Positions 1 to 64,000 of a stretch of DNA of 64,000 nucleotides are shown here, piece after piece. Each line of letters opens with the position of its first letter. Position 1 is the stretch's first letter. Made by a program: the position numbers and the translations under genes. The stretch spans positions 124,001 through 188,000 of the forward strand of contig CADCKQ010000002.1 in NCBI GenBank assembly GCA_902802045.1, in the 5' to 3' direction. This DNA comes from Oscillospiraceae bacterium. GTDB taxonomy: Bacteria > Bacillota > Clostridia > Oscillospirales > Oscillospiraceae. The notes below the pieces were generated by a model, which was not told where the DNA came from, did no database searches, and worked only from the letters and a program-made list of their open reading frames with translations.

Positions 1-291
1 GGCGGTTTCTGCAAAGCCTACCAGCACACCTCGGGGATCGCGGGATATACGCTCATATACGATTCATACGGTTACAGGATAGTCGAGCACCAGCCCTTTG
101 CGGGCAGGAAGGCGGCTATCGAAGGAAACCTTGACATAGCTTCCTCGTCCAGACAGTTCGAGAGACTGGAAAAAAGGGAGAAGATCGCCGACACGGATAC
201 CGGCAGAAAACTTTTTGAACAGAGCGAAGACCTCATGTCGCTCCTTCAGGCTTTCAGGGACGGCGTCGTGACAGAAAACCACAAGGAATAG
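1..291 (+). CDS. fbp: Fructose-1,6-bisphosphatase class III, C-terminal end (partial)
   Basis: This is the last 96 codons of a gene that enters from the left edge; the frame is open from base 1 to the TAG at 289-291. The reading begins GGFCKAYQHTSGIAGYTLIY and continues with HQPFAGRKAAIEGNLDI and DTDTGRKLF, which I recognise as the C-terminal block of the Firmicutes-type (class III) fructose-1,6-bisphosphatase of gluconeogenesis. The full protein is normally about 640-670 residues, so most of it lies outside the window. A strong terminator follows 15 bases after the stop, so this is the last gene of its transcript. Confidence 0.85.
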   Translation, partial: GGFCKAYQHTSGIAGYTLIYDSYGYRIVEHQPFAGRKAAIEGNLDIASSSRQFERLEKREKIADTDTGRKLFEQSEDLMSLLQAFRDGVVTENHKE

Positions 292-305
292 ATACCAAAA
301 AAACC

Positions 306-344
306 TTTCGGCTGAAGGCTTGAGAGCCTCAGCCGAAATTTTTT
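306..344 (+). terminator. Rho-independent terminator after fbp
   Basis: The arms TTTCGGCTGA and CAGCCGAAA, with AGGCT/AGCCT inside, form a long GC-containing stem followed by six Ts (339-344). Confidence 0.9.
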
Positions 345-345
345 G

Positions 346-374
346 TTGACGGCATATAGGACATGTGCTATCAT
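346..374 (+). promoter_or_regulatory. Sigma-A type promoter of the beta-helix lipoprotein gene
   Basis: A TTGACG -35 box (346-351), a 17-base spacer and a TATCAT -10 box (369-374) carrying an extended TG element. It lies immediately downstream of the fbp terminator and about 35 bases before the next start codon. Confidence 0.75.
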
Positions 375-408
375 AACTGTATTAATTCAGATAATACGGA
401 GATGAAAA

Positions 409-2211
409 ATGAAAAGAATAATTTGCCTGATAACGGCTCTGATACTTGTTTTCTCGCTTGCGGCCTGCGGCAGCAAAGCTCCTGCCGTCGCGAGCGACGG
501 AGACGCAGCTTATTACGCGAGCGACGGAGACGCCTGGGAGGATTGGGGTGAAGAGGAGCCAAATGAAGGCTACGGATCCTTCCAGCCCGATAACCTTCTT
601 GAAGGCATGAAAGAATCGGACTATCCTGATTACATGGAATCGGAGCCGGTCGAGGTCTCGAATACCGATGAGTTCCTGGCTGCTCTGAACAGCGACACGG
701 TCATTGTATTAAAGGCCGGAGACTACGTCCTGAGCGACGCTTCAGATTACGGAACATACTACGAAGACGGGCCCTATACCTGGATGGACCTCTATGACGG
801 GGATTACGAGCTTGTGATCAGAGATCTCGAGAATCTCACGATATACGGAGACACGCAGGACAACAGCGCAGCCAGGATAATGGTAAAGCCGAGATACGCG
901 AACGTTCTGTCCTTCAATAACTGCAAGGGCCTGAACTTCAGCTGCCTGACCTCAGGTCACACCGAGGCTCCGGGCTTCTGCTCCGGCGGAGTCTGGAATT
1001 TCACGGCCTGCAAAGACATAAACATCTTCGGCTGTCGGCTTTACGGATGCGGTACACTGGGCGTGTCCTGTACGAGCTGCAGGTATATCAGTGTCGATCG
1101 TACCGATATATACGACTGCTCGAACGGCGCCGCGTATTTCTATAACTGCTACGACGCGAGGTTTGATGATTCGAGATTCAGCGGCTGCGGCAAATCCTCG
1201 GGCGGAGCCTATACGATGTTCTACGCGGCATCCACAACGGGCCTGGCCTTCGTAAACTGCAAGGCTGAGCAGAACATCTGTGAGAAAATGTTCGAGACGT
1301 ATTTCTGTGATGATATGTATCTGCTCGGTTCGGAGTTTAAAGACAATGCCATTGCAAATACGTTTTTTGCAATCACGGGAACTTCGCCGGTCATCGACAA
1401 ATGCAGCTTCAAGGACGATTGCGTGCTGTTCGAGGAGACATATTCCGACGGTGAGATCCCGCCCTACGGCCTTTCACCTGACGGAGAGAAGCTCTATGAA
1501 GACGAACTCAGAGCGATGGAACTCTCAGCTGCCGAATACGACGGGCCTTCCGCTCAGGAAGGGGCCGGGTCCGGTGAGCTGTCTTCTGTTCCCGCTGAGG
1601 AGTACCATGTGAGCACTGTAGACGAGTTCCTGGCCGCAATAGGTCCGGACAGGACCATATATCTCGAGGCCGAGATGTTCGACCTCTCGACAGCCTCAAA
1701 TTACGGAGGATTTTCCGGCGGAGACTGGTACGTCTGGGAACAGTTTTACGACGGACCGAATCTCCGGATCACAGGCGTGTCGAATCTCAGAATAGAAGGA
1801 CTGGGGAAGGACAAGACCACGGTAATGGCAGTCCCGAGATACGCGAATGTCCTGTCCTTCAGCGACTGTTCGAATATAGTCGTGAGCGATCTCACGGCGG
1901 GGCACATGAAGGAGGCTCCGGGTTCCTGCAGCGGCTCCGTGCTTGGCTTCTTTCAGTGCAGGAATTTCCATGTAGTGGACTGCGGGCTTTTCGGGTGCGG
2001 AGTCTACGGGCTGGATATATCCTCGAGCACCAGGGGCGATGTGCTCTCTACGGAAATCTATGACTGCAGCGAGGGCGCCGCGTATATCTATTCGTCGGAC
2101 GGAATAGCCTTCACCGGCTGCAATATACACGACTGCGGTGAGAACGGAGATTATTTCACCGTATACTCGAGCGGAGACATCACGTTAAACGACACGTCTC
2201 TGATATTCTGA
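409..2211 (+). CDS. Cys-rich lipoprotein with duplicated right-handed beta-helix domains
   Basis: 600 residues. The signal peptide ends in a lipobox (LAAC, Cys 20), so the protein should be anchored on the outer face of the membrane. A small tandem repeat, ASDGDAxYY/ASDGDAW, follows. The rest is two homologous halves, about 80-350 and 405-600. Each starts with a strand like VSNTDEFLAAL or VSTVDEFLAAI, continues with a motif like NLTIYG or NLRIEG and then PRYANVLSF, and runs into short repeats ending in Cys (FGCRLYGCG, YDCSNGAAY). This pattern of short repeats fits a right-handed parallel beta-helix of the pectate-lyase superfamily type, but no catalytic set is visible, so I assign no reaction. 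The start is fixed by a CGGAGA site 6 bases upstream. It is a single-gene transcript with its own promoter; no close function is recognised. Confidence 0.8.
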   Translation: MKRIICLITALILVFSLAACGSKAPAVASDGDAAYYASDGDAWEDWGEEEPNEGYGSFQPDNLLEGMKESDYPDYMESEPVEVSNTDEFLAALNSDTVIVLKAGDYVLSDASDYGTYYEDGPYTWMDLYDGDYELVIRDLENLTIYGDTQDNSAARIMVKPRYANVLSFNNCKGLNFSCLTSGHTEAPGFCSGGVWNFTACKDINIFGCRLYGCGTLGVSCTSCRYISVDRTDIYDCSNGAAYFYNCYDARFDDSRFSGCGKSSGGAYTMFYAASTTGLAFVNCKAEQNICEKMFETYFCDDMYLLGSEFKDNAIANTFFAITGTSPVIDKCSFKDDCVLFEETYSDGEIPPYGLSPDGEKLYEDELRAMELSAAEYDGPSAQEGAGSGELSSVPAEEYHVSTVDEFLAAIGPDRTIYLEAEMFDLSTASNYGGFSGGDWYVWEQFYDGPNLRITGVSNLRIEGLGKDKTTVMAVPRYANVLSFSDCSNIVVSDLTAGHMKEAPGSCSGSVLGFFQCRNFHVVDCGLFGCGVYGLDISSSTRGDVLSTEIYDCSEGAAYIYSSDGIAFTGCNIHDCGENGDYFTVYSSGDITLNDTSLIF

Positions 2212-2240
2212 TCCTGACTTTAAAAGAATAATCAAATAAA

Positions 2241-2285
2241 TTGTTATTTAAGCTTATCCATGGTATAATCTGCGCCATGGATAAG
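2241..2285 (+). promoter_or_regulatory. uvrB promoter inside a perfect inverted repeat; likely leaderless start
   Basis: TTGTTA (2241-2246), a 17-base spacer and a perfect TATAAT (2264-2269). The uvrB ATG begins only 7 bases after the -10 box, about where RNA synthesis should start, and there is no Shine-Dalgarno site. The 11-base arms CTTATCCATGG (2253-2263) and CCATGGATAAG (2275-2285) form a perfect dyad around the -10 box, a possible operator. Confidence 0.7.
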
Positions 2286-4241
2286 TTTGTTCTTCATTCG
2301 GATTACAAAGCTACCGGAGACCAGCCCCGGGCGATCGAGGCCCTGGTAAACGGCCTGAACAACGGTCTTGACGAACAGGTCCTGCTCGGGGTGACCGGTT
2401 CGGGCAAGACCTTTACGATGGCCAACGTCATCGAGAGGATTAACAGACCGACTCTGGTCCTTGCACACAACAAGACTCTGGCTGCCCAGCTCTGCAGCGA
2501 GTTCAAGGAGTTCTTCCCGGAGAACGCCGTGGAGTACTTCGTGTCATACTACGACTACTACCAGCCCGAGGCCTACATTCCTCACACCGATACCTTTATA
2601 GAGAAGGACTGTTCCATAAACGACGAGATCGAGCGTCTTCGTCACAGTGCGACCTCGAGCCTTTTCGAGAGGAGAGACGTGATAGTCGTTGCCTCGGTCT
2701 CCTGCATTTACGGTCTGGGCGACCCTATAGACTATGTCAATATGGTCCTTTCGTTCAGGACGGGCCGTGAGATGAAATTTGACGAGGTCCTAAGAAAGCT
2801 CACGGAGATCAGATACAACCGCAACGACATGGTCCTTGAGAGGAACAACTTCCGCGTCAGAGGCGATACGCTGGAGATCTTTCCGGCGTACTCCTATAAT
2901 ACCGCGTACAGAATAGAGTTTTTCGGTGACGAGGTCGACCGGATCTCAGAGATAAATCCGCTCACGGGAAACGTGAACACCTATATCACTCATTGCGCGA
3001 TCTACCCCGCGAGCCATTATGTGACTACAAAGGAAAAGCTCGAGAGAGCCATCGTCAGGATCCGCAAGGAGTGCGACGAGCGTGAGGAGTATTTCAAAAA
3101 GAACAACAAGCTCATAGAGGCACAGCGCATCCGGCAGCGCACCGAATACGACATAGAGATGATCATGGAGCTAGGCTACTGCAGCGGGATAGAGAACTAT
3201 TCCAGAGTGATATCGGACAGAGAGCCTGGCTCGCCTCCGATGACGCTCATAGACTATTTCCCGAAGGACTTCCTCCTCTTTATAGACGAGAGCCATGTAA
3301 CGCTGCCACAGCTCCACGCCATGTACAACGGAGACAGGGCCAGAAAGGACTCGCTGGTCGAGTTCGGCTTCCGCCTCCCCTCGGCCTACGACAACAGGCC
3401 GCTGAAATTTGACGAGTTTACGCAGCGGATACACCAGAGGATATATGTCTCGGCGACTCCCGGTGAATACGAGAGAAGCAGAGCGGGGCAGATAGCCGAG
3501 CAGCTTATACGCCCGACAGGGCTTCTTGATCCGGAGATATTCGTCAGACCAACGGAAAACCAGATCGACGACCTGATCAACGAGCTCAGCGAATGTATCG
3601 GAAAAGGCCACAGAGCTCTCGTAACCACGCTTACGAAAAAGATGGCCGAGGACCTGAGCGCATATCTTGTGAATGTCGGGATCAGGTGCCGCTACATGCA
3701 CCACGATATCGGCGCAGTCGAGCGCATGGAGATAGTCAGAGACTTGAGACTCGGCGAATTTGACGTAATAGTGGGGATTAATCTCCTCAGAGAGGGCCTT
3801 GATATACCTGAAGTGGGGCTTGTAGCCATTATGGACGCCGATAAAGAGGGTTTTTTGAGAAGCGAGACTTCTCTGATACAGACAGTCGGAAGGGCGGCCA
3901 GAAACGCGGACAGCAAGGTGCTCATGTATGCAGATACGATTACTCCGTCGATGAGAAACTGCATCGATGAGACTTCCCGGCGCCGCAAGGTCCAGCAGGA
4001 GTACAACAAGGAGCACGGGATCACGCCCAGGACCATCACCAAGGATATACGCGAGCTTCTCGAGATCTCCGCCAAGGGACCGGATGTTAAGAATAACCGC
4101 GGCATAAGGATGACCGAGAACGAAAAGAAGAAGCTCATCGATCAGCTCGAGAAACAGATGAAGCAGGCCGCAGCGATGCTCGAGTTCGAGATCGCCGCCC
4201 AGTACAGAGACGAGATAATACGTCTGAAGGGAAAGCCGTGA
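2277..4241 (+). CDS. uvrB: Excinuclease ABC subunit B
   Basis: 654 residues; the DNA-damage-loading helicase-like subunit of the UvrABC nucleotide excision repair complex. Walker A is GVTGSGKT (38-45). The beta-hairpin region [12 protein letters not shown], the DESH box, the motif VI-like QTVGRAARN, and a C-terminal UVR domain (about 617-650, [20 protein letters not shown]) that contacts UvrC are all present. I chose the ATG at 2277 ([17 protein letters not shown], the usual family N-terminus) over the in-frame TTG at 2241, because the latter would translate through the promoter. The stop overlaps the GTG start of the next gene, so uvrB, the GNAT gene, tsaD and radC appear to be one translationally coupled operon. 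Length is normal. Confidence 0.97.
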
Positions 4242-4567
4242 CGCAGCGGATCGAAATAAAAGAAGAAGGCCGTACGGTCTGTTACTGCGATTATTACACT
4301 GTCCTCGACGAGCTCGAGATCGTCTTTATAAAGACCGAGCCTGAGTACAGAAACAGGGGATACGCCACAAGGCTTATGAAAGAGCTCATGTCGCTCTGCC
4401 GGGAGAAGGATATACGGTTCATAAGGCTCGAGGTCAGGGAATCGAACGCTCCCGCGCTCGGCCTGTACGGGAAACTCGGTTTTGTCCCTGTCGGGAGAAG
4501 AAAAAACTATTATACGGATCCCAGGGAAGACGCTATACTTATGGATCTTGAAATAAAAGGGGCTTAA
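4238..4567 (+). CDS. Short GNAT acetyltransferase, RimI-like core
   Basis: 109 residues, GTG start overlapping the uvrB stop (GTGA). It has the acetyl-CoA-binding motif A ([12 protein letters not shown]) and the C-terminal part [20 protein letters not shown] followed by NYY, all typical of RimI-like N-acetyltransferases. RimI proteins usually run to about 145-160 residues; here roughly the first 40 are missing, and the upstream frame belongs to uvrB, so this is a minimal GNAT fold rather than a misplaced start. Position just before tsaD matches the common rimI-tsaD pairing, but the substrate cannot be read from sequence. Confidence 0.75.
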
Positions 4568-4570
4568 TAC

Positions 4571-5593
4571 ATGCTTATTCTTGCTTTTGAATCCTCGTGC
4601 GACGAGACAGCTGTCGCGCTCGTAGAGGACGGAAGAAAAATAATATCGAACCGGGTCTTTTCGCAGGCGGATCTCCACGCGGTATACGGCGGAGTAGTGC
4701 CGGAGATAGCTTCAAGGTGCCATGTGGAGGCCATCTCGATTCTCACCGAAAAGTGCTTAAATGATGCAGGGATCGATAAGAAGGACATAGACGCCGTCGC
4801 GGTAACTTATGCGCCGGGTCTCATAGGTGCTCTTCTCGTCGGAGTCAATTTTGCCAAATCCTTCGCGTGGGTGCTCGGAGTTCCGATCATTCCAGTGCAT
4901 CATATAAAGGGACATATCGCAGCCAATTATCTCGCCTTTCCCGAACTCGAGCCGCCTTTCCTCTGCCTTTCGATCTCCGGCGGCAACTCGCTGCTTGTAA
5001 ATGTCAAGAGCTATACGGATATGGAAATACTCGGCTCATCGAGAGACGACGCGGCGGGCGAGTGTTTCGACAAAACGGCGAGGGTGCTCGGGCTTCCTTA
5101 TCCTGGAGGAAAACACGTCCAGGCGCTTGCGGAGGGCGGAGACAAAAACAAATATGTCTTCCCGATAGGAAATATAGCGGGATTTCCCTACGATATGAGC
5201 TTCTCCGGCCTTAAGACAGCTGTTATTAACCTTGTCCACAACGCCGAGCAGAAGGGCGAGGAGATTGACAGGGCCTCTCTAGCCGCATCATTTACCAAGG
5301 CCGTGAGCGACAGTCTCGTTCCCAGGACAATGTTGGCCGCTGAGGAGCTCGGATATAAAAAGATCGCTGTGGCGGGAGGCGTCGCCGCGAACAAATATAT
5401 AAGGCAGGATTTCAGGGAACAGTGTGACCGGCGCGGCATAGAACTGTTCATTCCTCCGATGAATCTCTGCGGAGACAATGCCGCGATGATAGGGGCACAG
5501 GCCTATTACGAGTACCTGGCCGGCAATACGGCAGATATAGACCTCAACGCTTATGCCAGCCTCGATCTGGACTCTGAAGGAGCTTTCAGATGA
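4571..5593 (+). CDS. tsaD: tRNA N6-adenosine threonylcarbamoyltransferase
   Basis: 340 residues. TsaD (Gcp/Kae1 family) transfers the threonylcarbamoyl group to A37 of ANN-decoding tRNAs together with TsaB and TsaE. The N-terminus LAFESSCDETAVAL, the metal-binding HHIKGH motif (about 111-116), SISGGNS and a C-terminal GGVAANKYIR segment are characteristic. A clear AAAAGGGG ribosome site lies 8 bases before the ATG. It lies 3 bases after the GNAT gene and overlaps radC by ATGA. TsaB and TsaE are not in the window. Confidence 0.96.
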   Translation: MLILAFESSCDETAVALVEDGRKIISNRVFSQADLHAVYGGVVPEIASRCHVEAISILTEKCLNDAGIDKKDIDAVAVTYAPGLIGALLVGVNFAKSFAWVLGVPIIPVHHIKGHIAANYLAFPELEPPFLCLSISGGNSLLVNVKSYTDMEILGSSRDDAAGECFDKTARVLGLPYPGGKHVQALAEGGDKNKYVFPIGNIAGFPYDMSFSGLKTAVINLVHNAEQKGEEIDRASLAASFTKAVSDSLVPRTMLAAEELGYKKIAVAGGVAANKYIRQDFREQCDRRGIELFIPPMNLCGDNAAMIGAQAYYEYLAGNTADIDLNAYASLDLDSEGAFR

Positions 5594-6279
5594 GCGCTGA
5601 CAATATCCACTCCGGCCACAGAGAGAGAGTGAGGCAGGATTATATCAGAGGCGGACTTGATGGCTTTTCGGATATCAAGATTCTTGAGTTTCTGCTTCAT
5701 TTCAAAAGTCCCTACAATGATACGAATCCTCTTGCCCATAAGCTCAAGGACCGCTTCGGTTCTCTCGACGGGGTTCTGAGCGCGGACTACGAAGAGCTCA
5801 TGTCCGTCGAGGGAATGGACAAGAATTCCGCTATCCTGATCTCCTCGGTCATGCAGGTCTCGGACAGATATTTCAGATCCGTAGAAAACAAAAAGGGCAG
5901 AAAACTCAGCAATACGGAAGAGGCGGGAAAATATTTCACGGAGCTTTTCAAAAGGCTCAGCAGCGAGAGATTTATCGTCGTCTGCCTCGATACGACCAAT
6001 ACCGTCGTAAGATCCAGGTTTGTCTCGAGCGGGACCAACGAGAGCGTTGAGATAAGCATAAGGAAAATAGCGGAGACAGTCTTAAAGCTGAACTGCTCCT
6101 CGATAATGATAGGTCATAACCACCCCGACGGAGACCTTGAACCCTCTGAGGCGGACATCAGGTCCACGAGAGAGATCTCCGGCGCATTAATGCCTCTCGG
6201 GATCAGAGTTCTCGACCATATCATCGTTTCCGGAGATAAGTTTTTCAGCTTTCTGGACCACGATATTCCGATCGTTTAG
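5590..6279 (+). CDS. radC: RadC-family JAB/MPN domain protein
   Basis: 229 residues. The N-terminal part contains a helix-hairpin-helix-like stretch (LMSVEGM), and the C-terminal half a JAMM metal site: GHNHPDG then SEAD, matching the HxH...D pattern. RadC proteins were once linked to repair, but the biochemical role is still unclear. Translation is coupled to tsaD by ATGA overlap, with an AAGGAG site inside the tsaD end. It is the last gene of the uvrB operon. No terminator is visible before the tRNA promoter that follows. Confidence 0.93.
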   Translation: MSADNIHSGHRERVRQDYIRGGLDGFSDIKILEFLLHFKSPYNDTNPLAHKLKDRFGSLDGVLSADYEELMSVEGMDKNSAILISSVMQVSDRYFRSVENKKGRKLSNTEEAGKYFTELFKRLSSERFIVVCLDTTNTVVRSRFVSSGTNESVEISIRKIAETVLKLNCSSIMIGHNHPDGDLEPSEADIRSTREISGALMPLGIRVLDHIIVSGDKFFSFLDHDIPIV

Positions 6280-6295
6280 AAGTATCCCTTTTTGC

Positions 6296-6324
6296 TTGAC
6301 ACTTAAGGTGCTCCGTGTTAAAAT
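6296..6324 (+). promoter_or_regulatory. Near-consensus promoter for tRNA-Thr
   Basis: TTGACA (6296-6301), a 17-base spacer and TAAAAT (6319-6324). The -10 box ends 10 bases before the mature tRNA 5' end, as expected for a single-tRNA transcript. Confidence 0.88.
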
Positions 6325-6334
6325 ACCCAAGCTC

Positions 6335-6410
6335 GCTACTGTAGCTCAGCCGGTAGAGCAGCTGATTCGTAATCAGCAGGTCAGGAGTTCGAGTCTCCTC
6401 AGTAGCTCCA
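6335..6410 (+). tRNA. tRNA-Thr(CGT), CCA encoded
   Basis: A complete cloverleaf reads from the acceptor stem GCTACTG/CAGTAGC. The anticodon arm GCTGA-TTCGTAA-TCAGC places anticodon CGT at 6368-6370. The T arm AGGAG-TTCGAGT-CTCCT is intact, and discriminator T plus CCA end at 6410. It reads ACG threonine codons and would be a TsaD substrate (A37 follows the anticodon). Confidence 0.96.
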
Positions 6411-6412
6411 GG

Positions 6413-6446
6413 AAAAATGCTCTTCACTAACAAGAAGAGCATTTTT
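6413..6446 (+). terminator. Terminator of the tRNA-Thr transcript
   Basis: A perfect 12-bp stem, AAAAATGCTCTT / AAGAGCATTTTT, with a 10-base loop; the 3' arm supplies the T-run. Confidence 0.88.
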
Positions 6447-6496
6447 CATAAAAGAGATATACAGTTTTGTGTGCAGTATTGAGGGAGAATGCGGCC

Positions 6497-7057
6497 ATGA
6501 CAAACACCAAGGACCAGCTCGCGGCGGCGCTTAAAACGATACTCGCAGTCAAACCGATCGAGCGGATAACCATCCGCGATATCGTCGAGATCTGCGGAGT
6601 CAACAGACAGACCTTCTATTATCATTTCGAGGACGTTTACGATCTGCTCGAATACGTCTTCGAGTCCGACGCGGACAAATATCTGCCCAAAGTCATTGTA
6701 TATGACCGCTGGAAAGAGGACGTCGTATACTACTTCAAATATCTGTACGACAACAGGGATTTCGCGATAAGTCTCTTCCATTCGAACAGTCGCGACTATC
6801 TTCTGAAATACTACCACGACAAGCTGAAGTTCTGTGTGGAATCCTTCGCTAAGATCGTATCCGGGGATATGATTATTGAGAAGGGCGATTTCGATTTTGT
6901 CGTCGAGCTCTACACAAATGCTGTCGTCGGGATCATTTCCCAGTGGCTCGGAGGCGGAATGGCGATTCCTGACTGGTTCACGACGGACAGATGCATGGAG
7001 GTCATGAACAACAGCGTTGAACAGCTGCTGATGAGATTCGACAGGTCGGAAAGGTAA
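6497..7057 (+). CDS. TetR/AcrR-family transcriptional regulator (DhaS-like)
   Basis: 186 residues from the ATG at 6497, which has a GGGAG site 9 bases upstream; the in-frame GTG at 6467 lacks one. The N-terminal helix-turn-helix (about 19-45; ITIRDIVEICGVNRQTFYYHF) is a textbook TetR DNA-binding domain, and the YDLLEYVF and FDRSER surroundings resemble the DhaS/TetR_C_8 subgroup. Ligand unknown. It lies 21 bases before uvrA on the same strand with no terminator between, so it is probably the first gene of a tetR-uvrA-recD2-comF transcript. No operator dyad is obvious upstream. Confidence 0.85.
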   Translation: MTNTKDQLAAALKTILAVKPIERITIRDIVEICGVNRQTFYYHFEDVYDLLEYVFESDADKYLPKVIVYDRWKEDVVYYFKYLYDNRDFAISLFHSNSRDYLLKYYHDKLKFCVESFAKIVSGDMIIEKGDFDFVVELYTNAVVGIISQWLGGGMAIPDWFTTDRCMEVMNNSVEQLLMRFDRSER

Positions 7058-7078
7058 TACGGCGAAAGGCTATAACTG

Positions 7079-9901
7079 ATGCCTAAATACATCGTAATCA
7101 AGGGCGCGAGAGCAAACAATCTCAAGAATATAGACGTAAAGATCCCCAAGGATCAGTTTACGGTCATAACGGGACTTTCCGGCAGCGGAAAGTCCAGCCT
7201 TGCGTTTGATACGGTTTTTGCCGAGGGCCAGCGCAGATACATAGAGAGCCTGAGCTCCTACGCGAGGATGTTCCTCGGCCAGATGGAAAAGCCCGATGTG
7301 GACTTCATAGAGGGGCTTTCTCCGGCCATATCCATAGATCAGAAGACCTCTTCCAAGAACCCCAGATCCACTGTGGGCACAGTGACCGAGATATACGACT
7401 ACGCGAGGCTTCTCTGGGCCAATATCGGCAGACCTCACTGTCCGAAATGCGGAAAGCCGATAAACCGCCAGAGCGTGGACCAGATAACGGACAGTATAAT
7501 GTCACTTCCAGCGGGCACAAAGATCCAGATACTCGCTCCCGTTATAAGGTCCAAAAAAGGCGAGTACCTGAAGCTCTTCGAGAACGCCAGAAAGAGCGGA
7601 TACGTAAGGGCGAGGGTAGACGGGATAATCTACGACCTCTCCGAGACGATCGCGCTCGATAAAAACCGGAAACACACGATTGAGCTTGTTATCGACCGTC
7701 TCGCGATAAAGAAAGACATAAGAAGGCGTCTGACGGACAGTGTCGAAACTGCCCTTAAGCAGGCTGACGGACTCGTCTCGGTCCTTGTTCAGGATACGGG
7801 CGAGGAGCTCCATTACTCGCAGAACTTCGCCTGTGACGACTGCGGGATCTCGTTTCCGGAGTTTAGCTCCCGAATGTTCTCCTTCAACAACCCCTACGGA
7901 GCCTGTAAAAAATGCTCGGGGCTCGGTATTCAGATGCTCATAGACCCGGATCTTATAATCCCGGACAAAAACCTCAGCATTAACGACGGCGCGATCGCGG
8001 CCTCCGGCTGGAACACACCGAATGACAACTCCATCGCCAGAATATACTTCGACGCGCTGGCAGAAAAATACAGATTCTCGCTCGATACGCCGGTTTCCGA
8101 GCTTTCTGACGAAGCGCTCGGCAAGATCCTCTACGGGACCGGCAGCGAGCCGATACTCCTCAATATCCCCGTGAAACTTGGACTGAGCTCCATAGACAAG
8201 AGCTTCGAGGGGATCATCCCGAATCTTGAGCGGCGCTACAGAGAGACCAAAAGCGATTCGATCAAGGCAGACATAGAGGCCTGTATGTCACAGAGCCCCT
8301 GCCCGGTCTGCGGCGGAAGAAGACTCAACGAGTTCTCTCTGGCAGTCACGGTCGGCGGTCTGAATATCAGTGAGTTCTCGGATCTCAGCGTCAGCGACGC
8401 TCTCAGGTTCGTATCCTCTCTGGAGCTTACGGATAAAGAGCAGTTCATCGCCAGAACGATAATTAAAGAAATAAAAGCAAGACTAAGCTTTCTTCTGAAT
8501 GTAGGTCTGGAATACCTGACTCTGTCCAGAGCTTCGGCTACGCTCTCCGGAGGCGAGAGCCAGAGAATAAGGCTCGCGTCGCAGATAGGAAGCGGGCTCA
8601 CCGGAGTTCTGTACATACTAGACGAGCCCTCGATCGGCCTTCACCAGAGAGACAACGAAAAGCTCATAAACGCGCTCAAAAACCTGAGGGACCTCGGAAA
8701 TACTCTGATCGTCGTCGAACACGACGAGGAGACTATGCTCGCCTCGGACTATATAATAGACATGGGCCCCGGCGCCGGCAATAACGGAGGAGAAGTCATA
8801 TACCAGGGGCCGCTGGAAGGCCTCAGGAACTGCCCCGATTCACTCACCGGGCGCTATTTAAGCCGTGAACTCGAGATCCCCGTTCCGGAAACAAGACGCA
8901 AAGGAAACGGGAAAAAGATAACGGTATTCGGCGCCTCCCAGAACAACCTCAAAAACATAGACGTGAGCTTTCCGCTCGGGAAGTTTGTCTGCGTGACGGG
9001 AGTCTCCGGCAGCGGAAAGTCCTCTCTCGTAAACGACATCCTATACAACTACCTGGCAGCCGTTAAGAACAGGGCAAAGACCAAGGCCGGGAAGTTTAAG
9101 AAGATAGACGGCCTCAAGTACATAGACAAGGTCATCCAGCTGGACCAGAGCCCGATAGGCAGAACGCCGCGCTCGAATCCCGCGACTTATACGGGTGTAT
9201 TCTCTGATATCCGCGATCTCTTTTCAGAGACTAAAGAGGCAAAGATCCGGGGCTACGGGCCGGGCCGCTTTTCCTTCAACGTAAAGGGCGGAAGATGCGA
9301 GTCCTGCCAGGGCGACGGAATAGTAAGGATACAGATGCACTTCATGCCCGACGTGTATGTGCCCTGTGATGTCTGCAACGGCAAGCGCTACAACCGCGAG
9401 ACATTAGAGGTCAGATACAAGGGAAAGAACATAAATGAAGTCCTCGAGATGACAGTCGACGAGGCAGTGGACTTTTTCGCGAACCAGCCGAAGATCCTGA
9501 GAAAGATTAAGACCCTCCAGGAGGTCGGACTCGGATATATCAAGCTCGGGCAGCCAAGCACCACGCTCTCGGGCGGCGAAGCCCAGAGGATCAAGCTCGC
9601 CTTCGAGCTCAACAAGGTCAGTACGGGCTCGACCCTGTATCTGCTCGACGAACCAACCACGGGGCTTCATTTTGACGATATAAAGAAGCTGATCGCAATC
9701 CTCGAAAGGCTTGTCGACAGCGGAAACTCCATAATCGTCATCGAGCACAATATGGACGTTATCAAATCTGCAGACTGGATAATAGATCTCGGCCCTGACG
9801 GGGGTGACAACGGAGGGACTCTGGTATTCGAGGGAACTCCCGAGGAATGCTGCAGATGTGAGGGAAGCCGTACCGGAGAATTTCTCAAAAGATGGATCTG
9901 A
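7079..9901 (+). CDS. uvrA: Excinuclease ABC subunit A
   Basis: 940 residues, full length. UvrA is the damage-sensing ABC ATPase dimer that loads UvrB. Two ATPase modules are visible: Walker [10 protein letters not shown] (about 31-39) with signature LSGGESQRI and Walker [10 protein letters not shown], then a second Walker [10 protein letters not shown] (about 640) with LSGGEAQRI and LDEPTTGLH. Zinc-binding pairs appear as CPKCGK, CDDCG/CKKC, CPVCGG and the C-terminal [14 protein letters not shown]. The last 10 bases overlap the start of recD2. uvrB is 3 kb away in a separate operon. Confidence 0.98.
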
Positions 9902-12126
9902 GCAGCGAATTTCCCGGATATTTCGATGAAAACGAAGTAACAGGACTTGTTACCGACATAATATTTTCAAACCCCATAAACGGTTATACCGTCGCGAAGA
10001 TAAGCGACGAAAACGGGGTCACTGTCACCGTGACCGGAATCATGCCTTACCTGAGCTGCGGCGAATCGCTGATAGCTTCGGGCTCTTATGAAGACAATTC
10101 CAGGTTCGGAAAGCAGTTCAATATCGAAAAATGCGACAGATATCTTCCGGACACGACGGAGGATATCTTCCTTTTTCTGTCGACAGGCTCGGTAAAGGGG
10201 ATAGGTCCTGTGATCGCGGGGCTCATTCTCGAGCGCTTCGGGGAAAACGCTCTCGCAGTCATGGCTGAGGACCCCGCGCGGCTTTCCGAGATCAAAGGGA
10301 TAAGCCGGGATTCGGCTAAGCTTCTGAGCAGGAGCTACAGAGAGTTCCTCTCTGTCCGTGAACTCTGTCTCTTCCTCTCACGCTATGACGCGGATATATC
10401 TCTTGCCATGCCGCTGTTTAAAGAGTACGGGGAGGACGCTGAGAATATTTTAAATGAGGATCCGTATATTCTTACTTCGCCTCTAATCGGAGGAAAATTC
10501 TCTGAAGCGGACAGTATAGCTTCTGCCCTCGGCTTCTCGCCGGACTCGGACATTCGAGTCAAAGCGGCGGTACTGTTCCAGCTTTCCTTCAACACGAATT
10601 TCGGGCACTGCTTTATCCCTCACGATAAGCTCGTTTTTCACACAGCGGGCTTTCTGGGTTTTGAAGGGGAGAGCGGCCTTATAGAGAGAAACATAGACGA
10701 GCTTGCGGAACAGGGGCGCCTGGTGAGGCAGTTTTATTCGGGCTACGACGTCTGCTATCTGCCCGATCTGCTCGAGGCTGAGAGCTACTGCGCGTTAAAA
10801 GTCAGAGAGTTGTCCAGTAAAGCTTCGCATCGCACGGATACCTCTAGGCTTGTTGAAAACTTCGCCTCTCTCTACGGCATAGAACTCAACGGGGATCAGA
10901 AAAAAGCAGCGGATGTCGCAATAAACAGCAGGATATCCGTTATAACGGGAGGTCCGGGAACAGGGAAGACCCTGATAATCCGTCTGATACTGTCAATAGG
11001 CCGTATACTCGGAAAGACAGTTCTTGCAGCCGCGCCCACCGGAAGAGCGGCGAAAAGGATAACCGAGCTCTGCTCGGCTGAGGCCTCTACCATACACAGG
11101 CTTCTGGGAGCCCAATTTTCCGAAAACAGTCTCTCGACGGTGTTTTCAAAAAATGAGGAGGAGCCGCTCGACTGCGATATTCTCATAGTCGACGAAGCCT
11201 CCATGATAGATATAAGGCTATTTGAAGCGCTTCTGAAAGCCCTGCCCGAGGAGGCATCCCTCGTGATAATAGGCGACTCGGACCAGCTGCCCTCCGTAGG
11301 CCCGGGGGATGTACTTCGAGGACTCATCGACTCAGGCGCTGTAGAGACTGTCAAGCTCACAAAGATTTACCGGCAGAGCGAATCGAGCAATATAGTGAGC
11401 TTTGCCCATATGATAAACGGGAACGAAGTTCCTCCGCTTTCATTAAACGAAAAGGGCTTCTACAGGATCCAGGCCTACAATCCGGAGCTCATAGCACAGA
11501 CGGTGACCGATCTGTACATGAGAAGGCTTCCGGTCGGAATGAAGATCCCTCCTGAGAATATACAGGTCCTGCTCACGACGAGAATGGGAACACTCGGAAC
11601 CGTCAGCATGAACGCGCGGCTCCAGGAAGCATTGAATCCCCAGAACGGCGTAAAAAATGAGAGAAAATTCGGAAATGTGATCTTCCGCGAAGGCGACAAG
11701 GTCATGCAGATAAAAAACGATTACCTGCTCGAAACGGAAGATGAAATTACGGGCGAAAAGAGCTTTGGAGTTTTCAACGGGGATATAGGCTTCATAAGCG
11801 GAATAGACAACTCAAACGGTACGGTCTCCGTCAGTTTCGACGGAAAGACAGCCGTTTACAGGAGCGAGTCTCTCTTCGAGCTAGAGCACGCCTGGGCGAT
11901 AACTGTGCACAAATCGCAGGGAAGCGAGTACAAAGCGGTCATATTTGCTCCGAGCATGCAGGTGAAAAAGCTCCTCACGAAAAAGATACTCTACACTGCT
12001 GTCACCAGGGCCGAGGACGTATTCGTCCTTGTCGCTCAGGACGAGCTGATAAGCGCAATGATAGAAAACAGGAACACCGGAAAGAGATATACATTCCTGA
12101 GATCGAGAATATTAAACGGAGACTGA
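9892..12126 (+). CDS. recD2: ATP-dependent RecD2-type DNA helicase
   Basis: 744 residues. RecD2 is a 5'-3' superfamily 1 helicase found without RecB and RecC, with roles in repair and replication-fork processing. It has an extra N-terminal region (about 1-330) with helix-hairpin-helix repeats ([24 protein letters not shown]), then Walker A GGPGTGKT (about 353), [23 protein letters not shown] and a C-terminal UvrD-like part with [13 protein letters not shown] and TAVTRAED. The start lies inside the uvrA end, giving tight coupling with another repair gene. comF follows after 2 bases. Confidence 0.95.
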
Positions 12127-12128
12127 AG

Positions 12129-12761
12129 ATGGATCTGCTGGACCTGCTCTATCCTCCCAAATGCATATTCTGCGGCGCTCTGCTGGAGAAGAAAAAAGGG
12201 AAACTCTGCGTATGCCCTTCATGCTTAAGTGAGCTTCCGCGCACGGAAAACAGGGATATCCCGACGCTTCAGGGCGTCGACCGGGTATTCGTTCCGCTTA
12301 GATATGAGGGAAAGGTCCGCTCCTCGCTTCTCGATCTGAAGTTCTCGTACAGGAGCGCGAACGCATCTTCATACGCCGCTCTTATCGCGCCGGAGATAAA
12401 CAAAGACGATTTCGACCTTATTACCTGCGTTCCCGTAAGCAGAAGGACAAGGCGTAAAAGGGGATTCGACCAGAGCGAGCTGATAGCCGGGGAGCTTTCA
12501 AAACTCACGGGTATTCCGTTTTCGAGACTGCTTTTCAAGCGAGCTAAGAACAAAGTCCAGTCTACTCTCAGCACCTGGGAGGAGAGGCAGGAGAACGTAA
12601 GGGGCGTTTTTAAAGCTCGAACAGGCACTGATCTCAGCGGAAAAAACATACTTCTCGTCGACGATATCATTACGACGGGAGCGACCGTCTCCGAGTGCGC
12701 GGCCGTCCTCAGAAACGCCGGCGCCTCATCCGTCTCCGTCTGCGCCCTCGCCCTGGCATAA
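12129..12761 (+). CDS. comF: ComF-family phosphoribosyltransferase-like protein
   Basis: 210 residues. The N-terminus carries a zinc-finger-like pair of cysteines (KCIFCG, then CPSC). The body has a type I phosphoribosyltransferase fold with the PRPP-binding loop LLVDDIITTGAT (about 172-183). ComF is needed for DNA uptake in competent bacteria and otherwise has an unclear role near recombination genes. A GGAG site lies inside the recD2 end, 2 bases before the ATG context, so it is coupled. A hairpin follows the stop directly. Confidence 0.9.
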   Translation: MDLLDLLYPPKCIFCGALLEKKKGKLCVCPSCLSELPRTENRDIPTLQGVDRVFVPLRYEGKVRSSLLDLKFSYRSANASSYAALIAPEINKDDFDLITCVPVSRRTRRKRGFDQSELIAGELSKLTGIPFSRLLFKRAKNKVQSTLSTWEERQENVRGVFKARTGTDLSGKNILLVDDIITTGATVSECAAVLRNAGASSVSVCALALA

Positions 12762-12772
12762 ATAATTTCTTG

Positions 12773-12798
12773 ACACATCCTTCGGGATGTGTTATTTT
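12773..12798 (+). terminator. Probable terminator after comF (overlaps promoter-like boxes)
   Basis: A perfect 8-bp stem, ACACATCC/GGATGTGT, closes a TTCG tetraloop, followed by TATTTT. The same bases hold TTGACA (12770-12775), a 17-base spacer and TATTTT (12793-12798), so a promoter for lexA overlapping the hairpin cannot be excluded. Confidence 0.65.
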
Positions 12799-12810
12799 AT
12801 GCTTAAAGCG

Positions 12811-12830
12811 AACATAATGTTAGTTATAAT
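12811..12830 (+). promoter_or_regulatory. Putative LexA-like operator and -10 box upstream of lexA
   Basis: The perfect palindrome AACAT-A-ATGTT (12811-12821), preceded by CG, lies 4 bases ahead of a perfect TATAAT (12825-12830). It resembles the Gram-positive SOS box (CGAAC-N4-GTTYG) but has a 5-base centre, so it is a variant. Position in the spacer suits autorepression. Confidence 0.5.
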
Positions 12831-12852
12831 AATTTTTTGAAAGAGGAAGAAT

Positions 12853-13470
12853 ATGAGAAGCAAAAGTCAAGAGACGGCAGAGAGGATAAAATCGTTTATT
12901 TTCGAGTATTACAGGGATAACGGGCGCTCTCCGACGGTCAGGGAAGTCGGAAAAGCCGCGGGAATAAGCGTATCGATCGCACAGAAATACCTTGTATGGC
13001 TCAGGGAGAACAATGAGATAGAGTACAGCGGCAGAAGGGGAATATCCACGGAGTCGACGGAGAAGCTGGTGGACAATATGGTCTCTGTCGGAGTAATAGG
13101 GGATATAAGCTGCGGTCTTCCGGTGAGCGAGGAGGAACGTTGTGAGGATTATGTGAGGCTTCCCGAGAAGCTTGTCGGAAAGGGGACATTCTATCTTCTG
13201 AGAGCATACGGGGACAGTATGACAAACGCAGGGATCGATGAAGGGGATCTTGTTCTTGTAAGGCAGCAGAAGGAAGCAAAGCCCGGAGAGATAGTAGTCG
13301 CGCTGCTAAACAATAAGGAGAATACCCTGAAGAGATATCTGCTGAACAGAGACGGGAAAGCTTATCTGCACCCCGAAAACGACAGATATCCGGATATATA
13401 CCCTGAGACAGAGCTTTCTATTCAGGGCGTGGCCGTCAAGGTGCTTAAGGACCTGGAAAAAGTACAATAA
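12853..13470 (+). CDS. lexA: LexA repressor / S24 self-cleaving protease
   Basis: 205 residues. The N-terminal winged helix (about 8-60; TVREVGKAAGISVSIAQKYL) matches the LexA DNA-binding domain. The C-terminal S24 peptidase domain has the nucleophile in GDSM (Ser 122) and the general base in ENTLK (Lys 160), nearly the same spacing as E. coli Ser119/Lys156. The expected cleavage bond is Cys87-Gly88 (DISCGLP), as in UmuD, instead of Ala-Gly. An AGAGGAAGA ribosome site precedes the ATG. The vapE-like gene follows after 22 bases. It is most likely the cell's SOS repressor, but an element-borne copy cannot be ruled out. Confidence 0.9.
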   Translation: MRSKSQETAERIKSFIFEYYRDNGRSPTVREVGKAAGISVSIAQKYLVWLRENNEIEYSGRRGISTESTEKLVDNMVSVGVIGDISCGLPVSEEERCEDYVRLPEKLVGKGTFYLLRAYGDSMTNAGIDEGDLVLVRQQKEAKPGEIVVALLNNKENTLKRYLLNRDGKAYLHPENDRYPDIYPETELSIQGVAVKVLKDLEKVQ

Positions 13471-13492
13471 ACAACACTGCGGAGAACTGAAA

Positions 13493-15448
13493 ATGGTAAA
13501 ACTTCCAAGAATACTCAGCGAGATCAGAGGATGGGCACATATGTCCGGGCAGAAGATCCCGCTTGTGCCCGAAAAAACAGAGGACAGGAAATTCTCCTGC
13601 ACCAAACACCCCGAGCTGTTTAAAAACTATTCCGAGATCTGCGAGCTTATCGAAGCAAAGGGCGGCAGCTATTTCCCGTGCCTGAGGACTGCCGCAAAAG
13701 ACGGAATAGTCGTTATAGACATAGACTGCCACAACGGCAAAAAGCCCGAAGAGGCGAAAGAACAGTACGAAGAGATGATCGGTATCCTCGGAAGCGGAGG
13801 ATATTACGCTGAAAGATCCTTCAGCGGAAACGGATATCACATTTTGACATATGCTCCGGGCGTGGACGCGCTCAAGGCCGACAACAGCGAGCTTCAGGTC
13901 GAGGCATGGAACCGCAATCAGTTTGTGATGCTGACCGGGGATGTACTCGTTAATTGCGACGAGCTCGATAATAAGACGGATGAAGTATTGAGGATACTGG
14001 AGCTTTTTGATCTTTCTTCTGCAAAGATGAAGAAATCGAAAGTAGAAGTCGCCAAAGCGGAGGCGGGTTTCAACAGTGTCGTACAGGAAGGAGCGAGAAA
14101 CAATACGCTCTTCGAATACGCGGTAACGCTGGCAAAGTCGGGTAAGACCGGAGACATACTTTACAGTCTTGTTCTCGACAAAAACAACAGCTTCTGCCTT
14201 CCTCCGCTTGAAAGAAAAGATGTTCACGGGATCTGCGAGAGAGCAGAGAAATATGTTCCGGAAAACGGGAAAAAGCCCAGGCTTACTTACAGGCTGCTTG
14301 AAGAAGAGCTCTACGCCATGGATATATCTGTCCATTTCAATGAGCTCACGAGAGAGATGGAGGTAAGAGGAAATGTCAGTGAATTCAACCCGGATACCAT
14401 AGCCGAGGATATAAGCGGTATCCTGTACAGCGAGCTGGGAGACAGATATACCTCGATCTCGGAGACGACGATATTCAAATACCTCAAGATAATCGCCGGC
14501 CTCGGAAGATATCATCCGGTCGTGGATTTCTTCGAGCAGCTCGGAGCGCCCTCGGTTGATGTTCAGGACAGCCTCGACAGGCTCTACGAGATACTCGGAG
14601 TTACGGACGGTTTCGAGAAGACGCTTATCGCGAAATGGCTTCTGCAGTGCGTGGCCATGGTCTTCAACACGGATCAGCAAATGCCCTACGGGGCGGACGG
14701 GATCCTGGTCCTGCAGGGTGCCCAGGGCATTGGCAAGACTTCGTTTGCCGAGGCTCTCGGAATGAATGAGCCCGGGTTCGTAAATGTCGGGATCAGACTC
14801 AACGAAAATGACAAGGATACTTTCAGAAGAGCCGTGACCTGCTGGATAGCAGAGCTTGGAGAGCTTGATGAGACCTTCAAGAAGAGCGATATAGAGATGC
14901 TCAAGGCCTTTATAACCCAGCCCAGGGATATGTACCGTCTTCCGTATGACAGAAGCGACCTGAAATACAACCGAAGATCCTCCTTCATTGCGACCTGTAA
15001 TGAACCCGAATTCCTCGTGGATACCACCGGAAACCGCAGATTCTGGTCCGTACACGTCGATAAGATCGACCTTGATGCTCTGAGAGCCTACGATTTCAAA
15101 GAGCTCTGGGCAGGCATTTACGAGCTCTGGAGGATCGAGGGCAAGCAGAGCTTCAGACTCAGCAGGGAAGAGCAGAAAAGTCTCAGCGAGAGAAACAGGG
15201 CCTTTGAGAAACCCGTCAAGTCGGAGACCGAAATCAGAGATATCCTTGCATATACAAAGGATAACGATTCTTACAGCTATTCATGGGTAACGGCAACACA
15301 GTTTATGAATGCTTATCCGGAGCTTCGGAATCACAGCTACAGATCCCAGGATATCGGAAGAGCGTTGAAGAAGTTCAGTTTGGAAGAGAAAAGCGAACAC
15401 AACGTAACATACAGATATCTTCCGATGCCAAAAGACCGGTGGATCTGA
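13493..15448 (+). CDS. VapE/VirE-family primase-helicase-like protein
   Basis: 651 residues. The N-terminal half looks like an archaeo-eukaryotic primase domain, with a DxD motif in VVIDIDCHNG (about 72-81) and SGNGYHI as the likely sxH motif. The C-terminal half is a VirE/VapE P-loop ATPase: GAQGIGKTSF (about 407-416), then WIAELGELDETF and RRSSFIATCNEPEFLVD, a superfamily 3-like helicase arrangement. Such proteins are typical of prophages, PICI-type satellites and other integrated replicons, not of housekeeping operons. The spacing to lexA (22 bases) suggests co-transcription and SOS control. G-rich repeats begin right after the stop, and a second frame there could encode an alternative tail. 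Confidence 0.88.
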   Translation: MVKLPRILSEIRGWAHMSGQKIPLVPEKTEDRKFSCTKHPELFKNYSEICELIEAKGGSYFPCLRTAAKDGIVVIDIDCHNGKKPEEAKEQYEEMIGILGSGGYYAERSFSGNGYHILTYAPGVDALKADNSELQVEAWNRNQFVMLTGDVLVNCDELDNKTDEVLRILELFDLSSAKMKKSKVEVAKAEAGFNSVVQEGARNNTLFEYAVTLAKSGKTGDILYSLVLDKNNSFCLPPLERKDVHGICERAEKYVPENGKKPRLTYRLLEEELYAMDISVHFNELTREMEVRGNVSEFNPDTIAEDISGILYSELGDRYTSISETTIFKYLKIIAGLGRYHPVVDFFEQLGAPSVDVQDSLDRLYEILGVTDGFEKTLIAKWLLQCVAMVFNTDQQMPYGADGILVLQGAQGIGKTSFAEALGMNEPGFVNVGIRLNENDKDTFRRAVTCWIAELGELDETFKKSDIEMLKAFITQPRDMYRLPYDRSDLKYNRRSSFIATCNEPEFLVDTTGNRRFWSVHVDKIDLDALRAYDFKELWAGIYELWRIEGKQSFRLSREEQKSLSERNRAFEKPVKSETEIRDILAYTKDNDSYSYSWVTATQFMNAYPELRNHSYRSQDIGRALKKFSLEEKSEHNVTYRYLPMPKDRWI

Positions 15449-15464
15449 GTCCTCAGGCTGGAAA

Positions 15465-15677
15465 GGTGGGGAAGGTGGGGACAGTGGGACGATTCCGGCA
15501 ACTTTTTTAAACCGCAATTAAAAATCAAAAATTATATTTGTTTTTTTTAAAATGTTTTCCGTAAATTATCTCCACTTATCCCACCCTGAACTTTAAAACG
15601 ATTGGTATGACAAGTACTGACAGGGTGGGGACGCGATCTTCACAGCCCCACCCTGTTCCCACCGTCTCCACCCTGTT
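15465..15677 (+). repeat. Iteron-like G-rich repeat cluster around an AT-rich core
   Basis: GGTGGGGA occurs at 15465-15472 and 15474-15481, with AGTGGGA at 15484. CCCACCCTG is at 15580-15588. ACAGGGTGGGG (15620-15630) and CCCCACCCTGT (15646-15656) form a perfect 11-bp inverted repeat, and TCCACCCTGTT lies at 15667-15677. Between the blocks (15500-15570) the DNA is very AT-rich. The layout resembles a small replication origin with iterons, consistent with the primase-helicase gene just upstream. Confidence 0.6.
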
Positions 15678-15707
15678 ATCGGCAAAATGTACAAAAAAGG
15701 CCCGCAA

Positions 15708-15729
15708 AAATTGTGAAAACACACAATTT
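15708..15729. repeat. Inverted repeat AAATTGTG / CACAATTT
   Basis: A perfect 8-bp dyad with a 6-base centre, of operator size. A related dyad with AAATTGT/ACAATTT arms lies before proC at 60947-60969. Confidence 0.55.
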
Positions 15730-15805
15730 AATGAATAAATAGTATCTATTGAAAATGCACTTTCAAGAATTCTGAAAAACTCGAAAACTAACGATAGAAA
15801 ACGAA

Positions 15806-15845
15806 AAAAGACGAAGGATAGCGATAAAACTATCCTTCGTCTTTT
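15806..15845. terminator. Bidirectional terminator, 16-bp perfect stem
   Basis: AAAAGACGAAGGATAG and CTATCCTTCGTCTTTT pair perfectly around an 8-base loop, giving a T-run on both strands. It can end the lexA-vapE transcript and any minus-strand transcript arriving from the right. Confidence 0.88.
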
Positions 15846-15846
15846 A

Positions 15847-15939
15847 TCAATTCCAATCCTTGAAAAGATCGTTAAGGGCCGTCATCCCTGCTTTGTATAT
15901 ACTTTTTTCCAAAACAGAGAAGATATGAGTATGAAAGGT
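15847..15939 (-). other. Possible coding remnant ending at the terminator
   Basis: On the minus strand about 31 open codons end in SIYKAGMTALNDLFKDWN and a TGA only two bases before the terminator stem. There is no start codon with a ribosome site, and the upstream part is AT-rich and closed by a TAA. It may be the decayed C-terminus of a lost element gene, or chance. The rest of the segment from 15940 to 16060 is AT-rich, with no gene I can support. Confidence 0.25.
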
Positions 15940-16063
15940 TAAAAAGTATTAATGCAATTCTTAATAAAGAAATTAATAATTTAAAGAAAAAATAATTGAT
16001 TTCCTGTTCATTTAGTTTTAAATAATCTGGTTTAAACACGAGTTAACAGATAAAATGGTTAGA

Positions 16064-16104
16064 GGGTGAATGAAGACTATGTTTTCATTCACCCCTCATT
16101 CACC
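16064..16104. repeat. Inverted repeat plus direct repeat of CATTCACC
   Basis: GGGTGAATGAA (16064-16074) and TTCATTCACCC (16084-16094) form a perfect 11-bp dyad. A further CATTCACC follows at 16097-16104, so the octamer appears three times in 41 bases. It may be an operator or an additional iteron group. Confidence 0.5.
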
Positions 16105-16123
16105 ACATCCACATACAGCGCGC

Positions 16124-16152
16124 TTGCTTTTACCGCTTTAGTCTGCTATAGT
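16124..16152 (+). promoter_or_regulatory. Promoter of the Ig-like lipoprotein gene
   Basis: TTGCTT (16124-16129), a 17-base spacer and TATAGT (16147-16152), about 70 bases before the start codon. Confidence 0.6.
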
Positions 16153-16223
16153 GGTATTGCAATGAAGCCCCGGGGATGAACGGGGACAGAGTACAAATAC
16201 CTGCTCAGGAAGGGGTAATACAT

Positions 16224-17945
16224 ATGAATAAATTCAAAAAAACCGTTTCACTGATCCTTATAGTGATCATGCTGGCGTCGCTGGCGGCCTGCGGGGCGAA
16301 AAGCACTCCGACGGCTGAAGCTCAGGCGGCCCCGGTTCCGACGGGAGCGACGGAAGCTGCGGAAGCGACGAGCGGGACCATTTCCGCGGAAGTCACTCCG
16401 GATCCGGACGCAGAGGTGATCGACGCGCAGCTGGAGCTGCTCTTTGAGGAGATGAGCGTCTGGAATCAGGACGCGAAGGACGAGGTATGGGAGTACACTG
16501 TCACAGATCTCGACCACAACGGCCGTCTCGAGCTGATAGCCGCTCTGAACGATCCCGAGGAGCGCACCACGAAGGTCAAGATCTGGGAGATCGGAAAGAA
16601 CGGAAAGACCCTCGACGAGTGCGTCGTTCAGGACACGGAGGGCTTCTTCCCGGACATCGTAACGGAGAACACTGATACCGTCTATACCGCGAAGTCGGAC
16701 GAGTGGGCGTATTTTTTCTATGACAACACCCTTATTGACGGCGGCGCGAAGACAATAAAATGCTCCGTCCGGCTGAAGAACGGAGAACTTGGCGTTACGG
16801 AATACGCTTATGAGACGGCGCTAACGGATGACGAAGGCAAGACTAAGGTCTCCCATACGGATCTCAACGGAGTCGAGATCTCGGCTGAGGCTTACAATGA
16901 CGCCGGAATAAACAGCTTCACGGGAGCAATGCGCGGCAGCACGAACCTGGACTGGTTTGCAGCCGAAGAAGCGGAGGACATAACGCGCCTGACGGGCAGC
17001 TATCGCGTCTTCACGGGCGAGAAACTGCCGCCGGATCCTTATGTGGCTCCTGTTCCGACTCCCGCCCCCTCAGAGGAGGCTCAGCCCTCAGCGACGCCTG
17101 CGGCCACTGCAGCGCCCACGCCCGCGGTCACTCCCGCGCCCACGCCCGTGCCCACTCCGGAGCCCGTCTATCTGACGATAACGAAGAATCCGACGAGCGA
17201 GTACCGCAAAGAGGGCGAAACGGGCTACTTCATAGCGGGAGCAAACAATTTCTCATCCGCGAGCTGGATGATGGTATCGCCTTACGGCGGGGAATACACT
17301 CCGCAGAACTTTGCCTGGATCTTTCCGAACTGCCGGGTTTCGGGCGAATACAGCACCTCGCTCACGATCAGCAACCTCAGCTCCGACATGAGCGGCTGGG
17401 GCGCCTATTGCACATTCTATTACAACGACCAGACAGCCCGGACCAGCACGGCTTATCTCAACGTCGAGGTGGTTCCCGTTCCGACGCCCGCGCCGAGCGG
17501 CCGCGCCGACGGAACAGTATCGGGCTACAGCTATTCCACAGTGACAATAAACCTATATGAAGGAGGCTCCGTCAACGTGACGAGAAACATCTGCAACGAG
17601 GACGGCAGCATATATATAGGAGCGCCCTGCGAGTGCTATTTCAACGTCTACAACGGAGTCCGCGATTACTACTATGTATATATAATGGGCAAGCAGATGG
17701 TGGGACCGATCTACGGAAGCATGTCTGGCACCATCAGCAGCCACGGCAACGGATATATCACTATCCTGATGCAGGACGGCTCATACGTGACGGTCAGCAC
17801 AGATTTAGTGAACGTAGTCACAGGAGTCATTAAGGACGGCTGCAACTGCACCGTCTACTACCAGAATTACCTGAGGGCCGATTACATCTACAGCGTGGAC
17901 GTATACGGCGCCAACGAAGGCACGGGCTTCGGCTTCGGCTACTGA
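16224..17945 (+). CDS. Lipoprotein with Pro/Thr-rich linkers and an Ig-like domain
   Basis: 573 residues from the ATG at 16224, chosen because AGGAAGGGG lies just upstream. The in-frame ATG at 16176 would add 16 residues with no signal character. The signal peptide ends in a lipobox (LAAC). After a low-complexity Ala/Thr/Pro stretch comes a globular region (about 60-275; TDLDHNGRLELIAAL resembles a calcium-loop-like DxDxNG turn). A Pro-rich linker (about 280-325) and an immunoglobulin-like beta-sandwich (about 326-425) follow, and after a second linker a C-terminal beta-rich domain with repeats like GTVSGYSYSTVTINL and GTISSHGNGYITILM. It is presumably a surface-exposed protein; I do not recognise a specific function. 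Confidence 0.75.
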   Translation: MNKFKKTVSLILIVIMLASLAACGAKSTPTAEAQAAPVPTGATEAAEATSGTISAEVTPDPDAEVIDAQLELLFEEMSVWNQDAKDEVWEYTVTDLDHNGRLELIAALNDPEERTTKVKIWEIGKNGKTLDECVVQDTEGFFPDIVTENTDTVYTAKSDEWAYFFYDNTLIDGGAKTIKCSVRLKNGELGVTEYAYETALTDDEGKTKVSHTDLNGVEISAEAYNDAGINSFTGAMRGSTNLDWFAAEEAEDITRLTGSYRVFTGEKLPPDPYVAPVPTPAPSEEAQPSATPAATAAPTPAVTPAPTPVPTPEPVYLTITKNPTSEYRKEGETGYFIAGANNFSSASWMMVSPYGGEYTPQNFAWIFPNCRVSGEYSTSLTISNLSSDMSGWGAYCTFYYNDQTARTSTAYLNVEVVPVPTPAPSGRADGTVSGYSYSTVTINLYEGGSVNVTRNICNEDGSIYIGAPCECYFNVYNGVRDYYYVYIMGKQMVGPIYGSMSGTISSHGNGYITILMQDGSYVTVSTDLVNVVTGVIKDGCNCTVYYQNYLRADYIYSVDVYGANEGTGFGFGY

Positions 17946-17968
17946 TAAGTCTTTAAGCGGCAGGCGCT

Positions 17969-18829
17969 TTAACCGGATACCTTGTCTATAAAGCGCCTCA
18001 GCCGTTCGGGAAGTTCCCGGCCGGCGTCGAGGCCGGTGTCTCCCAGCTCGACGAGCTTGTTCTTCCCATGGTAGTCGCTTCCGGCCGTGACGAGCAGATC
18101 GTACCTGTCCGCGTATTCCAGCATCTGATGAGTCAGGCGCGCCGTAAAGCCGGAATAGAAGGCCTCGAGGCCCATAAGACCGAAGTCCTTCAGGCGACGG
18201 ATCCGCAGGTCCATCTCATCGCCAAGAATCAGCTGGTCTCCGTCCCCGTAGACGGGGTGCGCCAGCACAGGAATGCCTCCCGCGCCGAGTATTGCGGAGA
18301 TGACTTCCCCGGGGCTCAGGTACCCCAGACGGACCTTAAGTTTATTCAGATAATCGTATATAGCATCTTCTTTGCTCCCGGCAAAGCCGTATTTTACCAT
18401 CAGATTGGCGATATGCGGCTTTCCGGGATTGTCGTTTGAAAACAGTTGTTTTAATTCGTGCTCCGGGAAGGAAAAGCCGAAGGTCGACTTGAGAAGCTCG
18501 AGTCTGGTTCGCACTTTATTTATGCGAAGAGAGTGTCCTTTTTCAATAAGGCCTGTGATAGAGTCGGCCTGCGGGTCGTATCCGTAGCCCAGGATGTGAT
18601 AGCGCCCCTCGCTGTCCCTGCAGGAAAACTCAGCCCCCGTTATAAAGAGGGGATCGTCCTCTTTCCGGATATCTTTCAGGTGCACACAGCCCTTTATGGC
18701 GTCGTGGTCCGTCAGGGAGAACATCTCTATGCCTGAATCTTTAACGTGCTTTAAGATCTCCTCGGGGGTATCCGTCCCGTCGGAAACTGTCGAATGCATG
18801 TGGAGGTCAATGGTCTTCGGGTATTTCAT
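17969..18829 (-). CDS. PHP-domain metal-dependent phosphoesterase (TrpH/RNase AM-like)
   Basis: 286 residues from the ATG at 18829, which has AGAGG 7 bases upstream; a longer frame to 18889 lacks a site. The N-terminal HMHSTVSDG, then LTDHD, PVLAHP and GSDYHGKNK are the metal-binding motifs of the PHP superfamily. The order and length fit the YciV/TrpH group, whose E. coli member hydrolyses 3',5'-nucleoside bisphosphates and trims RNA 5' ends. It is transcribed alone, divergent from lepB. The end contains an inverted repeat, AGGCGCTTTA/TAAAGCGCCT (17962-17998), that may help terminate the converging transcripts. Confidence 0.88.
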   Translation of the reverse strand: MKYPKTIDLHMHSTVSDGTDTPEEILKHVKDSGIEMFSLTDHDAIKGCVHLKDIRKEDDPLFITGAEFSCRDSEGRYHILGYGYDPQADSITGLIEKGHSLRINKVRTRLELLKSTFGFSFPEHELKQLFSNDNPGKPHIANLMVKYGFAGSKEDAIYDYLNKLKVRLGYLSPGEVISAILGAGGIPVLAHPVYGDGDQLILGDEMDLRIRRLKDFGLMGLEAFYSGFTARLTHQMLEYADRYDLLVTAGSDYHGKNKLVELGDTGLDAGRELPERLRRFIDKVSG

Positions 18830-18860
18830 CTGATTTCCTCTGTATGTTTTTCTTTCCCAC

Positions 18861-18869
18861 ATTCTATCA
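18861..18869 (-). promoter_or_regulatory. Possible extended -10 promoter of the PHP gene
   Basis: On the minus strand TGATAGAAT lies about 32 bases before the PHP start codon. The -35 region is poor, so the call rests on the extended -10. Confidence 0.4.
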
Positions 18870-18927
18870 CAATCCGAGGCAAATAGCACCGCTTTTTATT
18901 CCGCAATTGCTTCCGCGCTCTATTCTC

Positions 18928-18956
18928 TTGAATATTCGCGCGGATTTATGTATAAT
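18928..18956 (+). promoter_or_regulatory. Promoter of the lepB operon
   Basis: TTGAAT (18928-18933), a 17-base spacer and a perfect TATAAT (18951-18956), 37 bases before the lepB start. Confidence 0.8.
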
Positions 18957-18993
18957 AATACTTCAAGTTTTGAATTCCGAGGGTTTTCATCAT

Positions 18994-19572
18994 ATGAGCG
19001 AAAGACTTTCAGGCAAGAAGAAAAAAACGGCCGACCCCGAGAAGGCCAAAAGAAGAGACATTTACGAGTGGATCAGGAGCTTTATCTCCGCGCTGATCAT
19101 CTGCGTGATACTGTTCGTATTCTTCTTCAGGCTGATAGGCGTCAGATCCGTTTCCATGAATCCGACCCTGTACGAGGGCGATATGATGCTCGTCTCCAAC
19201 CTGTTCTACAAACCGAAGCCGGGCGATGTGGTAGTATTCAGATCCGATACCTATGACAGCGAAAAGGCTCTGGTAAAGCGCGTAGTAGCGACAGGAGGGC
19301 AGAAGATAAACATAGACTTCATAAACGGAGTCGTATATGTTGACGACCAGCCGATAGTTGAGGACTATGTAGCCGAGCCTACTTATAACAAGCTCGATTT
19401 CGTCGGGCCCCAGACCGTCCCCGAGGGCTCAATATTCGTAATGGGAGACAACAGGAACATGTCCAACGACTCGAGAGACAAGCGTATCGGAATGCTCGAC
19501 GAGCGCCTGATACTTGGCAGGGCAATCATGATAGTCCATCCCGTCGACCGTCTGGGATTCATAAAGCACTGA
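18994..19572 (+). CDS. lepB: Signal peptidase I
   Basis: 192 residues from the ATG at 18994, which follows GAGGG; upstream in-frame starts would lie within the promoter. A charged N-terminus leads to one membrane segment (about 30-50; FISALIICVILFVFFF). Then comes the catalytic serine box SVSMNPTLYEGD, the lysine box ALVKRVVATGG and the GDNRNMSNDSR box, all expected of type I signal peptidases acting on the outer membrane face. Single-pass architecture is typical of Gram-positives. The stop TGA shares its A with the rbgA ATG. Confidence 0.95.
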   Translation: MSERLSGKKKKTADPEKAKRRDIYEWIRSFISALIICVILFVFFFRLIGVRSVSMNPTLYEGDMMLVSNLFYKPKPGDVVVFRSDTYDSEKALVKRVVATGGQKINIDFINGVVYVDDQPIVEDYVAEPTYNKLDFVGPQTVPEGSIFVMGDNRNMSNDSRDKRIGMLDERLILGRAIMIVHPVDRLGFIKH

Positions 19573-20429
19573 TGGAACTTCAGTCCCAGAACATAAACTG
19601 GTTTCCCGGCCATATGGCTAAAGCGGAGAGAATGATCAAAGAGAATCTCTCTCTCTGCGACGCCGCTGCCGAGATTATCGACGCGAGGATCCCGAAGTCC
19701 AGCCGCAACCCGGATATAGACGAACTTGTCGGAGACAAGCCCAGGCTCGTTATAATGAACAGGGCGGATCTCGCGGACAACGATATCACCGCGCTCTGGA
19801 AGAAGCATTTCGAGTCCAAGGGCATCAAAGTGATCGAAACGGACGCGAAGTCCGGCTCCGGCGTCTCTTCATTCGTTCCGGCGCTCAGGGAGATCCTCTC
19901 CGACAAGCTTAAAAGAAACGAGGAGAAGGGGATAAATACGACGCTTCGAGTCATGATCCTCGGTATCCCGAATGTCGGCAAGTCAACGTTTATAAACAGG
20001 GTAGCGAAGAAAAAAGCTGCCGGGACAGGAGACAGGCCCGGGCTCACCAGAGGAAAACAGTGGATCAATATAGACAGGTCACTCGATCTTCTAGACACCC
20101 CGGGGATCCTGTGGCCAAAATTTGAGGACGAGGAGACGGGGCTCATGCTCGCCGTCACGAACGCAATAAAAAGCGAGATCCTCGATACCACGGCCGTGGG
20201 TGCGGATTTTATTCTGAAGCTCTCGTCACTTTATCCCGAAAAGCTTAAAGAGAGATATAAGATAGAGGCTGAAGACGCCGGGAGCGGCTACGAGCTTCTA
20301 GAGAAGGCCGCCGCGAAGAGAGGCTTTCTCGTCTCAAAAGGGGAATACGATATCGACAGAATGGCGCTGACCCTGCTTAAGGAGTTCCAGGACGGAAAAC
20401 TCGGGCGCCTGTCGCTTGAAAGGCCCTGA
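19572..20429 (+). CDS. rbgA: Ribosome biogenesis GTPase RbgA (YlqF)
   Basis: 285 residues. It is a circularly permuted GTPase: the G4 box (NRADL, about 56-60) precedes the G1 P-loop GIPNVGKSTF (about 131-140) and the G3 DTPG. The N-terminal NWFPGHMAKA is the RbgA signature, and a C-terminal helical domain follows. RbgA acts late in 50S subunit assembly. Translation is coupled to lepB (TGATGG). The stop codon lies inside the stem of a terminator. Confidence 0.96.
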   Translation: MELQSQNINWFPGHMAKAERMIKENLSLCDAAAEIIDARIPKSSRNPDIDELVGDKPRLVIMNRADLADNDITALWKKHFESKGIKVIETDAKSGSGVSSFVPALREILSDKLKRNEEKGINTTLRVMILGIPNVGKSTFINRVAKKKAAGTGDRPGLTRGKQWINIDRSLDLLDTPGILWPKFEDEETGLMLAVTNAIKSEILDTTAVGADFILKLSSLYPEKLKERYKIEAEDAGSGYELLEKAAAKRGFLVSKGEYDIDRMALTLLKEFQDGKLGRLSLERP

Positions 20430-20444
20430 AACAGGGCTTTTTTT
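20423..20444 (+). terminator. Terminator overlapping the rbgA stop codon
   Basis: GCCCTG-AAA-CAGGGC followed by seven Ts. The rbgA TGA (20427-20429) is in the stem and loop, so ribosomes finishing rbgA would cover the hairpin. rnhB begins 9 bases later. Confidence 0.85.
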
Positions 20445-20452
20445 ATACGGTT

Positions 20453-21052
20453 ATGAACGATCTCTGGATATATGAACAGCAGTATACGGAAAACGGCTCT
20501 TTAACAGTCGCGGGAGTCGACGAGGCGGGAAGAGGCCCTCTGGCAGGCCCGGTCTTCGCCGCTGCCGTAATATTGCCCTTCGGTACAGAGATCGAAGGAC
20601 TCAACGACTCCAAAAAGCTCAGCGAGGCAAAAAGGGAAAAGCTCTTCGATATCATCACCGATAAGGCTGTCGCTTACGGAATAGCCTCCGCGAGCGAAAA
20701 GGAGATAGACGGGGTCAATATCCTGGAAGCGACCTTTCTCGCCATGAACAGAGCCCTTAAACAGATCGAGGGGAGCTTCGATCTGGCTCTGATCGACGGA
20801 AACAGAAACAAAGGAATAGAGTACCCGAGCGTTACAGTGATCAAGGGAGACGCGCTCTGCGCGGATATTGCGGCTGCTTCGATACTCGCTAAGGTGAGCC
20901 GTGACAGGTTCATGTACACTATGGCCGATAAATACCCGCAGTACGGCTTTGAAAAGCACAAAGGCTACGGCACGAAACTCCACTATGAGAACATTGCGAA
21001 GTATGGCGTCTGCCCGATACACAGAAAGACTTTTCTGAAGGGTATAGTATGA
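20453..21052 (+). CDS. rnhB: Ribonuclease HII
   Basis: 199 residues. RNase HII cuts the RNA of RNA/DNA hybrids and initiates removal of single ribonucleotides in DNA. The signature GVDEAGRGPLAGPV (catalytic Asp and Glu about 22-23), then ALIDGNR and a late Asp region (CADIAAASILAKVSRDR) are all present. No Shine-Dalgarno site is visible before the ATG, since the preceding bases are the T-run and ATACGGTT. Expression probably depends on readthrough of the terminator. It is coupled to yraN by ATGA overlap. Confidence 0.95.
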   Translation: MNDLWIYEQQYTENGSLTVAGVDEAGRGPLAGPVFAAAVILPFGTEIEGLNDSKKLSEAKREKLFDIITDKAVAYGIASASEKEIDGVNILEATFLAMNRALKQIEGSFDLALIDGNRNKGIEYPSVTVIKGDALCADIAAASILAKVSRDRFMYTMADKYPQYGFEKHKGYGTKLHYENIAKYGVCPIHRKTFLKGIV

Positions 21053-21411
21053 CGACTAAAGAGATGGGCGCCTGGGGCGAGGACAGAGCCTGCGAGTATC
21101 TGACAGACAAGGGCTACAGGATCATCAGAAGAAACTTCTCGAGCCGGACCGGAGAGATAGACATCATCTGCAAAAAGGGCGATATGACGGTGTTTGTCGA
21201 GGTCAAGACGAGAAGGTCCTCCGTATACGCCGAGCCAAGGGATTTTGTAACGTATTCCAAGCAGCAGAAGCTCAGGTCCGCTGCGAAATGGTGGCTCTCG
21301 CTGACAAAATCTTACGACTGTCCCGCGAGATTTGACGTCATCGAGGTCTTTTCCCCGGACGGGCTCTACGGGACGAATTATTCGATAAATCATATAGAGA
21401 ACGCGTTTTAG
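21049..21411 (+). CDS. yraN: YraN-family (UPF0102) endonuclease-like protein
   Basis: 120 residues. GAWGEDRACEYL, RTGEIDIICKKGD and VFVEVKTRRS make up the PD-(D/E)xK nuclease-like core of the UPF0102 family (residues E, D and ExK). The cellular role is not established. It is commonly found next to rnhB, as here, and overlaps it by ATGA. AAGGG provides a ribosome site. Confidence 0.93.
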   Translation: MTTKEMGAWGEDRACEYLTDKGYRIIRRNFSSRTGEIDIICKKGDMTVFVEVKTRRSSVYAEPRDFVTYSKQQKLRSAAKWWLSLTKSYDCPARFDVIEVFSPDGLYGTNYSINHIENAF

Positions 21412-21413
21412 TT

Positions 21414-22112
21414 ATGCTGTATACGATAGGCGATCTGCACCTCTCGCTCACTTCCGGCAAAAGCATGGAGGTCTTCGGCGGGGCCTGGCAGAATTACGTG
21501 GAGAAAATCGAAGATGGCTTCAGTAATCTTAAGGAGGACGATCTTACGGTCTTCTGCGGGGATATAAGCTGGGGAATGTCGCTTGAGGAGTCTGAGGAGG
21601 ACTTCCTCTTTATCGAGCGTCTGCCCGGAAAGAAGCTCATTCTCAAGGGAAATCACGACTTCTGGTTCAGCACCGCAGCCAAGATGAACAGATTCTTTGA
21701 GGAGAAAGGCATAGAGAGCATCCGCATCCTCAACAACAATTCGTTTGAGTACGGGGATTTCGATATATGCGGCTCCAGAGGCTGGTTCTTTGAGGAGAAC
21801 AAGGGCACAGACCACGACAAGAAGATGGTCAGCAGGGAAGTCCAGAGGATAGAGATGTCGATAAACGCGGGAAAACATGACAGGAAGATCCTGTTTCTGC
21901 ACTATCCGCCCGTATTCGGGAACTATACATGTGATCCGATACTGGAGCTCATTGAAAAGTACAGAATTGAGAGATGCTACTACGGGCATGTTCATGGCGA
22001 CGGCATCAGATACGCGTTCAACGGGAACAGGAACGGGACCATCTATACGCTCGTTTCCGCCGATTTCATAAACTTTAAACCGGTATGCGTCGAAAGTACC
22101 GATTTTTCTTGA
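21414..22112 (+). CDS. Calcineurin-like metallophosphoesterase
   Basis: 232 residues. It has the full metal-binding series of the superfamily: GDLHL at the N-terminus, CGDISWG, GNHDFW, HYPPVF and GHVHGDG. The substrate cannot be deduced; relatives include nucleotide and phospholipid phosphoesterases. The start lies 2 bases after the yraN stop and has no clear ribosome site, so translation is presumably coupled. It is the last gene of the lepB-rbgA-rnhB-yraN group. The AT-rich gap after it (22113-22175) should contain the tig promoter, but no convincing boxes stand out. Confidence 0.9.
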   Translation: MLYTIGDLHLSLTSGKSMEVFGGAWQNYVEKIEDGFSNLKEDDLTVFCGDISWGMSLEESEEDFLFIERLPGKKLILKGNHDFWFSTAAKMNRFFEEKGIESIRILNNNSFEYGDFDICGSRGWFFEENKGTDHDKKMVSREVQRIEMSINAGKHDRKILFLHYPPVFGNYTCDPILELIEKYRIERCYYGHVHGDGIRYAFNGNRNGTIYTLVSADFINFKPVCVESTDFS

Positions 22113-22175
22113 TTTAGAAACAATTTTTTGTTAATATATCTTTTGCTTTTTTAGAAATAAGATGGAGGCACACAC

Positions 22176-23564
22176 ATGCTGTTAAAAAAGAGTGAAGTAA
22201 ACGAAGAGAATTACACCGTATTCGAGGTAGAGGCAGACGCGGCCGAGTTTGACGCCGCACTTAACAAGGCCTACGGCAAGAACAGAGGCCAGATCAATAT
22301 CCCCGGATTCCGCAAGGGCAAGGCACCCCGCAGAATAATCGAGGGCATGTACGGCCAGGACGTATTCTATCAGGACGCGCTCGACGAGATCGCTCCCCAG
22401 GCATTCGAATTCGGCGTTTCCGAAGGCAAGCTCAAATTCATAGGCAGACCTTCTATCGAGAATGTCAGCGTTAATGAAGATAAAACCGCAAGCTTTTCTT
22501 TCAAGGTCCAGAATTACCCCATCGTTACTCTCGGCGAGTATAAGGGACTCAAAGCCCCGAAGCCCGCAGTCGAGATCAGCGAAGAGGCAGTCACTGAGGA
22601 AGTGGATAAGATCCGCAAACGCAACGCCAGAAAGGTCGATGTGGACAGAGAAGCCCAGATGGGCGACACCGTCAACATAGATTTCGAGGGCACCCAAGAC
22701 GGAGTTCCCTTCGACGGCGGCAAGGCGGAGAGCTATGAGCTCGAGCTTGGGAGCAATTCCTTCGTTCCGGGATTCGAGGAGCAGATAGTCGGTATGAAGC
22801 CCGGTGAGGAGAAGGATATCGATATAACCTTCCCCGAGAACTACTACGAGAACCTCGCCGGAAAGGCAGTGGTTTTCCACATCAAGCTCAACTCCGTAAC
22901 TTATCTTGAGCTCCCTGAGGCAGATGACGAGTTTGCCAAGGACGTGGGATTCGATACACTCGAAGAGTACAGAAAGAGCCTCAGAGACGACCTCGAGAAG
23001 AAGGCAGGCGATGACGCCGAGCAGAAATTCCGCGGCGAGATCCTCAGACAGGCCTGCGAGAACATGAAGGTCGATATCCCCGATGTAATGATCGAGGAGC
23101 AGGTCGAGAAGATGATCAGGGACTACGGCGCCAACATGGGACTTGACGTCTACTCCATGAATAAGGAACAGCTCTATTCCATGCTCGGGATCACCGATGA
23201 CATCATCGAGGGCAGCCTGAAGCAGGGCGCAGAGATCCAGGTCAAGACTGATCTTCTTATAGACGCCGTCGCGAAGGCAGAGAATATCTCATTCACGGAA
23301 GAAGAGGCCGAAGAGTATATAAAGAAGGTCGCAGAGGATTCCAAGGCCACTGTAGAGGATATCAAGAAGTACTTCGGCGAGGAGTATATCATGGAGCAGC
23401 ACATCAAAGAGGCCGCTACCGAGATCCTTATGGACAGTGCTGTAGTTGACGACGCTCCTGCGCAGGAAGCTCCTGCAGAGGAGAAAGCTCCCGAAGCCGT
23501 GGAAGCCGCTCCCAAGAAGAAACCCGGAAGAAAAAAGAAGACTGAGAAGACTGACGGAGAATAA
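22176..23564 (+). CDS. tig: Trigger factor (ribosome-associated peptidyl-prolyl isomerase)
   Basis: 462 residues. The N-terminal ribosome-binding domain carries the tail-exit-site signature ([16 protein letters not shown], near 38-53). The FKBP-type isomerase domain follows at about 150-245 ([26 protein letters not shown]), then the helical chaperone domain. The last 35 residues form a low-complexity tail, Ala/Glu-rich and then Lys-rich ([12 protein letters not shown]), longer than in many trigger factors. GGAGG lies before the ATG. clpP follows after 1 base, as often seen in this chaperone-protease locus. Confidence 0.96.
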
Positions 23565-23565
23565 A

Positions 23566-24147
23566 ATGAGTCTGGTTCCTTACGTTGTCGAACAGACGAG
23601 CAGAGGAGAGCGTTCCTACGATATCTTCTCGCGTCTTTTAAACGACAGGATAGTTTTCCTGTCCGAAGAAGTAAATGACACCACAGCGAGCCTGGTGGTC
23701 GCCCAGCTTCTCTATCTCGAGGCTCAGGACCCAGATAAGGACATACAGTTCTATATCAACAGCCCCGGCGGAAGCGTCACATCAGGTCTTGCGATATATG
23801 ACACCATGCAGTATATAAAGCCCGACGTTTCTACGATCTGCGTCGGAATGGCAGCCTCGATGGGAGCTTTCCTGCTCTCTTCCGGAGCCAAGGGAAAGAG
23901 GATCGCTCTTCCGAACAGCGAGATCATGATCCACCAGCCCTCCGGAGGCAGCCAGGGCCAGGCCACAGATATTCAGATCCAGGCTGAGCATATACTGAAG
24001 ATCAAGAAAAAGCTCAACGAGATCCTGGCCGCGAACACCGGGAAGGATATCGCGACGATCGAGGCCGACTGTGAACGAGATCATTTCATGTCCGCTGAGG
24101 AAGCCAAAGAATACGGGCTTATAGACAGAGTAATTTACAAAAGATAA
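23566..24147 (+). CDS. clpP: ATP-dependent Clp protease proteolytic subunit
   Basis: 193 residues from the ATG at 23566, with GGAG inside the tig end. The catalytic serine sits in GMAASMGAF, the histidine in MIHQPSGG, and the aspartate near the C-terminus in the EYGLID region. It starts [11 protein letters not shown], so there is a short propeptide at most. It assembles as a double heptamer with ClpX, which is the next gene. A hairpin separates the two. Confidence 0.97.
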
Positions 24148-24152
24148 ATCTT

Positions 24153-24173
24153 AAGGGGGATCAATTCCCCCTT
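24153..24173 (+). terminator. Hairpin between clpP and clpX (attenuator-like)
   Basis: AAGGGGGA / TCCCCCTT with a 5-base loop, followed by GTTTAATATT. The T-run is weak, so it is likely a partial terminator or RNA-stability element within the operon. Confidence 0.6.
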
Positions 24174-24194
24174 GTTTAATATTAAGGATTCAAG

Positions 24195-25427
24195 ATGGCA
24201 AAGAACGAAGAAACGATCAGGTGTTCGTTCTGCGGAAGACCGGGCACCAAAGCAAACCATATGATCAAAGGCAGAAACTGCTATATCTGTGACGAATGTG
24301 TCAGGCTCTGCGTTGATATCTTAGCCGAAGAGGACGGGGATGCATATGCGGAGAAGGCAGATCCGAAATCCGCGCAGCAGGATTTCGAGAGCCTTCCGAA
24401 GCCGGTCCAGATAAAGGAGTATCTCGACAATTACATAATCGGGCAGGAAGAAGCCAAGAAGAGCATTGCTATCGCTGTCTATAACCACTACAAGAGGATA
24501 TTCCTCAACGCGGGAGACAACGAGACAGAACTCCAGAAGAGCAATATCCTGCTAATAGGCCCCACGGGCTGCGGAAAGACGCTTTTCGCGCAGACTCTGG
24601 CCAAACAGCTCAACGTGCCATTCGCCATTGCGGATGCCACGACTGTAACGGAGGCCGGCTATGTGGGCGAGGACGTTGAAAATGTCCTTTTAAAGCTTAT
24701 CCAGGCAGCGGACTTCGATGTGGAGCTGGCAGAAAAGGGTATCATATATATTGACGAGATAGACAAGATCTCCCGCAAGAGCGAGAACGCTTCGATAACG
24801 AGAGACGTCTCCGGTGAGGGCGTGCAGCAGGCTCTCCTGAAGATCCTGGAGGGCACTGTTTCGAACGTTCCTCCCAACGGCGGCAGGAAGCACCCGAACC
24901 AGGAGTTTATCCAGATAGATACCACAAATATCCTCTTTATCTGCGGCGGAGCCTTCGACGGGCTTGAAAAGATCATTGAGAACAGGCTCGACAAGTCCAC
25001 AATGGGCTTCGGAGCGGATATACAGAGCAAGAAGGAAAAGAACACTGGCGAACTATTCTCCCAGGTCGAGCAGCAGGATCTTATAAAATACGGTCTCATA
25101 CCCGAGCTCGTGGGAAGACTTCCCGTTGTATCTAATCTAAGCTCGCTCAGCAGGGAAGATCTGGTCAGGATCCTGACAGAGCCCAAGAATTCTCTGGTCA
25201 AACAGTATAAGGCGCTTATGAAGCTCGATCAGGTCGATCTCGAGTTCACCGAAGAGGCGCTGGCGCTGATCGCGGATACTGCGTACAATAAGAATATAGG
25301 TGCCAGAGGCCTCAGATCCGTAATGGAGAAGATAATCTCTGACGTGATGTACAACGCGCCGTCCGAGAAGGATCTGAGCCAAATAACAGTTGATAAGGAG
25401 TTTGTTGAAAGCAAGCTCGGAAAGTAA
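24195..25427 (+). CDS. clpX: ATP-dependent Clp protease ATP-binding subunit ClpX
   Basis: 410 residues. The N-terminal zinc-binding domain has four cysteines (CSFCG and CDECVRLC). The AAA+ module follows, with Walker A GPTGCGKT (about 116-123), the pore region GYVGEDVE, and Walker [10 protein letters not shown]. The ClpP-binding IGF-type loop would be expected near 270-275, and GFGAD is present there. It unfolds substrates for ClpP. AAGGA lies before the ATG. lon follows 7 bases after the stop. Confidence 0.97.
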
Positions 25428-25434
25428 TCTTAAA

Positions 25435-27831
25435 ATGGCTGAAATTATCGAAAAAACAGTATATATGCCGCTTTTGCCCCTGAGAGGGCTCAACGTGTTT
25501 CCCCAGATGGTCATTACATTTGAAGTCGAGAGAAACACGTCCGTAAATGCCGTCAATACGGCCTGCGGGAAAGACGGACTGATATTCCTGACCGCCCAGA
25601 AGGACGCGATGCAGGACCTTCCGGAGAGCAGCGGACTGTATAAAGTCGGGACTGTGTGCAAGATCAAACAGCACATAATCCTTCCCCAGAGCAGCGTCTG
25701 CAGGGTTATGGTGGAGGGGCTTTACAGGGCCGAAGCAATTGCCATTCACAGGGGCGAAAAGCTCTATACTGCCGATATCTTCCGGATAGACGACAAAAAA
25801 GAGAGAGTCAGTGCAATAAGGCGCGAGGCTCTTGTCAGAAACACGCTCTCGCTCTTCAGGGACTATTCGAGCAGGGAGACCGGCATTCCGGGAGAACTGC
25901 TCACGGGATTTCTCAACAGCGCGGATCCCGCCTATATCTCGGATTATATCGGTCAGCACAGCAAGTTCTCCCTTGAGAACAAACAGGAGCTTCTCGAGCT
26001 CAATTATCCGTACAGGAGACTTGCGCTTCTGATAAAGATCCTGAATGAAGAGCTCAATATCATGGATATTGAGGCACGGCTCAACGAGGAGACCCAGGCC
26101 AGGATTGACAAGGATCAGAAGAACTACTATCTCCGCCAGGAGCTCAAGGCTATCAAGGATGAGCTCGGAGAAGACGAATACGACGACGATGACGAGTATA
26201 TTCCGAGAATCAATGCTCTTCCCGTCAGCGACGAGATAAAGTCAAAGCTCATAAAAGAGGCGAAGAAGCTCGCAAAGGAGCCCTTCGGATCAAGCGAGGC
26301 ATCCGTTATAAAGTCCTATCTGGACATCTGCCTCGATATGCCCTGGGATAAAAAGTGTGATGAGATACTCGATATACCCAAGGTCAAAAAGATGCTCGAC
26401 GACGACCACTACGGGCTGGAGAAGGTCAAAACGAGAATAATCGAATACCTCTCCGTAAAAAAGCTTACTCCGGACGCGAAGGGCGGACTCATATGCCTTG
26501 TCGGACCTCCGGGAACAGGCAAGACGAGTGTTGCTCTGAGCATAGCAAAGTGCCTCAACAGGAGATCCGTGAGGATAGCTCTCGGCGGAGTTCATGATGA
26601 GGCTGAGATAAGAGGCCACCGCAAGACCTATGTAGGTTCCATGCCCGGCAGAATCATAAACGGTATAATCAGCGCCGGAGTTTCAAATCCTCTGATGATC
26701 CTGGACGAGATAGACAAGCTCGGCTCAGATTACAGGGGAGACCCGTCTTCCGCGCTTCTTGAGGTCCTAGACCCCGAGCAGAACTGCACATTCAGGGACA
26801 ATTTCCTCGAGATACCCTTCGACCTGAGCGATGTCTTCTTCATTACTACCGCAAATACTACGAGCACTATTCCCAGACCGCTTCTCGACAGAATGGAAGT
26901 CATCGAGCTTTCAAGCTATACCGACGAGGAGAAACTCAGTATAGCGAAGCTCCATCTTCTGAACAAACAGCGCAAGAAGCACGGCCTTGCCACATCCTCG
27001 CTCAGAGTCTCCGACGCGGCACTGAGATCAGTTATCTCCGATTACACGAGGGAGTCCGGAGTCAGAGAGCTGGAGAGATCCATTGCTGCTGTCTGCAGAA
27101 AAGCAGCCTCCGAGATCGCCTCCGGCGACAAAAAGACTGTCAGCGTAACTGCCAAAAATCTCGACAAGTATCTTGGAGTTCCCAAATATAAGGACTACAA
27201 CAAAAACTTCTCGGATGAAGTAGGGCTCGTTCACGGACTTGCCTATACCTCGGTCGGAGGAGAAGTCCTCGATGTGGAAGCAGCGGTCATGGACGGCTCC
27301 GGAAAGCTTCAGATAACCGGAAATCTCGGGAAGGTCATGGAGGAATCCGTTAAAGCGGCTGTCACATGCATAAGGACCAGAAGCGCTATACTGAAGATAG
27401 ATCCGGATTTCCATAAAAACTGCGATATACACATACATTTCCCGGAGGGAGCAGTTCCCAAAGACGGGCCTTCTGCGGGCATAACGATCTGTATGGCACT
27501 GACCTCCGCGCTCACGGGATCTCCCGCGAATGCCAATATAGCAATGACAGGGGAGATATCTTTGAGAGGCAGGGTAATGCCTATAGGCGGACTCAAAGAG
27601 AAGAGCATGGCCGCATACAGATACGGGATCAGGACCATACTGATCCCCGAGGGCAATGTTCCGAATCTTGAGGAGATAGATAATACTGTCCGTGAGAACG
27701 TCAGATTTATTCCGATCAAGACTGTCGACGACGCTTTTCCCTTTGTATTCGGATCTTTCGATAAATCAAATACAAAGAACGAGACCCTCAGTAAGGCGGC
27801 AGCGGAATCAGATATCAGACTTAGACAATGA
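25435..27831 (+). CDS. lon: ATP-dependent protease La (Lon)
   Basis: 798 residues from the ATG at 25435; an upstream in-frame TTG lies within clpX. The N-terminal LON domain begins MPLLPLRGLNVFP. A coiled middle, the AAA+ module with Walker A GPPGTGKT (about 357-364) and ILDEIDKLG, and the S16 protease domain with Ser in KDGPSAGIT (about 680) and Lys in GGLKEKSMAA (about 723) follow. This is cytosolic quality-control proteolysis. The stop overlaps the engB ATG. The ribosome site is weak (GGAAAG, 11 bases upstream). Confidence 0.97.
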   Translation: MAEIIEKTVYMPLLPLRGLNVFPQMVITFEVERNTSVNAVNTACGKDGLIFLTAQKDAMQDLPESSGLYKVGTVCKIKQHIILPQSSVCRVMVEGLYRAEAIAIHRGEKLYTADIFRIDDKKERVSAIRREALVRNTLSLFRDYSSRETGIPGELLTGFLNSADPAYISDYIGQHSKFSLENKQELLELNYPYRRLALLIKILNEELNIMDIEARLNEETQARIDKDQKNYYLRQELKAIKDELGEDEYDDDDEYIPRINALPVSDEIKSKLIKEAKKLAKEPFGSSEASVIKSYLDICLDMPWDKKCDEILDIPKVKKMLDDDHYGLEKVKTRIIEYLSVKKLTPDAKGGLICLVGPPGTGKTSVALSIAKCLNRRSVRIALGGVHDEAEIRGHRKTYVGSMPGRIINGIISAGVSNPLMILDEIDKLGSDYRGDPSSALLEVLDPEQNCTFRDNFLEIPFDLSDVFFITTANTTSTIPRPLLDRMEVIELSSYTDEEKLSIAKLHLLNKQRKKHGLATSSLRVSDAALRSVISDYTRESGVRELERSIAAVCRKAASEIASGDKKTVSVTAKNLDKYLGVPKYKDYNKNFSDEVGLVHGLAYTSVGGEVLDVEAAVMDGSGKLQITGNLGKVMEESVKAAVTCIRTRSAILKIDPDFHKNCDIHIHFPEGAVPKDGPSAGITICMALTSALTGSPANANIAMTGEISLRGRVMPIGGLKEKSMAAYRYGIRTILIPEGNVPNLEEIDNTVRENVRFIPIKTVDDAFPFVFGSFDKSNTKNETLSKAAAESDIRLRQ

Positions 27832-28421
27832 CCAAAAACTTGAATCTGAACAACGCGGTATTTGTTACTTCGGCCGCTTCCGAAAAACAGTTTATATCAT
27901 CTTCCGTCAAGGGTATCGCTTTCGCGGGAAAGTCAAATGTCGGAAAATCGTCTGTCATCAATTCTCTTTTAAACAGAAAGAATCTGGCCAAGACAGGCGC
28001 CCAGCCGGGTAAGACTGTACATGTCAATTATTTTCTGATAGACGACAGAGTGTATTTCATAGATCTCCCCGGCTATGGCTACGCCAAAGTCTCCGCCTCC
28101 GAGAAGGAGAGATGGGGAAAACTTATGGAGAGCTTCTTTGCCGGGAACGATACCTACGATATAGGGATATTTATTGTCGACGCCAGACACAAGCCAACGC
28201 AGAACGATGTGACGATGGCAGATTACTTCAAGTCTTCGGGAAAAAAGTTTGCGGTGATCGCCAACAAGACTGACAAGCTTAAAAGATCCGAGATCGAGTC
28301 CAATATGAAACTCATCAGAGAGACGCTTGGCCTTTCCGACGATACGGAGCTTATACCGTTTTCTGCCCAGAGCGGTACCGGCAGGGCAGAAGTGATGAAT
28401 TATATTTTGAATAACCTTTAA
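27828..28421 (+). CDS. engB: Ribosome biogenesis GTP-binding protein EngB (YsxC)
   Basis: 197 residues. The G1 loop is GKSNVGKSSVIN, then the G2 threonine, G3 DLPGYGYA, G4 NKTDKL and G5 SAQSG. The order and the N-terminal AFAGKSNVG context identify the TrmE-Era-EngA-EngB type GTPase needed for 50S assembly. The lon-engB order and ATGA overlap are standard. A terminator begins at its stop codon. Confidence 0.96.
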   Translation: MTKNLNLNNAVFVTSAASEKQFISSSVKGIAFAGKSNVGKSSVINSLLNRKNLAKTGAQPGKTVHVNYFLIDDRVYFIDLPGYGYAKVSASEKERWGKLMESFFAGNDTYDIGIFIVDARHKPTQNDVTMADYFKSSGKKFAVIANKTDKLKRSEIESNMKLIRETLGLSDDTELIPFSAQSGTGRAEVMNYILNNL

Positions 28422-28445
28422 GGAAGCTGCACAGCTTCCTTTTTG
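28421..28445 (+). terminator. Terminator after engB
   Basis: AAGGAAGCTG/CAGCTTCCTT palindrome followed by TTTTT, ending the tig-clpP-clpX-lon-engB run. Confidence 0.85.
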
Positions 28446-28455
28446 TGAGGGAATA

Positions 28456-29028
28456 ATGGATGAATCCGAAAAGATAGTTTACAAGGTCGTAAGAAGCAGG
28501 AGAAAGACTTTTGCGGTTCAGGTGACGGAGGACGGGAGCGTTATAGTCAAGGCGCCGTTCCTTTCCACGGATCTCCAGGCCCGCAGGATCGTCGAAAAAA
28601 AGGAAAACTGGATAAGAAGGACAAGGGCGAGGATCCTCAGAAACAGGAGCATTGCCGCAAAAATGGGAGGGAAACTGAGCTGTGAAGTGCTCCGGGAACT
28701 GAAAGCCGGTGCGCGGAAGCTCATTCCCGGAAGAGTTGAGTATTACGCTAATATCATCGGTGTGAGATACGGAAAGGTCACGATAAGAGCGCAGAAGTCC
28801 AGATGGGGCAGCTGCTCGCGCCTCGGAAATCTGAGCTTTAACTGTCTGCTCATGCTCGCGCCTCCTGAAGTGCTGGATAGCGTCGTCGTACACGAGCTCT
28901 GCCACATAAAACAAATGAACCATTCTCCGAGATTCTATGACGAGGTGCGCAAAGCCTTCCCCGAATACGACAGATGGCAGAGATGGCTTAAAAACAACGG
29001 CCCCGCGCTGATGGCAAGGCTTCTGTAA
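28456..29028 (+). CDS. YgjP-like metallopeptidase domain protein
   Basis: 190 residues. The C-terminal half has the zincin motif HELCHIKQMNHSPRFY (about 152 on), preceded by SRWGSCSRLGNLSFN, the signature of the YgjP-like (DUF45) family often near restriction or repair genes. The N-terminal half is basic and beta-rich. Substrate unknown; it is probably a cytosolic protease or binding protein. GAGGG lies 5 bases before the ATG. It sits between the engB terminator and the scpA promoter, so it may be read only through that terminator. Confidence 0.85.
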   Translation: MDESEKIVYKVVRSRRKTFAVQVTEDGSVIVKAPFLSTDLQARRIVEKKENWIRRTRARILRNRSIAAKMGGKLSCEVLRELKAGARKLIPGRVEYYANIIGVRYGKVTIRAQKSRWGSCSRLGNLSFNCLLMLAPPEVLDSVVVHELCHIKQMNHSPRFYDEVRKAFPEYDRWQRWLKNNGPALMARLL

Positions 29029-29039
29029 TTACTGTATGC

Positions 29040-29073
29040 TTGTATTTTGCGCTCCGGTCTGATAAAATATAAT
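29040..29073 (+). promoter_or_regulatory. scpA promoter with almost no 5' leader
   Basis: TTGTAT (29040-29045), a 17-base spacer and TAAAAT (29063-29068), overlapped by a perfect TATAAT (29068-29073). The ATG at 29081 is 7-12 bases beyond the -10 boxes, and the leader AATTTAATTT has no Shine-Dalgarno site. Confidence 0.65.
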
Positions 29074-29080
29074 TTAATTT

Positions 29081-29869
29081 ATGGATCAACTGAATTTTCA
29101 TATAGAGAATATAGTCAGAGAAGACGGGGACGCGCTCGAGAACTTTGAAGGGCCTCTGAACCTCATTCTGATGCTGGTACAGAAGAACCGTATAGAGATA
29201 AGGGATCTCAAGATCTCAGATATTCTCGACCAGTATCTGGAATACCTGGACAGATACCGGAGCATGGATCTGGAGGTCGCGAGCGAGTTTGTTCAGATGG
29301 CATCCCATCTGCTTTATATAAAGACAAAAAGCGTACTTTCGAAAGACGATGAAAATCCCGAGCTTGAATTTCTTATAACTTCTCTCGAGCAGCTTAAAGC
29401 AAGGGACAGCTACAATGAGATAAAGACTGTCGTGCCTTTCTTTGAGGAGACCGCCAAAAGAGGCTTTTTGTATTATACAAAGAATGCCGAGCCCGATCCT
29501 GAAAACAGCGGCGCGTACAGTTACAATCATAAAGCCTTAGAGCTTCTTCAGGCACTGTACGATACCTTCTCAAGAAATGATGCGGCTGCAGTTCTTCCGG
29601 AAGCGGAAAATGTCGTACCTTCAAAGGTCATTTACAGTATAAAGGAAAAATGCAGCGAGATACTCAGGAATCTGATCAGCGAGAGATCAGTCAATCTCGC
29701 GAAGCTGTATGGGAGCTGTGCTTCCAGGTCGGAGCTTGTTGCGACCTTCGTCTCGATCCTTGAGCTGTGCAGCTTGGGGAATATTCAGATCAGAAAATAC
29801 GGAAACGGATATTCGGTCAGATATGTCTCCGGAGATATCGGAGAGATACTCGATTCGATCGCGGGATAA
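29081..29869 (+). CDS. scpA: Segregation and condensation protein A
   Basis: 262 residues. ScpA is the kleisin that bridges SMC heads. FEGPLNLILMLVQKNRIEI followed by DILDQYLEYL and SHLLYIKTKSVL is the conserved N-terminal SMC-neck-binding part. The C-terminal winged helix is around 200-255 (RSELVATFVSILELCS). It lies 3 bases before scpB, its partner. The start has no ribosome site and follows the promoter so closely that translation may begin at the mRNA 5' end. Confidence 0.95.
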   Translation: MDQLNFHIENIVREDGDALENFEGPLNLILMLVQKNRIEIRDLKISDILDQYLEYLDRYRSMDLEVASEFVQMASHLLYIKTKSVLSKDDENPELEFLITSLEQLKARDSYNEIKTVVPFFEETAKRGFLYYTKNAEPDPENSGAYSYNHKALELLQALYDTFSRNDAAAVLPEAENVVPSKVIYSIKEKCSEILRNLISERSVNLAKLYGSCASRSELVATFVSILELCSLGNIQIRKYGNGYSVRYVSGDIGEILDSIAG

Positions 29870-29872
29870 TTT

Positions 29873-30466
29873 ATGAACTTAAAAAGCGCTGTCGAGGCCA
29901 TACTTTTCGCGTCAGGCGAGCCTGTAGAGAAAGCAAGACTCTCTCTGTGTCTCGGCATAAATGATGAAGAGACTGAATCTTTGATCTCAGAACTTGCGAA
30001 AGCTTACTCGGATGAGGGTAAGGGCTTAAGGATCCTCAGTCTCGGCGATAAAGTCCAGATGTGCTCGGCTCCCGAATACAGGGAGTATATAAACAGAGTC
30101 CTTGAGGCGAGAAGAGCTCCTTCGCTGAGCAAAAGCGCGCTTGAGGTGCTCGCCATAGTTGCCTATTACCAGCCTGTTACCAGAGCTGCTGTCGACGCTA
30201 TAAGAGGGGTCGATTCCTCATATACCGTCGGATCTCTGGCAGAAAAGGGACTCATTAAGGTTACGGGAAAGCTTGAGGCGCCGGGCAGACCTTCTCTTTA
30301 CTCAACAACGGAAAACTTCCTGAGAGTTATGGACATCTCATCGCTCGACGAGTTGCCCGCTCTCCCGGATCTTACGTCTTCGGACGGCATTATGCAGCTT
30401 CAGGAATCCATCAATACGCTTATGGAAAGAGAAAACACCGAACAGCTTTCAATAGAGGGAAACTGA
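29873..30466 (+). CDS. scpB: Segregation and condensation protein B
   Basis: 197 residues. Two winged-helix units: the first AVEAILFASGEPVEKARL, the second at about 85-165 with LSKSALEVLAIVAYYQPVTR and DSSYTVGSLAEKGLI. ScpB dimers bind ScpA in the SMC-ScpAB condensin. Only a weak GCGGGA site precedes the ATG, so it is coupled to scpA. The DUF2953 and gerW genes follow in the order common in spore-forming Firmicutes. Confidence 0.95.
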   Translation: MNLKSAVEAILFASGEPVEKARLSLCLGINDEETESLISELAKAYSDEGKGLRILSLGDKVQMCSAPEYREYINRVLEARRAPSLSKSALEVLAIVAYYQPVTRAAVDAIRGVDSSYTVGSLAEKGLIKVTGKLEAPGRPSLYSTTENFLRVMDISSLDELPALPDLTSSDGIMQLQESINTLMERENTEQLSIEGN

Positions 30467-30485
30467 GACCGAGAGGTGATATTTT

Positions 30486-31178
30486 TTGACGGCCTTAATC
30501 GTCATAGGAATTATCGTCTTAATAATCGCGCTTATCATGCTCATACCTGTCGGAGCGGACATAGGATATGAGGATGGCGTGTTTTCCCTGTCTGCCAAAG
30601 TTCTTGGCGTTCTGATAAAGCTGTTTCCCAAGGACGAATCCAAGCCCGGGAAGGAAAAGCCCGGGAAAAAGAAAGAGAAAAAGCCCAAAAAGGTAAAGAA
30701 AAAGAAGAAGGAAGAAGAACCGGAAGAGGAACAGCCCAAAAAGAAGAAATTTGACTTTACGCTCGAAGAGATATTCGAGCTCCTCAGGAAAGTCCTGAAA
30801 AAGATCGGCAGATTCGGCAGGAAGTGGAATATTGACAGATTTCTTCTTGATCTCGTTCTGACAGGTGCGGACCCGTATGAGACCGCAAGACTTTTTGGAT
30901 ATATAAACGCATCCATTGCAACGCTGGCCCCGATGTGCAGGGATCGTTTCAACTGTAAAGACACCTTTGTCAGGACTGATGTGGATTTCGGCGCTGAAGA
31001 GACAAAGATCGATTTCGGACTTGCTTTCAGTATTAGGATCGGAGCATTCTTTGCCCTTGCTTTCGGGATCGCATTTGCAGCACTCGGGATACTTCTCAAA
31101 AATAAGAAGAGACTTAAGAAAGAAGCTAAACAGAATCCCGAGATCCCTGAAACGGCTGAAGATAAAGAAAATAATTAA
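30486..31178 (+). CDS. DUF2953 membrane protein (YtfI-like)
   Basis: 230 residues. The TTG start is supported by GAGAGGTGAT 5-6 bases upstream. An N-terminal membrane segment (about 4-22) precedes a short extracytoplasmic strand region. A very Lys/Glu-rich stretch (about 50-85) follows, then a helical domain (FTLEEIFELLRKVLKKI) and a C-terminal hydrophobic segment (about 180-205). DUF2953 proteins are regularly encoded next to GerW/YtfJ in spore formers; the molecular role is unknown. The long charged linker is the striking feature here. Confidence 0.8.
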   Translation: MTALIVIGIIVLIIALIMLIPVGADIGYEDGVFSLSAKVLGVLIKLFPKDESKPGKEKPGKKKEKKPKKVKKKKKEEEPEEEQPKKKKFDFTLEEIFELLRKVLKKIGRFGRKWNIDRFLLDLVLTGADPYETARLFGYINASIATLAPMCRDRFNCKDTFVRTDVDFGAEETKIDFGLAFSIRIGAFFALAFGIAFAALGILLKNKKRLKKEAKQNPEIPETAEDKENN

Positions 31179-31205
31179 TATTTAAGATATATGACGGAGG
31201 AATTC

Positions 31206-31595
31206 ATGATGGAAGAAAATCCCATTGGAAGACTGATGAATACAACTATGGAGAATGTGAGAAATGTCCTGAAGACAGATACAGTCGTCGGAGACCCGAT
31301 CACAACTCCTGACGGTATGATGCTCGTCCCGATCTCTAGAATAAGCATGGGATTCGGCGGCGGCGGAATCGAGCTGAACAGCAAGAGAAGCGCTGACACC
31401 AGACCTTACGGCGGCGGAAATGCTACAGGCGTGAAGATCGAGCCGATCGGTTTTCTCATAATCAAAGACGGCAATATCAGAATGGTCAATGTGACGCCTC
31501 CTGCGAACAACACTGTGGACAGGATAATCGAAATGGTTCCTCAGGTCATCGATAAGGTCGACGCCTTTATAGAGAAGCAGAAGAGCAGCGATTGA
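31206..31595 (+). CDS. gerW: GerW-family sporulation protein (YtfJ)
   Basis: 129 residues from the ATG at 31206 (or 31209), chosen because GGAGG (31196-31200) lies 5-8 bases upstream; the earlier ATG at 31191 would put that site inside the gene. The family core is GDPITTPDGMMLVPISR, GFGGGG and the repeated pattern of strands with IEPIGFLIIKDGNIR. In Bacillus GerW is needed for spore germination with L-alanine. Its presence supports an endospore-forming ancestry. rluB starts inside its stop codon. Confidence 0.9.
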   Translation: MMEENPIGRLMNTTMENVRNVLKTDTVVGDPITTPDGMMLVPISRISMGFGGGGIELNSKRSADTRPYGGGNATGVKIEPIGFLIIKDGNIRMVNVTPPANNTVDRIIEMVPQVIDKVDAFIEKQKSSD

Positions 31596-32293
31596 AAGAA
31601 AGACTTCAGAAGCTCCTCTCACAGGCAGGAGTTGCCTCGAGAAGAGCCTCGGAAAAGCTTATAGAAGAGGGGAGAGTTACGGTCAACGGATCGGCTGCCT
31701 CTCTCGGAGACTGTGCGGATTTTGAAACAGACGAGATCTGTGTAGATGGAAAAAAGATCTCTGCCGGAGAGAAAAAGGTCTATGTCCTTCTCAACAAACC
31801 CAAAGGCTATGTGACGACTCTGAGAGATGAGAAGAACAGAAAATGTGTGACCGATCTTCTGACCGGCCTCGAGACGCGCGTATATCCCGTAGGCAGACTG
31901 GATATCAATTCTGAAGGGCTGCTCATCCTTACAAACGACGGCGATTTCGCCTACAGGATGACCCACCCTTCCAAAGAAGTCAGGAAGGTCTACGAGGTGA
32001 GCGTGACCGGAGAGAATATCGCGTCTTCGCTTGAGATGCTCGCTTTACCTATCCTTGTCGACGGGGTATATGTCACTGCAAAGGATATTAAAGTCGTTTC
32101 CTCGGACGGAAAGAGCGCTGTTCTGGATATCACGATAGGTGAAGGAAGAAACCGGGAGATACGGCGTATGTGCAATGCATGCGATCTCTATGTCAGGAGA
32201 CTTGTCCGTATAAAAGAGGGAAATCTTGAGCTTGGAGAATTAAAGCCCGGCAGGTGGAGATATCTGAAAAGGTCCGAGATCGCGAATATATAA
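31592..32293 (+). CDS. rluB: Ribosomal large-subunit pseudouridine synthase (RluB/RsuA family)
   Basis: 233 residues. The TTG start overlaps the gerW stop (TTGA) and gives the usual N-terminus MKERLQKLLSQAGVASRRA of an S4 RNA-binding domain. The synthase domain follows, with VGRLDINSEGLLIL, the catalytic Asp being in GRLD (about 104), and RNREIRRM. It should convert a uridine in 23S (or 16S) rRNA; RluB/RluE/RsuA specificity cannot be settled by eye. It is the last gene of the scpA operon and faces secG across a terminator. Confidence 0.9.
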   Translation: MKERLQKLLSQAGVASRRASEKLIEEGRVTVNGSAASLGDCADFETDEICVDGKKISAGEKKVYVLLNKPKGYVTTLRDEKNRKCVTDLLTGLETRVYPVGRLDINSEGLLILTNDGDFAYRMTHPSKEVRKVYEVSVTGENIASSLEMLALPILVDGVYVTAKDIKVVSSDGKSAVLDITIGEGRNREIRRMCNACDLYVRRLVRIKEGNLELGELKPGRWRYLKRSEIANI

Positions 32294-32330
32294 AACAAAG
32301 CGGCCAAGCCATAGCTTGACCGCTGTTTTA
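32292..32330. terminator. Bidirectional terminator between rluB and secG
   Basis: AAAACAAAGCGG-CAAGC / GCTTG-CCGCTGTTTT with a CATA loop; A-run on one side and T-run on the other serve the two converging genes. Confidence 0.85.
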
Positions 32331-32342
32331 TTTAAGAAAAGA

Positions 32343-32582
32343 TCAGGCGATAATGTTCAGAACCAGAGTCAGAATGACGAATGCAAGACCGAACCATTTT
32401 GTGGCTTTGGCAAGCTTGGCGTCGAGAGACTTTGCTTTTGTTTTGGAGAGGAAAGTATCGGCACCGCCGCTGATAGCGCCGGAAAGGCCTGCACTTTTAC
32501 CGCTCTGCATTAAAACTATAACCGTAACAGCTAACCCGGAGAGCAGCTGGAATACTGTCAGAACAATAGAAATAGTAGACAT
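32343..32582 (-). CDS. secG: Preprotein translocase subunit SecG
   Basis: 79 residues. There are two membrane segments (about 3-22 and 58-78) around the conserved cytoplasmic loop VLMQSGKSAGLSGAISGGAD, the SecG signature. It is an accessory subunit of the SecYEG channel. GAGG precedes the ATG on the minus strand. It is transcribed alone from its own promoter and ends at the shared terminator. Confidence 0.95.
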   Translation of the reverse strand: MSTISIVLTVFQLLSGLAVTVIVLMQSGKSAGLSGAISGGADTFLSKTKAKSLDAKLAKATKWFGLAFVILTLVLNIIA

Positions 32583-32622
32583 CTTGAAACCTCACAATTA
32601 TTAATTCAGATAAAGCTTTAGT

Positions 32623-32651
32623 AATATAGCATATTTATAATATTAATTCAA
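32623..32651 (-). promoter_or_regulatory. secG promoter
   Basis: On the minus strand TTGAAT (32646-32651), a 17-base spacer and TATATT (32623-32628) preceded by TGC, an extended -10. Confidence 0.78.
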
Positions 32652-32663
32652 GCATTTTTTGAA

Positions 32664-33119
32664 TTAATGCCATACTGCTTTTTTGAGCGTATCGCCCTCG
32701 TAATAAAGAGACAGGGCGATATCATTTTTTCCTTTGGAAAGCGCTTCCAGAAAGAGCCTGTCGCCCTCCCAGAGATTCAGAGAGGGGATATCTTTTACAG
32801 GTATCCATCTGAGCTCTCCCTCGCTGCAGTTTTCATTGAGCTCTCCGGTCCAGGACGTCGCTGTATAGAGATACATGTTCTCGGCTTCCCATCTGTCGGA
32901 ATAGAACTTTACAAGGCCGCGGAGAGTGTATTCTTTCAGTCTCAGACCTGTCTCCTCGTATACTTCCCTCAAAAGACAGGAATCGCAGTCTTCGCCTTCT
33001 TCAAACTTTCCGCCCACTCCGATCCATTTTCCTTCGTTTAGATCGTTGTGCTTTCTGTTTCTGAGGAGCATCAGATAACAGTCATCCTTTTCGATATAGC
33101 AGAGAGTCGTGTTTATCAT
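32664..33119 (-). CDS. NUDIX hydrolase (8-oxo-dGTPase-like)
   Basis: 151 residues from the ATG at 33119, which overlaps the stop of the upstream YhfC gene (ATGA). The frame is open further upstream but has no plausible start. The NUDIX box is complete: GGKFEEGEDCDSCLLREVYE followed by ETGL. The N-terminal NTTLCYIEKDDCYLMLLRN and WIGVGGK match MutT/YtkD-type 8-oxo-dGTP or related nucleotide hydrolases. Substrate is an inference. Confidence 0.9.
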   Translation of the reverse strand: MINTTLCYIEKDDCYLMLLRNRKHNDLNEGKWIGVGGKFEEGEDCDSCLLREVYEETGLRLKEYTLRGLVKFYSDRWEAENMYLYTATSWTGELNENCSEGELRWIPVKDIPSLNLWEGDRLFLEALSKGKNDIALSLYYEGDTLKKAVWH

Positions 33120-33913
33120 TGTACAGCTTCTTTTTTCCAGACTGTCTTCGCGATAATTGCTGTCACTACAGCCATAAGACCGACAATTGCTTCGAGCGTT
33201 ATTGTTGAAACGCCTTTTCCGGAACATATAACGGTTATTCCGTCAACCAGCAGATGGATCAGTACAGCAAGCGGATACAGATACAAGCGGTTTTTCTTCT
33301 TCGCGGCAAACCATACGAGCACGGAAAGCGCTATCTGCAATACTATGGCAAATATCCTTTCGACTCCGCCCATAAGGAACAGGTAAGAGGGAGTAGTCTT
33401 GAGAAGACTAATCGCGTTATTGACCTGCGCAAGATAATCTCCGGTAAGAGAACTTGTGAGCATATCGGTTCTTCCGCTGTTTATAAGCACGGAATAGATT
33501 ATATTGTTGATCGAAGTGATACCGAGAAGATAAATTGCTTCAAATCCTCCGTGCCCGGCTCCGTACATCAGGGCATTGGCGTCTTTTCCGAGTTTTTTCT
33601 TCAGCACGGTCTTAAACGCGAGGAAACGTCCCGTCTCTTCAAAAAGACCGGCCATGAATCCGCCGTAAAGAGCATATGCAAATACATTGTTCTGGATCTT
33701 TTTTCCGATTTCCGTAGCAAATACCGCCTGATGAGCATATGCTTCGAGGACAAACGCAAAGACAAACATGACTGCGCAGCCGATAAAGAAGGGGAGAATG
33801 TCTGCTCCCTTTTTCTTTCGGAAATAAATAAAAAGAGCAATGGGAACACCAAAAGCGATAACAAGAGATACCGCCATGCATACAATTGAAAGAACAGGTA
33901 CGGTTCCGTTCAT
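33116..33913 (-). CDS. YhfC-family intramembrane glutamic protease-like protein
   Basis: 265 residues with about seven hydrophobic segments. FEETGRF in the third segment, GAGHGGFEAIYLLG and a late HLLVDG provide the paired Glu and His residues typical of the YhfC group, related to the CAAX-protease superfamily of intramembrane proteases. CTGGAGGAAT lies before the ATG. The NUDIX gene overlaps its stop, so they form a two-gene unit. Substrate unknown. Confidence 0.82.
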   Translation of the reverse strand: MNGTVPVLSIVCMAVSLVIAFGVPIALFIYFRKKKGADILPFFIGCAVMFVFAFVLEAYAHQAVFATEIGKKIQNNVFAYALYGGFMAGLFEETGRFLAFKTVLKKKLGKDANALMYGAGHGGFEAIYLLGITSINNIIYSVLINSGRTDMLTSSLTGDYLAQVNNAISLLKTTPSYLFLMGGVERIFAIVLQIALSVLVWFAAKKKNRLYLYPLAVLIHLLVDGITVICSGKGVSTITLEAIVGLMAVVTAIIAKTVWKKEAVQ

Positions 33914-34003
33914 TTTTTATTCCTCCAGAGCTGCAGTTCAGACATGGAAGCCCTTGTTATAGCCGCATTGAGAGCGTAAGAGCTTCCTGTTCATATTTAA
34001 CAG

Positions 34004-35863
34004 TTATTTCTTTTTGCTTACGGAGTTTTGTCTGTTATTCCGGTTTTTAGGCCTTAAGAACAATTGAGGTGTCATAATAACAGGAGTAAGTATAACCCCA
34101 AACAATATATATGAATAAGTGATAACGGTCGGGAGATCGATTCCTTTTCGGGTCAGAAGGAAAATCCCGCGATCCAGACATAATAATGAAATTGGAAGAA
34201 ACAGCAGATTTTTCTTAACAAATGAACCGATCATCTTCAAACCCGAAATGAACCAGTATTGGAGATTATCAACACTTGTAGACGGAAATGCTTTTCGTAT
34301 GGGCTTTATCTTATTTGCAAGATAACGCAGTGCTCCGCTCAGCATAGAGAAAGAATGCCCTACAAATGATACAGCGACAATAAACGCATGAAGCAGGTTT
34401 TCTTTACGTTCCCTCGAAAAAGATCTTCTCAAAACAGCTCCTCTCAGAGCGGGAAGGAAGATAAAGAGAAACGAGCAGAGAAGAAATCCGGCCCACAGGT
34501 AGTGGATATTGCCAAAGAAGCATTCAAACAATACAGTCGGAATCAGCATTATTGCGTTAATGTTGGAGAAGAAATACAGGATCATGAAAAAAACGTCACA
34601 GCCTCTGCTTTTCCCCATTACAACGGTTCCGTCGAAGAGCATCTCAAAGAGTCCGTATGAGTACCGGTGCTGTTTGCTCGTTTCTTCTGAAAAAGCACGG
34701 CTGACATATTCCGTAAATTCCAAACCGGGAATTTGCGCATACTTGCCATGATATCCGGCTGTATATAAAGCTATTGCTTTATCATAGTCTTCCGAAACTT
34801 TATTCTCAGACCACAATCCGGTTTCTGTCAGATGCTTTTTTCGAAGAAAAACATTGTGGCCTATCAGCGGAACAAAATATCCCTGAAGCGCTTTACAAGG
34901 CCATGTGCAGTGAAAAAGGCTGTTTACCTGATGCCCTATAGCATAGGAAAAGTAATTGTCATAAAGATTAACAGCATCAGTTGAACACTGAACATAAGCG
35001 AGTTCTTCATCTGCACAGAATTCAGGAACAATAGCTTCCATTATTCTTTCAGGAACACCTGAATCCTTATCCAGCATAAGAATAATATCGTTTGTCTGTA
35101 CTTTCCCTTCAGCATAAGCCCCTTCAAACAAACCGCCTTTTCGGGTAAGTGAATTCAGGTCAGAACCGCTTTCAATTGCAGAGCCCAATTTGAGTGTATA
35201 GTTAAGATTTGATGCTTTCTTAAACAGGCCGGCTCTGTTAGCTGAGGGTCTTGCAACAAAGGAAATACCGTTCTCGCGATAAAAGCGGATTCGTTCTGCC
35301 GCTTTAAATCTGTTTGCATCAGATTCATTAAGATCCCTGTAATCATTGCTGGCAAGTGCTTCGACGATATTATCAGTGCATAAACCTCCGACTAAAGGAG
35401 CAAGCCCGTCATCTGAAATAAGAATATCAGCATCTTTCCCGCTTATTTCATGATATCTTCTGCATGCGGCCATACTGTCTTTTATTGTTTGGAATATGAC
35501 GGAATTATCTTCAGTATATACCGGGATACTCACCGTGACGCTCATCCATTCATCGCTGTTTGGATAAGTACCGGGAGTATTCATATAGTATTTTCTGTTG
35601 ATAAGAGTTCTGCCTGAAAGAATTCTGCAAACTGACGGACGAAGTGACCAGAGAACATCAGAAGCATAATAGAAAGGATAAATGAAAAAGATGAAAGATA
35701 TAATAAGTCTTACAATTACGAAATGTGATTGTCCGTAAAGAAAGAACAAAAATATATGAAGTGAAAGATTTATAATCAGCGCCAATACATATGGCCAGAC
35801 ACCGCATATGCTGTTTCCAAGCCTGGGCGGTATCCGATTTTTTCTGATCTGTCGTTTGTGCAT
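34004..35863 (-). CDS. Membrane glycosyltransferase family 2 (cellulose-synthase-like)
   Basis: 619 residues from the ATG at 35863, with GGAGG 7 bases upstream. Two N-terminal membrane segments (about 22-62) lead to a GT2 catalytic domain. It has ILISDDG (about 148), the metal-binding LDKDSGVPE (about 265), SEDYDKAIALYTAG (the ED catalytic part) and KQHRYSYG, a QxxRW-like element. At least four more membrane segments follow. This arrangement fits processive synthase-translocases that build and export a beta-glycan. The sugar and polymer cannot be told. It lies 42 bases after a lipoprotein gene with which it is presumably co-transcribed. Confidence 0.85.
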   Translation of the reverse strand: MHKRQIRKNRIPPRLGNSICGVWPYVLALIINLSLHIFLFFLYGQSHFVIVRLIISFIFFIYPFYYASDVLWSLRPSVCRILSGRTLINRKYYMNTPGTYPNSDEWMSVTVSIPVYTEDNSVIFQTIKDSMAACRRYHEISGKDADILISDDGLAPLVGGLCTDNIVEALASNDYRDLNESDANRFKAAERIRFYRENGISFVARPSANRAGLFKKASNLNYTLKLGSAIESGSDLNSLTRKGGLFEGAYAEGKVQTNDIILMLDKDSGVPERIMEAIVPEFCADEELAYVQCSTDAVNLYDNYFSYAIGHQVNSLFHCTWPCKALQGYFVPLIGHNVFLRKKHLTETGLWSENKVSEDYDKAIALYTAGYHGKYAQIPGLEFTEYVSRAFSEETSKQHRYSYGLFEMLFDGTVVMGKSRGCDVFFMILYFFSNINAIMLIPTVLFECFFGNIHYLWAGFLLCSFLFIFLPALRGAVLRRSFSRERKENLLHAFIVAVSFVGHSFSMLSGALRYLANKIKPIRKAFPSTSVDNLQYWFISGLKMIGSFVKKNLLFLPISLLCLDRGIFLLTRKGIDLPTVITYSYILFGVILTPVIMTPQLFLRPKNRNNRQNSVSKKK

Positions 35864-35905
35864 ATCCGGACCTCCGTTAACCGATCGGGATTTCTTCAGG
35901 ATCAA

Positions 35906-37162
35906 TTACATTGCAAATGGGTTAACGGCCATTTGTGCCAGAGAATACCAGGCAGTAGCGCTTATACTTTCTTCATTATTGAATTCCCAGATATCACCTG
36001 TTCCGCCTAAAAGAAAACCGGTAGAAAGCCCGTCACGGTTTGCAGCAGGCATTATTCCTTCTTCATCAGTTTGTGAATCAAGATAGGACAGAATCGATCC
36101 ATAACGTTCCTGATCACCGGTCCCGGCATAACACAGAGCCATTTGAGCCGTTCCTTCATTCCAGATACCATCACCGTCTCCGGCGCTGAAATCATAACCG
36201 TCATCTACAGAAATCCGCTTTTCAATAAATTCCAGTATCTTATCTTTATCTGCCAGATCATTACCGAAGGCCAGAATGGCAAGGGAATTGGCATCGAGGG
36301 GAACAACACCTTCGCTTCTGGTTTTTCCGTCATCGGTTGTTCCGGTGTAAAAGCAATGAAGCTTGCTGTCGTACATGGAGAATACAAACTGTTTCGCATA
36401 TTCCGATGCTTCAATATATTCATTTGCTTTAACCTGATCTGTTTCTTCTATTACAGACGCAAGCAGGCGATAAGCACAGGCGATGTCTATATTATGTTCG
36501 GTGGATTTATAAGTGGCAAGAACCTGGTTTTCATCCCAACCCTCATAACCGCCGGAAAATCCGCCGTTATCAGCACGTAAAGTCAATAAAAAGTCAGCTG
36601 CACGTTTCGCACCGTTGATATAGATCTCTTTATTATCCTCAGGTGCTATCTCTGATGCTTTGCATAAAGCGAGAATTACCCAAGCCATATTACCTGAAGA
36701 TGTTGAAACGGTATAGTAATCCTCCTGCCAGCGACCGTCCTGCCAAAAGCCGGGCAATCGGACTGTTACTTTTTTCCCTACGATCGAACGGCCCGAATCA
36801 CTCTTGGGGTCACCGCTGACATATGCATTACGCAGCCGTCCATCCTGAAACATGCGATCGTGATCCTGTGCAAAAAGGATAGCGTCAGCAATTGTAAGAG
36901 CATGCCAATCAGCACCGGCATTAGCCAAAGCAATTAATGCAACTGCGTTATCATAGGTGTATGCGTGTTCAGCGGCATTTGGATTGCTGTCGCTTTTGCC
37001 CGCTATAAATCCTCCGGACTGTTCTACGCAATAAGCAAGAGTTCCCGCACCTTTGGATATCTTTGAAATCTCATCATATCCATGAGACTCGGTTTTTGAA
37101 GCACAACCGGTAAATAATGCAATTATAAGGATTATGCAGATCAATCCAGTTATCCTTTTCAT
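35906..37162 (-). CDS. Lipoprotein with predicted alpha/alpha-toroid domain
   Basis: 418 residues. A signal peptide ends in a lipobox (FTGC). The body repeats paired helices such as NAVALIALANAGADWHAL, NMAWVILALCKASEI, FLLTLRADNGGFSGG and GTAQMALCYAGTGDQERYG. This spacing and the GGFSGG-type turns resemble (alpha/alpha)6 barrels of glycoside hydrolases and related enzymes. Placed directly before a GT2 synthase, it may trim or bind the polymer outside the cell; that is inference. CTGGAGG precedes the ATG. The upstream 117 bases are very AT-rich, with -10-like boxes but no clear -35. Confidence 0.75.
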   Translation of the reverse strand: MKRITGLICIILIIALFTGCASKTESHGYDEISKISKGAGTLAYCVEQSGGFIAGKSDSNPNAAEHAYTYDNAVALIALANAGADWHALTIADAILFAQDHDRMFQDGRLRNAYVSGDPKSDSGRSIVGKKVTVRLPGFWQDGRWQEDYYTVSTSSGNMAWVILALCKASEIAPEDNKEIYINGAKRAADFLLTLRADNGGFSGGYEGWDENQVLATYKSTEHNIDIACAYRLLASVIEETDQVKANEYIEASEYAKQFVFSMYDSKLHCFYTGTTDDGKTRSEGVVPLDANSLAILAFGNDLADKDKILEFIEKRISVDDGYDFSAGDGDGIWNEGTAQMALCYAGTGDQERYGSILSYLDSQTDEEGIMPAANRDGLSTGFLLGGTGDIWEFNNEESISATAWYSLAQMAVNPFAM

Positions 37163-37279
37163 TATGCTAACCTCCAGATGCTGATTTATAATAGTAAAAA
37201 GCGAATAATACTAAACAAAGAAAAACAAAAGTAATTAAATATAAATAATCATTATCTGATTACAGAGAATTACTCAGAG

Positions 37280-38059
37280 TCAGTTATTCTTCTTGATTTT
37301 GTCCGCGAGAGAAAAACCGGATGTGACCAGGGCCATATAGACACCAAGAATAACAATTGAAGGGAGAAGATACAAGAAGGGATAGGGGAGTATCTTATAA
37401 AACATTTCAAGAAGGAAGTTACCCTCAGTCTCGACCGAGAAGAAGTAATTTGCTTTAGGATGAAGTCCGGTGAATCGCAAAAGCATATTGAATCCGAATA
37501 CGATCAGGGCAATCACAAGCAGAGCGAGCGCGGTAAGAGGAAGATCTCTGAATTTCGGGCGATACAGACCGAATGTGACAATTGCAAGAGCTTCGATTAT
37601 TATGAAAAAATGTGTCCCGTAATATCCGAGCATTCTGGGAAGAAGCAGGGAATAACCGTCAAAACCGTTGCCGGGCATGATAAGAGCCATCAGAGCTCCA
37701 AGAGGTCCGACAAAAAAGCAGAAACTGAGAAGGGGACGTTTCTTGGTCAGTACAGCTATAGGGATCATGATCATATTTATATTGCAAAGCTGAAGAGGAA
37801 GCTCTCCCCACCAGTTGAATCCGCCCATCTCACTTGTAATGACATTAAAATCGCTGTCAAGTGAAAGAAATATTTTATAGACGATAAAACCGATCAGAGT
37901 CAGTATGCAGGCACTGACGATTACTGTCCGTTTTGTGCGATCGGTCCTGTTTTTCATAAGACGGGTCGCCAGCACAAGAAGAAGTATGAAAAAGATGCTG
38001 ACAATGATAAACAGATGATTAAACGGACTCATGATCCAAAATAATGAATGATCATTCAT
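37280..38059 (-). CDS. YwaF/TMEM164-like integral membrane protein
   Basis: 259 residues with seven or so membrane helices. The conserved stretch WWGELPLQLCNINMIMIP in the third helix region and MLGYYGTHFFII later match the YwaF (TIGR02206) family of multi-pass proteins. The function in bacteria is unknown. AGGAGA precedes the ATG. It lies 14 bases downstream of the small metallopeptidase gene in the same unit. Confidence 0.8.
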   Translation of the reverse strand: MNDHSLFWIMSPFNHLFIIVSIFFILLLVLATRLMKNRTDRTKRTVIVSACILTLIGFIVYKIFLSLDSDFNVITSEMGGFNWWGELPLQLCNINMIMIPIAVLTKKRPLLSFCFFVGPLGALMALIMPGNGFDGYSLLLPRMLGYYGTHFFIIIEALAIVTFGLYRPKFRDLPLTALALLVIALIVFGFNMLLRFTGLHPKANYFFSVETEGNFLLEMFYKILPYPFLYLLPSIVILGVYMALVTSGFSLADKIKKNN

Positions 38060-38073
38060 TGAAATGTCTCCTG

Positions 38074-38466
38074 TTAATGTGCGGTGTCTGCAGAGTGACG
38101 ACTGAGATATTCCGCTTTTTTTCTGTCATCCTCAGCCTTAAGCGAATCCGAATTGAATATACCTCCAAGGGATTCCAAATGGTGCCGGAACTCATGCCTT
38201 AATACGCTCCGGAGAATACTCCTGGCTTCATCGCTGTCTGCATTGGGATATACTCTGTCAAAAGAGCCCTTGTACATTACGATCTGCCTTATGCCCGAAT
38301 ACACCAGATATTGCCCCATGGCGTAAAGATCATCCGCTTTGGCATAATCCGGGACCATCACGGAATCCGACACGATAACGCCCCCGTTAAGCTTCCGGAA
38401 AAAGTCCTGAGGCAGCTCATCCATAAGTTCGGCAATTATCCTGTTGTATTCGTCGGTCGTCATCAT
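38074..38466 (-). CDS. Small zincin-like metallopeptidase-fold protein
   Basis: 130 residues. The motif LRHEFRHHLESLGG holds an HExxHH zinc signature, placing it in the minimal-gluzincin-like group (PF06262-related). The N-terminus is ELMDELPQDFFRKLNGG, as in that family, in which an FxxLNGGI-type segment is common. No Shine-Dalgarno site is visible before the tandem ATGATG; the preceding 60 bases are AT-rich. Function unknown. Confidence 0.7.
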   Translation of the reverse strand: MMTTDEYNRIIAELMDELPQDFFRKLNGGVIVSDSVMVPDYAKADDLYAMGQYLVYSGIRQIVMYKGSFDRVYPNADSDEARSILRSVLRHEFRHHLESLGGIFNSDSLKAEDDRKKAEYLSRHSADTAH

Positions 38467-38535
38467 TATCTGATTATTCGGATACGGATCTAACGAATAA
38501 TATTATCGGCAATAATATCCGGGTCTGCCGGGAGG

Positions 38536-39357
38536 TCAGGCTTTTGGAAGTACAGCTTTGTATTCGCTCACATCCAGAACCGTTTCACCGTCGATCTGTG
38601 CGGCGCAGGGGCGGGAGAAACGCACTTCTATCTCATTTCCGGTAAAGACCTGAACGATATCTTTCTTCTTTACGTGCTCCCCTTTGAAGATGGAAGGGAA
38701 GGAGATCAGTGCTTTCAGCTTGGAACGGCAATGATATACCACAACGGTAAGGATGTCTGAGGAGCGGACCTGGGATGGAGCCATTTCCATTCCTCCGCCG
38801 TAGTATCTCCCTTTCATGGTCGGCGCGATCCATACATTGTCGAATTCGTGTTTAACACCGTCGACAGTGATCTCTGCATGGCAGGGCTTGAAATGGAAAA
38901 GCAGACCCTTAATGGCGATACCCGTATAATTGATCTTCTTTTGAGGCTCTTTTTCCTTGATCTGATCTGCGACCTCGCAGCAGTAACCGTCTATTCCGAA
39001 TCCCATATTGTTGATAAAACGCTTTTCCATACCTTTGACATAAACAGTCGGAAGATTGGAAAGATACGGATTGATAAGGACTTCCTCACCGGGCTGTTTT
39101 TCGATATCTTTGAAAAAATCATTTCCGGTGCCGCTGCTTATGAGATAAATATTGTTTTTAATCTCTTTGGGGTCGACAGCATTTATGAAATAGTTAAGTG
39201 TACCGTCTCCGCCTATCAGAACCACTTCATCCTCAGGTGCAAGGCCGTTAAGATATTCAGAGTAATCGAGACCAACGGCGTCTACAAGCTCTGTCTCAGG
39301 AGCAATATCAGGCCTGATACCGTTGTTTGCCAGAGAGTTGTAAAGATAGTATTTCAT
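38536..39357 (-). CDS. Diacylglycerol kinase catalytic-domain lipid kinase
   Basis: 273 residues. LIGGDGTLNYFINA is the nucleotide-binding GGDGT motif, SSGTGNDFF follows, and FGIDGYCCEVA lies further on, all characteristic of the DagK/YegS lipid-kinase family. It likely phosphorylates diacylglycerol or a related lipid at the membrane, although sphingosine-like substrates cannot be excluded. An AAGGAGGAAGG site precedes the start. It lies 18 bases after the YhhN-like gene, which suggests a shared role in lipid metabolism. Confidence 0.88.
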   Translation of the reverse strand: MKYYLYNSLANNGIRPDIAPETELVDAVGLDYSEYLNGLAPEDEVVLIGGDGTLNYFINAVDPKEIKNNIYLISSGTGNDFFKDIEKQPGEEVLINPYLSNLPTVYVKGMEKRFINNMGFGIDGYCCEVADQIKEKEPQKKINYTGIAIKGLLFHFKPCHAEITVDGVKHEFDNVWIAPTMKGRYYGGGMEMAPSQVRSSDILTVVVYHCRSKLKALISFPSIFKGEHVKKKDIVQVFTGNEIEVRFSRPCAAQIDGETVLDVSEYKAVLPKA

Positions 39358-39375
39358 TTTTCCTTCCTCCTTGAT

Positions 39376-40020
39376 TTATAACAATCCCATTATTATCAGG
39401 AATTCTCCGATACTGTAAGTAAGCATTACAAGAAAATGGGTTTTGAGCGCGCTGTTTTTATGAAACCGTACAAAGAACAGGGATGAATCCGAGACGAAAA
39501 ACAAAGCTGCGCCTATTGCTGTTACAATGCCGGGTAGGCTTGAGAGACTGATACTGCGGAAAATCGCAAAGCAGTTCATCGCGCCGTTTATCAGCAGATA
39601 CAGTAACATCGGATAAAAGAGAGGCTTTGGAAGATACGGTTTTAGTTTTGAAAAAATAAAGGTAACGACCGCTGTAAAGAAAATGGCCAGTAGAATGATC
39701 GCAAAAACAGGAATAGCAGCAAAATCAATATCTTTTAGATAACCGAGTATAAAAAAGAAATGGCCGATCATAAAAGATATTCCGCCGGCTGTAAACCACT
39801 TGATGCCTTTGGGGATAAGAAGAACATCTCCGATCCAGCTCAATATAAGCGCTATAACTATTGCTGCGGAGACCTGACGCGCAGTCAGAATATAAAAACC
39901 GAGAAGGGACAGAATGATAAATGGTTTTGAGATATTGCGCATTTTGGTTTCTTTACGCAGCGAAGCATAGAGATGAAAAGCGGTCGAAACAATAAAAATG
40001 GCTAAGAATATATATTTCAT
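39376..40020 (-). CDS. YhhN-family (lysoplasmalogenase-like) membrane protein
   Basis: 214 residues with about eight membrane segments. SWIGDVLLIPKG and FFVSDSSLFF carry the paired Asp residues conserved in the YhhN/TMEM86 family, whose animal members hydrolyse the vinyl-ether bond of lysoplasmalogens. Anaerobic Clostridia make plasmalogens, so that activity would suit the organism, but it is inference. CGGAGG precedes the ATG, and the gene opens the YhhN-DAGK unit. Confidence 0.82.
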   Translation of the reverse strand: MKYIFLAIFIVSTAFHLYASLRKETKMRNISKPFIILSLLGFYILTARQVSAAIVIALILSWIGDVLLIPKGIKWFTAGGISFMIGHFFFILGYLKDIDFAAIPVFAIILLAIFFTAVVTFIFSKLKPYLPKPLFYPMLLYLLINGAMNCFAIFRSISLSSLPGIVTAIGAALFFVSDSSLFFVRFHKNSALKTHFLVMLTYSIGEFLIIMGLL

Positions 40021-40057
40021 CGGTGTGCCTCCGGGAATCTGATCCTGATTCTTTAAC

Positions 40058-40086
40058 AGTTTAGCATATTAATTGAAGTAAAACAA
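40058..40086 (-). promoter_or_regulatory. Promoter of the YhhN-DAGK unit
   Basis: On the minus strand TTGTTT (40081-40086), a 17-base spacer and TAAACT (40058-40063) with a TGC extension. Confidence 0.65.
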
Positions 40087-40119
40087 GAGTGTGCAACAGC
40101 TAACAGAACACAGGCAGTA

Positions 40120-40668
40120 TCAGGAAATGAAGTTACGGACCTGCTCTGTTACTTCTTTTAAAATATCTATATTTCTCAGGACATCTCCGGTCTCCAGCGA
40201 ATGATCGGCTCCGTCTATGACTGTCAGCGGAATATCCGATTCTTCGCAGAGTTTTGGGATCATTTCAGTGTCGACCCATAGATCTGCAGTACCAGAGAAA
40301 GCAATTGAATTGTTTAGAGGATATTCAAATGTCTGTTCAAGCGGGGTAAACAGAATATGCCTGACATCAAGATCATGCTCAAAAGCATATCGCACAGCCA
40401 TTGCCGTACCGAGGCTTTTTGAAATGAACAGGATATCTTCGTATTCCTCAAGGCTCAGATCCCGCAGGGCTTTTTCAGTCTGCTTCATCAATTCTTCGGC
40501 TGCCTTGCGCATTTTTTCCGGATCGCCCTTAAGCCCTGATTTTTTATACGAATATGTAATCGGAAAGATATCATAACCGGCATTTTGTGCCAAACGGCGG
40601 CTGTAGTATAAAAGAGGTTTGTCGCAGTGATAACCGATCCCCGGGAACAGAACAGCAATTTTCTTCAT
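40120..40668 (-). CDS. Small alpha/beta-hydrolase
   Basis: 182 residues from the ATG at 40668 with AAGGA just upstream; the open frame extends to 40917 but only as a shadow of the upstream gene. FPGIGYHCDKPLLYYSRRLA is an oxyanion-type start. The nucleophile region FISKSLGTAMAV has Ser in a SxSxG context, and DGADHSLETGD near the end supplies Asp and His. Substrate unknown. It lies 10 bases after the metallo-beta-lactamase gene. Confidence 0.78.
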   Translation of the reverse strand: MKKIAVLFPGIGYHCDKPLLYYSRRLAQNAGYDIFPITYSYKKSGLKGDPEKMRKAAEELMKQTEKALRDLSLEEYEDILFISKSLGTAMAVRYAFEHDLDVRHILFTPLEQTFEYPLNNSIAFSGTADLWVDTEMIPKLCEESDIPLTVIDGADHSLETGDVLRNIDILKEVTEQVRNFIS

Positions 40669-40678
40669 CTCGGCTTCC

Positions 40679-41479
40679 TTATTCTTCATTAAGCATTTCC
40701 AGACTGATCTGTTTATAGAGATCATCCTCATTGATAAGATATTGTTTAACGGTTTCAGGCGGCAGAACATCGGTTTTGGCATCAAATCCGAATAGTGCCT
40801 CCTCGGCAGACGCTCTTGCCAGCTCCGGGGTATTGTTCTGTCTGCTGAGATGCGCAAGAAGAAAAAATCTGGTTCCTGTTTCTGCCAGAGAGATAAGGGC
40901 TTCAGAACATGCATCATTTGAAAGATGACCCATATCTGAAGCTATTCTTTTCTTGAGATAAAAAGGATAGGGGCCTTTTTCAAGCATCTCACAGTCATGA
41001 TTGGACTCTATTACCACACAGTCAGAACCTGCCATTATCTCTAAGGCTTTTCCGGGAATGAATCCCGTATCTGTCAGATATCCGAGCTTTTCCCGGCTGC
41101 TTTCAAGTACGAAGCCGAGACTTCCCCTGCAGTCGTGCATCGCAGAGACAGGCGTTACTCTTATTTTTTCACATATATCAAACGGTACATCAGGAATAAT
41201 ATCTGTTACACCGTTCAGCATAGTCTGTATATGAGTGTCGCGACTCATATAGATACCGCATGAGAGCTTATTCATCAGAGCAGGAAGCCCGGAAATATGG
41301 TCTGTATGCGCATGTGTAATAAGTACGGCATCTAGATCCGAGAGGGAAGTGCTGTATTCTTTAAGGGCACGTGATATTCTGCGGCAGGAGATTCCGGCGT
41401 CTATAAGGATATTTATTCCGTCCATCTGTACGAGCATGCTGTTTCCGCCCGAACCGCTGGCTATTGAAAGTAATCGCAT
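40679..41479 (-). CDS. Metallo-beta-lactamase-fold hydrolase (YycJ/WalJ-like)
   Basis: 266 residues. SIASGSGGNSMLV, LIDAGISCRRI and the metal motif ITHAHTDHISG, followed by a late GHLSND, match the YycJ (WalJ) group, thought to act as an exonuclease or phosphodiesterase. Here it is not next to a walKR operon. AGGA lies about 10 bases before the ATG. It is followed closely by a small hydrolase gene. Confidence 0.88.
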   Translation of the reverse strand: MRLLSIASGSGGNSMLVQMDGINILIDAGISCRRISRALKEYSTSLSDLDAVLITHAHTDHISGLPALMNKLSCGIYMSRDTHIQTMLNGVTDIIPDVPFDICEKIRVTPVSAMHDCRGSLGFVLESSREKLGYLTDTGFIPGKALEIMAGSDCVVIESNHDCEMLEKGPYPFYLKKRIASDMGHLSNDACSEALISLAETGTRFFLLAHLSRQNNTPELARASAEEALFGFDAKTDVLPPETVKQYLINEDDLYKQISLEMLNEE

Positions 41480-41533
41480 TATTTGGTATTTCCTGATTCA
41501 AAAAAAATGTATGAAGAATTTATATGATCCGGA

Positions 41534-41566
41534 TCTGAACGGAGGAGCTGATTCCAACCGTTCAGA
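41534..41566 (-). terminator. Hairpin after the Eis-like GNAT gene
   Basis: TCTGAACGG and CCGTTCAGA form a 9-bp stem 12 bases after the stop. The T-run comes only later (the T8 opposite 41502-41510), so it is a weak terminator. Confidence 0.5.
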
Positions 41567-41577
41567 CCCTTCTTCGT

Positions 41578-42204
41578 TTAGAAAATCTGTCCCGGAAGTT
41601 TCAGCTTCTCTTTAGCAGGAAATCTTTTGTCGAATTCTTCAACATCGGAATCTTTCACATAATAACCCTGCGGCGTTCGGTAGATCCCGGTGACGCTGTC
41701 AAGATATCCCGGAATCAGTTCCTTACACAGGAAGAAAGAATCATCCTCGCCCTCAGGCAGATCATGGTAACGGATACCGAAGTTTCGGGCATAATCAAAA
41801 CCGCTCTTTCCGTAAAACATGATATTGCCTTCAAAAAGAACGGCTCCAAATCCCAGATCTGCAGCTTTCTCAAGAGAGTAATCAAGGAGTGCCTTCCCGT
41901 ATCCCTTGCGTTTCAGTTCAGGTGTTATGCAGATCGGACCCATTGTAAGAACAGAGATCTCAGATCCGTCGTCAGCATCAATGACAGTCTTCATGAACAT
42001 ATTCTGCCCGATAAGACGGTCATTTATTTCCATGACAAAATCCAGCTTTTTCACGAAAGCGGGATCTTCTCTGAGCACATGGATCACATAATGCTCGCTG
42101 CAGCCGGGTCGATATACATTCCAGAACGCCTCTCTTACGAGATTTTCTACTTCGCTGTAATCCTCTTTTCTTTCCAAACGAATTCTATAGTCATTTTTAT
42201 TCAT
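41578..42204 (-). CDS. GNAT-family N-acetyltransferase
   Basis: 208 residues. The acetyl-CoA-binding motif A is LKRKGYGKALLDYSLEKA (about 95-115), preceded by GPICITPE and followed by LFEGNIMFYGKSGFDYAR. The C-terminal region is longer than in small GNATs, similar to YhbS/Eis-like enzymes. Substrate unknown. CAGGAGGAAAAACA precedes the ATG. It follows an S66 peptidase gene with a 189-base gap. Confidence 0.85.
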   Translation of the reverse strand: MNKNDYRIRLERKEDYSEVENLVREAFWNVYRPGCSEHYVIHVLREDPAFVKKLDFVMEINDRLIGQNMFMKTVIDADDGSEISVLTMGPICITPELKRKGYGKALLDYSLEKAADLGFGAVLFEGNIMFYGKSGFDYARNFGIRYHDLPEGEDDSFFLCKELIPGYLDSVTGIYRTPQGYYVKDSDVEEFDKRFPAKEKLKLPGQIF

Positions 42205-42247
42205 TGTTTTTCCTCCTGAAAATTGTTGACTTCAATTGCTTTTCGGC

Positions 42248-42279
42248 GGGAGGTTTGGATGATTGTAAGCAAACCTCCC
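42248..42279. repeat. Inverted repeat in the GNAT gene leader
   Basis: GGGAGGTTTG and CAAACCTCCC pair perfectly around a 12-base loop. It lies 44 bases ahead of the GNAT start on the minus strand, with no T-run, so it may be an operator or RNA leader structure. The remaining gap to 42393 is AT-rich with short hairpins only. Confidence 0.5.
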
Positions 42280-42393
42280 CGGTCAGCCTTCAATCTCCGT
42301 TGTGTTGTACTTTTTCAAACAGTACGCTCCTAAAAGATTATTTATAATCAAGCCTTTCGGCCTAATTAACGTTATAATAGATCTGACTTCTGA

Positions 42394-43422
42394 TCAGTTG
42401 CTAAACCGTATAACCTGTTTATTAACATCAACAAAAGCGTTAATGCCAAAAGGTATTATACATCTGGGAAGCGAATGCCCGACATTCAAATTGAAAACTA
42501 TCGGAAGATCAGGGCGGTCAATAACCTTAGTCAGAAGCAGGCGGTATTCCTGAGCATAGGTCTCATCCATAGGCTTTCCGATCAAAAGACCGGAAACGGC
42601 CTCAAATACTCCAGTTTGTTTGAGGTATTCAAGTGCCTTCCGGTATTTTTCGGGCGATGGTTTTTCTTCACTTGTTTCCAGAAGAAGAATGCGTCCTTTC
42701 CAGTCCTCCGGATCAGGAAACAGGTGATATTTTTTGCACAGAACCGGCATATCGGCATAACGGTCGCCGTTAAACATATCATATATGGAATCGATACATC
42801 CTCCCAGTATTTTACCGGAGAATACAGACGGACCCTGCAAAAGCTCGAAACCGGAATTCGGATGTGATATAAGCGGTTTGCCTGCCTGGTCAACAGCGAA
42901 GCTTTTCCTTTCCTCGTACCAGATACTGCTGGGCCTTATTTCCGATATGCTTTCAGTATATATCAGCTCCTCAAAATACTTGCGGGAATATGGGAGCATT
43001 TCCGAACTGAGTTCACAGATATCCGGCAGAAAAGCCTGCCCGTAAAAAGTTGTCAAACCGACTTTGTGAAGCATCAGATGGTTTATCGTAGTATCCGAAA
43101 AGCCGAGAAATACTTTATCGGTTACTGAATTCGCAAGCTCATCGTGATCGAACAGATAGGGCAGAAGGCGGTATGTATCATCTCCGCCGATCGCACAGAG
43201 GATCATATCGATCTCCGGGTCATGAAAAGCCAGAAGCAGATCTTCCGCACGTTTTTCCGGATGTGCTTTGACGTAGTCGAGTCCCATTAAGGCATGAGGC
43301 ATGAATTTTATATTCAGACCATACTCTTCCAACCTGCGGATACCTGTTTCGGTTTCAAAACGAATACGTGACTCACCAAGAATTCCGCTTGAAAGACTCA
43401 CGATTCCGACTGTTTTGATCAT
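42394..43422 (-). CDS. S66-family serine peptidase (LD-carboxypeptidase/MccF-like)
   Basis: 342 residues. MILCAIGGDDTYRLLPYL and FLGFSDTTINHLML hold the nucleophile Ser region of S66 peptidases. The N-terminal KTVGIVSLSSG and the late KPMDETY and NVGHSLPRCIIPFG complete the family pattern; the final His of the triad would be in GHS. Family members cut peptidoglycan LD-bonds or inactivate microcin C-like antibiotics; which applies is not decidable. GGGAGA precedes the ATG. Confidence 0.88.
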   Translation of the reverse strand: MIKTVGIVSLSSGILGESRIRFETETGIRRLEEYGLNIKFMPHALMGLDYVKAHPEKRAEDLLLAFHDPEIDMILCAIGGDDTYRLLPYLFDHDELANSVTDKVFLGFSDTTINHLMLHKVGLTTFYGQAFLPDICELSSEMLPYSRKYFEELIYTESISEIRPSSIWYEERKSFAVDQAGKPLISHPNSGFELLQGPSVFSGKILGGCIDSIYDMFNGDRYADMPVLCKKYHLFPDPEDWKGRILLLETSEEKPSPEKYRKALEYLKQTGVFEAVSGLLIGKPMDETYAQEYRLLLTKVIDRPDLPIVFNLNVGHSLPRCIIPFGINAFVDVNKQVIRFSN

Positions 43423-43487
43423 TATTGTCTCCCGATGTAAAAGTAATCAGAGAATGGCAGATCTGCCTGTATCGGATGTATCCCGGT

Positions 43488-46400
43488 TCAGTTTTCGGAG
43501 AATGATTTGTAAATAATGATCTCTACGCTGCCTCCGTGCATACTGACCCTGACTTCATCTGCAAGTCGCGCGACAATGGATGCCTCCAGCTCGTCCCATT
43601 TTTCTGCCGCTTCGGCATCCTCCGCACGCTGGCTCTCTATATCGGACTTGTAGGCGCTCATTGTCCACTCATCGGGAATCTCCGTTTGAGGCATATCTTC
43701 CCGTGCGTTCTCGCCGGACCCGGGATCGTCGGCATCAAGGAGAAGCTTCACGTAGATCCGGTCCAGAAGTCTGTTCATAAAGCCTTTAGCAGCGGCGTTT
43801 GTACCGCTTGTGGAAACAGAGAGGAGACGTTCGCGTATCTCCATCGTCATTTGCAGGAATGTACGCATATGAAGCTCATAGAGCGTATCATGGACAACAA
43901 CCCAATAACCGGCTTCCACATCTCCGGCAATGCTTCGAAGCATTCCGAAAAGTTCCTCGGCAAGAAGCCTCAGGTGCAGCGCGGACCTGCGGTTCAGGCC
44001 TTTATATTCAGCGAGCTGTTCTGTTACATGCAATGCGTTGTCCATTCCCGCTCCAAGGCTGGATACATTGATACTTATCGTCTGATTCCGGGAGGCTTCC
44101 CACCAGGCTGAAATGTTCAGATCTGTATCCTTGAAGTCTGCCATAGTCATACGGCCTTCCGGATTGAGTGTGGATACGGTAACATTCGGGAAAGGTACTC
44201 CGATATTGTTGCGATAGAAGATCTTAAGCAGTTCGCGGTTAAGGTAACGCGTGACTCCTTTGATGTTTTCTTCGGTGCATTCGGCTACGACCGCAATTTC
44301 CACGCCGCTATCGCCCAGCGTGTTAATACCCAGATACTTCGGGTCGGCGAGGATATTCGGATTATCCTTCCGGAGCTTCGGCAAGTCACGGCGCAGAACA
44401 GCTTCCACATATTCAATATCCTGTCCGTATTCGATGCTGATCTTGCTTAAAGCGAAGGAGTTTCTCTTGGTCATGTTCAATACGCCGGATATCTCGCTGT
44501 TGTTGTATATCTTGACGTTGCCATCAGGCGCGAGGATCTTGGTAGTACGAAGGCCGATATCGGTTACGGTTCCGCGATAGTTCCCGACGGTAACGATGTC
44601 GCCGATCCGGAATTCGCCTTCAAACACGAAGAAGATGCCGGCGAGAATATCTTTGATCAGACTCTGTGCTCCAAAGCCTATAATCAGGGAGAGTACTCCG
44701 GCGCTCGCGAGCAGACCGGTGGGATTAGCGCCAACAAGGTAAAGACAGAAGAAAATGGCTCCTATCGCACCGCCATATCTGACAACAGAGATCATCAGGT
44801 TTCCGATGGTTTTGCTTCGTGTTCCAAGCAGAGAGGAGATACTGAGAAGAGGGTAGCGGATCAGCGCAACTATGATTTTCACAAAGATAAATACGAGAAC
44901 GCAGGCACTGACGGCAAAGATATTAAATCCGCGATCCCAGTCACCGCTGATTATATAGCGTATAATGGAATATTCGGGTAGCAGAGTTTTGGCGCTCAGT
45001 ATTGTGAAAGCAAGATAGACAACCAGAGCAATCGAAAAAACATCTATCAATCTGGAGAGTTTCTGCTCGGGCGTTCTATTCCACCATGGGATCCACCGGT
45101 GATTCCAGCGCATAGAAATATCCGAAGGGGATGCTTTATGCCCGTATGGAGACAGCATGTCGATAAGCGAACGGACGAAACTGTTATTTCCGGTATCATC
45201 ATTGATCGTCGCGTAGAGCGTTTCTTCTTCCTCGGTCGTTAATGTGACGGTTACGGAGAGAAACAGTATCAGAAGCATACTTGTAAGCGACGTCATCAAT
45301 GCGATCCGCGTACGAGACTGGTACATCTCTCCGCGCGGAATCAGCATCGTGATGTGATAACCGTCCCCGTATCGTGAATAGATGAAACTGACATCTCCAT
45401 TAACACGGGAGAAACCGTAGTATTCATTTGGAGAAAAGGCTTTGCCGGATATGCCGATATCCTCCGCTTTCATACCGATGTTTCCTTCAAAGGGGGAATA
45501 CAGGCAGATATGATCCGCACTGTTGTCAAACAACATGAAGGACTCATCGCTCTCAGCGTATGAAGAGAACAGAGATCCTGTCTCGCCGGAAGAAAGACCT
45601 GTCAGCTCATTGAGAAGTCCGATCTGCAGGAGAGACCGGTGAGCCGTAACCGCTGGAAGATCTCCGGGGTCGCTGCTGTTCTCATATTCCCGGCGGGAAA
45701 GGTATACGGTATTACCCTGTTCGTCAAGAGAGGTATAATAATGGAATGCAACGCCGATGTACTGGACAGTGTCACCCATATCGCTCTCCCGCATCTCCTG
45801 GATAAGGATGTCCTTCCTGCCGTCGAGGACCTGCTGGAACGGGTAAGATTGGTCGGCAGGATCCCGGCTGAGGGTGAAAAACCAGTTTTCGGTATTGGTG
45901 GCGATCGTACGTCCGTTTTCGTTGAATAGATAAATGGATTCCAGACCGTTCATTTCACAAAGTTCCTTCAGACGGGGCGAGAAGGAAACGGATCTGAGGC
46001 GGTTTCCCTCTTCATCCGAATAATACTGCCGTACACCTTCTTCATCCAGGTAAGAGTATTCATGATCGGCAGGCTCGTTCAGAACAGAAGGATCTTCTTC
46101 AAGCATGTAGGCGATGAGAAGCGCTTTGGAAAGATAACGGTCATCGTGACTCTCCTGAATCTTTTCCCGGGTCTCAACAGCGTCCTCGTAACGCTCTGAC
46201 ACCTCATCCAGCGCTACTACAGCTTTTCTCGCGGTTTGGGATATTTCAAGCAGGGTCTGGGAATAAAAGGATATCGCGAAAAGGAGCAGCGCGCCTGAGA
46301 TCATCAGAGGAAACACTTTCTGGAAGATAGTTATATCAAAGATGATCGGGCTGCCGATCCACCTGTATATGATCTTTTTCTTGGTATCCACCGCATTCCG

Positions 46401-47420
46401 GATACAATCGTTACGAACAATGACCGTATATACGAGGCACAGAAACATGATCAGCAGGAAGCTTGCGACAGTCCAGTTAAGCACGTATCTGTCATTTCTG
46501 AAGACCTTGCTTGTTTCTGTCGCTGCACAGATAACAGTTCCGTCTTCAAGTACTTCAGATACGCAATAATACTTTGTACCGCGTATAGTTTCCACACCCG
46601 CATAATCCGGGTTCAGCGCGTCACGGGAGAGTCCTGCTTCGAAAGCATCGGTACCTGTCAGTACCTCATCGCCGTTCTTGTAGAAGAGAAATGTACCGTC
46701 CTCGGCATTTACAGCGAACATAAAGCCTTCGTTTCCGACAGAAGCCCGGCTAAGTATCTGTTCTACATCTGCCAGTGAGTCAAAAGCCAGCTGGCGGGTT
46801 CCGGATCTCACTCCGAGCACCAGAGTATAGGCTTTATTCCTGTAGCGGGTATTGAGCGAATAGTAGTAAACGCGGTCACTGCCTTCGCCTTCGATAAGAG
46901 GAGCAACGCCTCCGTCTTCATTCCTTGTGCCTTTCATGAGTCTGTCGCGGGTGTCCGCAGACATGAGCCCGAGATCGGTAAGTGCCTTCTGAGAATCCTC
47001 GGGGGAAGGCGAGACATATACACGCCCGTCCTGCAACAGCAGGAAAAGGTGATCCGAGTCAGCTCGTTCCGCGAGATCACTGAAGATGGCAGAGCGCTCG
47101 CTTTCCGTGGACGAATCGAGTTGGTCAAAGCCGCCATTTGACAGGATAGTCCGGAGATCGTCGAGCATATCCTGATTTCCGTCGTGGAATAAGGATGACA
47201 GATCTTCTGCGGTCTGAGAGTTTTGATTCAGTGATGAAGTGACCTGTTTCAGCGCGAGCTGGCTGTTTTGCCATTGCCTGGAAAGCGAAGTCCGGTGCTG
47301 CATATTCCGCAGAAACAGTGTGATGCACACCGCGCCAATGATAATCAGCAGGGTATTGATCGTCACCTTTATGAAAAACAGCCGGTTCGCTCTCTTCCTT
47401 ATGTCATTCCTTATCCGCAT
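43488..47420 (-). CDS. Multidomain sensor-mechanosensitive channel-RsbW-like fusion
   Basis: 1310 residues. Segments in order: a membrane helix at 13-37; an extracytoplasmic sensor-like region (38-314); two helices (about 315-388); a second extracytoplasmic region (389-704; SIYLFNENGRTIATN is PAS/Cache-like); and further helices near 705-728, 790-810, 833-854 and 880-898. Then follows a complete MscS pore helix and beta domain, GLLASAGVLSLIIGFGAQSL (901-920) and DIVTVGNYRGTVTDIGLRTT (941-960). The C-terminus (about 1110-1310) resembles the RsbW anti-sigma ATPase fold: ISINVSSLGAGMDNALHVTE, then LHLRLLAEELFGMLRSI, and LADEVRVSMHGGSVEIII at the end. The G-box between is not recognisable. A putative stimulus-gated channel with a regulatory tail; single gene with AAAGGAGA before the ATG. 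Confidence 0.85.
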   Translation of the reverse strand: MRIRNDIRKRANRLFFIKVTINTLLIIIGAVCITLFLRNMQHRTSLSRQWQNSQLALKQVTSSLNQNSQTAEDLSSLFHDGNQDMLDDLRTILSNGGFDQLDSSTESERSAIFSDLAERADSDHLFLLLQDGRVYVSPSPEDSQKALTDLGLMSADTRDRLMKGTRNEDGGVAPLIEGEGSDRVYYYSLNTRYRNKAYTLVLGVRSGTRQLAFDSLADVEQILSRASVGNEGFMFAVNAEDGTFLFYKNGDEVLTGTDAFEAGLSRDALNPDYAGVETIRGTKYYCVSEVLEDGTVICAATETSKVFRNDRYVLNWTVASFLLIMFLCLVYTVIVRNDCIRNAVDTKKKIIYRWIGSPIIFDITIFQKVFPLMISGALLLFAISFYSQTLLEISQTARKAVVALDEVSERYEDAVETREKIQESHDDRYLSKALLIAYMLEEDPSVLNEPADHEYSYLDEEGVRQYYSDEEGNRLRSVSFSPRLKELCEMNGLESIYLFNENGRTIATNTENWFFTLSRDPADQSYPFQQVLDGRKDILIQEMRESDMGDTVQYIGVAFHYYTSLDEQGNTVYLSRREYENSSDPGDLPAVTAHRSLLQIGLLNELTGLSSGETGSLFSSYAESDESFMLFDNSADHICLYSPFEGNIGMKAEDIGISGKAFSPNEYYGFSRVNGDVSFIYSRYGDGYHITMLIPRGEMYQSRTRIALMTSLTSMLLILFLSVTVTLTTEEEETLYATINDDTGNNSFVRSLIDMLSPYGHKASPSDISMRWNHRWIPWWNRTPEQKLSRLIDVFSIALVVYLAFTILSAKTLLPEYSIIRYIISGDWDRGFNIFAVSACVLVFIFVKIIVALIRYPLLSISSLLGTRSKTIGNLMISVVRYGGAIGAIFFCLYLVGANPTGLLASAGVLSLIIGFGAQSLIKDILAGIFFVFEGEFRIGDIVTVGNYRGTVTDIGLRTTKILAPDGNVKIYNNSEISGVLNMTKRNSFALSKISIEYGQDIEYVEAVLRRDLPKLRKDNPNILADPKYLGINTLGDSGVEIAVVAECTEENIKGVTRYLNRELLKIFYRNNIGVPFPNVTVSTLNPEGRMTMADFKDTDLNISAWWEASRNQTISINVSSLGAGMDNALHVTEQLAEYKGLNRRSALHLRLLAEELFGMLRSIAGDVEAGYWVVVHDTLYELHMRTFLQMTMEIRERLLSVSTSGTNAAAKGFMNRLLDRIYVKLLLDADDPGSGENAREDMPQTEIPDEWTMSAYKSDIESQRAEDAEAAEKWDELEASIVARLADEVRVSMHGGSVEIIIYKSFSEN

Positions 47421-47760
47421 AATAAGGTCTCCTTTTTCGGGACAGTATAATTAGTTTTGGCGAAAATCCCGCTTCATGACTCATCGGTAATCCTGCCGGA
47501 ATATTGATTAATCCAAACTGGTTTTCTGAATTTAGTCCGAGTTTTCTGATTATTATGTTCAGAGAATTCGCATTATTACCGATAAAGTATAATGTAATAT
47601 TATAACCGAGTATTCAGGCTATTTTCAACAATCAGTTGAAGAATCTGAAAAAAATTACATGTTTGTCGTCATCCTTCATTCCGGATGCACAGGGCAGGTA
47701 ACTGAAGCAGGTTTCAACCCGTTAATAATTCATTACGATAAATGTATATTAATGCATAGC
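47421..47760. other. AT-rich intergenic region, no gene seen
   Basis: 340 bases between the MscS fusion start and the terminator of the next gene. A TATACT box about 23 bases before the fusion ATG on the minus strand is a candidate -10 without a good -35. Otherwise I see only AT-rich DNA, with no repeats or open frames that I can support. Confidence 0.6.
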
Positions 47761-47798
47761 AAAAAGCTCCCCGCCGCCGGTTACGGCAGTGGGGGAGC
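47761..47798 (-). terminator. Terminator after the YoaP-type acetyltransferase
   Basis: On the minus strand GCTCCCC, an inner CTGCCG/CGGCGG stem and GGGGAGC are followed by TTTTT, 13 bases after the stop codon. Confidence 0.8.
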
Positions 47799-47810
47799 CA
47801 TTTGAATCTG

Positions 47811-48557
47811 TTATTCAGATACCAGTTTCAAAAACTTGGTGTCGTTCATCTGCTCATTTGTCAGATATTCTCCATTACGGAACAAAGCATATGTTGTAAT
47901 TGGTGTCGGAACATTCCGGGCCTGTTCCTTGCTGACTATATGGATCGCCCGGAACGGGATGTTATGCTCTTTGGCAGTCTGTTCCACTATTGGAACATAT
48001 TTTGCGTTAAACGGACACTGGTCAGTATAATACAGAACATATCCGCTCTCTTCGATATGCGGATGCTTAGCACATTCCTTAAATCTCGGTTTTTCAGCGT
48101 TATCCGAAAAAGGCAGGAACCAGAGCTGAATGCCGTTATCCGCTTCATCACATACAGCGAAGCCTTTATATTTCAGGAACTTAGGATCTGCAAGGAACGG
48201 TTTTTTCTTTGCGGCGCAAAGAATGCACAGCCCCTTCTTACCTTTTTCCTTACTTTCCCGGATGCAGGCAGTAAGCAGATCTGTGGAATAGCCGTGTCCT
48301 TTGAAAGAACCCGATACCCACAGACAGTCAATATACATATAACCGTCAGCCTCTATCGGAACCCATGCATTTTCTGCCGGGATATATTCGATAAAACACT
48401 TTCCTCGCTCCACACTCTTCAAGAAAACAAGCCCTTCAGTAAACCTTTCTGCAAGCCACGCCTTCTTTGATGAAACCTGCACATCTTTATTATTGGAAAT
48501 GGCACAGCAGATGTGTTCCTTTTCCAGATTATCCTTTGTAACTCTGATATATTCCAT
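47811..48557 (-). CDS. GNAT acetyltransferase with C-terminal YoaP-like domain
   Basis: 248 residues. The N-terminal half is GNAT-like: IDCLWVSGSFKGHGYSTDLL is motif A (about 75-95). The C-terminal part has LYYTDQCPFNAKYVPIVEQT and ends ALFRNGEYLTNEQMND, which match the YoaP-like domain often found fused to such acetyltransferases in Firmicutes. Substrate unknown. TTGGAGG precedes the ATG. It has its own terminator and is 43 bases downstream of the methyltransferase gene's end. Confidence 0.85.
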   Translation of the reverse strand: MEYIRVTKDNLEKEHICCAISNNKDVQVSSKKAWLAERFTEGLVFLKSVERGKCFIEYIPAENAWVPIEADGYMYIDCLWVSGSFKGHGYSTDLLTACIRESKEKGKKGLCILCAAKKKPFLADPKFLKYKGFAVCDEADNGIQLWFLPFSDNAEKPRFKECAKHPHIEESGYVLYYTDQCPFNAKYVPIVEQTAKEHNIPFRAIHIVSKEQARNVPTPITTYALFRNGEYLTNEQMNDTKFLKLVSE

Positions 48558-48600
48558 AATCCGCCTCCAAGTATATCAATTCAGAGAATACCCACCGTGT

Positions 48601-49416
48601 TCATAGTTCTTCCTCAAGATTATTGTCCTTCTGCTTACGGCAGATATAAAGAAGGTGATTTGTACTTCCCAATAACTCACGCTTTTCGGAAAAAGCCAGA
48701 TACCATTCCGAAAGAGCGATAAAATCCTCATCTGACAGGGAAAAGTCAGAACGCTCTTCGATGGGCTCTATCAGCCCGTCCACGCCTGTCGTTGCTATCC
48801 ATTCGACCGGCTTCTCGACAAATAAATTCTCGAATTCTGTGACATCATAACCTGTGAAAAGCTGCTCCTTGAAATGCCTCACCTGATAATCATTCGTAAA
48901 GTTTTCCGCTTGTCCTTCTGCCCAATTTCCATAGAAATAGTTTGAATACATGATAGCAAATACTGAAATAAAGGCAAAGAGAATAACTCCGTCCGGCTTC
49001 GTGACCCGAATCGCCTCATCTATTGCACAGTTCACTTCGTCTGTATCATACAGGTGATACATTGGGCCAAAGACCAGCGTTACATCAAAAGAGTTGTCCG
49101 GAAATCGGCTCAAATCAGTTGCGTCACCTTGGAACGACTGGATATTTACCATCCCTTTTGCGTTTTCTCTTAGAATAGCAAGATTGCTCTCGACCAGTTC
49201 AACAGCCGTTACATCCATGCCTTCTTTTGCAAGAGCAATGGAGTATCTCCCGGTCCCGGCACCAACCTCAAGTACCTTTGATTGCTTGTCAGCGTAACGA
49301 TGGATGTAATTCATTGTAGTAAAGTATTCAAGCTGGCCGTGGCGCGATTTTGCAGTCCGTATGTCTTCGTCATACTGACCATAAAAGCTGCTTACTATTT
49401 CTTTTCTGGTACTCAT
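48601..49416 (-). CDS. Class I SAM-dependent methyltransferase
   Basis: 271 residues from the ATG at 49416, with GAGGG 7 bases upstream. Motif I is VLEVGAGTGRYSIALA (about 48-63), then VTAVELVESN, FDVTLVFGPMYHLY and a motif III-like VTKPDGVILFAF. The substrate is unknown; the YHLY/MYHL context is common in small-molecule or protein methyltransferases. Its promoter region overlaps a decayed copy of the rlmD 3' end, whose stop region contributes a TATAAT (49451-49456). Confidence 0.85.
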   Translation of the reverse strand: MSTRKEIVSSFYGQYDEDIRTAKSRHGQLEYFTTMNYIHRYADKQSKVLEVGAGTGRYSIALAKEGMDVTAVELVESNLAILRENAKGMVNIQSFQGDATDLSRFPDNSFDVTLVFGPMYHLYDTDEVNCAIDEAIRVTKPDGVILFAFISVFAIMYSNYFYGNWAEGQAENFTNDYQVRHFKEQLFTGYDVTEFENLFVEKPVEWIATTGVDGLIEPIEERSDFSLSDEDFIALSEWYLAFSEKRELLGSTNHLLYICRKQKDNNLEEEL

Positions 49417-49451
49417 ATCAGGTCCCTCACAAATCCCGTTTTCAAAGCATA

Positions 49452-49570
49452 TTATAACTTTTTCATATGCTGGCAATCAGTTGGATCATACGTCATTGAA
49501 ATGAAATCCTTCTATTGACGATACAAGCAGCATACAGTTTCAATAGATTTCCAATTGAGAAACAAATCGA
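49452..49570 (-). pseudogene. Relic of an RlmD-like methyltransferase 3' end
   Basis: On the minus strand the last 30 codons read ETVCCLYRQ, an in-frame TAG (49512-49514), then KDFISMTYDPTDCQHMKKL and a stop. The functional rlmD ends ETVCCLYHQ-K-KDFISVPYEP. Over 90 bases (49452-49541 against 50132-50221) I count 66 identical positions without gaps. Weaker similarity (IDLF against VDMF) extends to about 49570. This is a decayed duplicate of the gene end, separated from the intact copy by one GNAT gene. Confidence 0.85.
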
Positions 49571-49589
49571 TAAATACGAATTTGTAGGA

Positions 49590-50096
49590 CTACAGCCTAA
49601 TCAGATAATACTGGCTGATTTTTCCTTCTTTATATTTATCATTTTCTGTAATAAGCGTTCCGCCATTCTTTTGAATGGTTGCTGCTGATGCCAGATTCTC
49701 TTTATAACAGCCAAGTATGACCTTTCCCATTCCTTTTTCTTTGCACACTGACAATGCATATTCGAGCATAGCAGTAGCATAACCTTTGTTTCTTTTTGAC
49801 GGCCTTACTCCATACCCAATATCGCCGATTTTCTCTGAAAGTAGTTCTGGTAGTTCATATCGAATACTTAGCAGGCCAATCAAGCTTTCTCCATCAAAGC
49901 AAAGATACAACAGTGATTTACCCCATTGTTCATCACCAGACAAAGCATTTTTCTTTATCTTGGTTACCCACTCTGAATAATCAGAGGATGACAAACCTAA
50001 GCTGGCACTGATACTACTTTCTCCATTGTCCTGGTGTTCCTGTACATATGCCTTCAGGATATCTTTATCGTTGATTTCAGGAAGTCTATATTCCAT
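49590..50096 (-). CDS. GNAT-family N-acetyltransferase (RimJ/RimL-like)
   Basis: 168 residues from the ATG at 50096, which has AGGTGAG just upstream; the open frame starts 30 bases earlier. DIGYGVRPSKRNKGYATAML is motif A, and ILGCYKENLASAATIQKNGG is the C-terminal part typical of the Acetyltransf_3 group. It is AT-rich compared with rlmD, and lies between the rlmD 3' end and its decayed copy, which suggests it arrived as a cassette. A TATAAT lies after the rlmD stop, where its promoter should be. Confidence 0.85.
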   Translation of the reverse strand: MEYRLPEINDKDILKAYVQEHQDNGESSISASLGLSSSDYSEWVTKIKKNALSGDEQWGKSLLYLCFDGESLIGLLSIRYELPELLSEKIGDIGYGVRPSKRNKGYATAMLEYALSVCKEKGMGKVILGCYKENLASAATIQKNGGTLITENDKYKEGKISQYYLIRL

Positions 50097-50131
50097 TTGT
50101 CTCACCTGCAAACGCCGAGTTGTCATTATAA

Positions 50132-51547
50132 TTAATTCTTTTTCAGATACTCCGCATTCCTCGGCTCATACGGTACTGAAATGAAATCCTTCTTTTGGTG
50201 GTACAAACAACATACAGTCTCCACGTGAAATGTTCCGGGGAACATGTCGACAGCCGTTACTTTTTTAAGCTCATAGCCGTATGTGTTGAAGATCCTGATG
50301 TCACGTGCAAGCGTTTCCGGATTGCAGGAGACATATACAACGCTCTCAGGTGAGAGCTCGGCAATATATCCGATAACATCCTTCGCCAGGCCTTTTCTTG
50401 GCGGGTCCACAACAATGCAGTCAGGTCTTACCTCAGACCGTCCGAACCTGTCTTTAAGCTCAGAGCAATCGCAACAGATGAAGCGGGCATTTGATATTCC
50501 GTTCATCCTCGCATTGTTCTCGGCATTTTCTACAGCCTCCGGGACTATTTCACTTCCGATAACAGTCTTTGCATGTTTTGCCAGATTCAGAGTTATTGTC
50601 CCTGCACCGCAATACAGATCCAGTACTGTCTTTCCTGCGGGCTCTGCAAAGCTTAATGCTTCGTTGTACAGTTTCTCAGCCTGTACGGGATTTACCTGAT
50701 AAAATGAAGCAGGGGAAATGTTGAAGAAAATCCCGTTTAAGCTGTCTTTAATATCCGGTTCTCCGTAAAGAGTATAGAACTTATCGCCCAAAACAGAGTT
50801 TCCGGTCTTTTTATTGATATTTATAACGATCCCAGAGATCTCCGGAAATCTTGCTATCGTCTCTTTTACGAAGAGAGAAGTGCAGTCTCCGAATCCTCCT
50901 GCACAGACAAGGCAGAGAACAACAGATGAACCGTCTCTTGAGGAGCGTAAGAATATCTTTCTGAGCACGCCTTTTCCGGTTGCTTCATCATAGGCTTTAA
51001 TTCCATGATCGTTGATAAAAGAAACCGTGTGCAGAGCGATTTTAGAGAACAGTTCTTTCTGCAGCAGGCAGTCGCCGATCTCTGTAACGTCATGCGTTCT
51101 GTTTTTGTAAAAACCGGCAAAGGCTCTCCCGTCCTTTGAGGAGACGTCGAATATCGCTTTATTTCTGTATCTTTCAGTTATATCGGAGGCAATGATCTTA
51201 TTGCATATGAGCTCCTGTATGCCTATATGCTTAAGAGCAGAGTTTAATCTGGAGAGTTTGAAATCAAGCTCTTCTTCATAGCTCATGTGTCTCGTAGAGC
51301 AGCCGCCGCAGAGCCTGTAATACGGGCAAAGCGGGGACACTCTGTTAGGAGAGGGATCAATGATATTTACTGCCTTTCCGTAAGAGATTTCATTTCCGGC
51401 TTTAACTATAAGGATCTCGCACTTCTCACCCTTGAGAGCTCCGGGTACAAAGACCTTGTTTCCCTCAATTTCGCAGACTCCGAGCGCGTCATGGGTATAG
51501 CCTGCGATAACCGTTGTATATATCCTGTTTTTAACGAGTTTTTCCAT
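50132..51547 (-). CDS. rlmD: 23S rRNA (uracil-5-)-methyltransferase RlmD family
   Basis: 471 residues. A TRAM domain starts the protein (about 1-60; EIEGNKVFVPGALKGEKCEI), then an iron-sulfur type cysteine set (CPYYRLCGGCS). The Rossmann domain has DLYCGAGTITLNLA (motif I), VVDPPRKGLAKDVI, and the final YVSCNPETLARD with the catalytic Cys. It is a TrmA/RumA-type m5U methyltransferase; RlmD, RlmCD and TrmA specificities cannot be separated here. No Shine-Dalgarno site precedes the ATG, which lies only 6 bases from the -10 box. Confidence 0.92.
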   Translation of the reverse strand: MEKLVKNRIYTTVIAGYTHDALGVCEIEGNKVFVPGALKGEKCEILIVKAGNEISYGKAVNIIDPSPNRVSPLCPYYRLCGGCSTRHMSYEEELDFKLSRLNSALKHIGIQELICNKIIASDITERYRNKAIFDVSSKDGRAFAGFYKNRTHDVTEIGDCLLQKELFSKIALHTVSFINDHGIKAYDEATGKGVLRKIFLRSSRDGSSVVLCLVCAGGFGDCTSLFVKETIARFPEISGIVININKKTGNSVLGDKFYTLYGEPDIKDSLNGIFFNISPASFYQVNPVQAEKLYNEALSFAEPAGKTVLDLYCGAGTITLNLAKHAKTVIGSEIVPEAVENAENNARMNGISNARFICCDCSELKDRFGRSEVRPDCIVVDPPRKGLAKDVIGYIAELSPESVVYVSCNPETLARDIRIFNTYGYELKKVTAVDMFPGTFHVETVCCLYHQKKDFISVPYEPRNAEYLKKN

Positions 51548-51553
51548 GGCGCT

Positions 51554-51582
51554 ATTATAACAGAGCCTTTTCGGACGGTAAA
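51554..51582 (-). promoter_or_regulatory. rlmD promoter, apparently leaderless
   Basis: On the minus strand TTTACC (51577-51582), a 17-base spacer and a perfect TATAAT (51554-51559), 6 bases before the ATG. The context TATAATAGCGCCATGG is close to that of uvrB. Confidence 0.7.
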
Positions 51583-51591
51583 TAATTATTG

Positions 51592-51619
51592 TTGCAAGAT
51601 ACTGGAAATCGTGTAAAAT
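51592..51619 (+). promoter_or_regulatory. queA promoter
   Basis: TTGCAA (51592-51597), a 16-base spacer and TAAAAT (51614-51619), back to back with the rlmD promoter. Confidence 0.6.
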
Positions 51620-51649
51620 AACAAAAGATTTGTTTTTGAAAGGTTATGA

Positions 51650-52672
51650 ATGAAAAAATCCGATTTTTGGTTTGATCTCCCCGAGGAACTGATAGCCCAG
51701 ACACCTCTCGACAAACGGGATGAATCAAGGCTTCTGGTTGTCGATAAAAAAACGGGCGCTCTCGAGCACAAAAGCTTCCATGATCTCCCTTCGCTTCTGA
51801 GAAAAGGGGACTGCCTTGTGCTGAACGACTCCAGAGTCCTTCCGGCGAGACTGCTTGGGTCGAGAGAGTCAGGCGGAGCGGTTGAAATACTGCTTTTAAA
51901 AGATCTCGGAGACAACAGATGGGAATGCCTTTCGCGCCCGGGCAGGAAGACAAGGCCAGGCACGAAGCTCATTTTTGGAAACGGTGAGCTCAAAGCCGAG
52001 GTCAAAGAGGTTACCGAAGGCGGGAACAGGATTGTCGAGTTTTATTATGAAGGCATCTTCCTCGAGGTTCTTGAAAGACTCGGTAAAATGCCGCTTCCTC
52101 CATATATACACGAAGAACTTAAAGACAGTGAACGCTATCAGACTGTATATTCGAAAGAACTGGGATCTGCAGCCGCTCCAACGGCAGGCCTTCACTTCAC
52201 AAACGAGCTTCTGGATGAGATAAGAGCAAAAGGGGTAAAGACAGCCTTCGTGACTCTTCATGTCGGTCTCGGCACCTTCAGGCCGGTCAAGGAGGAGAAT
52301 ATAGAGGACCATGACATGCACAGCGAGTTCTGCATGATCCCCCGGGAGACTGCCGATATCGTCAATGAAACGAAGAAAAACGGCGGAAGGATAATATCTG
52401 TCGGGACAACCTCATGCAGGACCCTGGAAAGCTTTGCGGAAGAAGACGGGACATTGAAAGCCTCCTCCGGCTGGACTGATATCTTCATATATCCCGGTTA
52501 CAGGTTTAAATGCATCGACGCTCTCATTACGAATTTTCATCTTCCGGAATCGACGCTTATAATGCTCGTCTCCGCGCTTGCCGGGCGGGAAAACGTCCTG
52601 AACGCGTATAAGGCAGCTGTTGAGAACAGATACAGATTCTTTTCTTTCGGAGACGCCTGCTTCTTTTCATAA
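51650..52672 (+). CDS. queA: S-adenosylmethionine:tRNA ribosyltransferase-isomerase
   Basis: 340 residues. QueA moves the ribosyl group of SAM onto preQ1-tRNA to make epoxyqueuosine. The opening [20 protein letters not shown], then [42 protein letters not shown] and [17 protein letters not shown] are all family markers. The length is normal. GAAAGG precedes the ATG. Its partner tgt follows 21 bases later. Confidence 0.97.
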
Positions 52673-52693
52673 ATAGAGAGGAAACGATACCAA

Positions 52694-53824
52694 ATGTACA
52701 AGCTCCTTAAAACTGAAGGTCACGCCAGGAGAGCCGAGTTCGAGACAGCCCACGGAACAGTCCAGACCCCGGTCTTTATGAACGTGGGTACTCAGGCGGC
52801 CATAAAGGGCGGCCTCTCTGCTGAAGATCTGAAAACGGTAAATTGCCAGGTCGAGCTCTCAAACACATATCATTTGCATGTGCGCCCCGGAGATGAGCTT
52901 ATCAAAGAATTGGGCGGCCTTCATAAATTCATGGTATGGGACAGACCAATCCTTACCGATTCCGGCGGATTTCAGATCTTCTCACTGGCATCTCTCAGAA
53001 AGATAAGCGAGGAGGGCGTTCACTTCAATTCACATGTAGATGGAAGGAAGATCTTTATGGGCCCGGAAGAGAGCATGCGCATCCAGTCGAATCTCGGCTC
53101 GGATATAGCCATGGCCTTTGACGAGTGTATAAAGATCCCTTCTCCCAAAGACTATGTTATCAAATCCTGTGACAGGACCTACAGATGGCTCAAACGCTGC
53201 AAAGAGGCGAACGCAGATTATAACAGCAGGGAAGATGCCGTTAATCCCGGTCAGATGCTGTGGGGGATAAACCAGGGTGCAGTTTTTCACGATGTTCGTA
53301 TTGAGCATATGAAAAAGATAGGGGATCTCGATCTTCCCGGGTATGCGATAGGCGGTCTTGCAGTGGGAGAGACACATCAGGAGATGTACGACACGATCGA
53401 AGTCCTCGACGAACACATGCCAAAGGACAAACCCAGATATCTGATGGGCGTCGGCACTCCGTCAAACATAATAGAAGGCGTCGCCAGGGGAGTGGATTTC
53501 TTTGACTGCGTTATGCCCGCCAGAAACGGCCGGCACGGTCATCTGTATACATGGAACGGAGTTATCAACATCAAAAACGAGAAATATATGCATGACGAAG
53601 ACCCGATAGATGTGAGATGCAGCTGTCCTGTATGCCGGAAATATTCAAAGGCATATTTAAGACATCTTTTCAAGGCCGAAGAGGCTCTGGCTTTGAGATT
53701 TTCCGTAGCTCACAACCTTTATTTCTATAACAGTCTGATGCAGAATATTAGAGATAATCTTGACGCCGGTACTTTCGGTCAGTTCAAAAAAGAGTATTCC
53801 GGGATATTGGACAGAAGGATATAA
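52694..53824 (+). CDS. tgt: tRNA-guanine transglycosylase
   Basis: 376 residues. Tgt exchanges guanine 34 for preQ1. TPVFMNVGTQAAIKG near the start, SNTYHLHVRPG, LTDSGGFQIFSLA (the aspartate binding the base), GINQGAVF, GYAIGGLAVGE, and DFFDCVMPARNGRHG with the catalytic Asp, then the zinc site CSCPVC...H are all present. GAGAGG precedes the ATG. Confidence 0.97.
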   Translation: MYKLLKTEGHARRAEFETAHGTVQTPVFMNVGTQAAIKGGLSAEDLKTVNCQVELSNTYHLHVRPGDELIKELGGLHKFMVWDRPILTDSGGFQIFSLASLRKISEEGVHFNSHVDGRKIFMGPEESMRIQSNLGSDIAMAFDECIKIPSPKDYVIKSCDRTYRWLKRCKEANADYNSREDAVNPGQMLWGINQGAVFHDVRIEHMKKIGDLDLPGYAIGGLAVGETHQEMYDTIEVLDEHMPKDKPRYLMGVGTPSNIIEGVARGVDFFDCVMPARNGRHGHLYTWNGVINIKNEKYMHDEDPIDVRCSCPVCRKYSKAYLRHLFKAEEALALRFSVAHNLYFYNSLMQNIRDNLDAGTFGQFKKEYSGILDRRI

Positions 53825-53832
53825 ATATTCTC

Positions 53833-53861
53833 TTGTTTTTGTAAAGACTTTATCTTATAAT
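53833..53861 (+). promoter_or_regulatory. yajC promoter
   Basis: TTGTTT (53833-53838), a 17-base spacer and a perfect TATAAT (53856-53861), followed by GGAGG 10 bases before the yajC ATG. Confidence 0.75.
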
Positions 53862-53890
53862 TACTTGAATTCTTTTGGAGGTTACTCAAT

Positions 53891-54265
53891 ATGTTTGCTA
53901 ATCCTTTCGTATTGCTCGATGCAGCTGCCGGCACACCTGTTGCCGGAGGTGGCTCCTCGATGATCATTATGATCCTCGTAATGTTCGCAATTATGTATTT
54001 CCTCATGATCCGCCCGGAGCAGAAGAAGAGAAAAGAAACTGAGACTATGAGAAATACTCTCGCCATTGGCGAAGAGATAGTTACTATCGGCGGAATTACG
54101 GGTAAGGTTGTTCAGGTCACAGATGACACTGTCACTTTCGAGACAGGTGAAGACAGAGTCCGTATTCAGGTCAAGAAGTGGGGCATCTCTACAACAGCCA
54201 AGTATGAAGCAGCCAAGGAAGCCCAGAAAAAGACCGGAGCATTCGGAGCCAGAAAAAAATCATAA
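53891..54265 (+). CDS. yajC: Preprotein translocase-associated protein YajC
   Basis: 124 residues. One membrane segment (about 23-40; MIIMILVMFAIMYFLMIRP), then PEQKKRKE and the cytoplasmic domain LAIGEEIVTIGGITGKVV with RIQVKKWGI, the YajC hallmark. It works with SecDF; secDF is not in the window. It has its own promoter and terminator after queA-tgt, a standard neighbourhood. Confidence 0.95.
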   Translation: MFANPFVLLDAAAGTPVAGGGSSMIIMILVMFAIMYFLMIRPEQKKRKETETMRNTLAIGEEIVTIGGITGKVVQVTDDTVTFETGEDRVRIQVKKWGISTTAKYEAAKEAQKKTGAFGARKKS

Positions 54266-54277
54266 TCCTAAATAAAT

Positions 54278-54313
54278 ATCCGCGGTAACCTGAAAGTTAT
54301 CGCGGATTTTTTT
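54278..54313 (+). terminator. Terminator after yajC
   Basis: ATCCGCG-GTAAC / GTTA-CGCGGAT with a CTGAAA loop and a T7 run. Confidence 0.88.
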
Positions 54314-54434
54314 ATGTAAAGCTTGTAAACTTATTTATGCGGGACAGTATATTGGAGACTTTTATGGGAACACTTACAAGATATTGAGGTTACTTTTTGA
54401 AAACAAAAGAATTAACAAAATATGACAAAAATCC

Positions 54435-54463
54435 TTGACTAATTATGTAAATTGTAATATATT
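54435..54463 (+). promoter_or_regulatory. xerD promoter
   Basis: TTGACT (54435-54440), a 17-base spacer and TATATT (54458-54463). The 9-mer TTATGTAAA occurs within the spacer (54443-54451) and at 54312 and 54481, possibly as binding sites. Confidence 0.65.
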
Positions 54464-54518
54464 GTAACCAAGAATTTTGATTATGTAAATGTTTTTAAAG
54501 GCAACTCTGGGGGGAACT

Positions 54519-55409
54519 ATGAGCAATAATGAAGTACTGGAAATGTTTCTTCATTTCCTTAAATATGATAAAAATGCTTCTGAAAATACATACAGTTCCT
54601 ACATGCGTGATATCAGACAGCTGGGTGATTACCTTGAAACCAATTATAGCACGGATCTGATCTCAGTCAACTCTACAGAGCTTGCGGATTATATCAATTA
54701 TCTCAGAAGTATAGGCAAGTCCGTTGCTACGGTTTCCAGAAATATAGCGTCTATCAAATCTCTTTACTCTTATCTGACAATTAACAGATATATCGAGAGA
54801 AATCCGGCAATAAAGCTTGTCCCGGACAAAGCAGAACATAAGCTCCCGCAGATACTCACAAGCGAGGAAGTGGAGATGCTGCTTGCACAGCCGAAATGCA
54901 TTGACGCCAAAGGCTACAGAGATCACGCAATGCTCGAGCTTCTTTATGCCACGGGTATAAGAGTTACCGAACTCATAGATCTGAACATTGACGATGTGAA
55001 TATCCCGGCAAGACTAATCAGATGCTTCAGCAAAAACAAGGAACGCTTTATTCCGATGTATCCCTCGGCAGTTAAGGCGGTAAAGGATTATATAGAGCTT
55101 GTCAGACCTCAGATGATATCAGATCCCGGTGAAAAAGCTCTCTTTGTAAACGTGTCTGGTGAGAGGATGTCAAGACAGGGCTTCTGGAAGATCATAAAGT
55201 CTTATCAGAAGAAGGCCGGAATCAAGACCGATATCACGCCTCACACATTGAGACATTCCTTTGCTACGCATCTCCTGGAAAACGGAGCAGATATCCGCTC
55301 CATTCAGCAGATGCTGGGACATGCGGATATATCTTCAACTCAGGTATATTCTCAGCTGGTCAAAAAAGAGCTTAAGGATGTATATGACAAATCGCATCCA
55401 AAAGCCTGA
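54519..55409 (+). CDS. xerD: Tyrosine recombinase XerD-like
   Basis: 296 residues from the ATG at 54519 with GGGGGGA just upstream; an earlier in-frame ATG lacks a site. The N-terminal core-binding SAM-like domain is at about 1-90, and the catalytic domain has all conserved residues: Arg in ATGIRVTEL, Lys in SKNKERFIP, His-x-x-Arg in PHTLRHSFATHL, His in MLGHAD and the tyrosine in STQVYSQL. The size and the lack of phage-type fusions suit chromosome-dimer resolution (XerC/XerD), not a mobile-element integrase. Monocistronic. Confidence 0.93.
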   Translation: MSNNEVLEMFLHFLKYDKNASENTYSSYMRDIRQLGDYLETNYSTDLISVNSTELADYINYLRSIGKSVATVSRNIASIKSLYSYLTINRYIERNPAIKLVPDKAEHKLPQILTSEEVEMLLAQPKCIDAKGYRDHAMLELLYATGIRVTELIDLNIDDVNIPARLIRCFSKNKERFIPMYPSAVKAVKDYIELVRPQMISDPGEKALFVNVSGERMSRQGFWKIIKSYQKKAGIKTDITPHTLRHSFATHLLENGADIRSIQQMLGHADISSTQVYSQLVKKELKDVYDKSHPKA

Positions 55410-55422
55410 GCATAATTAAATA

Positions 55423-55452
55423 AAAAAAGCAGGAATTAATTCCTGCTTTTTT
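55423..55452. terminator. Bidirectional terminator between xerD and the SH3-like membrane gene
   Basis: AAAAAAGCAGGAATT and AATTCCTGCTTTTTT form a fully palindromic stem, ending both converging genes. Confidence 0.92.
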
Positions 55453-55453
55453 C

Positions 55454-56941
55454 TTATCCTATGGAGTTCCAGCCCGTCAGTTCCGTCCCTGAGCCCTTCA
55501 GGTTAGTCTTCTCAAGAATTCCGGCGGAAGTAATCTTATAGTAATCATCACCGGAATCGGCAGCTCCGTTCGACCAGTGATGGTGAATGATCAGATCCGA
55601 ATAGAGAACTGCATTTGACCTGGACCAGGAATCTATGCACGAGGTGAGAGTTACAAGCCCGTTGCTGTTATGGAATACAAACAGCGCGTAACTTCCGTCA
55701 CCTTCGGTCTTCGAATCGGTTCCAAGATTTCCGACCTTAAGAAGAAGAACGTCACCGGATATGTAATACGATGCATTTGCAAACGGCGGATTGCCTTTGG
55801 CAGTTTTTACGGCAGCAATAAAACCGTTGAGTTTGGAGGTCGCCATATTGTAAAAGAACGGATAGACGTCTCCGGAGGGATAGAGTGAGGGATCTGCCAG
55901 ACGGCAAGAGTCTCCCTTAGTCATTTTTGTAATGATCGCAGCGGAGTTGCCGTTTATAAAATCGTTGAATACTGTCTGGCTGGACATATCTGTGGGATAG
56001 GAATAGGTGAGCCATTTGGAGTTAACGTAGCCTACATCACCCGCGGGAGTGCGTACAAGGTCGTACTGACCGGATCTTGCTATTACTGTAAGCTGTGTCT
56101 TCTCGGATACAAGCAGCGAATACTCCTTGTTGAGATCGTAATACATGTATACTGCGACTCCGCCGTTTGAGTGAACATACATAGTCTCATATGCTTTGAG
56201 ATATTCCGCAGCGGCCGGTGCCACAACATTGCTATGTCCTTCGAGGTCGTGAGGCCCGGGCACAGAGCCTGCTGGATCTGAGCTCGGCGCGGGAGTCTCT
56301 ATCGGAGTGACAGTTTCGACAGGAGCTTCCGTCTCCTGAACCGGGGTTTCCTCCGGAATGACCGGAGTTTCTTCAGTAACTGATGCAGTTGCAGAAGGAG
56401 CAGGAATATCCGCCTTGCTGTCTGAGTTTTTAAGTTTGGATATGACTACATTACCGATAATGACCAGAAGAACGACCAGAATAAACAGCGGAAATGCTAT
56501 CTTCCTTAATTTTTCACCTGTTTTTGATTCGTCTTCATCCTCATTCTCATCATCAGCCGCTGCAGGTTCGGGTCTCGGCTTTTTCTCGCGCTCAGGCTTG
56601 GCTGAGGATTCATATCTGGAACTTTTTGGTGCTTCCTGCTTTGAAGGATGCTTTTTATCAGGCTTCTTCAGTTCGGATTCAGTCTCTGTATTTGAATGTC
56701 TGGCCTTCATCTCGTCGATCCTGTCGAGCGCGGGGCCGTATCCTGCATCTGCGGAACGCAGAAGAGCATTGGTCGCGAGCTTTTTCCAGCCCTCGACCTC
56801 TTCAGGCTCAACTTTGGATTTATACATTGCCCATTTGAATACGCCGTAGAGAGCATCACCGTCGCCCTCCTTAGCGCTGTCTATCATTGAATCAAGTTCT
56901 TCGGTTGTGAGCAGTCTTATATCGGTATCGGAATAATTCAT
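55454..56941 (-). CDS. Type II membrane protein with SH3-like extracytoplasmic domain
   Basis: 495 residues. A cytoplasmic N-terminal part with TPR/Sel1-like spacing (about 1-80; AKEGDGDALYGVFKWAM), a charged disordered linker, and a single membrane segment (about 147-168; AFPLFILVVLLVIIGNVVIS) lead to a Pro/Thr/Glu-rich stalk (about 180-235). The extracellular domain begins with an SH3b-like strand set (VHSNGGVAVYMYYDLNKEY and GDVGYVNSKWL). The C-terminal 200 residues are of unknown fold. GGGAGG precedes the start. I cannot name the function; a surface sensor or wall-associated role is inference. Confidence 0.75.
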   Translation of the reverse strand: MNYSDTDIRLLTTEELDSMIDSAKEGDGDALYGVFKWAMYKSKVEPEEVEGWKKLATNALLRSADAGYGPALDRIDEMKARHSNTETESELKKPDKKHPSKQEAPKSSRYESSAKPEREKKPRPEPAAADDENEDEDESKTGEKLRKIAFPLFILVVLLVIIGNVVISKLKNSDSKADIPAPSATASVTEETPVIPEETPVQETEAPVETVTPIETPAPSSDPAGSVPGPHDLEGHSNVVAPAAAEYLKAYETMYVHSNGGVAVYMYYDLNKEYSLLVSEKTQLTVIARSGQYDLVRTPAGDVGYVNSKWLTYSYPTDMSSQTVFNDFINGNSAAIITKMTKGDSCRLADPSLYPSGDVYPFFYNMATSKLNGFIAAVKTAKGNPPFANASYYISGDVLLLKVGNLGTDSKTEGDGSYALFVFHNSNGLVTLTSCIDSWSRSNAVLYSDLIIHHHWSNGAADSGDDYYKITSAGILEKTNLKGSGTELTGWNSIG

Positions 56942-57037
56942 GCTTCATTACCTCCCGGGACTGGAGTAATTATAGTAAATTTCCTCTGTGAAAACAAGCA
57001 AAAGAGAGAATTCGAAATGGATTAATGAAGCCTTTTC

Positions 57038-57046
57038 TGCTATACT
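57038..57046 (+). promoter_or_regulatory. Extended -10 promoter of the small basic protein gene
   Basis: TGCTATACT with an extended TG element, about 28 bases before the ATG; -35 poor. Confidence 0.5.
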
Positions 57047-57074
57047 TTCAAAAAAGGCTGAAAGGAGCGCCAAA

Positions 57075-57221
57075 ATGAGGGAAAGAATAAGAAGATTTTT
57101 TGCCAGGGTAAAAAACAGAATGAAAGAGATACAGAACGCCAATGCCAAAGTCGCTACAGTAAACCGTGACGTTATCGTCAAGGCGGAGAAGATACTCGAA
57201 AACAAAGAAGACCGCACATGA
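57075..57221 (+). CDS. Small basic helical protein, 48 residues
   Basis: The ATG at 57075 is supported by AAAGGAG 8 bases upstream and an extended -10 promoter; the longer frame from 56988 has neither. The product MRERIRRFFARVKNRMKEIQ and the following NANAKVATVNRDVIVKAEKI look like one long amphipathic basic helix. It resembles no family I know. A dyad lies over its end. It could be a small regulator or membrane-binding peptide. Confidence 0.5.
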   Translation: MRERIRRFFARVKNRMKEIQNANAKVATVNRDVIVKAEKILENKEDRT

Positions 57222-57242
57222 CCCTGAGGGTCAGTACGGTCA
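57210..57242 (+). terminator. Hairpin at the end of the small-protein gene
   Basis: GACCG-TGACCC / GGGTCA-CGGTC (with small internal loops), without a T-run; weak terminator for either strand. Confidence 0.45.
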
Positions 57243-57259
57243 GTTATAAATCATTTTGA

Positions 57260-58096
57260 TCAGCAGATGATGCTGAAGGAATAGTCTGAGCCGGTCGGGC
57301 CGAACTGAACACCTTCAAGCTTCTCCAGTCTGCAGTCGACTCCTTTTTCGCTCATACTCAGTATAAAGTGACAGGCGGCAATTCCCATATCTGTACGCTG
57401 GATATCCGAATCGTAATTGGAACCCATGCCTTTGGAGTGATTCTCATAAAAATGGAAAACATTGTCCTGCTTCAGTATGAGCCACGGCTGTCTGTTCACT
57501 GCTGAAGGAGCGAGATTTACAGCTGTAAATGCGTCTTCATATATCCCTGCTTTATCGCGTCTCAAAGGAACTGAAAAATCTCCGTCGAAGAAGATCTCAT
57601 TCCAGCCTTTTCTCATGTCTGCCTTAACGGCTTTTCTCATAGCCTTTTCCTTTATGCTCTGCTTTTCGGCTTCATGACCAAGTGGAGACATGACAGGCAT
57701 TATCTCAGCCTCGCCAAGATGCATAGCCTTCTCGAACGCTTTACGGTTAAAGGTTCCGGCAATTATAGTCGTACCGACCCCGAGAGAGGCTGCATAAAGG
57801 ACCATTCTCTCGAATGCGTATCCGCAGGCTTCGAGATTAAAGGGAGCGTTTTTGGGAACAGCCGAACAGATAAAAAGATCTGTGCCGTTGATAATTCCGT
57901 TCGTGCTAAGGTTCTCCTTCTTATCTCCGGAACTTCTGTCGAGCATTACAAAGCGGACATTTACCTTAAAAGGGTTTTCAAGCTTTTCCGCAAATGTAAG
58001 CAGATCCTTCCTTACTGCTTTTGATAAAGGAAGACCGTCAAATGTCCTGACACTTCTTCTCCTTATCACTGCATTTTTTACGTCGAATTTTTCCAT
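57260..58096 (-). CDS. Nitroreductase-family flavoprotein (TM1586-like)
   Basis: 278 residues. VIRRRSVRTFDGLPL is the flavin-binding Arg-rich start, GYAFERMVLYAASLGVGTTI the central helix, and LAPSAVNRQPW the second part. The length and duplication-like arrangement match the PF14512 (TM1586) group, larger than usual nitroreductases. Likely FMN-dependent; substrate unknown. AGGA lies about 7 bases before the ATG. Confidence 0.85.
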   Translation of the reverse strand: MEKFDVKNAVIRRRSVRTFDGLPLSKAVRKDLLTFAEKLENPFKVNVRFVMLDRSSGDKKENLSTNGIINGTDLFICSAVPKNAPFNLEACGYAFERMVLYAASLGVGTTIIAGTFNRKAFEKAMHLGEAEIMPVMSPLGHEAEKQSIKEKAMRKAVKADMRKGWNEIFFDGDFSVPLRRDKAGIYEDAFTAVNLAPSAVNRQPWLILKQDNVFHFYENHSKGMGSNYDSDIQRTDMGIAACHFILSMSEKGVDCRLEKLEGVQFGPTGSDYSFSIIC

Positions 58097-58280
58097 AGCA
58101 TGATCCTGTACAGTAAATGGTTAAATCTTTTGATATTTGATTCTACCATACAGTCTTTCCTATATTATGAATAAATAGTAAAAATCATAGTTTTCAGGTT
58201 CATAAATACTTTCCTATGACAGAACAGAGAAAACAGAATATCCCGGATCCTTCAAGTGATGCAAAAAAACAGGTACCTTT

Positions 58281-58286
58281 TATAAT
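58281..58286 (+). promoter_or_regulatory. -10 box before a candidate small ORF
   Basis: A perfect TATAAT lies 33 bases before a TTG codon preceded by AAGGGA; -35 poor. Confidence 0.35.
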
Positions 58287-58318
58287 ATCATTCGCACGGC
58301 CAGAAGGGAATTGATTCA

Positions 58319-58447
58319 TTGAAGAACTGGGTTTCTTCTGCTGCCGGAGAAGACAAGGCTGCTTTGAAAGAGCAGGTGAAGACTCTGCAGGAAAATGCCG
58401 AAGCAGAGTTTGGCGCTGAGATAAGACGTGAGCTGGAAGAGATATAA
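58319..58447 (+). CDS. Candidate small protein, 42 residues, TTG start
   Basis: TTG with AAGGGA (58304-58309) 9 bases upstream and TATAAT before it. The product LKNWVSSAAGEDKAALKEQV then ends with FGAEIRRELEEI, a mostly helical acidic peptide. The codon pattern looks protein-coding. It could also be the end of a lost gene. It lies just before the NSS symporter promoter. Confidence 0.35.
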   Translation: MKNWVSSAAGEDKAALKEQVKTLQENAEAEFGAEIRRELEEI

Positions 58448-58451
58448 TTGA

Positions 58452-58480
58452 TTGCTTTTTATTCATAATTCGTGTATACT
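58452..58480 (+). promoter_or_regulatory. Promoter of the NSS symporter gene
   Basis: TTGCTT (58452-58457), a 17-base spacer and TATACT (58475-58480), about 28 bases before the ATG. Confidence 0.7.
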
Positions 58481-58513
58481 CCGAATAAATATTTATTTAT
58501 GGGGGAATAAGCT

Positions 58514-59866
58514 ATGGAAAGAGAGAATTTTCGCTCCAGACTCGGATTTCTGCTTGTCAGTGCCGGCTGTGCGATTGGCATAGGAAATGTCTGGAAGTTC
58601 CCATTTATCACCGGTCAATACGGCGGGGGAGTCTTCGTATTGTTCTATCTTGTATTTCTTGTCATAATGGGAGCGCCTGTTCTTATGATGGAGCTCGCAG
58701 TCGGCAGAGGCAGCCGAAAGAGCGCAGTCGGCGGATATAAAGCTCTGGAGCCCAAAGGATCAGTGTGGCATATACACGGCTGGGTCGCAATTATCGGCTG
58801 CTACCTGCTGATGATGTACTACACGACAGTTTCCGGCTGGATGCTCAACTACGCGGTCAAGTTCGCGACAGGCGCCTTTGAAGGCATGGCTCCTGAAAGT
58901 GCCGGAAATGTGTTCGGCGCGATGCTCTCATCTCCTGCTCAGATGCTTATCTTTATGGCAATAACTGTAGTGGGGGGTATTCTTGTCTGCAGTTTCAGCC
59001 TTCAGAAGGGCGTCGAGAACATCACAAAGATAATGATGACAGGACTTCTGGTCCTTATCGTCATACTCGCTGTCCACAGCATGACTCTTTCCGGAGCGAA
59101 GGATGGCCTCAAGTTCTATCTTCTTCCTGATTTCGGGAGGGCAAAACAGGCAGGCCTCTGGAAGGTCGCGACTGCCGCTATGAACCAGAGCTTCTTCACG
59201 CTCTCTCTCGGTATTGCTTCAATGGAGATATTCGGCAGCTATATGTCCAAGGACCACTCACTTGCAGGCGAGTCCCTGAGGATCTGTGTACTTGATACTT
59301 TCGTTGCGATAGTTGCAGGTCTCATAATTTTCCCTGCCTGTTTCTCCTATGGTGTTGATACTGCCCAGGGCCCCGCTCTGATATTCATGACACTCCCGCA
59401 GGTCTTCCTTAACATGCAGGGAGGCAGGATCTGGGGTACGCTGTTCTTCATATTCATGACATTCGCAAGCTTCTCCACTGTAATAGCGGTGTTTGAGAAC
59501 CTTATAGCTGCGGGCATGGACAACTTCGGCTGGAGCAGGAAGAAATCGGCGTTTATCAACCTTTTCATTATACTTATCACCAGCATTCCCTGTGCTTTGG
59601 GCTACAATGTACTGAGCAATGTACATCTCATAGGCCCGAGGGATATTCTCGACAGCGAAGACTTTATAGTTTCAAACCTTTTGCTTCCTATTGGCGCTCT
59701 GATATACCTTCTCTTCTGCGTCACCAGGTTCGGCTGGGGCTATGATAACTTCCTTAAAGAGGCCAACACAGGCGAAGGTCCGAAACTAAGCGTTAAGCTC
59801 AGACCTTACTTCCTTTATATCCTGCCTGTTCTTATCCTTATAATCTTTATAGGCGGTCTCATATGA
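58514..59866 (+). CDS. Sodium:neurotransmitter symporter (NSS) family transporter
   Basis: 450 residues with about 11-12 membrane helices. GFLLVSAGCAIGIGNVWKFP with the NVWKFPF motif is the unwound TM1 substrate/sodium site of the LeuT fold, and QSFFTLSLGIASMEIFGSY is the sixth-helix site. Bacterial members mainly import amino acids with sodium; the substrate is unknown. GGGGG precedes the ATG. A thioesterase gene overlaps its end by ATGA, so the two are co-transcribed. Confidence 0.92.
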   Translation: MERENFRSRLGFLLVSAGCAIGIGNVWKFPFITGQYGGGVFVLFYLVFLVIMGAPVLMMELAVGRGSRKSAVGGYKALEPKGSVWHIHGWVAIIGCYLLMMYYTTVSGWMLNYAVKFATGAFEGMAPESAGNVFGAMLSSPAQMLIFMAITVVGGILVCSFSLQKGVENITKIMMTGLLVLIVILAVHSMTLSGAKDGLKFYLLPDFGRAKQAGLWKVATAAMNQSFFTLSLGIASMEIFGSYMSKDHSLAGESLRICVLDTFVAIVAGLIIFPACFSYGVDTAQGPALIFMTLPQVFLNMQGGRIWGTLFFIFMTFASFSTVIAVFENLIAAGMDNFGWSRKKSAFINLFIILITSIPCALGYNVLSNVHLIGPRDILDSEDFIVSNLLLPIGALIYLLFCVTRFGWGYDNFLKEANTGEGPKLSVKLRPYFLYILPVLILIIFIGGLI

Positions 59867-60258
59867 AAGAGCTTTGTGTCGGAGTTTCCGGAAGAGCCGA
59901 TATGGAGGTCAGCTTCGACAGGACTGCAGCATCTGTCGGGTCAGGAGCATTAAGGGTATTCGGAACTCCCTGGATGATAGCCATGATGGAAAACGCCGCC
60001 TGCAACGCGCTCGCGCCTTATTATGAAGAAGGGCAGAGCAGTGTGGGCACCAGGCTGGATATCTCGCATGACGCCGCTACTCCGGAGGGTATGAAGGTCT
60101 GGGCTGAAGCCGTGATAACGGAAATAGACAGACGCAGGATCGTCTTTAAGGTAACTGCCTTTGATGAAGCGGGTCAGATAGGAACAGGGACTCACGAGCG
60201 ATTTCTTATCAACACCGAGAAATTCCTTGCCAAAGCTTCTACAAGAGGGAAGGAATAA
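59863..60258 (+). CDS. Hotdog-fold thioesterase (FlK-like)
   Basis: 131 residues. GTPWMIAMMENAACNAL is the conserved hotdog helix region with the Glu, and VGTRLDISHDAATPEGM followed by VTAFDEAGQIGTGTHERFLI complete the thioesterase_7-like pattern. It should hydrolyse an acyl-CoA. Coupled to the symporter by ATGA. It may remove a toxic CoA ester derived from the imported compound; that is inference. Confidence 0.85.
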   Translation: MKELCVGVSGRADMEVSFDRTAASVGSGALRVFGTPWMIAMMENAACNALAPYYEEGQSSVGTRLDISHDAATPEGMKVWAEAVITEIDRRRIVFKVTAFDEAGQIGTGTHERFLINTEKFLAKASTRGKE

Positions 60259-60308
60259 GCATTAATGCGTTTCTGTGTGCATATAATCTTTAAACAGGAG
60301 ATATTGAG

Positions 60309-60821
60309 ATGGAGTTTACGGAAGTTATAAAAAACAGATATTCCTGCAGAAGCTTCGATACACGCAAGATCGACAGAACAGATCTTGATGCGATCCTTGA
60401 GGCCGGAAGACTTGCGCCAACAGCCAAGAATCTGCAGGAGCAGAAGATATATGTTGCCGAATCCGAAGAAGCATTGGCTAAGATCGACAAATCAACCCCC
60501 TGCAGATACGGTGCGCCTGCAGTAATAGTCGTTGCCTTCGACAGCAAAAACGTATTCGTTTACCCCGGCGGAAAGAGAGACTCCGGTGTAGAAGACGCGA
60601 CGATCGTAGCTACGCACATGATACTGGCTGCAAAGAATGCCGGTGTTGAAACCTGCTGGGTCAATTTCTTTGATCCTGCTGAGCTTGCTAAAGATCTCGG
60701 GCTTCCGGAGAATGAAGAGATTCTTATGGTGATGCCAATCGGTTATGCAGGAGAAAAAGCAAAACCCTCTGTAAACCATACGACTCGCAAAGCCCTGTCC
60801 GAAACAGTCGCCTTTATATAA
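60309..60821 (+). CDS. Nitroreductase-family FMN oxidoreductase
   Basis: 170 residues. IKNRYSCRSFDTRKIDRTDL with the Arg-rich flavin site, AGRLAPTAKNLQEQKIYV and THMILAAKNAGVETCWV match the small NfsB-like nitroreductase fold. No ferredoxin or domain fusion. AGGAGA precedes the ATG; it lies 50 bases after the thioesterase and may be co-transcribed. A terminator follows. Confidence 0.9.
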   Translation: MEFTEVIKNRYSCRSFDTRKIDRTDLDAILEAGRLAPTAKNLQEQKIYVAESEEALAKIDKSTPCRYGAPAVIVVAFDSKNVFVYPGGKRDSGVEDATIVATHMILAAKNAGVETCWVNFFDPAELAKDLGLPENEEILMVMPIGYAGEKAKPSVNHTTRKALSETVAFI

Positions 60822-60845
60822 GCATAGCCAGATTCAGACGGAAAC

Positions 60846-60884
60846 AATTAAAGCCTTCCTGTGAAGAACCGGAAGGCTTTAATT
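60846..60884. terminator. Terminator after the small nitroreductase
   Basis: AATTAAAGCCTTCC and GGAAGGCTTTAATT pair over 14 bases around an 11-base loop; T-rich on both sides. Confidence 0.82.
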
Positions 60885-60946
60885 GTAATTACAAGCATAA
60901 ACGGAAACGTGATTTTTTCGTCATTATATACAAAATAATGCCTTAA

Positions 60947-60995
60947 AAATTGTATAATATTCACAATTTATGGTATCAGTTGTTTTTGATATAAT
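60947..60995 (+). promoter_or_regulatory. proC promoter region with AAATTGT/ACAATTT dyad
   Basis: A dyad AAATTGT (60947-60953) / ACAATTT (60963-60969) is followed by a perfect TATAAT at 60990-60995. The -35 region is poor (TTTATG), suggesting an activator or repressor site. Confidence 0.5.
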
Positions 60996-61042
60996 TCTAC
61001 GCATCAAGATGAATTTATCTGCAGTTTAAAAGGGAGATATAT

Positions 61043-61843
61043 ATGGTTTATGGATTTATAGGTCTTGGCAATATGGCCGGAGCGATCATAAGAGGCATGT
61101 ACAAAAGCGGTGCATTTGAAAATGACACCATTCTGGGTTTTAACAGGAGCGAAGAGAAAACGCTGAAGCTGAAAGAGGAGACAGGTCTTGTGCCTTGTCA
61201 GAGCGAATCCGAAACAGCCGAAAAGTCGGATGTGGTCATCCTTGCAGTGAAGCCGCAGATGCTGCCGGCCGTTCTTCCCAAAATAGTACCTGTAATGAAT
61301 AAAGATAAGCTGCTTATCTCAATAGCAGCTGGGAAAAATACAAATTACTATGAAGAAATTCTGGGCACAGACGGGCCTGTTGTAAGGATCATGCCGAATA
61401 TCAATGCAAAGGTCGGAATGAGTGCAACGGCTGTCTGCGGTGGGCGCTTCTGCAGAGCTGAGGATATTGATACTGCAAAGAAGATCTTTTCCGCTGTCGG
61501 CGAAGTATATGAGCTTCCTGAGGAACAGTTTCCGGTGTTTTCTGCTATCGCAGGAGCTTCAGGTGCCTTTATCCATCTGTATATAGACGCTCTTGCCTCA
61601 GCGGGAGTGAAAAACGGCCTTTCAAGGAGCTTTGCAGAGGATCTGGCCTGTCAGACAGTTTTAGGCAGCGCTTATCTGACAAAACAGAGTGATGAGCATC
61701 CGATCGAACTTATGGATACTGTCTGCTCGCCGGGAGGAACTACTATAGAAGGTGTTCATACGCTTAAAAAACTCGGATTTGAATCCGCTGTCCACCAGGC
61801 GATCGACGCGATCGTGGAGAAAGACAAAAAGCTAGGAAGCTGA
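61043..61843 (+). CDS. proC: Pyrroline-5-carboxylate reductase
   Basis: 266 residues. GFIGLGNMAGAIIRGM is the dinucleotide-binding start, followed by VVILAVKPQMLPAVL, RIMPNINAKVGMSA and the C-terminal SPGGTTIEGVHTLKKLGF, all ProC markers. It makes proline with NAD(P)H. AAGGGAG precedes the ATG. It is alone; other proline genes are not in the window. Confidence 0.96.
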   Translation: MVYGFIGLGNMAGAIIRGMYKSGAFENDTILGFNRSEEKTLKLKEETGLVPCQSESETAEKSDVVILAVKPQMLPAVLPKIVPVMNKDKLLISIAAGKNTNYYEEILGTDGPVVRIMPNINAKVGMSATAVCGGRFCRAEDIDTAKKIFSAVGEVYELPEEQFPVFSAIAGASGAFIHLYIDALASAGVKNGLSRSFAEDLACQTVLGSAYLTKQSDEHPIELMDTVCSPGGTTIEGVHTLKKLGFESAVHQAIDAIVEKDKKLGS

Positions 61844-61913
61844 TCAATAATTGGTTTCAGAGTTATATTACGAAATAAAAGAATAGATTATGGATTTTTT
61901 TGAATAACTGTTC

Positions 61914-61954
61914 TATGTGACAATTATGTGACGGCACGTGTTTTATACTGTGAC
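61914..61954 (+). promoter_or_regulatory. Promoter with TATGTGAC direct repeats
   Basis: TATGTGAC at 61914-61921 and 61925-61932 (11-base spacing), a -10 TATACT at 61944-61949 and a further TGTGAC at 61949-61954. There is no good -35, as in activator-dependent promoters. Confidence 0.5.
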
Positions 61955-61995
61955 CGTAACAGGATAAAGAAATTTTTTTAAAGGAGGAAATAAAG

Positions 61996-62256
61996 ATGAA
62001 AGACTTCGAACAACTCAACGACAACGCAATGGAAAATGTAGTCGGCGGGATATCACAGGATGAAGCGCTGGCAGTTGCACTTAAGCACGCAGGAATAGAG
62101 AAGGATCAGCTGGACTTCGTAAAGAACAAGCTTGATTTTGAACACGGCAGAAGGGTCTACGAGATCGAGTTTTACGTCAACGGTTTCGAGTACGAGTACG
62201 ACATTGACGCGGTAACCGGAAAGATCCTGAAGTACGATAAAGACCGTGACGATTAA
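61996..62256 (+). CDS. PepSY-domain protein with double-glycine leader
   Basis: 86 residues with AAGGAGG 8 bases before the ATG, the strongest ribosome site in the window. The N-terminus KDFEQLNDNAMENVVGG resembles a bacteriocin-type leader, with the GG cleavage point at Gly17-Gly18. The rest is a single PepSY-like domain: ISQDEALAVALKHAG, then VYEIEFYVNGFEYEYDIDAV with TGKILKYDKD. PepSY domains usually sit on secreted or membrane proteins and bind or inhibit peptidases. The pairing suggests export and cleavage by a peptidase-containing ABC transporter, which is not in the window. A hairpin follows. Confidence 0.8.
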   Translation: MKDFEQLNDNAMENVVGGISQDEALAVALKHAGIEKDQLDFVKNKLDFEHGRRVYEIEFYVNGFEYEYDIDAVTGKILKYDKDRDD

Positions 62257-62269
62257 AAAACAAAGAAAC

Positions 62270-62297
62270 AGAGGCTGTCTCAAAAGAGACAGCCTCT
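62270..62297. terminator. Hairpin terminator after the PepSY gene
   Basis: AGAGGCTGTCTC-AAAA-GAGACAGCCTCT, a perfect 12-bp stem. On the minus strand it is followed by a T-rich run, so it suits the converging hydrolase gene best. Confidence 0.8.
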
Positions 62298-62313
62298 AAT
62301 TCTGATCATTTTA

Positions 62314-64000
62314 TCAGAGCATAGACGAGCCGCCGGTGACTATCCAGCAGGATAATGCTGCAGTCATAACTGCTCCGGTATAGACATTGCCAGTCCTGCG
62401 ATAGGTGTATGTACAGAGAATACTGAAGAATATGACCTGGGGAACGAAAAGTATCAGAAGCGACATGAAAGGCCCGCCGAACGTAAAGCCGAAGAGCAGA
62501 TCCATACCGGGACCCGCGCCGGCAAAGAAGGGAATATACTCTATTAAAGTTACGAGCAGAACGCCTCCGGCCATAATGAGAAGATTGGTTCCCCAGCTCT
62601 GCATAAAGCCTACGAAGCCTTCTTTGTATACTGCTTTGGTCCTCAATCCGGCCATGATCTTACTGTTGTTGAGAATGTAGAATACAGCAAAGAACGGGAA
62701 GTAGACCAGGAACTGGAGGAAACGGGCACCTGTAAATGGCCTGAAGAACGGCCAGATCACTCTGAGGTCCAGATCGAATATCCATACGAAGATTTGGTTT
62801 ACAACATAGAGTATGCCCACAGTGCAGAGACCAAGCAGCAGGCCTTTGCCCAGAAGCATCCAGTCTATGAGCTTAAGGCTTCTCGCCGAGGAGAGGCCCA
62901 TGTCCCAGCCTGTCACAAGAGAGCCCTTAGCAGCCGACTTGCGGTTTGATATAACGGTCAGAACTATCATGATTATTATCAGAAGCCCGTACCAGGAGAT
63001 GAAACCGTTGCCGACAGTCATGCGGAATATGTTCTCAGGCAGAGGCAGCAGTCCGTGACCGAGCTGTGTCATGAACGGGAAGGTGGAAGCAGCAATAAGA
63101 ACAGTGATCAGACCGCCTCTGACGATCTGCTTTCTGCTCTTCACTTTATAGTCAAGCGGCAGCTCCTGCTTTACGTAAGCAAAGAAAGGAATCTTAAGAA
63201 GGAGCTCCATGGCCGGGAACATCGCAGCGAGACAGAGAAGCATCGCGGTCATTACCAGCAGCTCCTTTGTGTTTGCGGTGTGATCGCCGTAATCAAGCTT
63301 GACGGGCAGATCCAGCGCATCATCGAACCATTGCATTGCGACCGTAAGGCCGTGCTCATTGTGCGTGGTAAGACGGTGATTCGTCATAAGAAGTTCCATT
63401 CTCCTGGCACTTCCGTCTTCAAAGCTTCCGTAGGTCTTGTTCCAAGCGGCCGAAGACGCGTCAGATCCGAGAAACTCGTAGCGGAGCGGCGTTTTGAGAA
63501 GGTCGTCGGATACAGTCATCTTATAATCTCTGAAATAACTGAATTCGTCGTATTTTGCCTGGAGAAGAAGCACATTCTTGAACTGAATGCTGCCGCTGTC
63601 ATAAGCGCTGTCTCTAAAAAGCTCCCCGCACTGCAGGACAGTTGCCTTGGGCATAATATCCTCTCCGTCTTCACCTTTCGCATCAGAGTATGCTGCAGCT
63701 ACAGACCAGCCTGCCCAGGTACCCATGGAATGTCCGCTGATTCCGAGACGTGTGCTGTCAACATAGGGCAGAGAAGCAAGAAAAGCATATGCGTCAATAC
63801 CGCCGCAACTCGAGTCAGTGAGGCGGTTTCCGTCATCATCGGTGACATATTTCTCATTGAAGAAGCTCAGATTTGAGAAATTCATCATAATTTTATAGCG
63901 GGTCGGGCCGCCTATACTGACAAAAGTCCCGTCCTCTTCGCTGTCGTTTCCGTAGTTAACCGTTACTTTGTGATTGACCCAACCTCTGTTTATAAGTCCG
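62314..64000 (-). CDS. Membrane protein with alpha/beta-hydrolase domain (partial)
   Basis: The frame is open to the right edge, so the 5' end is missing; about 562 codons remain. The first part is an alpha/beta-hydrolase: CGGIDAYAFLASLPYVDSTR then LGISGHSMGTWAG with the nucleophile in GHSMG. The last two thirds have about eight or nine membrane helices (for example SWYGLLIIIMIVLTVIS, LLILFVPQVIFFSIL). Such hydrolase-plus-membrane proteins occur in Clostridia without known function. It ends near the hairpin shared with the PepSY gene. Confidence 0.85.
   Translation of the reverse strand, partial: GLINRGWVNHKVTVNYGNDSEEDGTFVSIGGPTRYKIMMNFSNLSFFNEKYVTDDDGNRLTDSSCGGIDAYAFLASLPYVDSTRLGISGHSMGTWAGWSVAAAYSDAKGEDGEDIMPKATVLQCGELFRDSAYDSGSIQFKNVLLLQAKYDEFSYFRDYKMTVSDDLLKTPLRYEFLGSDASSAAWNKTYGSFEDGSARRMELLMTNHRLTTHNEHGLTVAMQWFDDALDLPVKLDYGDHTANTKELLVMTAMLLCLAAMFPAMELLLKIPFFAYVKQELPLDYKVKSRKQIVRGGLITVLIAASTFPFMTQLGHGLLPLPENIFRMTVGNGFISWYGLLIIIMIVLTVISNRKSAAKGSLVTGWDMGLSSARSLKLIDWMLLGKGLLLGLCTVGILYVVNQIFVWIFDLDLRVIWPFFRPFTGARFLQFLVYFPFFAVFYILNNSKIMAGLRTKAVYKEGFVGFMQSWGTNLLIMAGGVLLVTLIEYIPFFAGAGPGMDLLFGFTFGGPFMSLLILFVPQVIFFSILCTYTYRRTGNVYTGAVMTAALSCWIVTGGSSML

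Follow-up and report, generated by a model that had tools for sequence, protein, structure and literature searches.

An MscS-type channel fused to dCache-like sensors and a probable pseudo-RsbW domain, with a possible role in a partner switch

Introduction

MscS channels are known chiefly as tension valves, and partner switches chiefly as controls of sigma factors. A related channel architecture is that of the bCNG channels, in which an MscS core is followed by a C-terminal cyclic-nucleotide-binding domain, and which thereby provide a precedent for an MscS core carrying a regulatory cytoplasmic C-terminal domain. Work on bCNG channels is listed among the references of PMC4560390 (Caldwell 2010, Malcolm 2012).

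On the switch side, the SiaB-SiaC, SypE-SypA and BtrW-BtrV pairs combine an RsbW-like protein with a STAS partner and have outputs other than sigma factors; to our knowledge, none of them occurs as a fusion to an ion channel. Partner switches classically control sigma factors, and those of BtrV/BtrW and of Vibrio fischeri have non-sigma outputs (PMC8256260). Among the titles and abstracts listed by searches of open-licence PMC papers, we found no MscS channel with an RsbW/HATPase, partner-switch or Cache domain. Here we describe such a protein, encoded in a window of 64,000 nucleotides (the whole stretch of DNA analysed), and we weigh how its parts may work together.

Architecture of the fusion protein

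The gene is a single open reading frame of 1310 aa with an ATG start, located at 43488-47420 on the minus strand, and the plus strand carries stops throughout this interval. The preliminary description, which left the strand unstated, had read a fusion in one 1310-residue protein, and the reading frame confirms this. The domain order is TM, dCache-like sensor, TM, linker, TM, second dCache-like sensor, TM, MscS channel, linker and C-terminal domain, with the following features:

43488..47420, minus strand: double-dCache sensor, MscS channel and probable pseudo-RsbW fusion, 1310 aa (ORF call, full-length orthologues)
47307..47372, minus strand: TM1, residues about 17-38 (hydropathy, centre at residue 28 in orthologues)
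46482..47306, minus strand: extracytoplasmic sensor 1, dCache-like, residues about 39-313 (dCache_1 match, AF2 model, Foldseek)
46407..46481, minus strand: TM2, residues about 314-338 (hydropathy, centre 326)
46260..46334, minus strand: TM3, residues about 363-387 (hydropathy, centre 372)
45309..46259, minus strand: extracytoplasmic sensor 2, a second dCache-like domain with weaker evidence, residues about 388-704 (dCache_1, AF2)
45237..45308, minus strand: TM4, residues about 705-728 (hydropathy, centre 715)
44166..44906, minus strand: MscS channel core, residues 839-1085 (Pfam, NCBIfam and PDB matches; pore helix SAGVLSLIIGFGAQSLIKDILAG)
44085..44165, minus strand: linker and fusion joint, residues 1086-1112, about 27 residues (ends of unfused orthologues; dN/dS)
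43491..44084, minus strand: C-terminal probable pseudo-RsbW (Bergerat-fold) domain, residues 1113-1310, about 198 residues (AF2, Foldseek, motif loss, stand-alone homologues)

This architecture is well supported. Full-length orthologues are present in three further MAGs, at 95% identity (G271, JAFRMX010000023), 51-52% identity (G274, JAFSNA010000142) and 41-68% identity depending on the region (L106, JAFYCG010000229), which answers the earlier question of whether related genomes carry the protein. Since the source is a draft genome of 11 contigs with a completeness of about 96%, an artefact of assembly, a missed stop or a frameshift might be suspected; the chance of this is negligible, and the reading is refuted by four full-length fused genes that sit in separate MAGs, diverge by up to about 50% and share the same joint. 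Between the window gene and its 95% orthologue, dN/dS is 0.12 for the C-terminal domain, 0.21 for the linker and 0.08 overall; the first and last of these values indicate purifying selection on every part of the protein.

Hydrophobic helices centred at about 28 and 326, and at about 372 and 715, bracket two large extracytoplasmic regions, in agreement with those noted previously at 38-314 and 389-704. In an N-terminal scan, sensor 1 matches dCache_1 at residues 65-269 (E 1.4e-5 for the window protein, 2.3e-7 for the best orthologue), a score below the curated Pfam cut-off (25.3 bits versus 45). The AF2 model of the N-terminal part, which has low confidence (pLDDT 59) and was built from an alignment of 4 sequences, shows two PAS-like alpha/beta modules in sensor 1, and its top Foldseek matches, at E about 1e-7, are the dCache ligand-binding domains of proteins such as DctB, Mlp24/Mlp37, PctA and Tlp3. 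Sensor 2 gives a dCache_1 E-value of 0.026 when scanned alone, and its AF2 secondary structure again shows a long helix and two PAS-like modules. The hallmark of dCache domains, a TM-flanked extracytoplasmic region with a long helix and two PAS-like modules, is thus recovered from secondary structure and Foldseek at pLDDT 59, and the suspected sensor folds are borne out as dCache-like. In known proteins dCache domains usually belong to chemoreceptors or kinases, whereas here two stand in tandem before a channel.

The MscS core comprises TMs centred at about 845, 884 and 909, a beta domain at 921-982 and the cytoplasmic cage, and one additional TM lies ahead of it at about 800. The MscS pore and beta domain, placed at 901-960 in the preliminary description, are confirmed by a PF00924 match to the beta domain (E 9.8e-15) and by the NCBIfam model MscSThanab at 840-1083 (E 1.5e-40); the PDB matches are 3t9n (E 1.4e-33) and 3udc (about 1e-33). 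The pore helix SAGVLSLIIGFGAQSLIKDILAG is rich in small residues with a hydrophobic constriction, as assigned by eye in the alignment, and is conserved across orthologues. Both pore helix and cage are intact, and the MscS region is the best-conserved part of the protein (67-68% identity). Pore helix, beta domain and cage are common to the MscS family, to which this protein adds, ahead of the channel, two extracytoplasmic dCache-like domains and further TMs and, after it, a cytoplasmic domain that is probably a pseudo-RsbW. While the added domain of bCNG channels binds a small molecule, the one described here resembles a protein-binding partner-switch domain.

An RsbW-like fold without its ATP site

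The AF2 model of the C-terminal domain (pLDDT 80.6, pTM 0.76) shows a Bergerat (GHKL) fold. Its best Foldseek matches are RsbW/SpoIIAB/UsfX structures (6m37, 8ih8, 1l0o, 1til; probability 1.00), and all of the top 15 are either RsbW/SpoIIAB/UsfX or the sigF anti-sigma complex, with modest E-values (best 1.6e-3) and a query TM of about 0.4; SiaB is a weaker match. The domain has the same strand-helix order as these anti-sigma serine kinases (HATPase_c_2, PF13581), and the RsbW-like ends of the last 200 residues are as previously described. At the sequence level, the HATPase_c_2 match that the preliminary description had envisaged fails: PF13581 does not match the window protein and, in a set of 32 members, picks up a single one, at E 0.2, neither Pfam nor NCBIfam has a model that recognises the domain, a PDB hmmsearch does not support a HATPase assignment, and hhalign of the domain profile against true HATPase_c_2 copies gives a probability of 4%. 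Because all of these searches failed, the HATPase-type assignment comes solely from the fold comparison.

Compared with RsbW/SpoIIAB/UsfX, the domain has a long variable insert, about 10% identity and a fusion to a channel, and it lacks the N-box Asn and DxGxG (each 0/85 homologues) and nearly always the GxG box (4/85). The N-box Glu is kept in 85/85, and true HATPase_c_2 copies at the same loci keep E...N in 39 of 41. The earlier suspicion that DxGxG is missing and ATP binding perhaps lost is therefore supported. Since every ATP-binding motif except the N-box Glu is missing or nearly so among the 85 relatives, the domain is probably a pseudo-RsbW, that is, an RsbW fold minus the ATP site.

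Stand-alone homologues and independent fusions

Elsewhere, this domain is encoded by a gene of its own, about 200 aa long. One genome scan, built on a 10-sequence alignment, gave at least 597 pattern matches, at least 573 of them confirmed; a search of viral contigs gave no relatives. The relatives found make up a family, unnamed in the databases searched, of domains that have the RsbW fold but no ATP site. Of the 73 stand-alone copies, 52 have a same-strand STAS gene within 250 bp, 31 are near a SpoIIE gene and 33 near a true HATPase_c_2, and operons with SpoIIE phosphatases and true RsbW-type kinases are frequent; in one operon (L088), the order is STAS, domain, STAS, SpoIIE and STAS::APH::HATPase_c_2. 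In these stand-alone homologues, and in the compact fusion of L068 described below, such proximity to STAS and SpoIIE genes resembles that of RsbW/SpoIIAB/UsfX; the window gene has no such neighbours. A non-systematic look at the loci showed no recurrent sigma-factor partner, and a sigma-70-type factor is encoded a few genes upstream of the fused gene in G274. The gene neighbourhoods point away from a sigma factor and to a STAS protein as the likely partner. Of the RsbW-like anti-sigma factor proposed previously, the fold thus stands, while the ATP-binding residues are gone and the expected partner changes.

The RsbW/SpoIIAB fold and the invariant N-box glutamate would also suit a genuine anti-sigma factor, or a genuine kinase, whose bound sigma factor or ATP is kept at the membrane, the channel serving mainly as an anchor. 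We consider this improbable, as the remaining ATP-site residues are lost, the genes that recur beside the domain encode STAS, SpoIIE and kinase proteins, and pore helix and cage are conserved within the best-conserved part of the protein.

MscS channels have acquired the domain in at least two independent events. In L068, a same-strand run of SpoIIE, STAS::APH::HATPase_c_2, PHP and DUF218 genes, a complete partner-switch operon, ends in a compact MscS::domain fusion, and in such compact fused channels the extracytoplasmic sensor is absent. Four close channel orthologues of the window protein wholly lack the C-terminal domain, and the channel is therefore able to function in its absence; unfused orthologues, among them that of G230, terminate inside the linker or just beyond. 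These unfused forms, together with the somewhat faster evolution of the domain (dN/dS 0.12 versus 0.08), could indicate a vestigial or cage-stabilising add-on to a ligand-gated or ordinary mechanosensitive channel. This appears slightly less probable still: a dN/dS of 0.12 reflects strong constraint, the fused copies checked retain the residues that never vary among stand-alone homologues, and the convergence of independent MscS fusions speaks for a role linked to the channel.

A channel as a candidate partner-switch effector

We propose, with a probability of roughly 45%, that this protein is an MscS-type channel turned effector of an RsbW/RsbV-type partner switch, its STAS-binding domain coupling the channel to the switch. 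In an MscS heptamer, each of the seven subunits would hang one pseudo-RsbW domain beneath the cytoplasmic cage, where it would act as a receptor for a STAS (RsbV/SpoIIAA-like) protein. Because the RsbW fold is kept and the ATP site lost, the pseudo-RsbW would not itself phosphorylate STAS proteins; their phosphorylation state would depend on SpoIIE-type phosphatases and true HATPase_c_2 kinases acting in trans, and some of these carry their own dCache sensor, as does the dCache-HAMP-SpoIIE-HATPase protein of this genome. STAS docking or release would then alter how easily the channel opens, and the two extracytoplasmic dCache domains may contribute direct ligand control. The fusion protein would conduct as a channel, and these features suggest a direct physical link between the channel and a bacterial switch for stress signalling.

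Whether the channel is output or input is a matter of inference, and genome neighbourhood cannot separate the two. If it were the input, a dCache ligand or membrane tension would change the cage, and the pseudo-RsbW would bind or let go of a STAS protein (or an anti-sigma partner), with transcription or another partner-switch target downstream. Many sensor proteins are headed by dCache domains, including the SpoIIE sensor of this genome, the fused gene of G274 has its sigma-70-type factor nearby, and sigma factors are the classical targets of partner switches (PMC8256260). Nevertheless, we regard this direction as rather unlikely, given that compact fused channels lack an extracytoplasmic sensor, that the operon of one of them is already equipped with a SpoIIE phosphatase and a kinase, and that no sigma gene adjoins the window gene or occurs among the L068 genes scanned. 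In L068, the fused channel stands last in its partner-switch operon, a position that speaks for an output role.

A joint between MscS and a partner switch, made at least twice and under selection, would give a stress-signalling switch a direct, fast, non-transcriptional output, or, alternatively, supply it directly with a mechanical or chemical input. More tentatively than the effector role itself, we suggest a new class of ion channel whose gating is governed by a protein partner switch, in which the unnamed pseudo-RsbW family would be a portable STAS-reading module, fused more than once to MscS and also to an HD-type and an Mbeg1-like protein, and STAS phosphorylation would open or close the channel rather than set a sigma factor free.

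Candidate partners in the genome and genus

The sole copy of the domain in the source genome is that on the channel, and no STAS, SpoIIE or sigma gene adjoins the window gene; a second MscS match is of ordinary size. A free STAS protein of this genome, which is encoded at L173:9108-9407 and has conserved serines in its YISSAGLR segment, is 59-67% identical to STAS proteins encoded beside stand-alone copies elsewhere. Near its gene is that of the dCache-HAMP-SpoIIE-HATPase protein, which shows 64% identity over 860 aa to the product of an L076 gene flanked by the domain and a STAS gene. Within the genus, such a STAS is present in 27 of 28 domain-bearing genomes versus 55 of 74 domain-free ones (Fisher p 0.011). 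As this STAS type also occurs frequently, at up to 73% identity, among domain-free genomes of the genus, it is not an exclusive partner, and the candidacy of the free STAS for that role is weakened.

The source is a gut-type bacterium, and its near relatives come chiefly from ruminant guts.

The fused gene and its modules

The gene under study reads as a single frame on one strand, and the opposite (plus) strand of the same interval is interrupted by stops:

43488-47420, minus strand: whole gene, one ORF of 1310 aa

Full-length fused orthologues occur in separate MAGs, at 95% (G271) and 52% (G274) identity to the window protein and at 47-64% over the N-terminal and channel parts (L106). Because both close and distant full-length copies are present in other MAGs, the gene is real and the sensor-channel-domain fusion inherited, in agreement with the preliminary description, which had proposed one fused protein and a search of related genomes. 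Between the two closest copies, dN/dS is 0.08 for the whole gene and 0.12 for the C-terminal domain.

The MscS identity of the channel part is unmistakable at the sequence level, with matches to PF00924 (E 9.8e-15), an NCBIfam MscS model (residues 840-1083, E 1.5e-40) and PDB 3t9n (E 1.4e-33) bearing out the pore and beta domain described earlier. This part is the best conserved (67-68% identity to both distant fused orthologues), and pore helix and cage are well conserved across orthologues. A second MscS match in the same genome, an open frame of 278 aa, is 23% identical.

Hydrophobic helices at about 28, 326, 372 and 715 bound two extracytoplasmic regions, for both of which sensor folds had been suggested. 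Against dCache_1, the N-terminal 760 residues score under the Pfam cut-off (E 1.4e-5; 2.3e-7 for the best orthologue); sensor 2 by itself reaches E 0.026 only, and sensor 1 excised by itself has no dCache_1 match. An AlphaFold2 model (four sequences, low confidence, pLDDT 59) gives both regions a long helix and, after it, a pair of PAS-like modules, and Foldseek matches the N-terminal model to dCache ligand-binding domains of Mlp24, DctB, PctA and Tlp3 (E about 1e-7), without assigning each match to sensor 1 or sensor 2. On these modelled folds, more than on sequence matches, we regard both sensors as dCache-like.

The pseudo-RsbW domain

The C-terminal domain matched no Pfam or NCBIfam model, and the proposed HMM search against HATPase_c_2 gave no hit for the window protein. 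Its fold nevertheless supports the earlier RsbW-like assignment, because a good AlphaFold2 model (85 sequences, pLDDT 80.6, pTM 0.76) has RsbW, UsfX and SpoIIAB as its closest PDB structures (probability 1.00, best E 1.6e-3, target TM about 0.6-0.77; sequences about 10% identical). The DxGxG box, already noted as missing, is absent from all 85 homologues, as is the N-box asparagine (0/85); GxG is found in 4/85, and the N-box glutamate is invariant. True HATPase_c_2 copies from the same loci have E...N in 39/41, and since only 4/41 fit a strict DxGx[GA] pattern, these counts make the asparagine the stronger of the two tests. Family-specific invariant residues (E1155, E1156, D1276, E1279, S1281, D1288, K1305) are retained in G274 and L106. 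We call the domain pseudo-RsbW, for its predicted RsbW fold with ATP-site motifs mostly gone.

Each single module (dCache, MscS, RsbW-like) is already known. The bCNG channels offer a precedent, resembling the window protein in that an MscS core carries a cytoplasmic domain, there a regulatory one. Work on these channels is cited in PMC4560390. Partner switches with non-sigma outputs have also been described (PMC8256260). In the open-licence literature we found no MscS joined to an RsbW-like or partner-switch domain, and the domain itself belongs to an unnamed family.

Distribution and partner-switch context

A genome scan confirmed at least 573 relatives of the domain; the best 80 loci lie in MAGs of Clostridia and other Firmicutes, for the most part from ruminant guts. 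None was found in the viral contigs scanned. The domain is present in 28/102 genomes of the genus and 37/394 sampled in the order, most commonly as a stand-alone gene of about 200 aa. At 52 of the 73 stand-alone loci a same-strand STAS gene lies no more than 250 bp away, and SpoIIE phosphatase (31/73) and true HATPase_c_2 (33/73) occur within 7.5 kb. Neighbour identities in representative loci were confirmed with Pfam. Loci and architectures include:

L088: STAS - domain - STAS - SpoIIE - STAS::APH::HATPase_c_2 (Pfam)
L111:5529-8537: 1002 aa, seven predicted TMs, HD_5 and C-terminal pseudo-RsbW
L070:3910-6126: Mbeg1-like (PF11187) domain, then two tandem pseudo-RsbW copies
L071:2732-4957, L072:6101-8452, L073:6582-8801: the L070 layout, with two pseudo-RsbW copies
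L088:6536-8128, L068:9697-11250, many other loci: STAS::APH::HATPase_c_2

The L070-L073 proteins are about 740-780 aa, with the tandem copies at the C-terminus. The STAS::APH::HATPase_c_2 protein (about 520-530 aa) recurs in partner-switch operons, often with a PHP-domain gene after it, and a STAS::APH version lacking the HATPase occurs in the window's own genome (L174:6840-8090). At L079:6297-9251 four STAS genes alternate with three genes for pseudo-RsbW. At L032, a STAS and a stand-alone pseudo-RsbW gene are followed by a 1325-aa dCache-type hybrid histidine kinase (5238-9215) with HisKA, HATPase_c and receiver domains, a weak Hpt match and two separate stretches that match dCache_1. Upstream lies a gene judged by eye to encode a MATE-like transporter.

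MscS fusions comprise four double-dCache channels and four compact ones (L067, L068, L069, L095; 452-552 aa, three TMs, domain directly behind the cage). Well-supported branches of the MscS tree part the two groups, requiring at least two changes. The window protein has four unfused orthologues (G230, G277, G229, G279), which are similar up to the fusion joint and then end, and their genomes gave no domain match; in the channel tree, which has no fixed root, one branch (94/98) divides fused from unfused copies. One compact fusion is the last gene of a same-strand run:

L068: SpoIIE - STAS::APH::HATPase_c_2 - PHP - DUF218 - MscS::domain

Its DUF218 protein (L068:7539-8747) is 52% identical to that of L062:10279-11490, and each precedes an MscS::pseudo-RsbW fusion, the two fusions being different and non-orthologous; the second is that of G274, where a sigma-70-type factor lies further upstream.

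Most likely, the domain would act as a STAS receptor joined to the channel, making the channel an output of the partner switch. Its chief competitor is the opposite direction, with the channel or dCache as input. We favour the channel as output mainly because a compact fused channel ends a complete partner-switch operon (L068) and because the fusions converge.

In its own genome, the channel carries the only domain copy found, and its gene is not adjacent to partner-switch genes. The genome has a free STAS gene, and a same-strand dCache-HAMP-SpoIIE-HATPase_c_2 gene lies upstream of it at a distance of about 1.3 kb. This STAS is 59-67% identical to those adjoining stand-alone copies elsewhere, and the SpoIIE sensor shares 64% identity over 860 aa with its L076 counterpart, which is flanked by domain and STAS. 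The STAS type is also common in genomes without the domain; it is present in 27/28 domain-bearing genomes versus 55/74 others (Fisher p 0.011, the genomes being phylogenetically non-independent). The domain thus seems to depend on STAS, and not the reverse.

Beside these STAS and SpoIIE genes, L173:3946-11000 (C1 of this genome) encodes a number of short peptides whose leader ends in a VSGG/VAGG-like motif. It also encodes a short fragment with a membrane anchor and two large transporters, of which one is confirmed as ABC; it looks like a peptide-export locus, common to G274 and G221. The window's first half seems to be of phage origin: across 2241-27831, where GC is above the rest of the window, several ORFs match PHROG families almost end to end, including phrog_21263, phrog_27849, phrog_15585, primase/helicase and exonuclease V.
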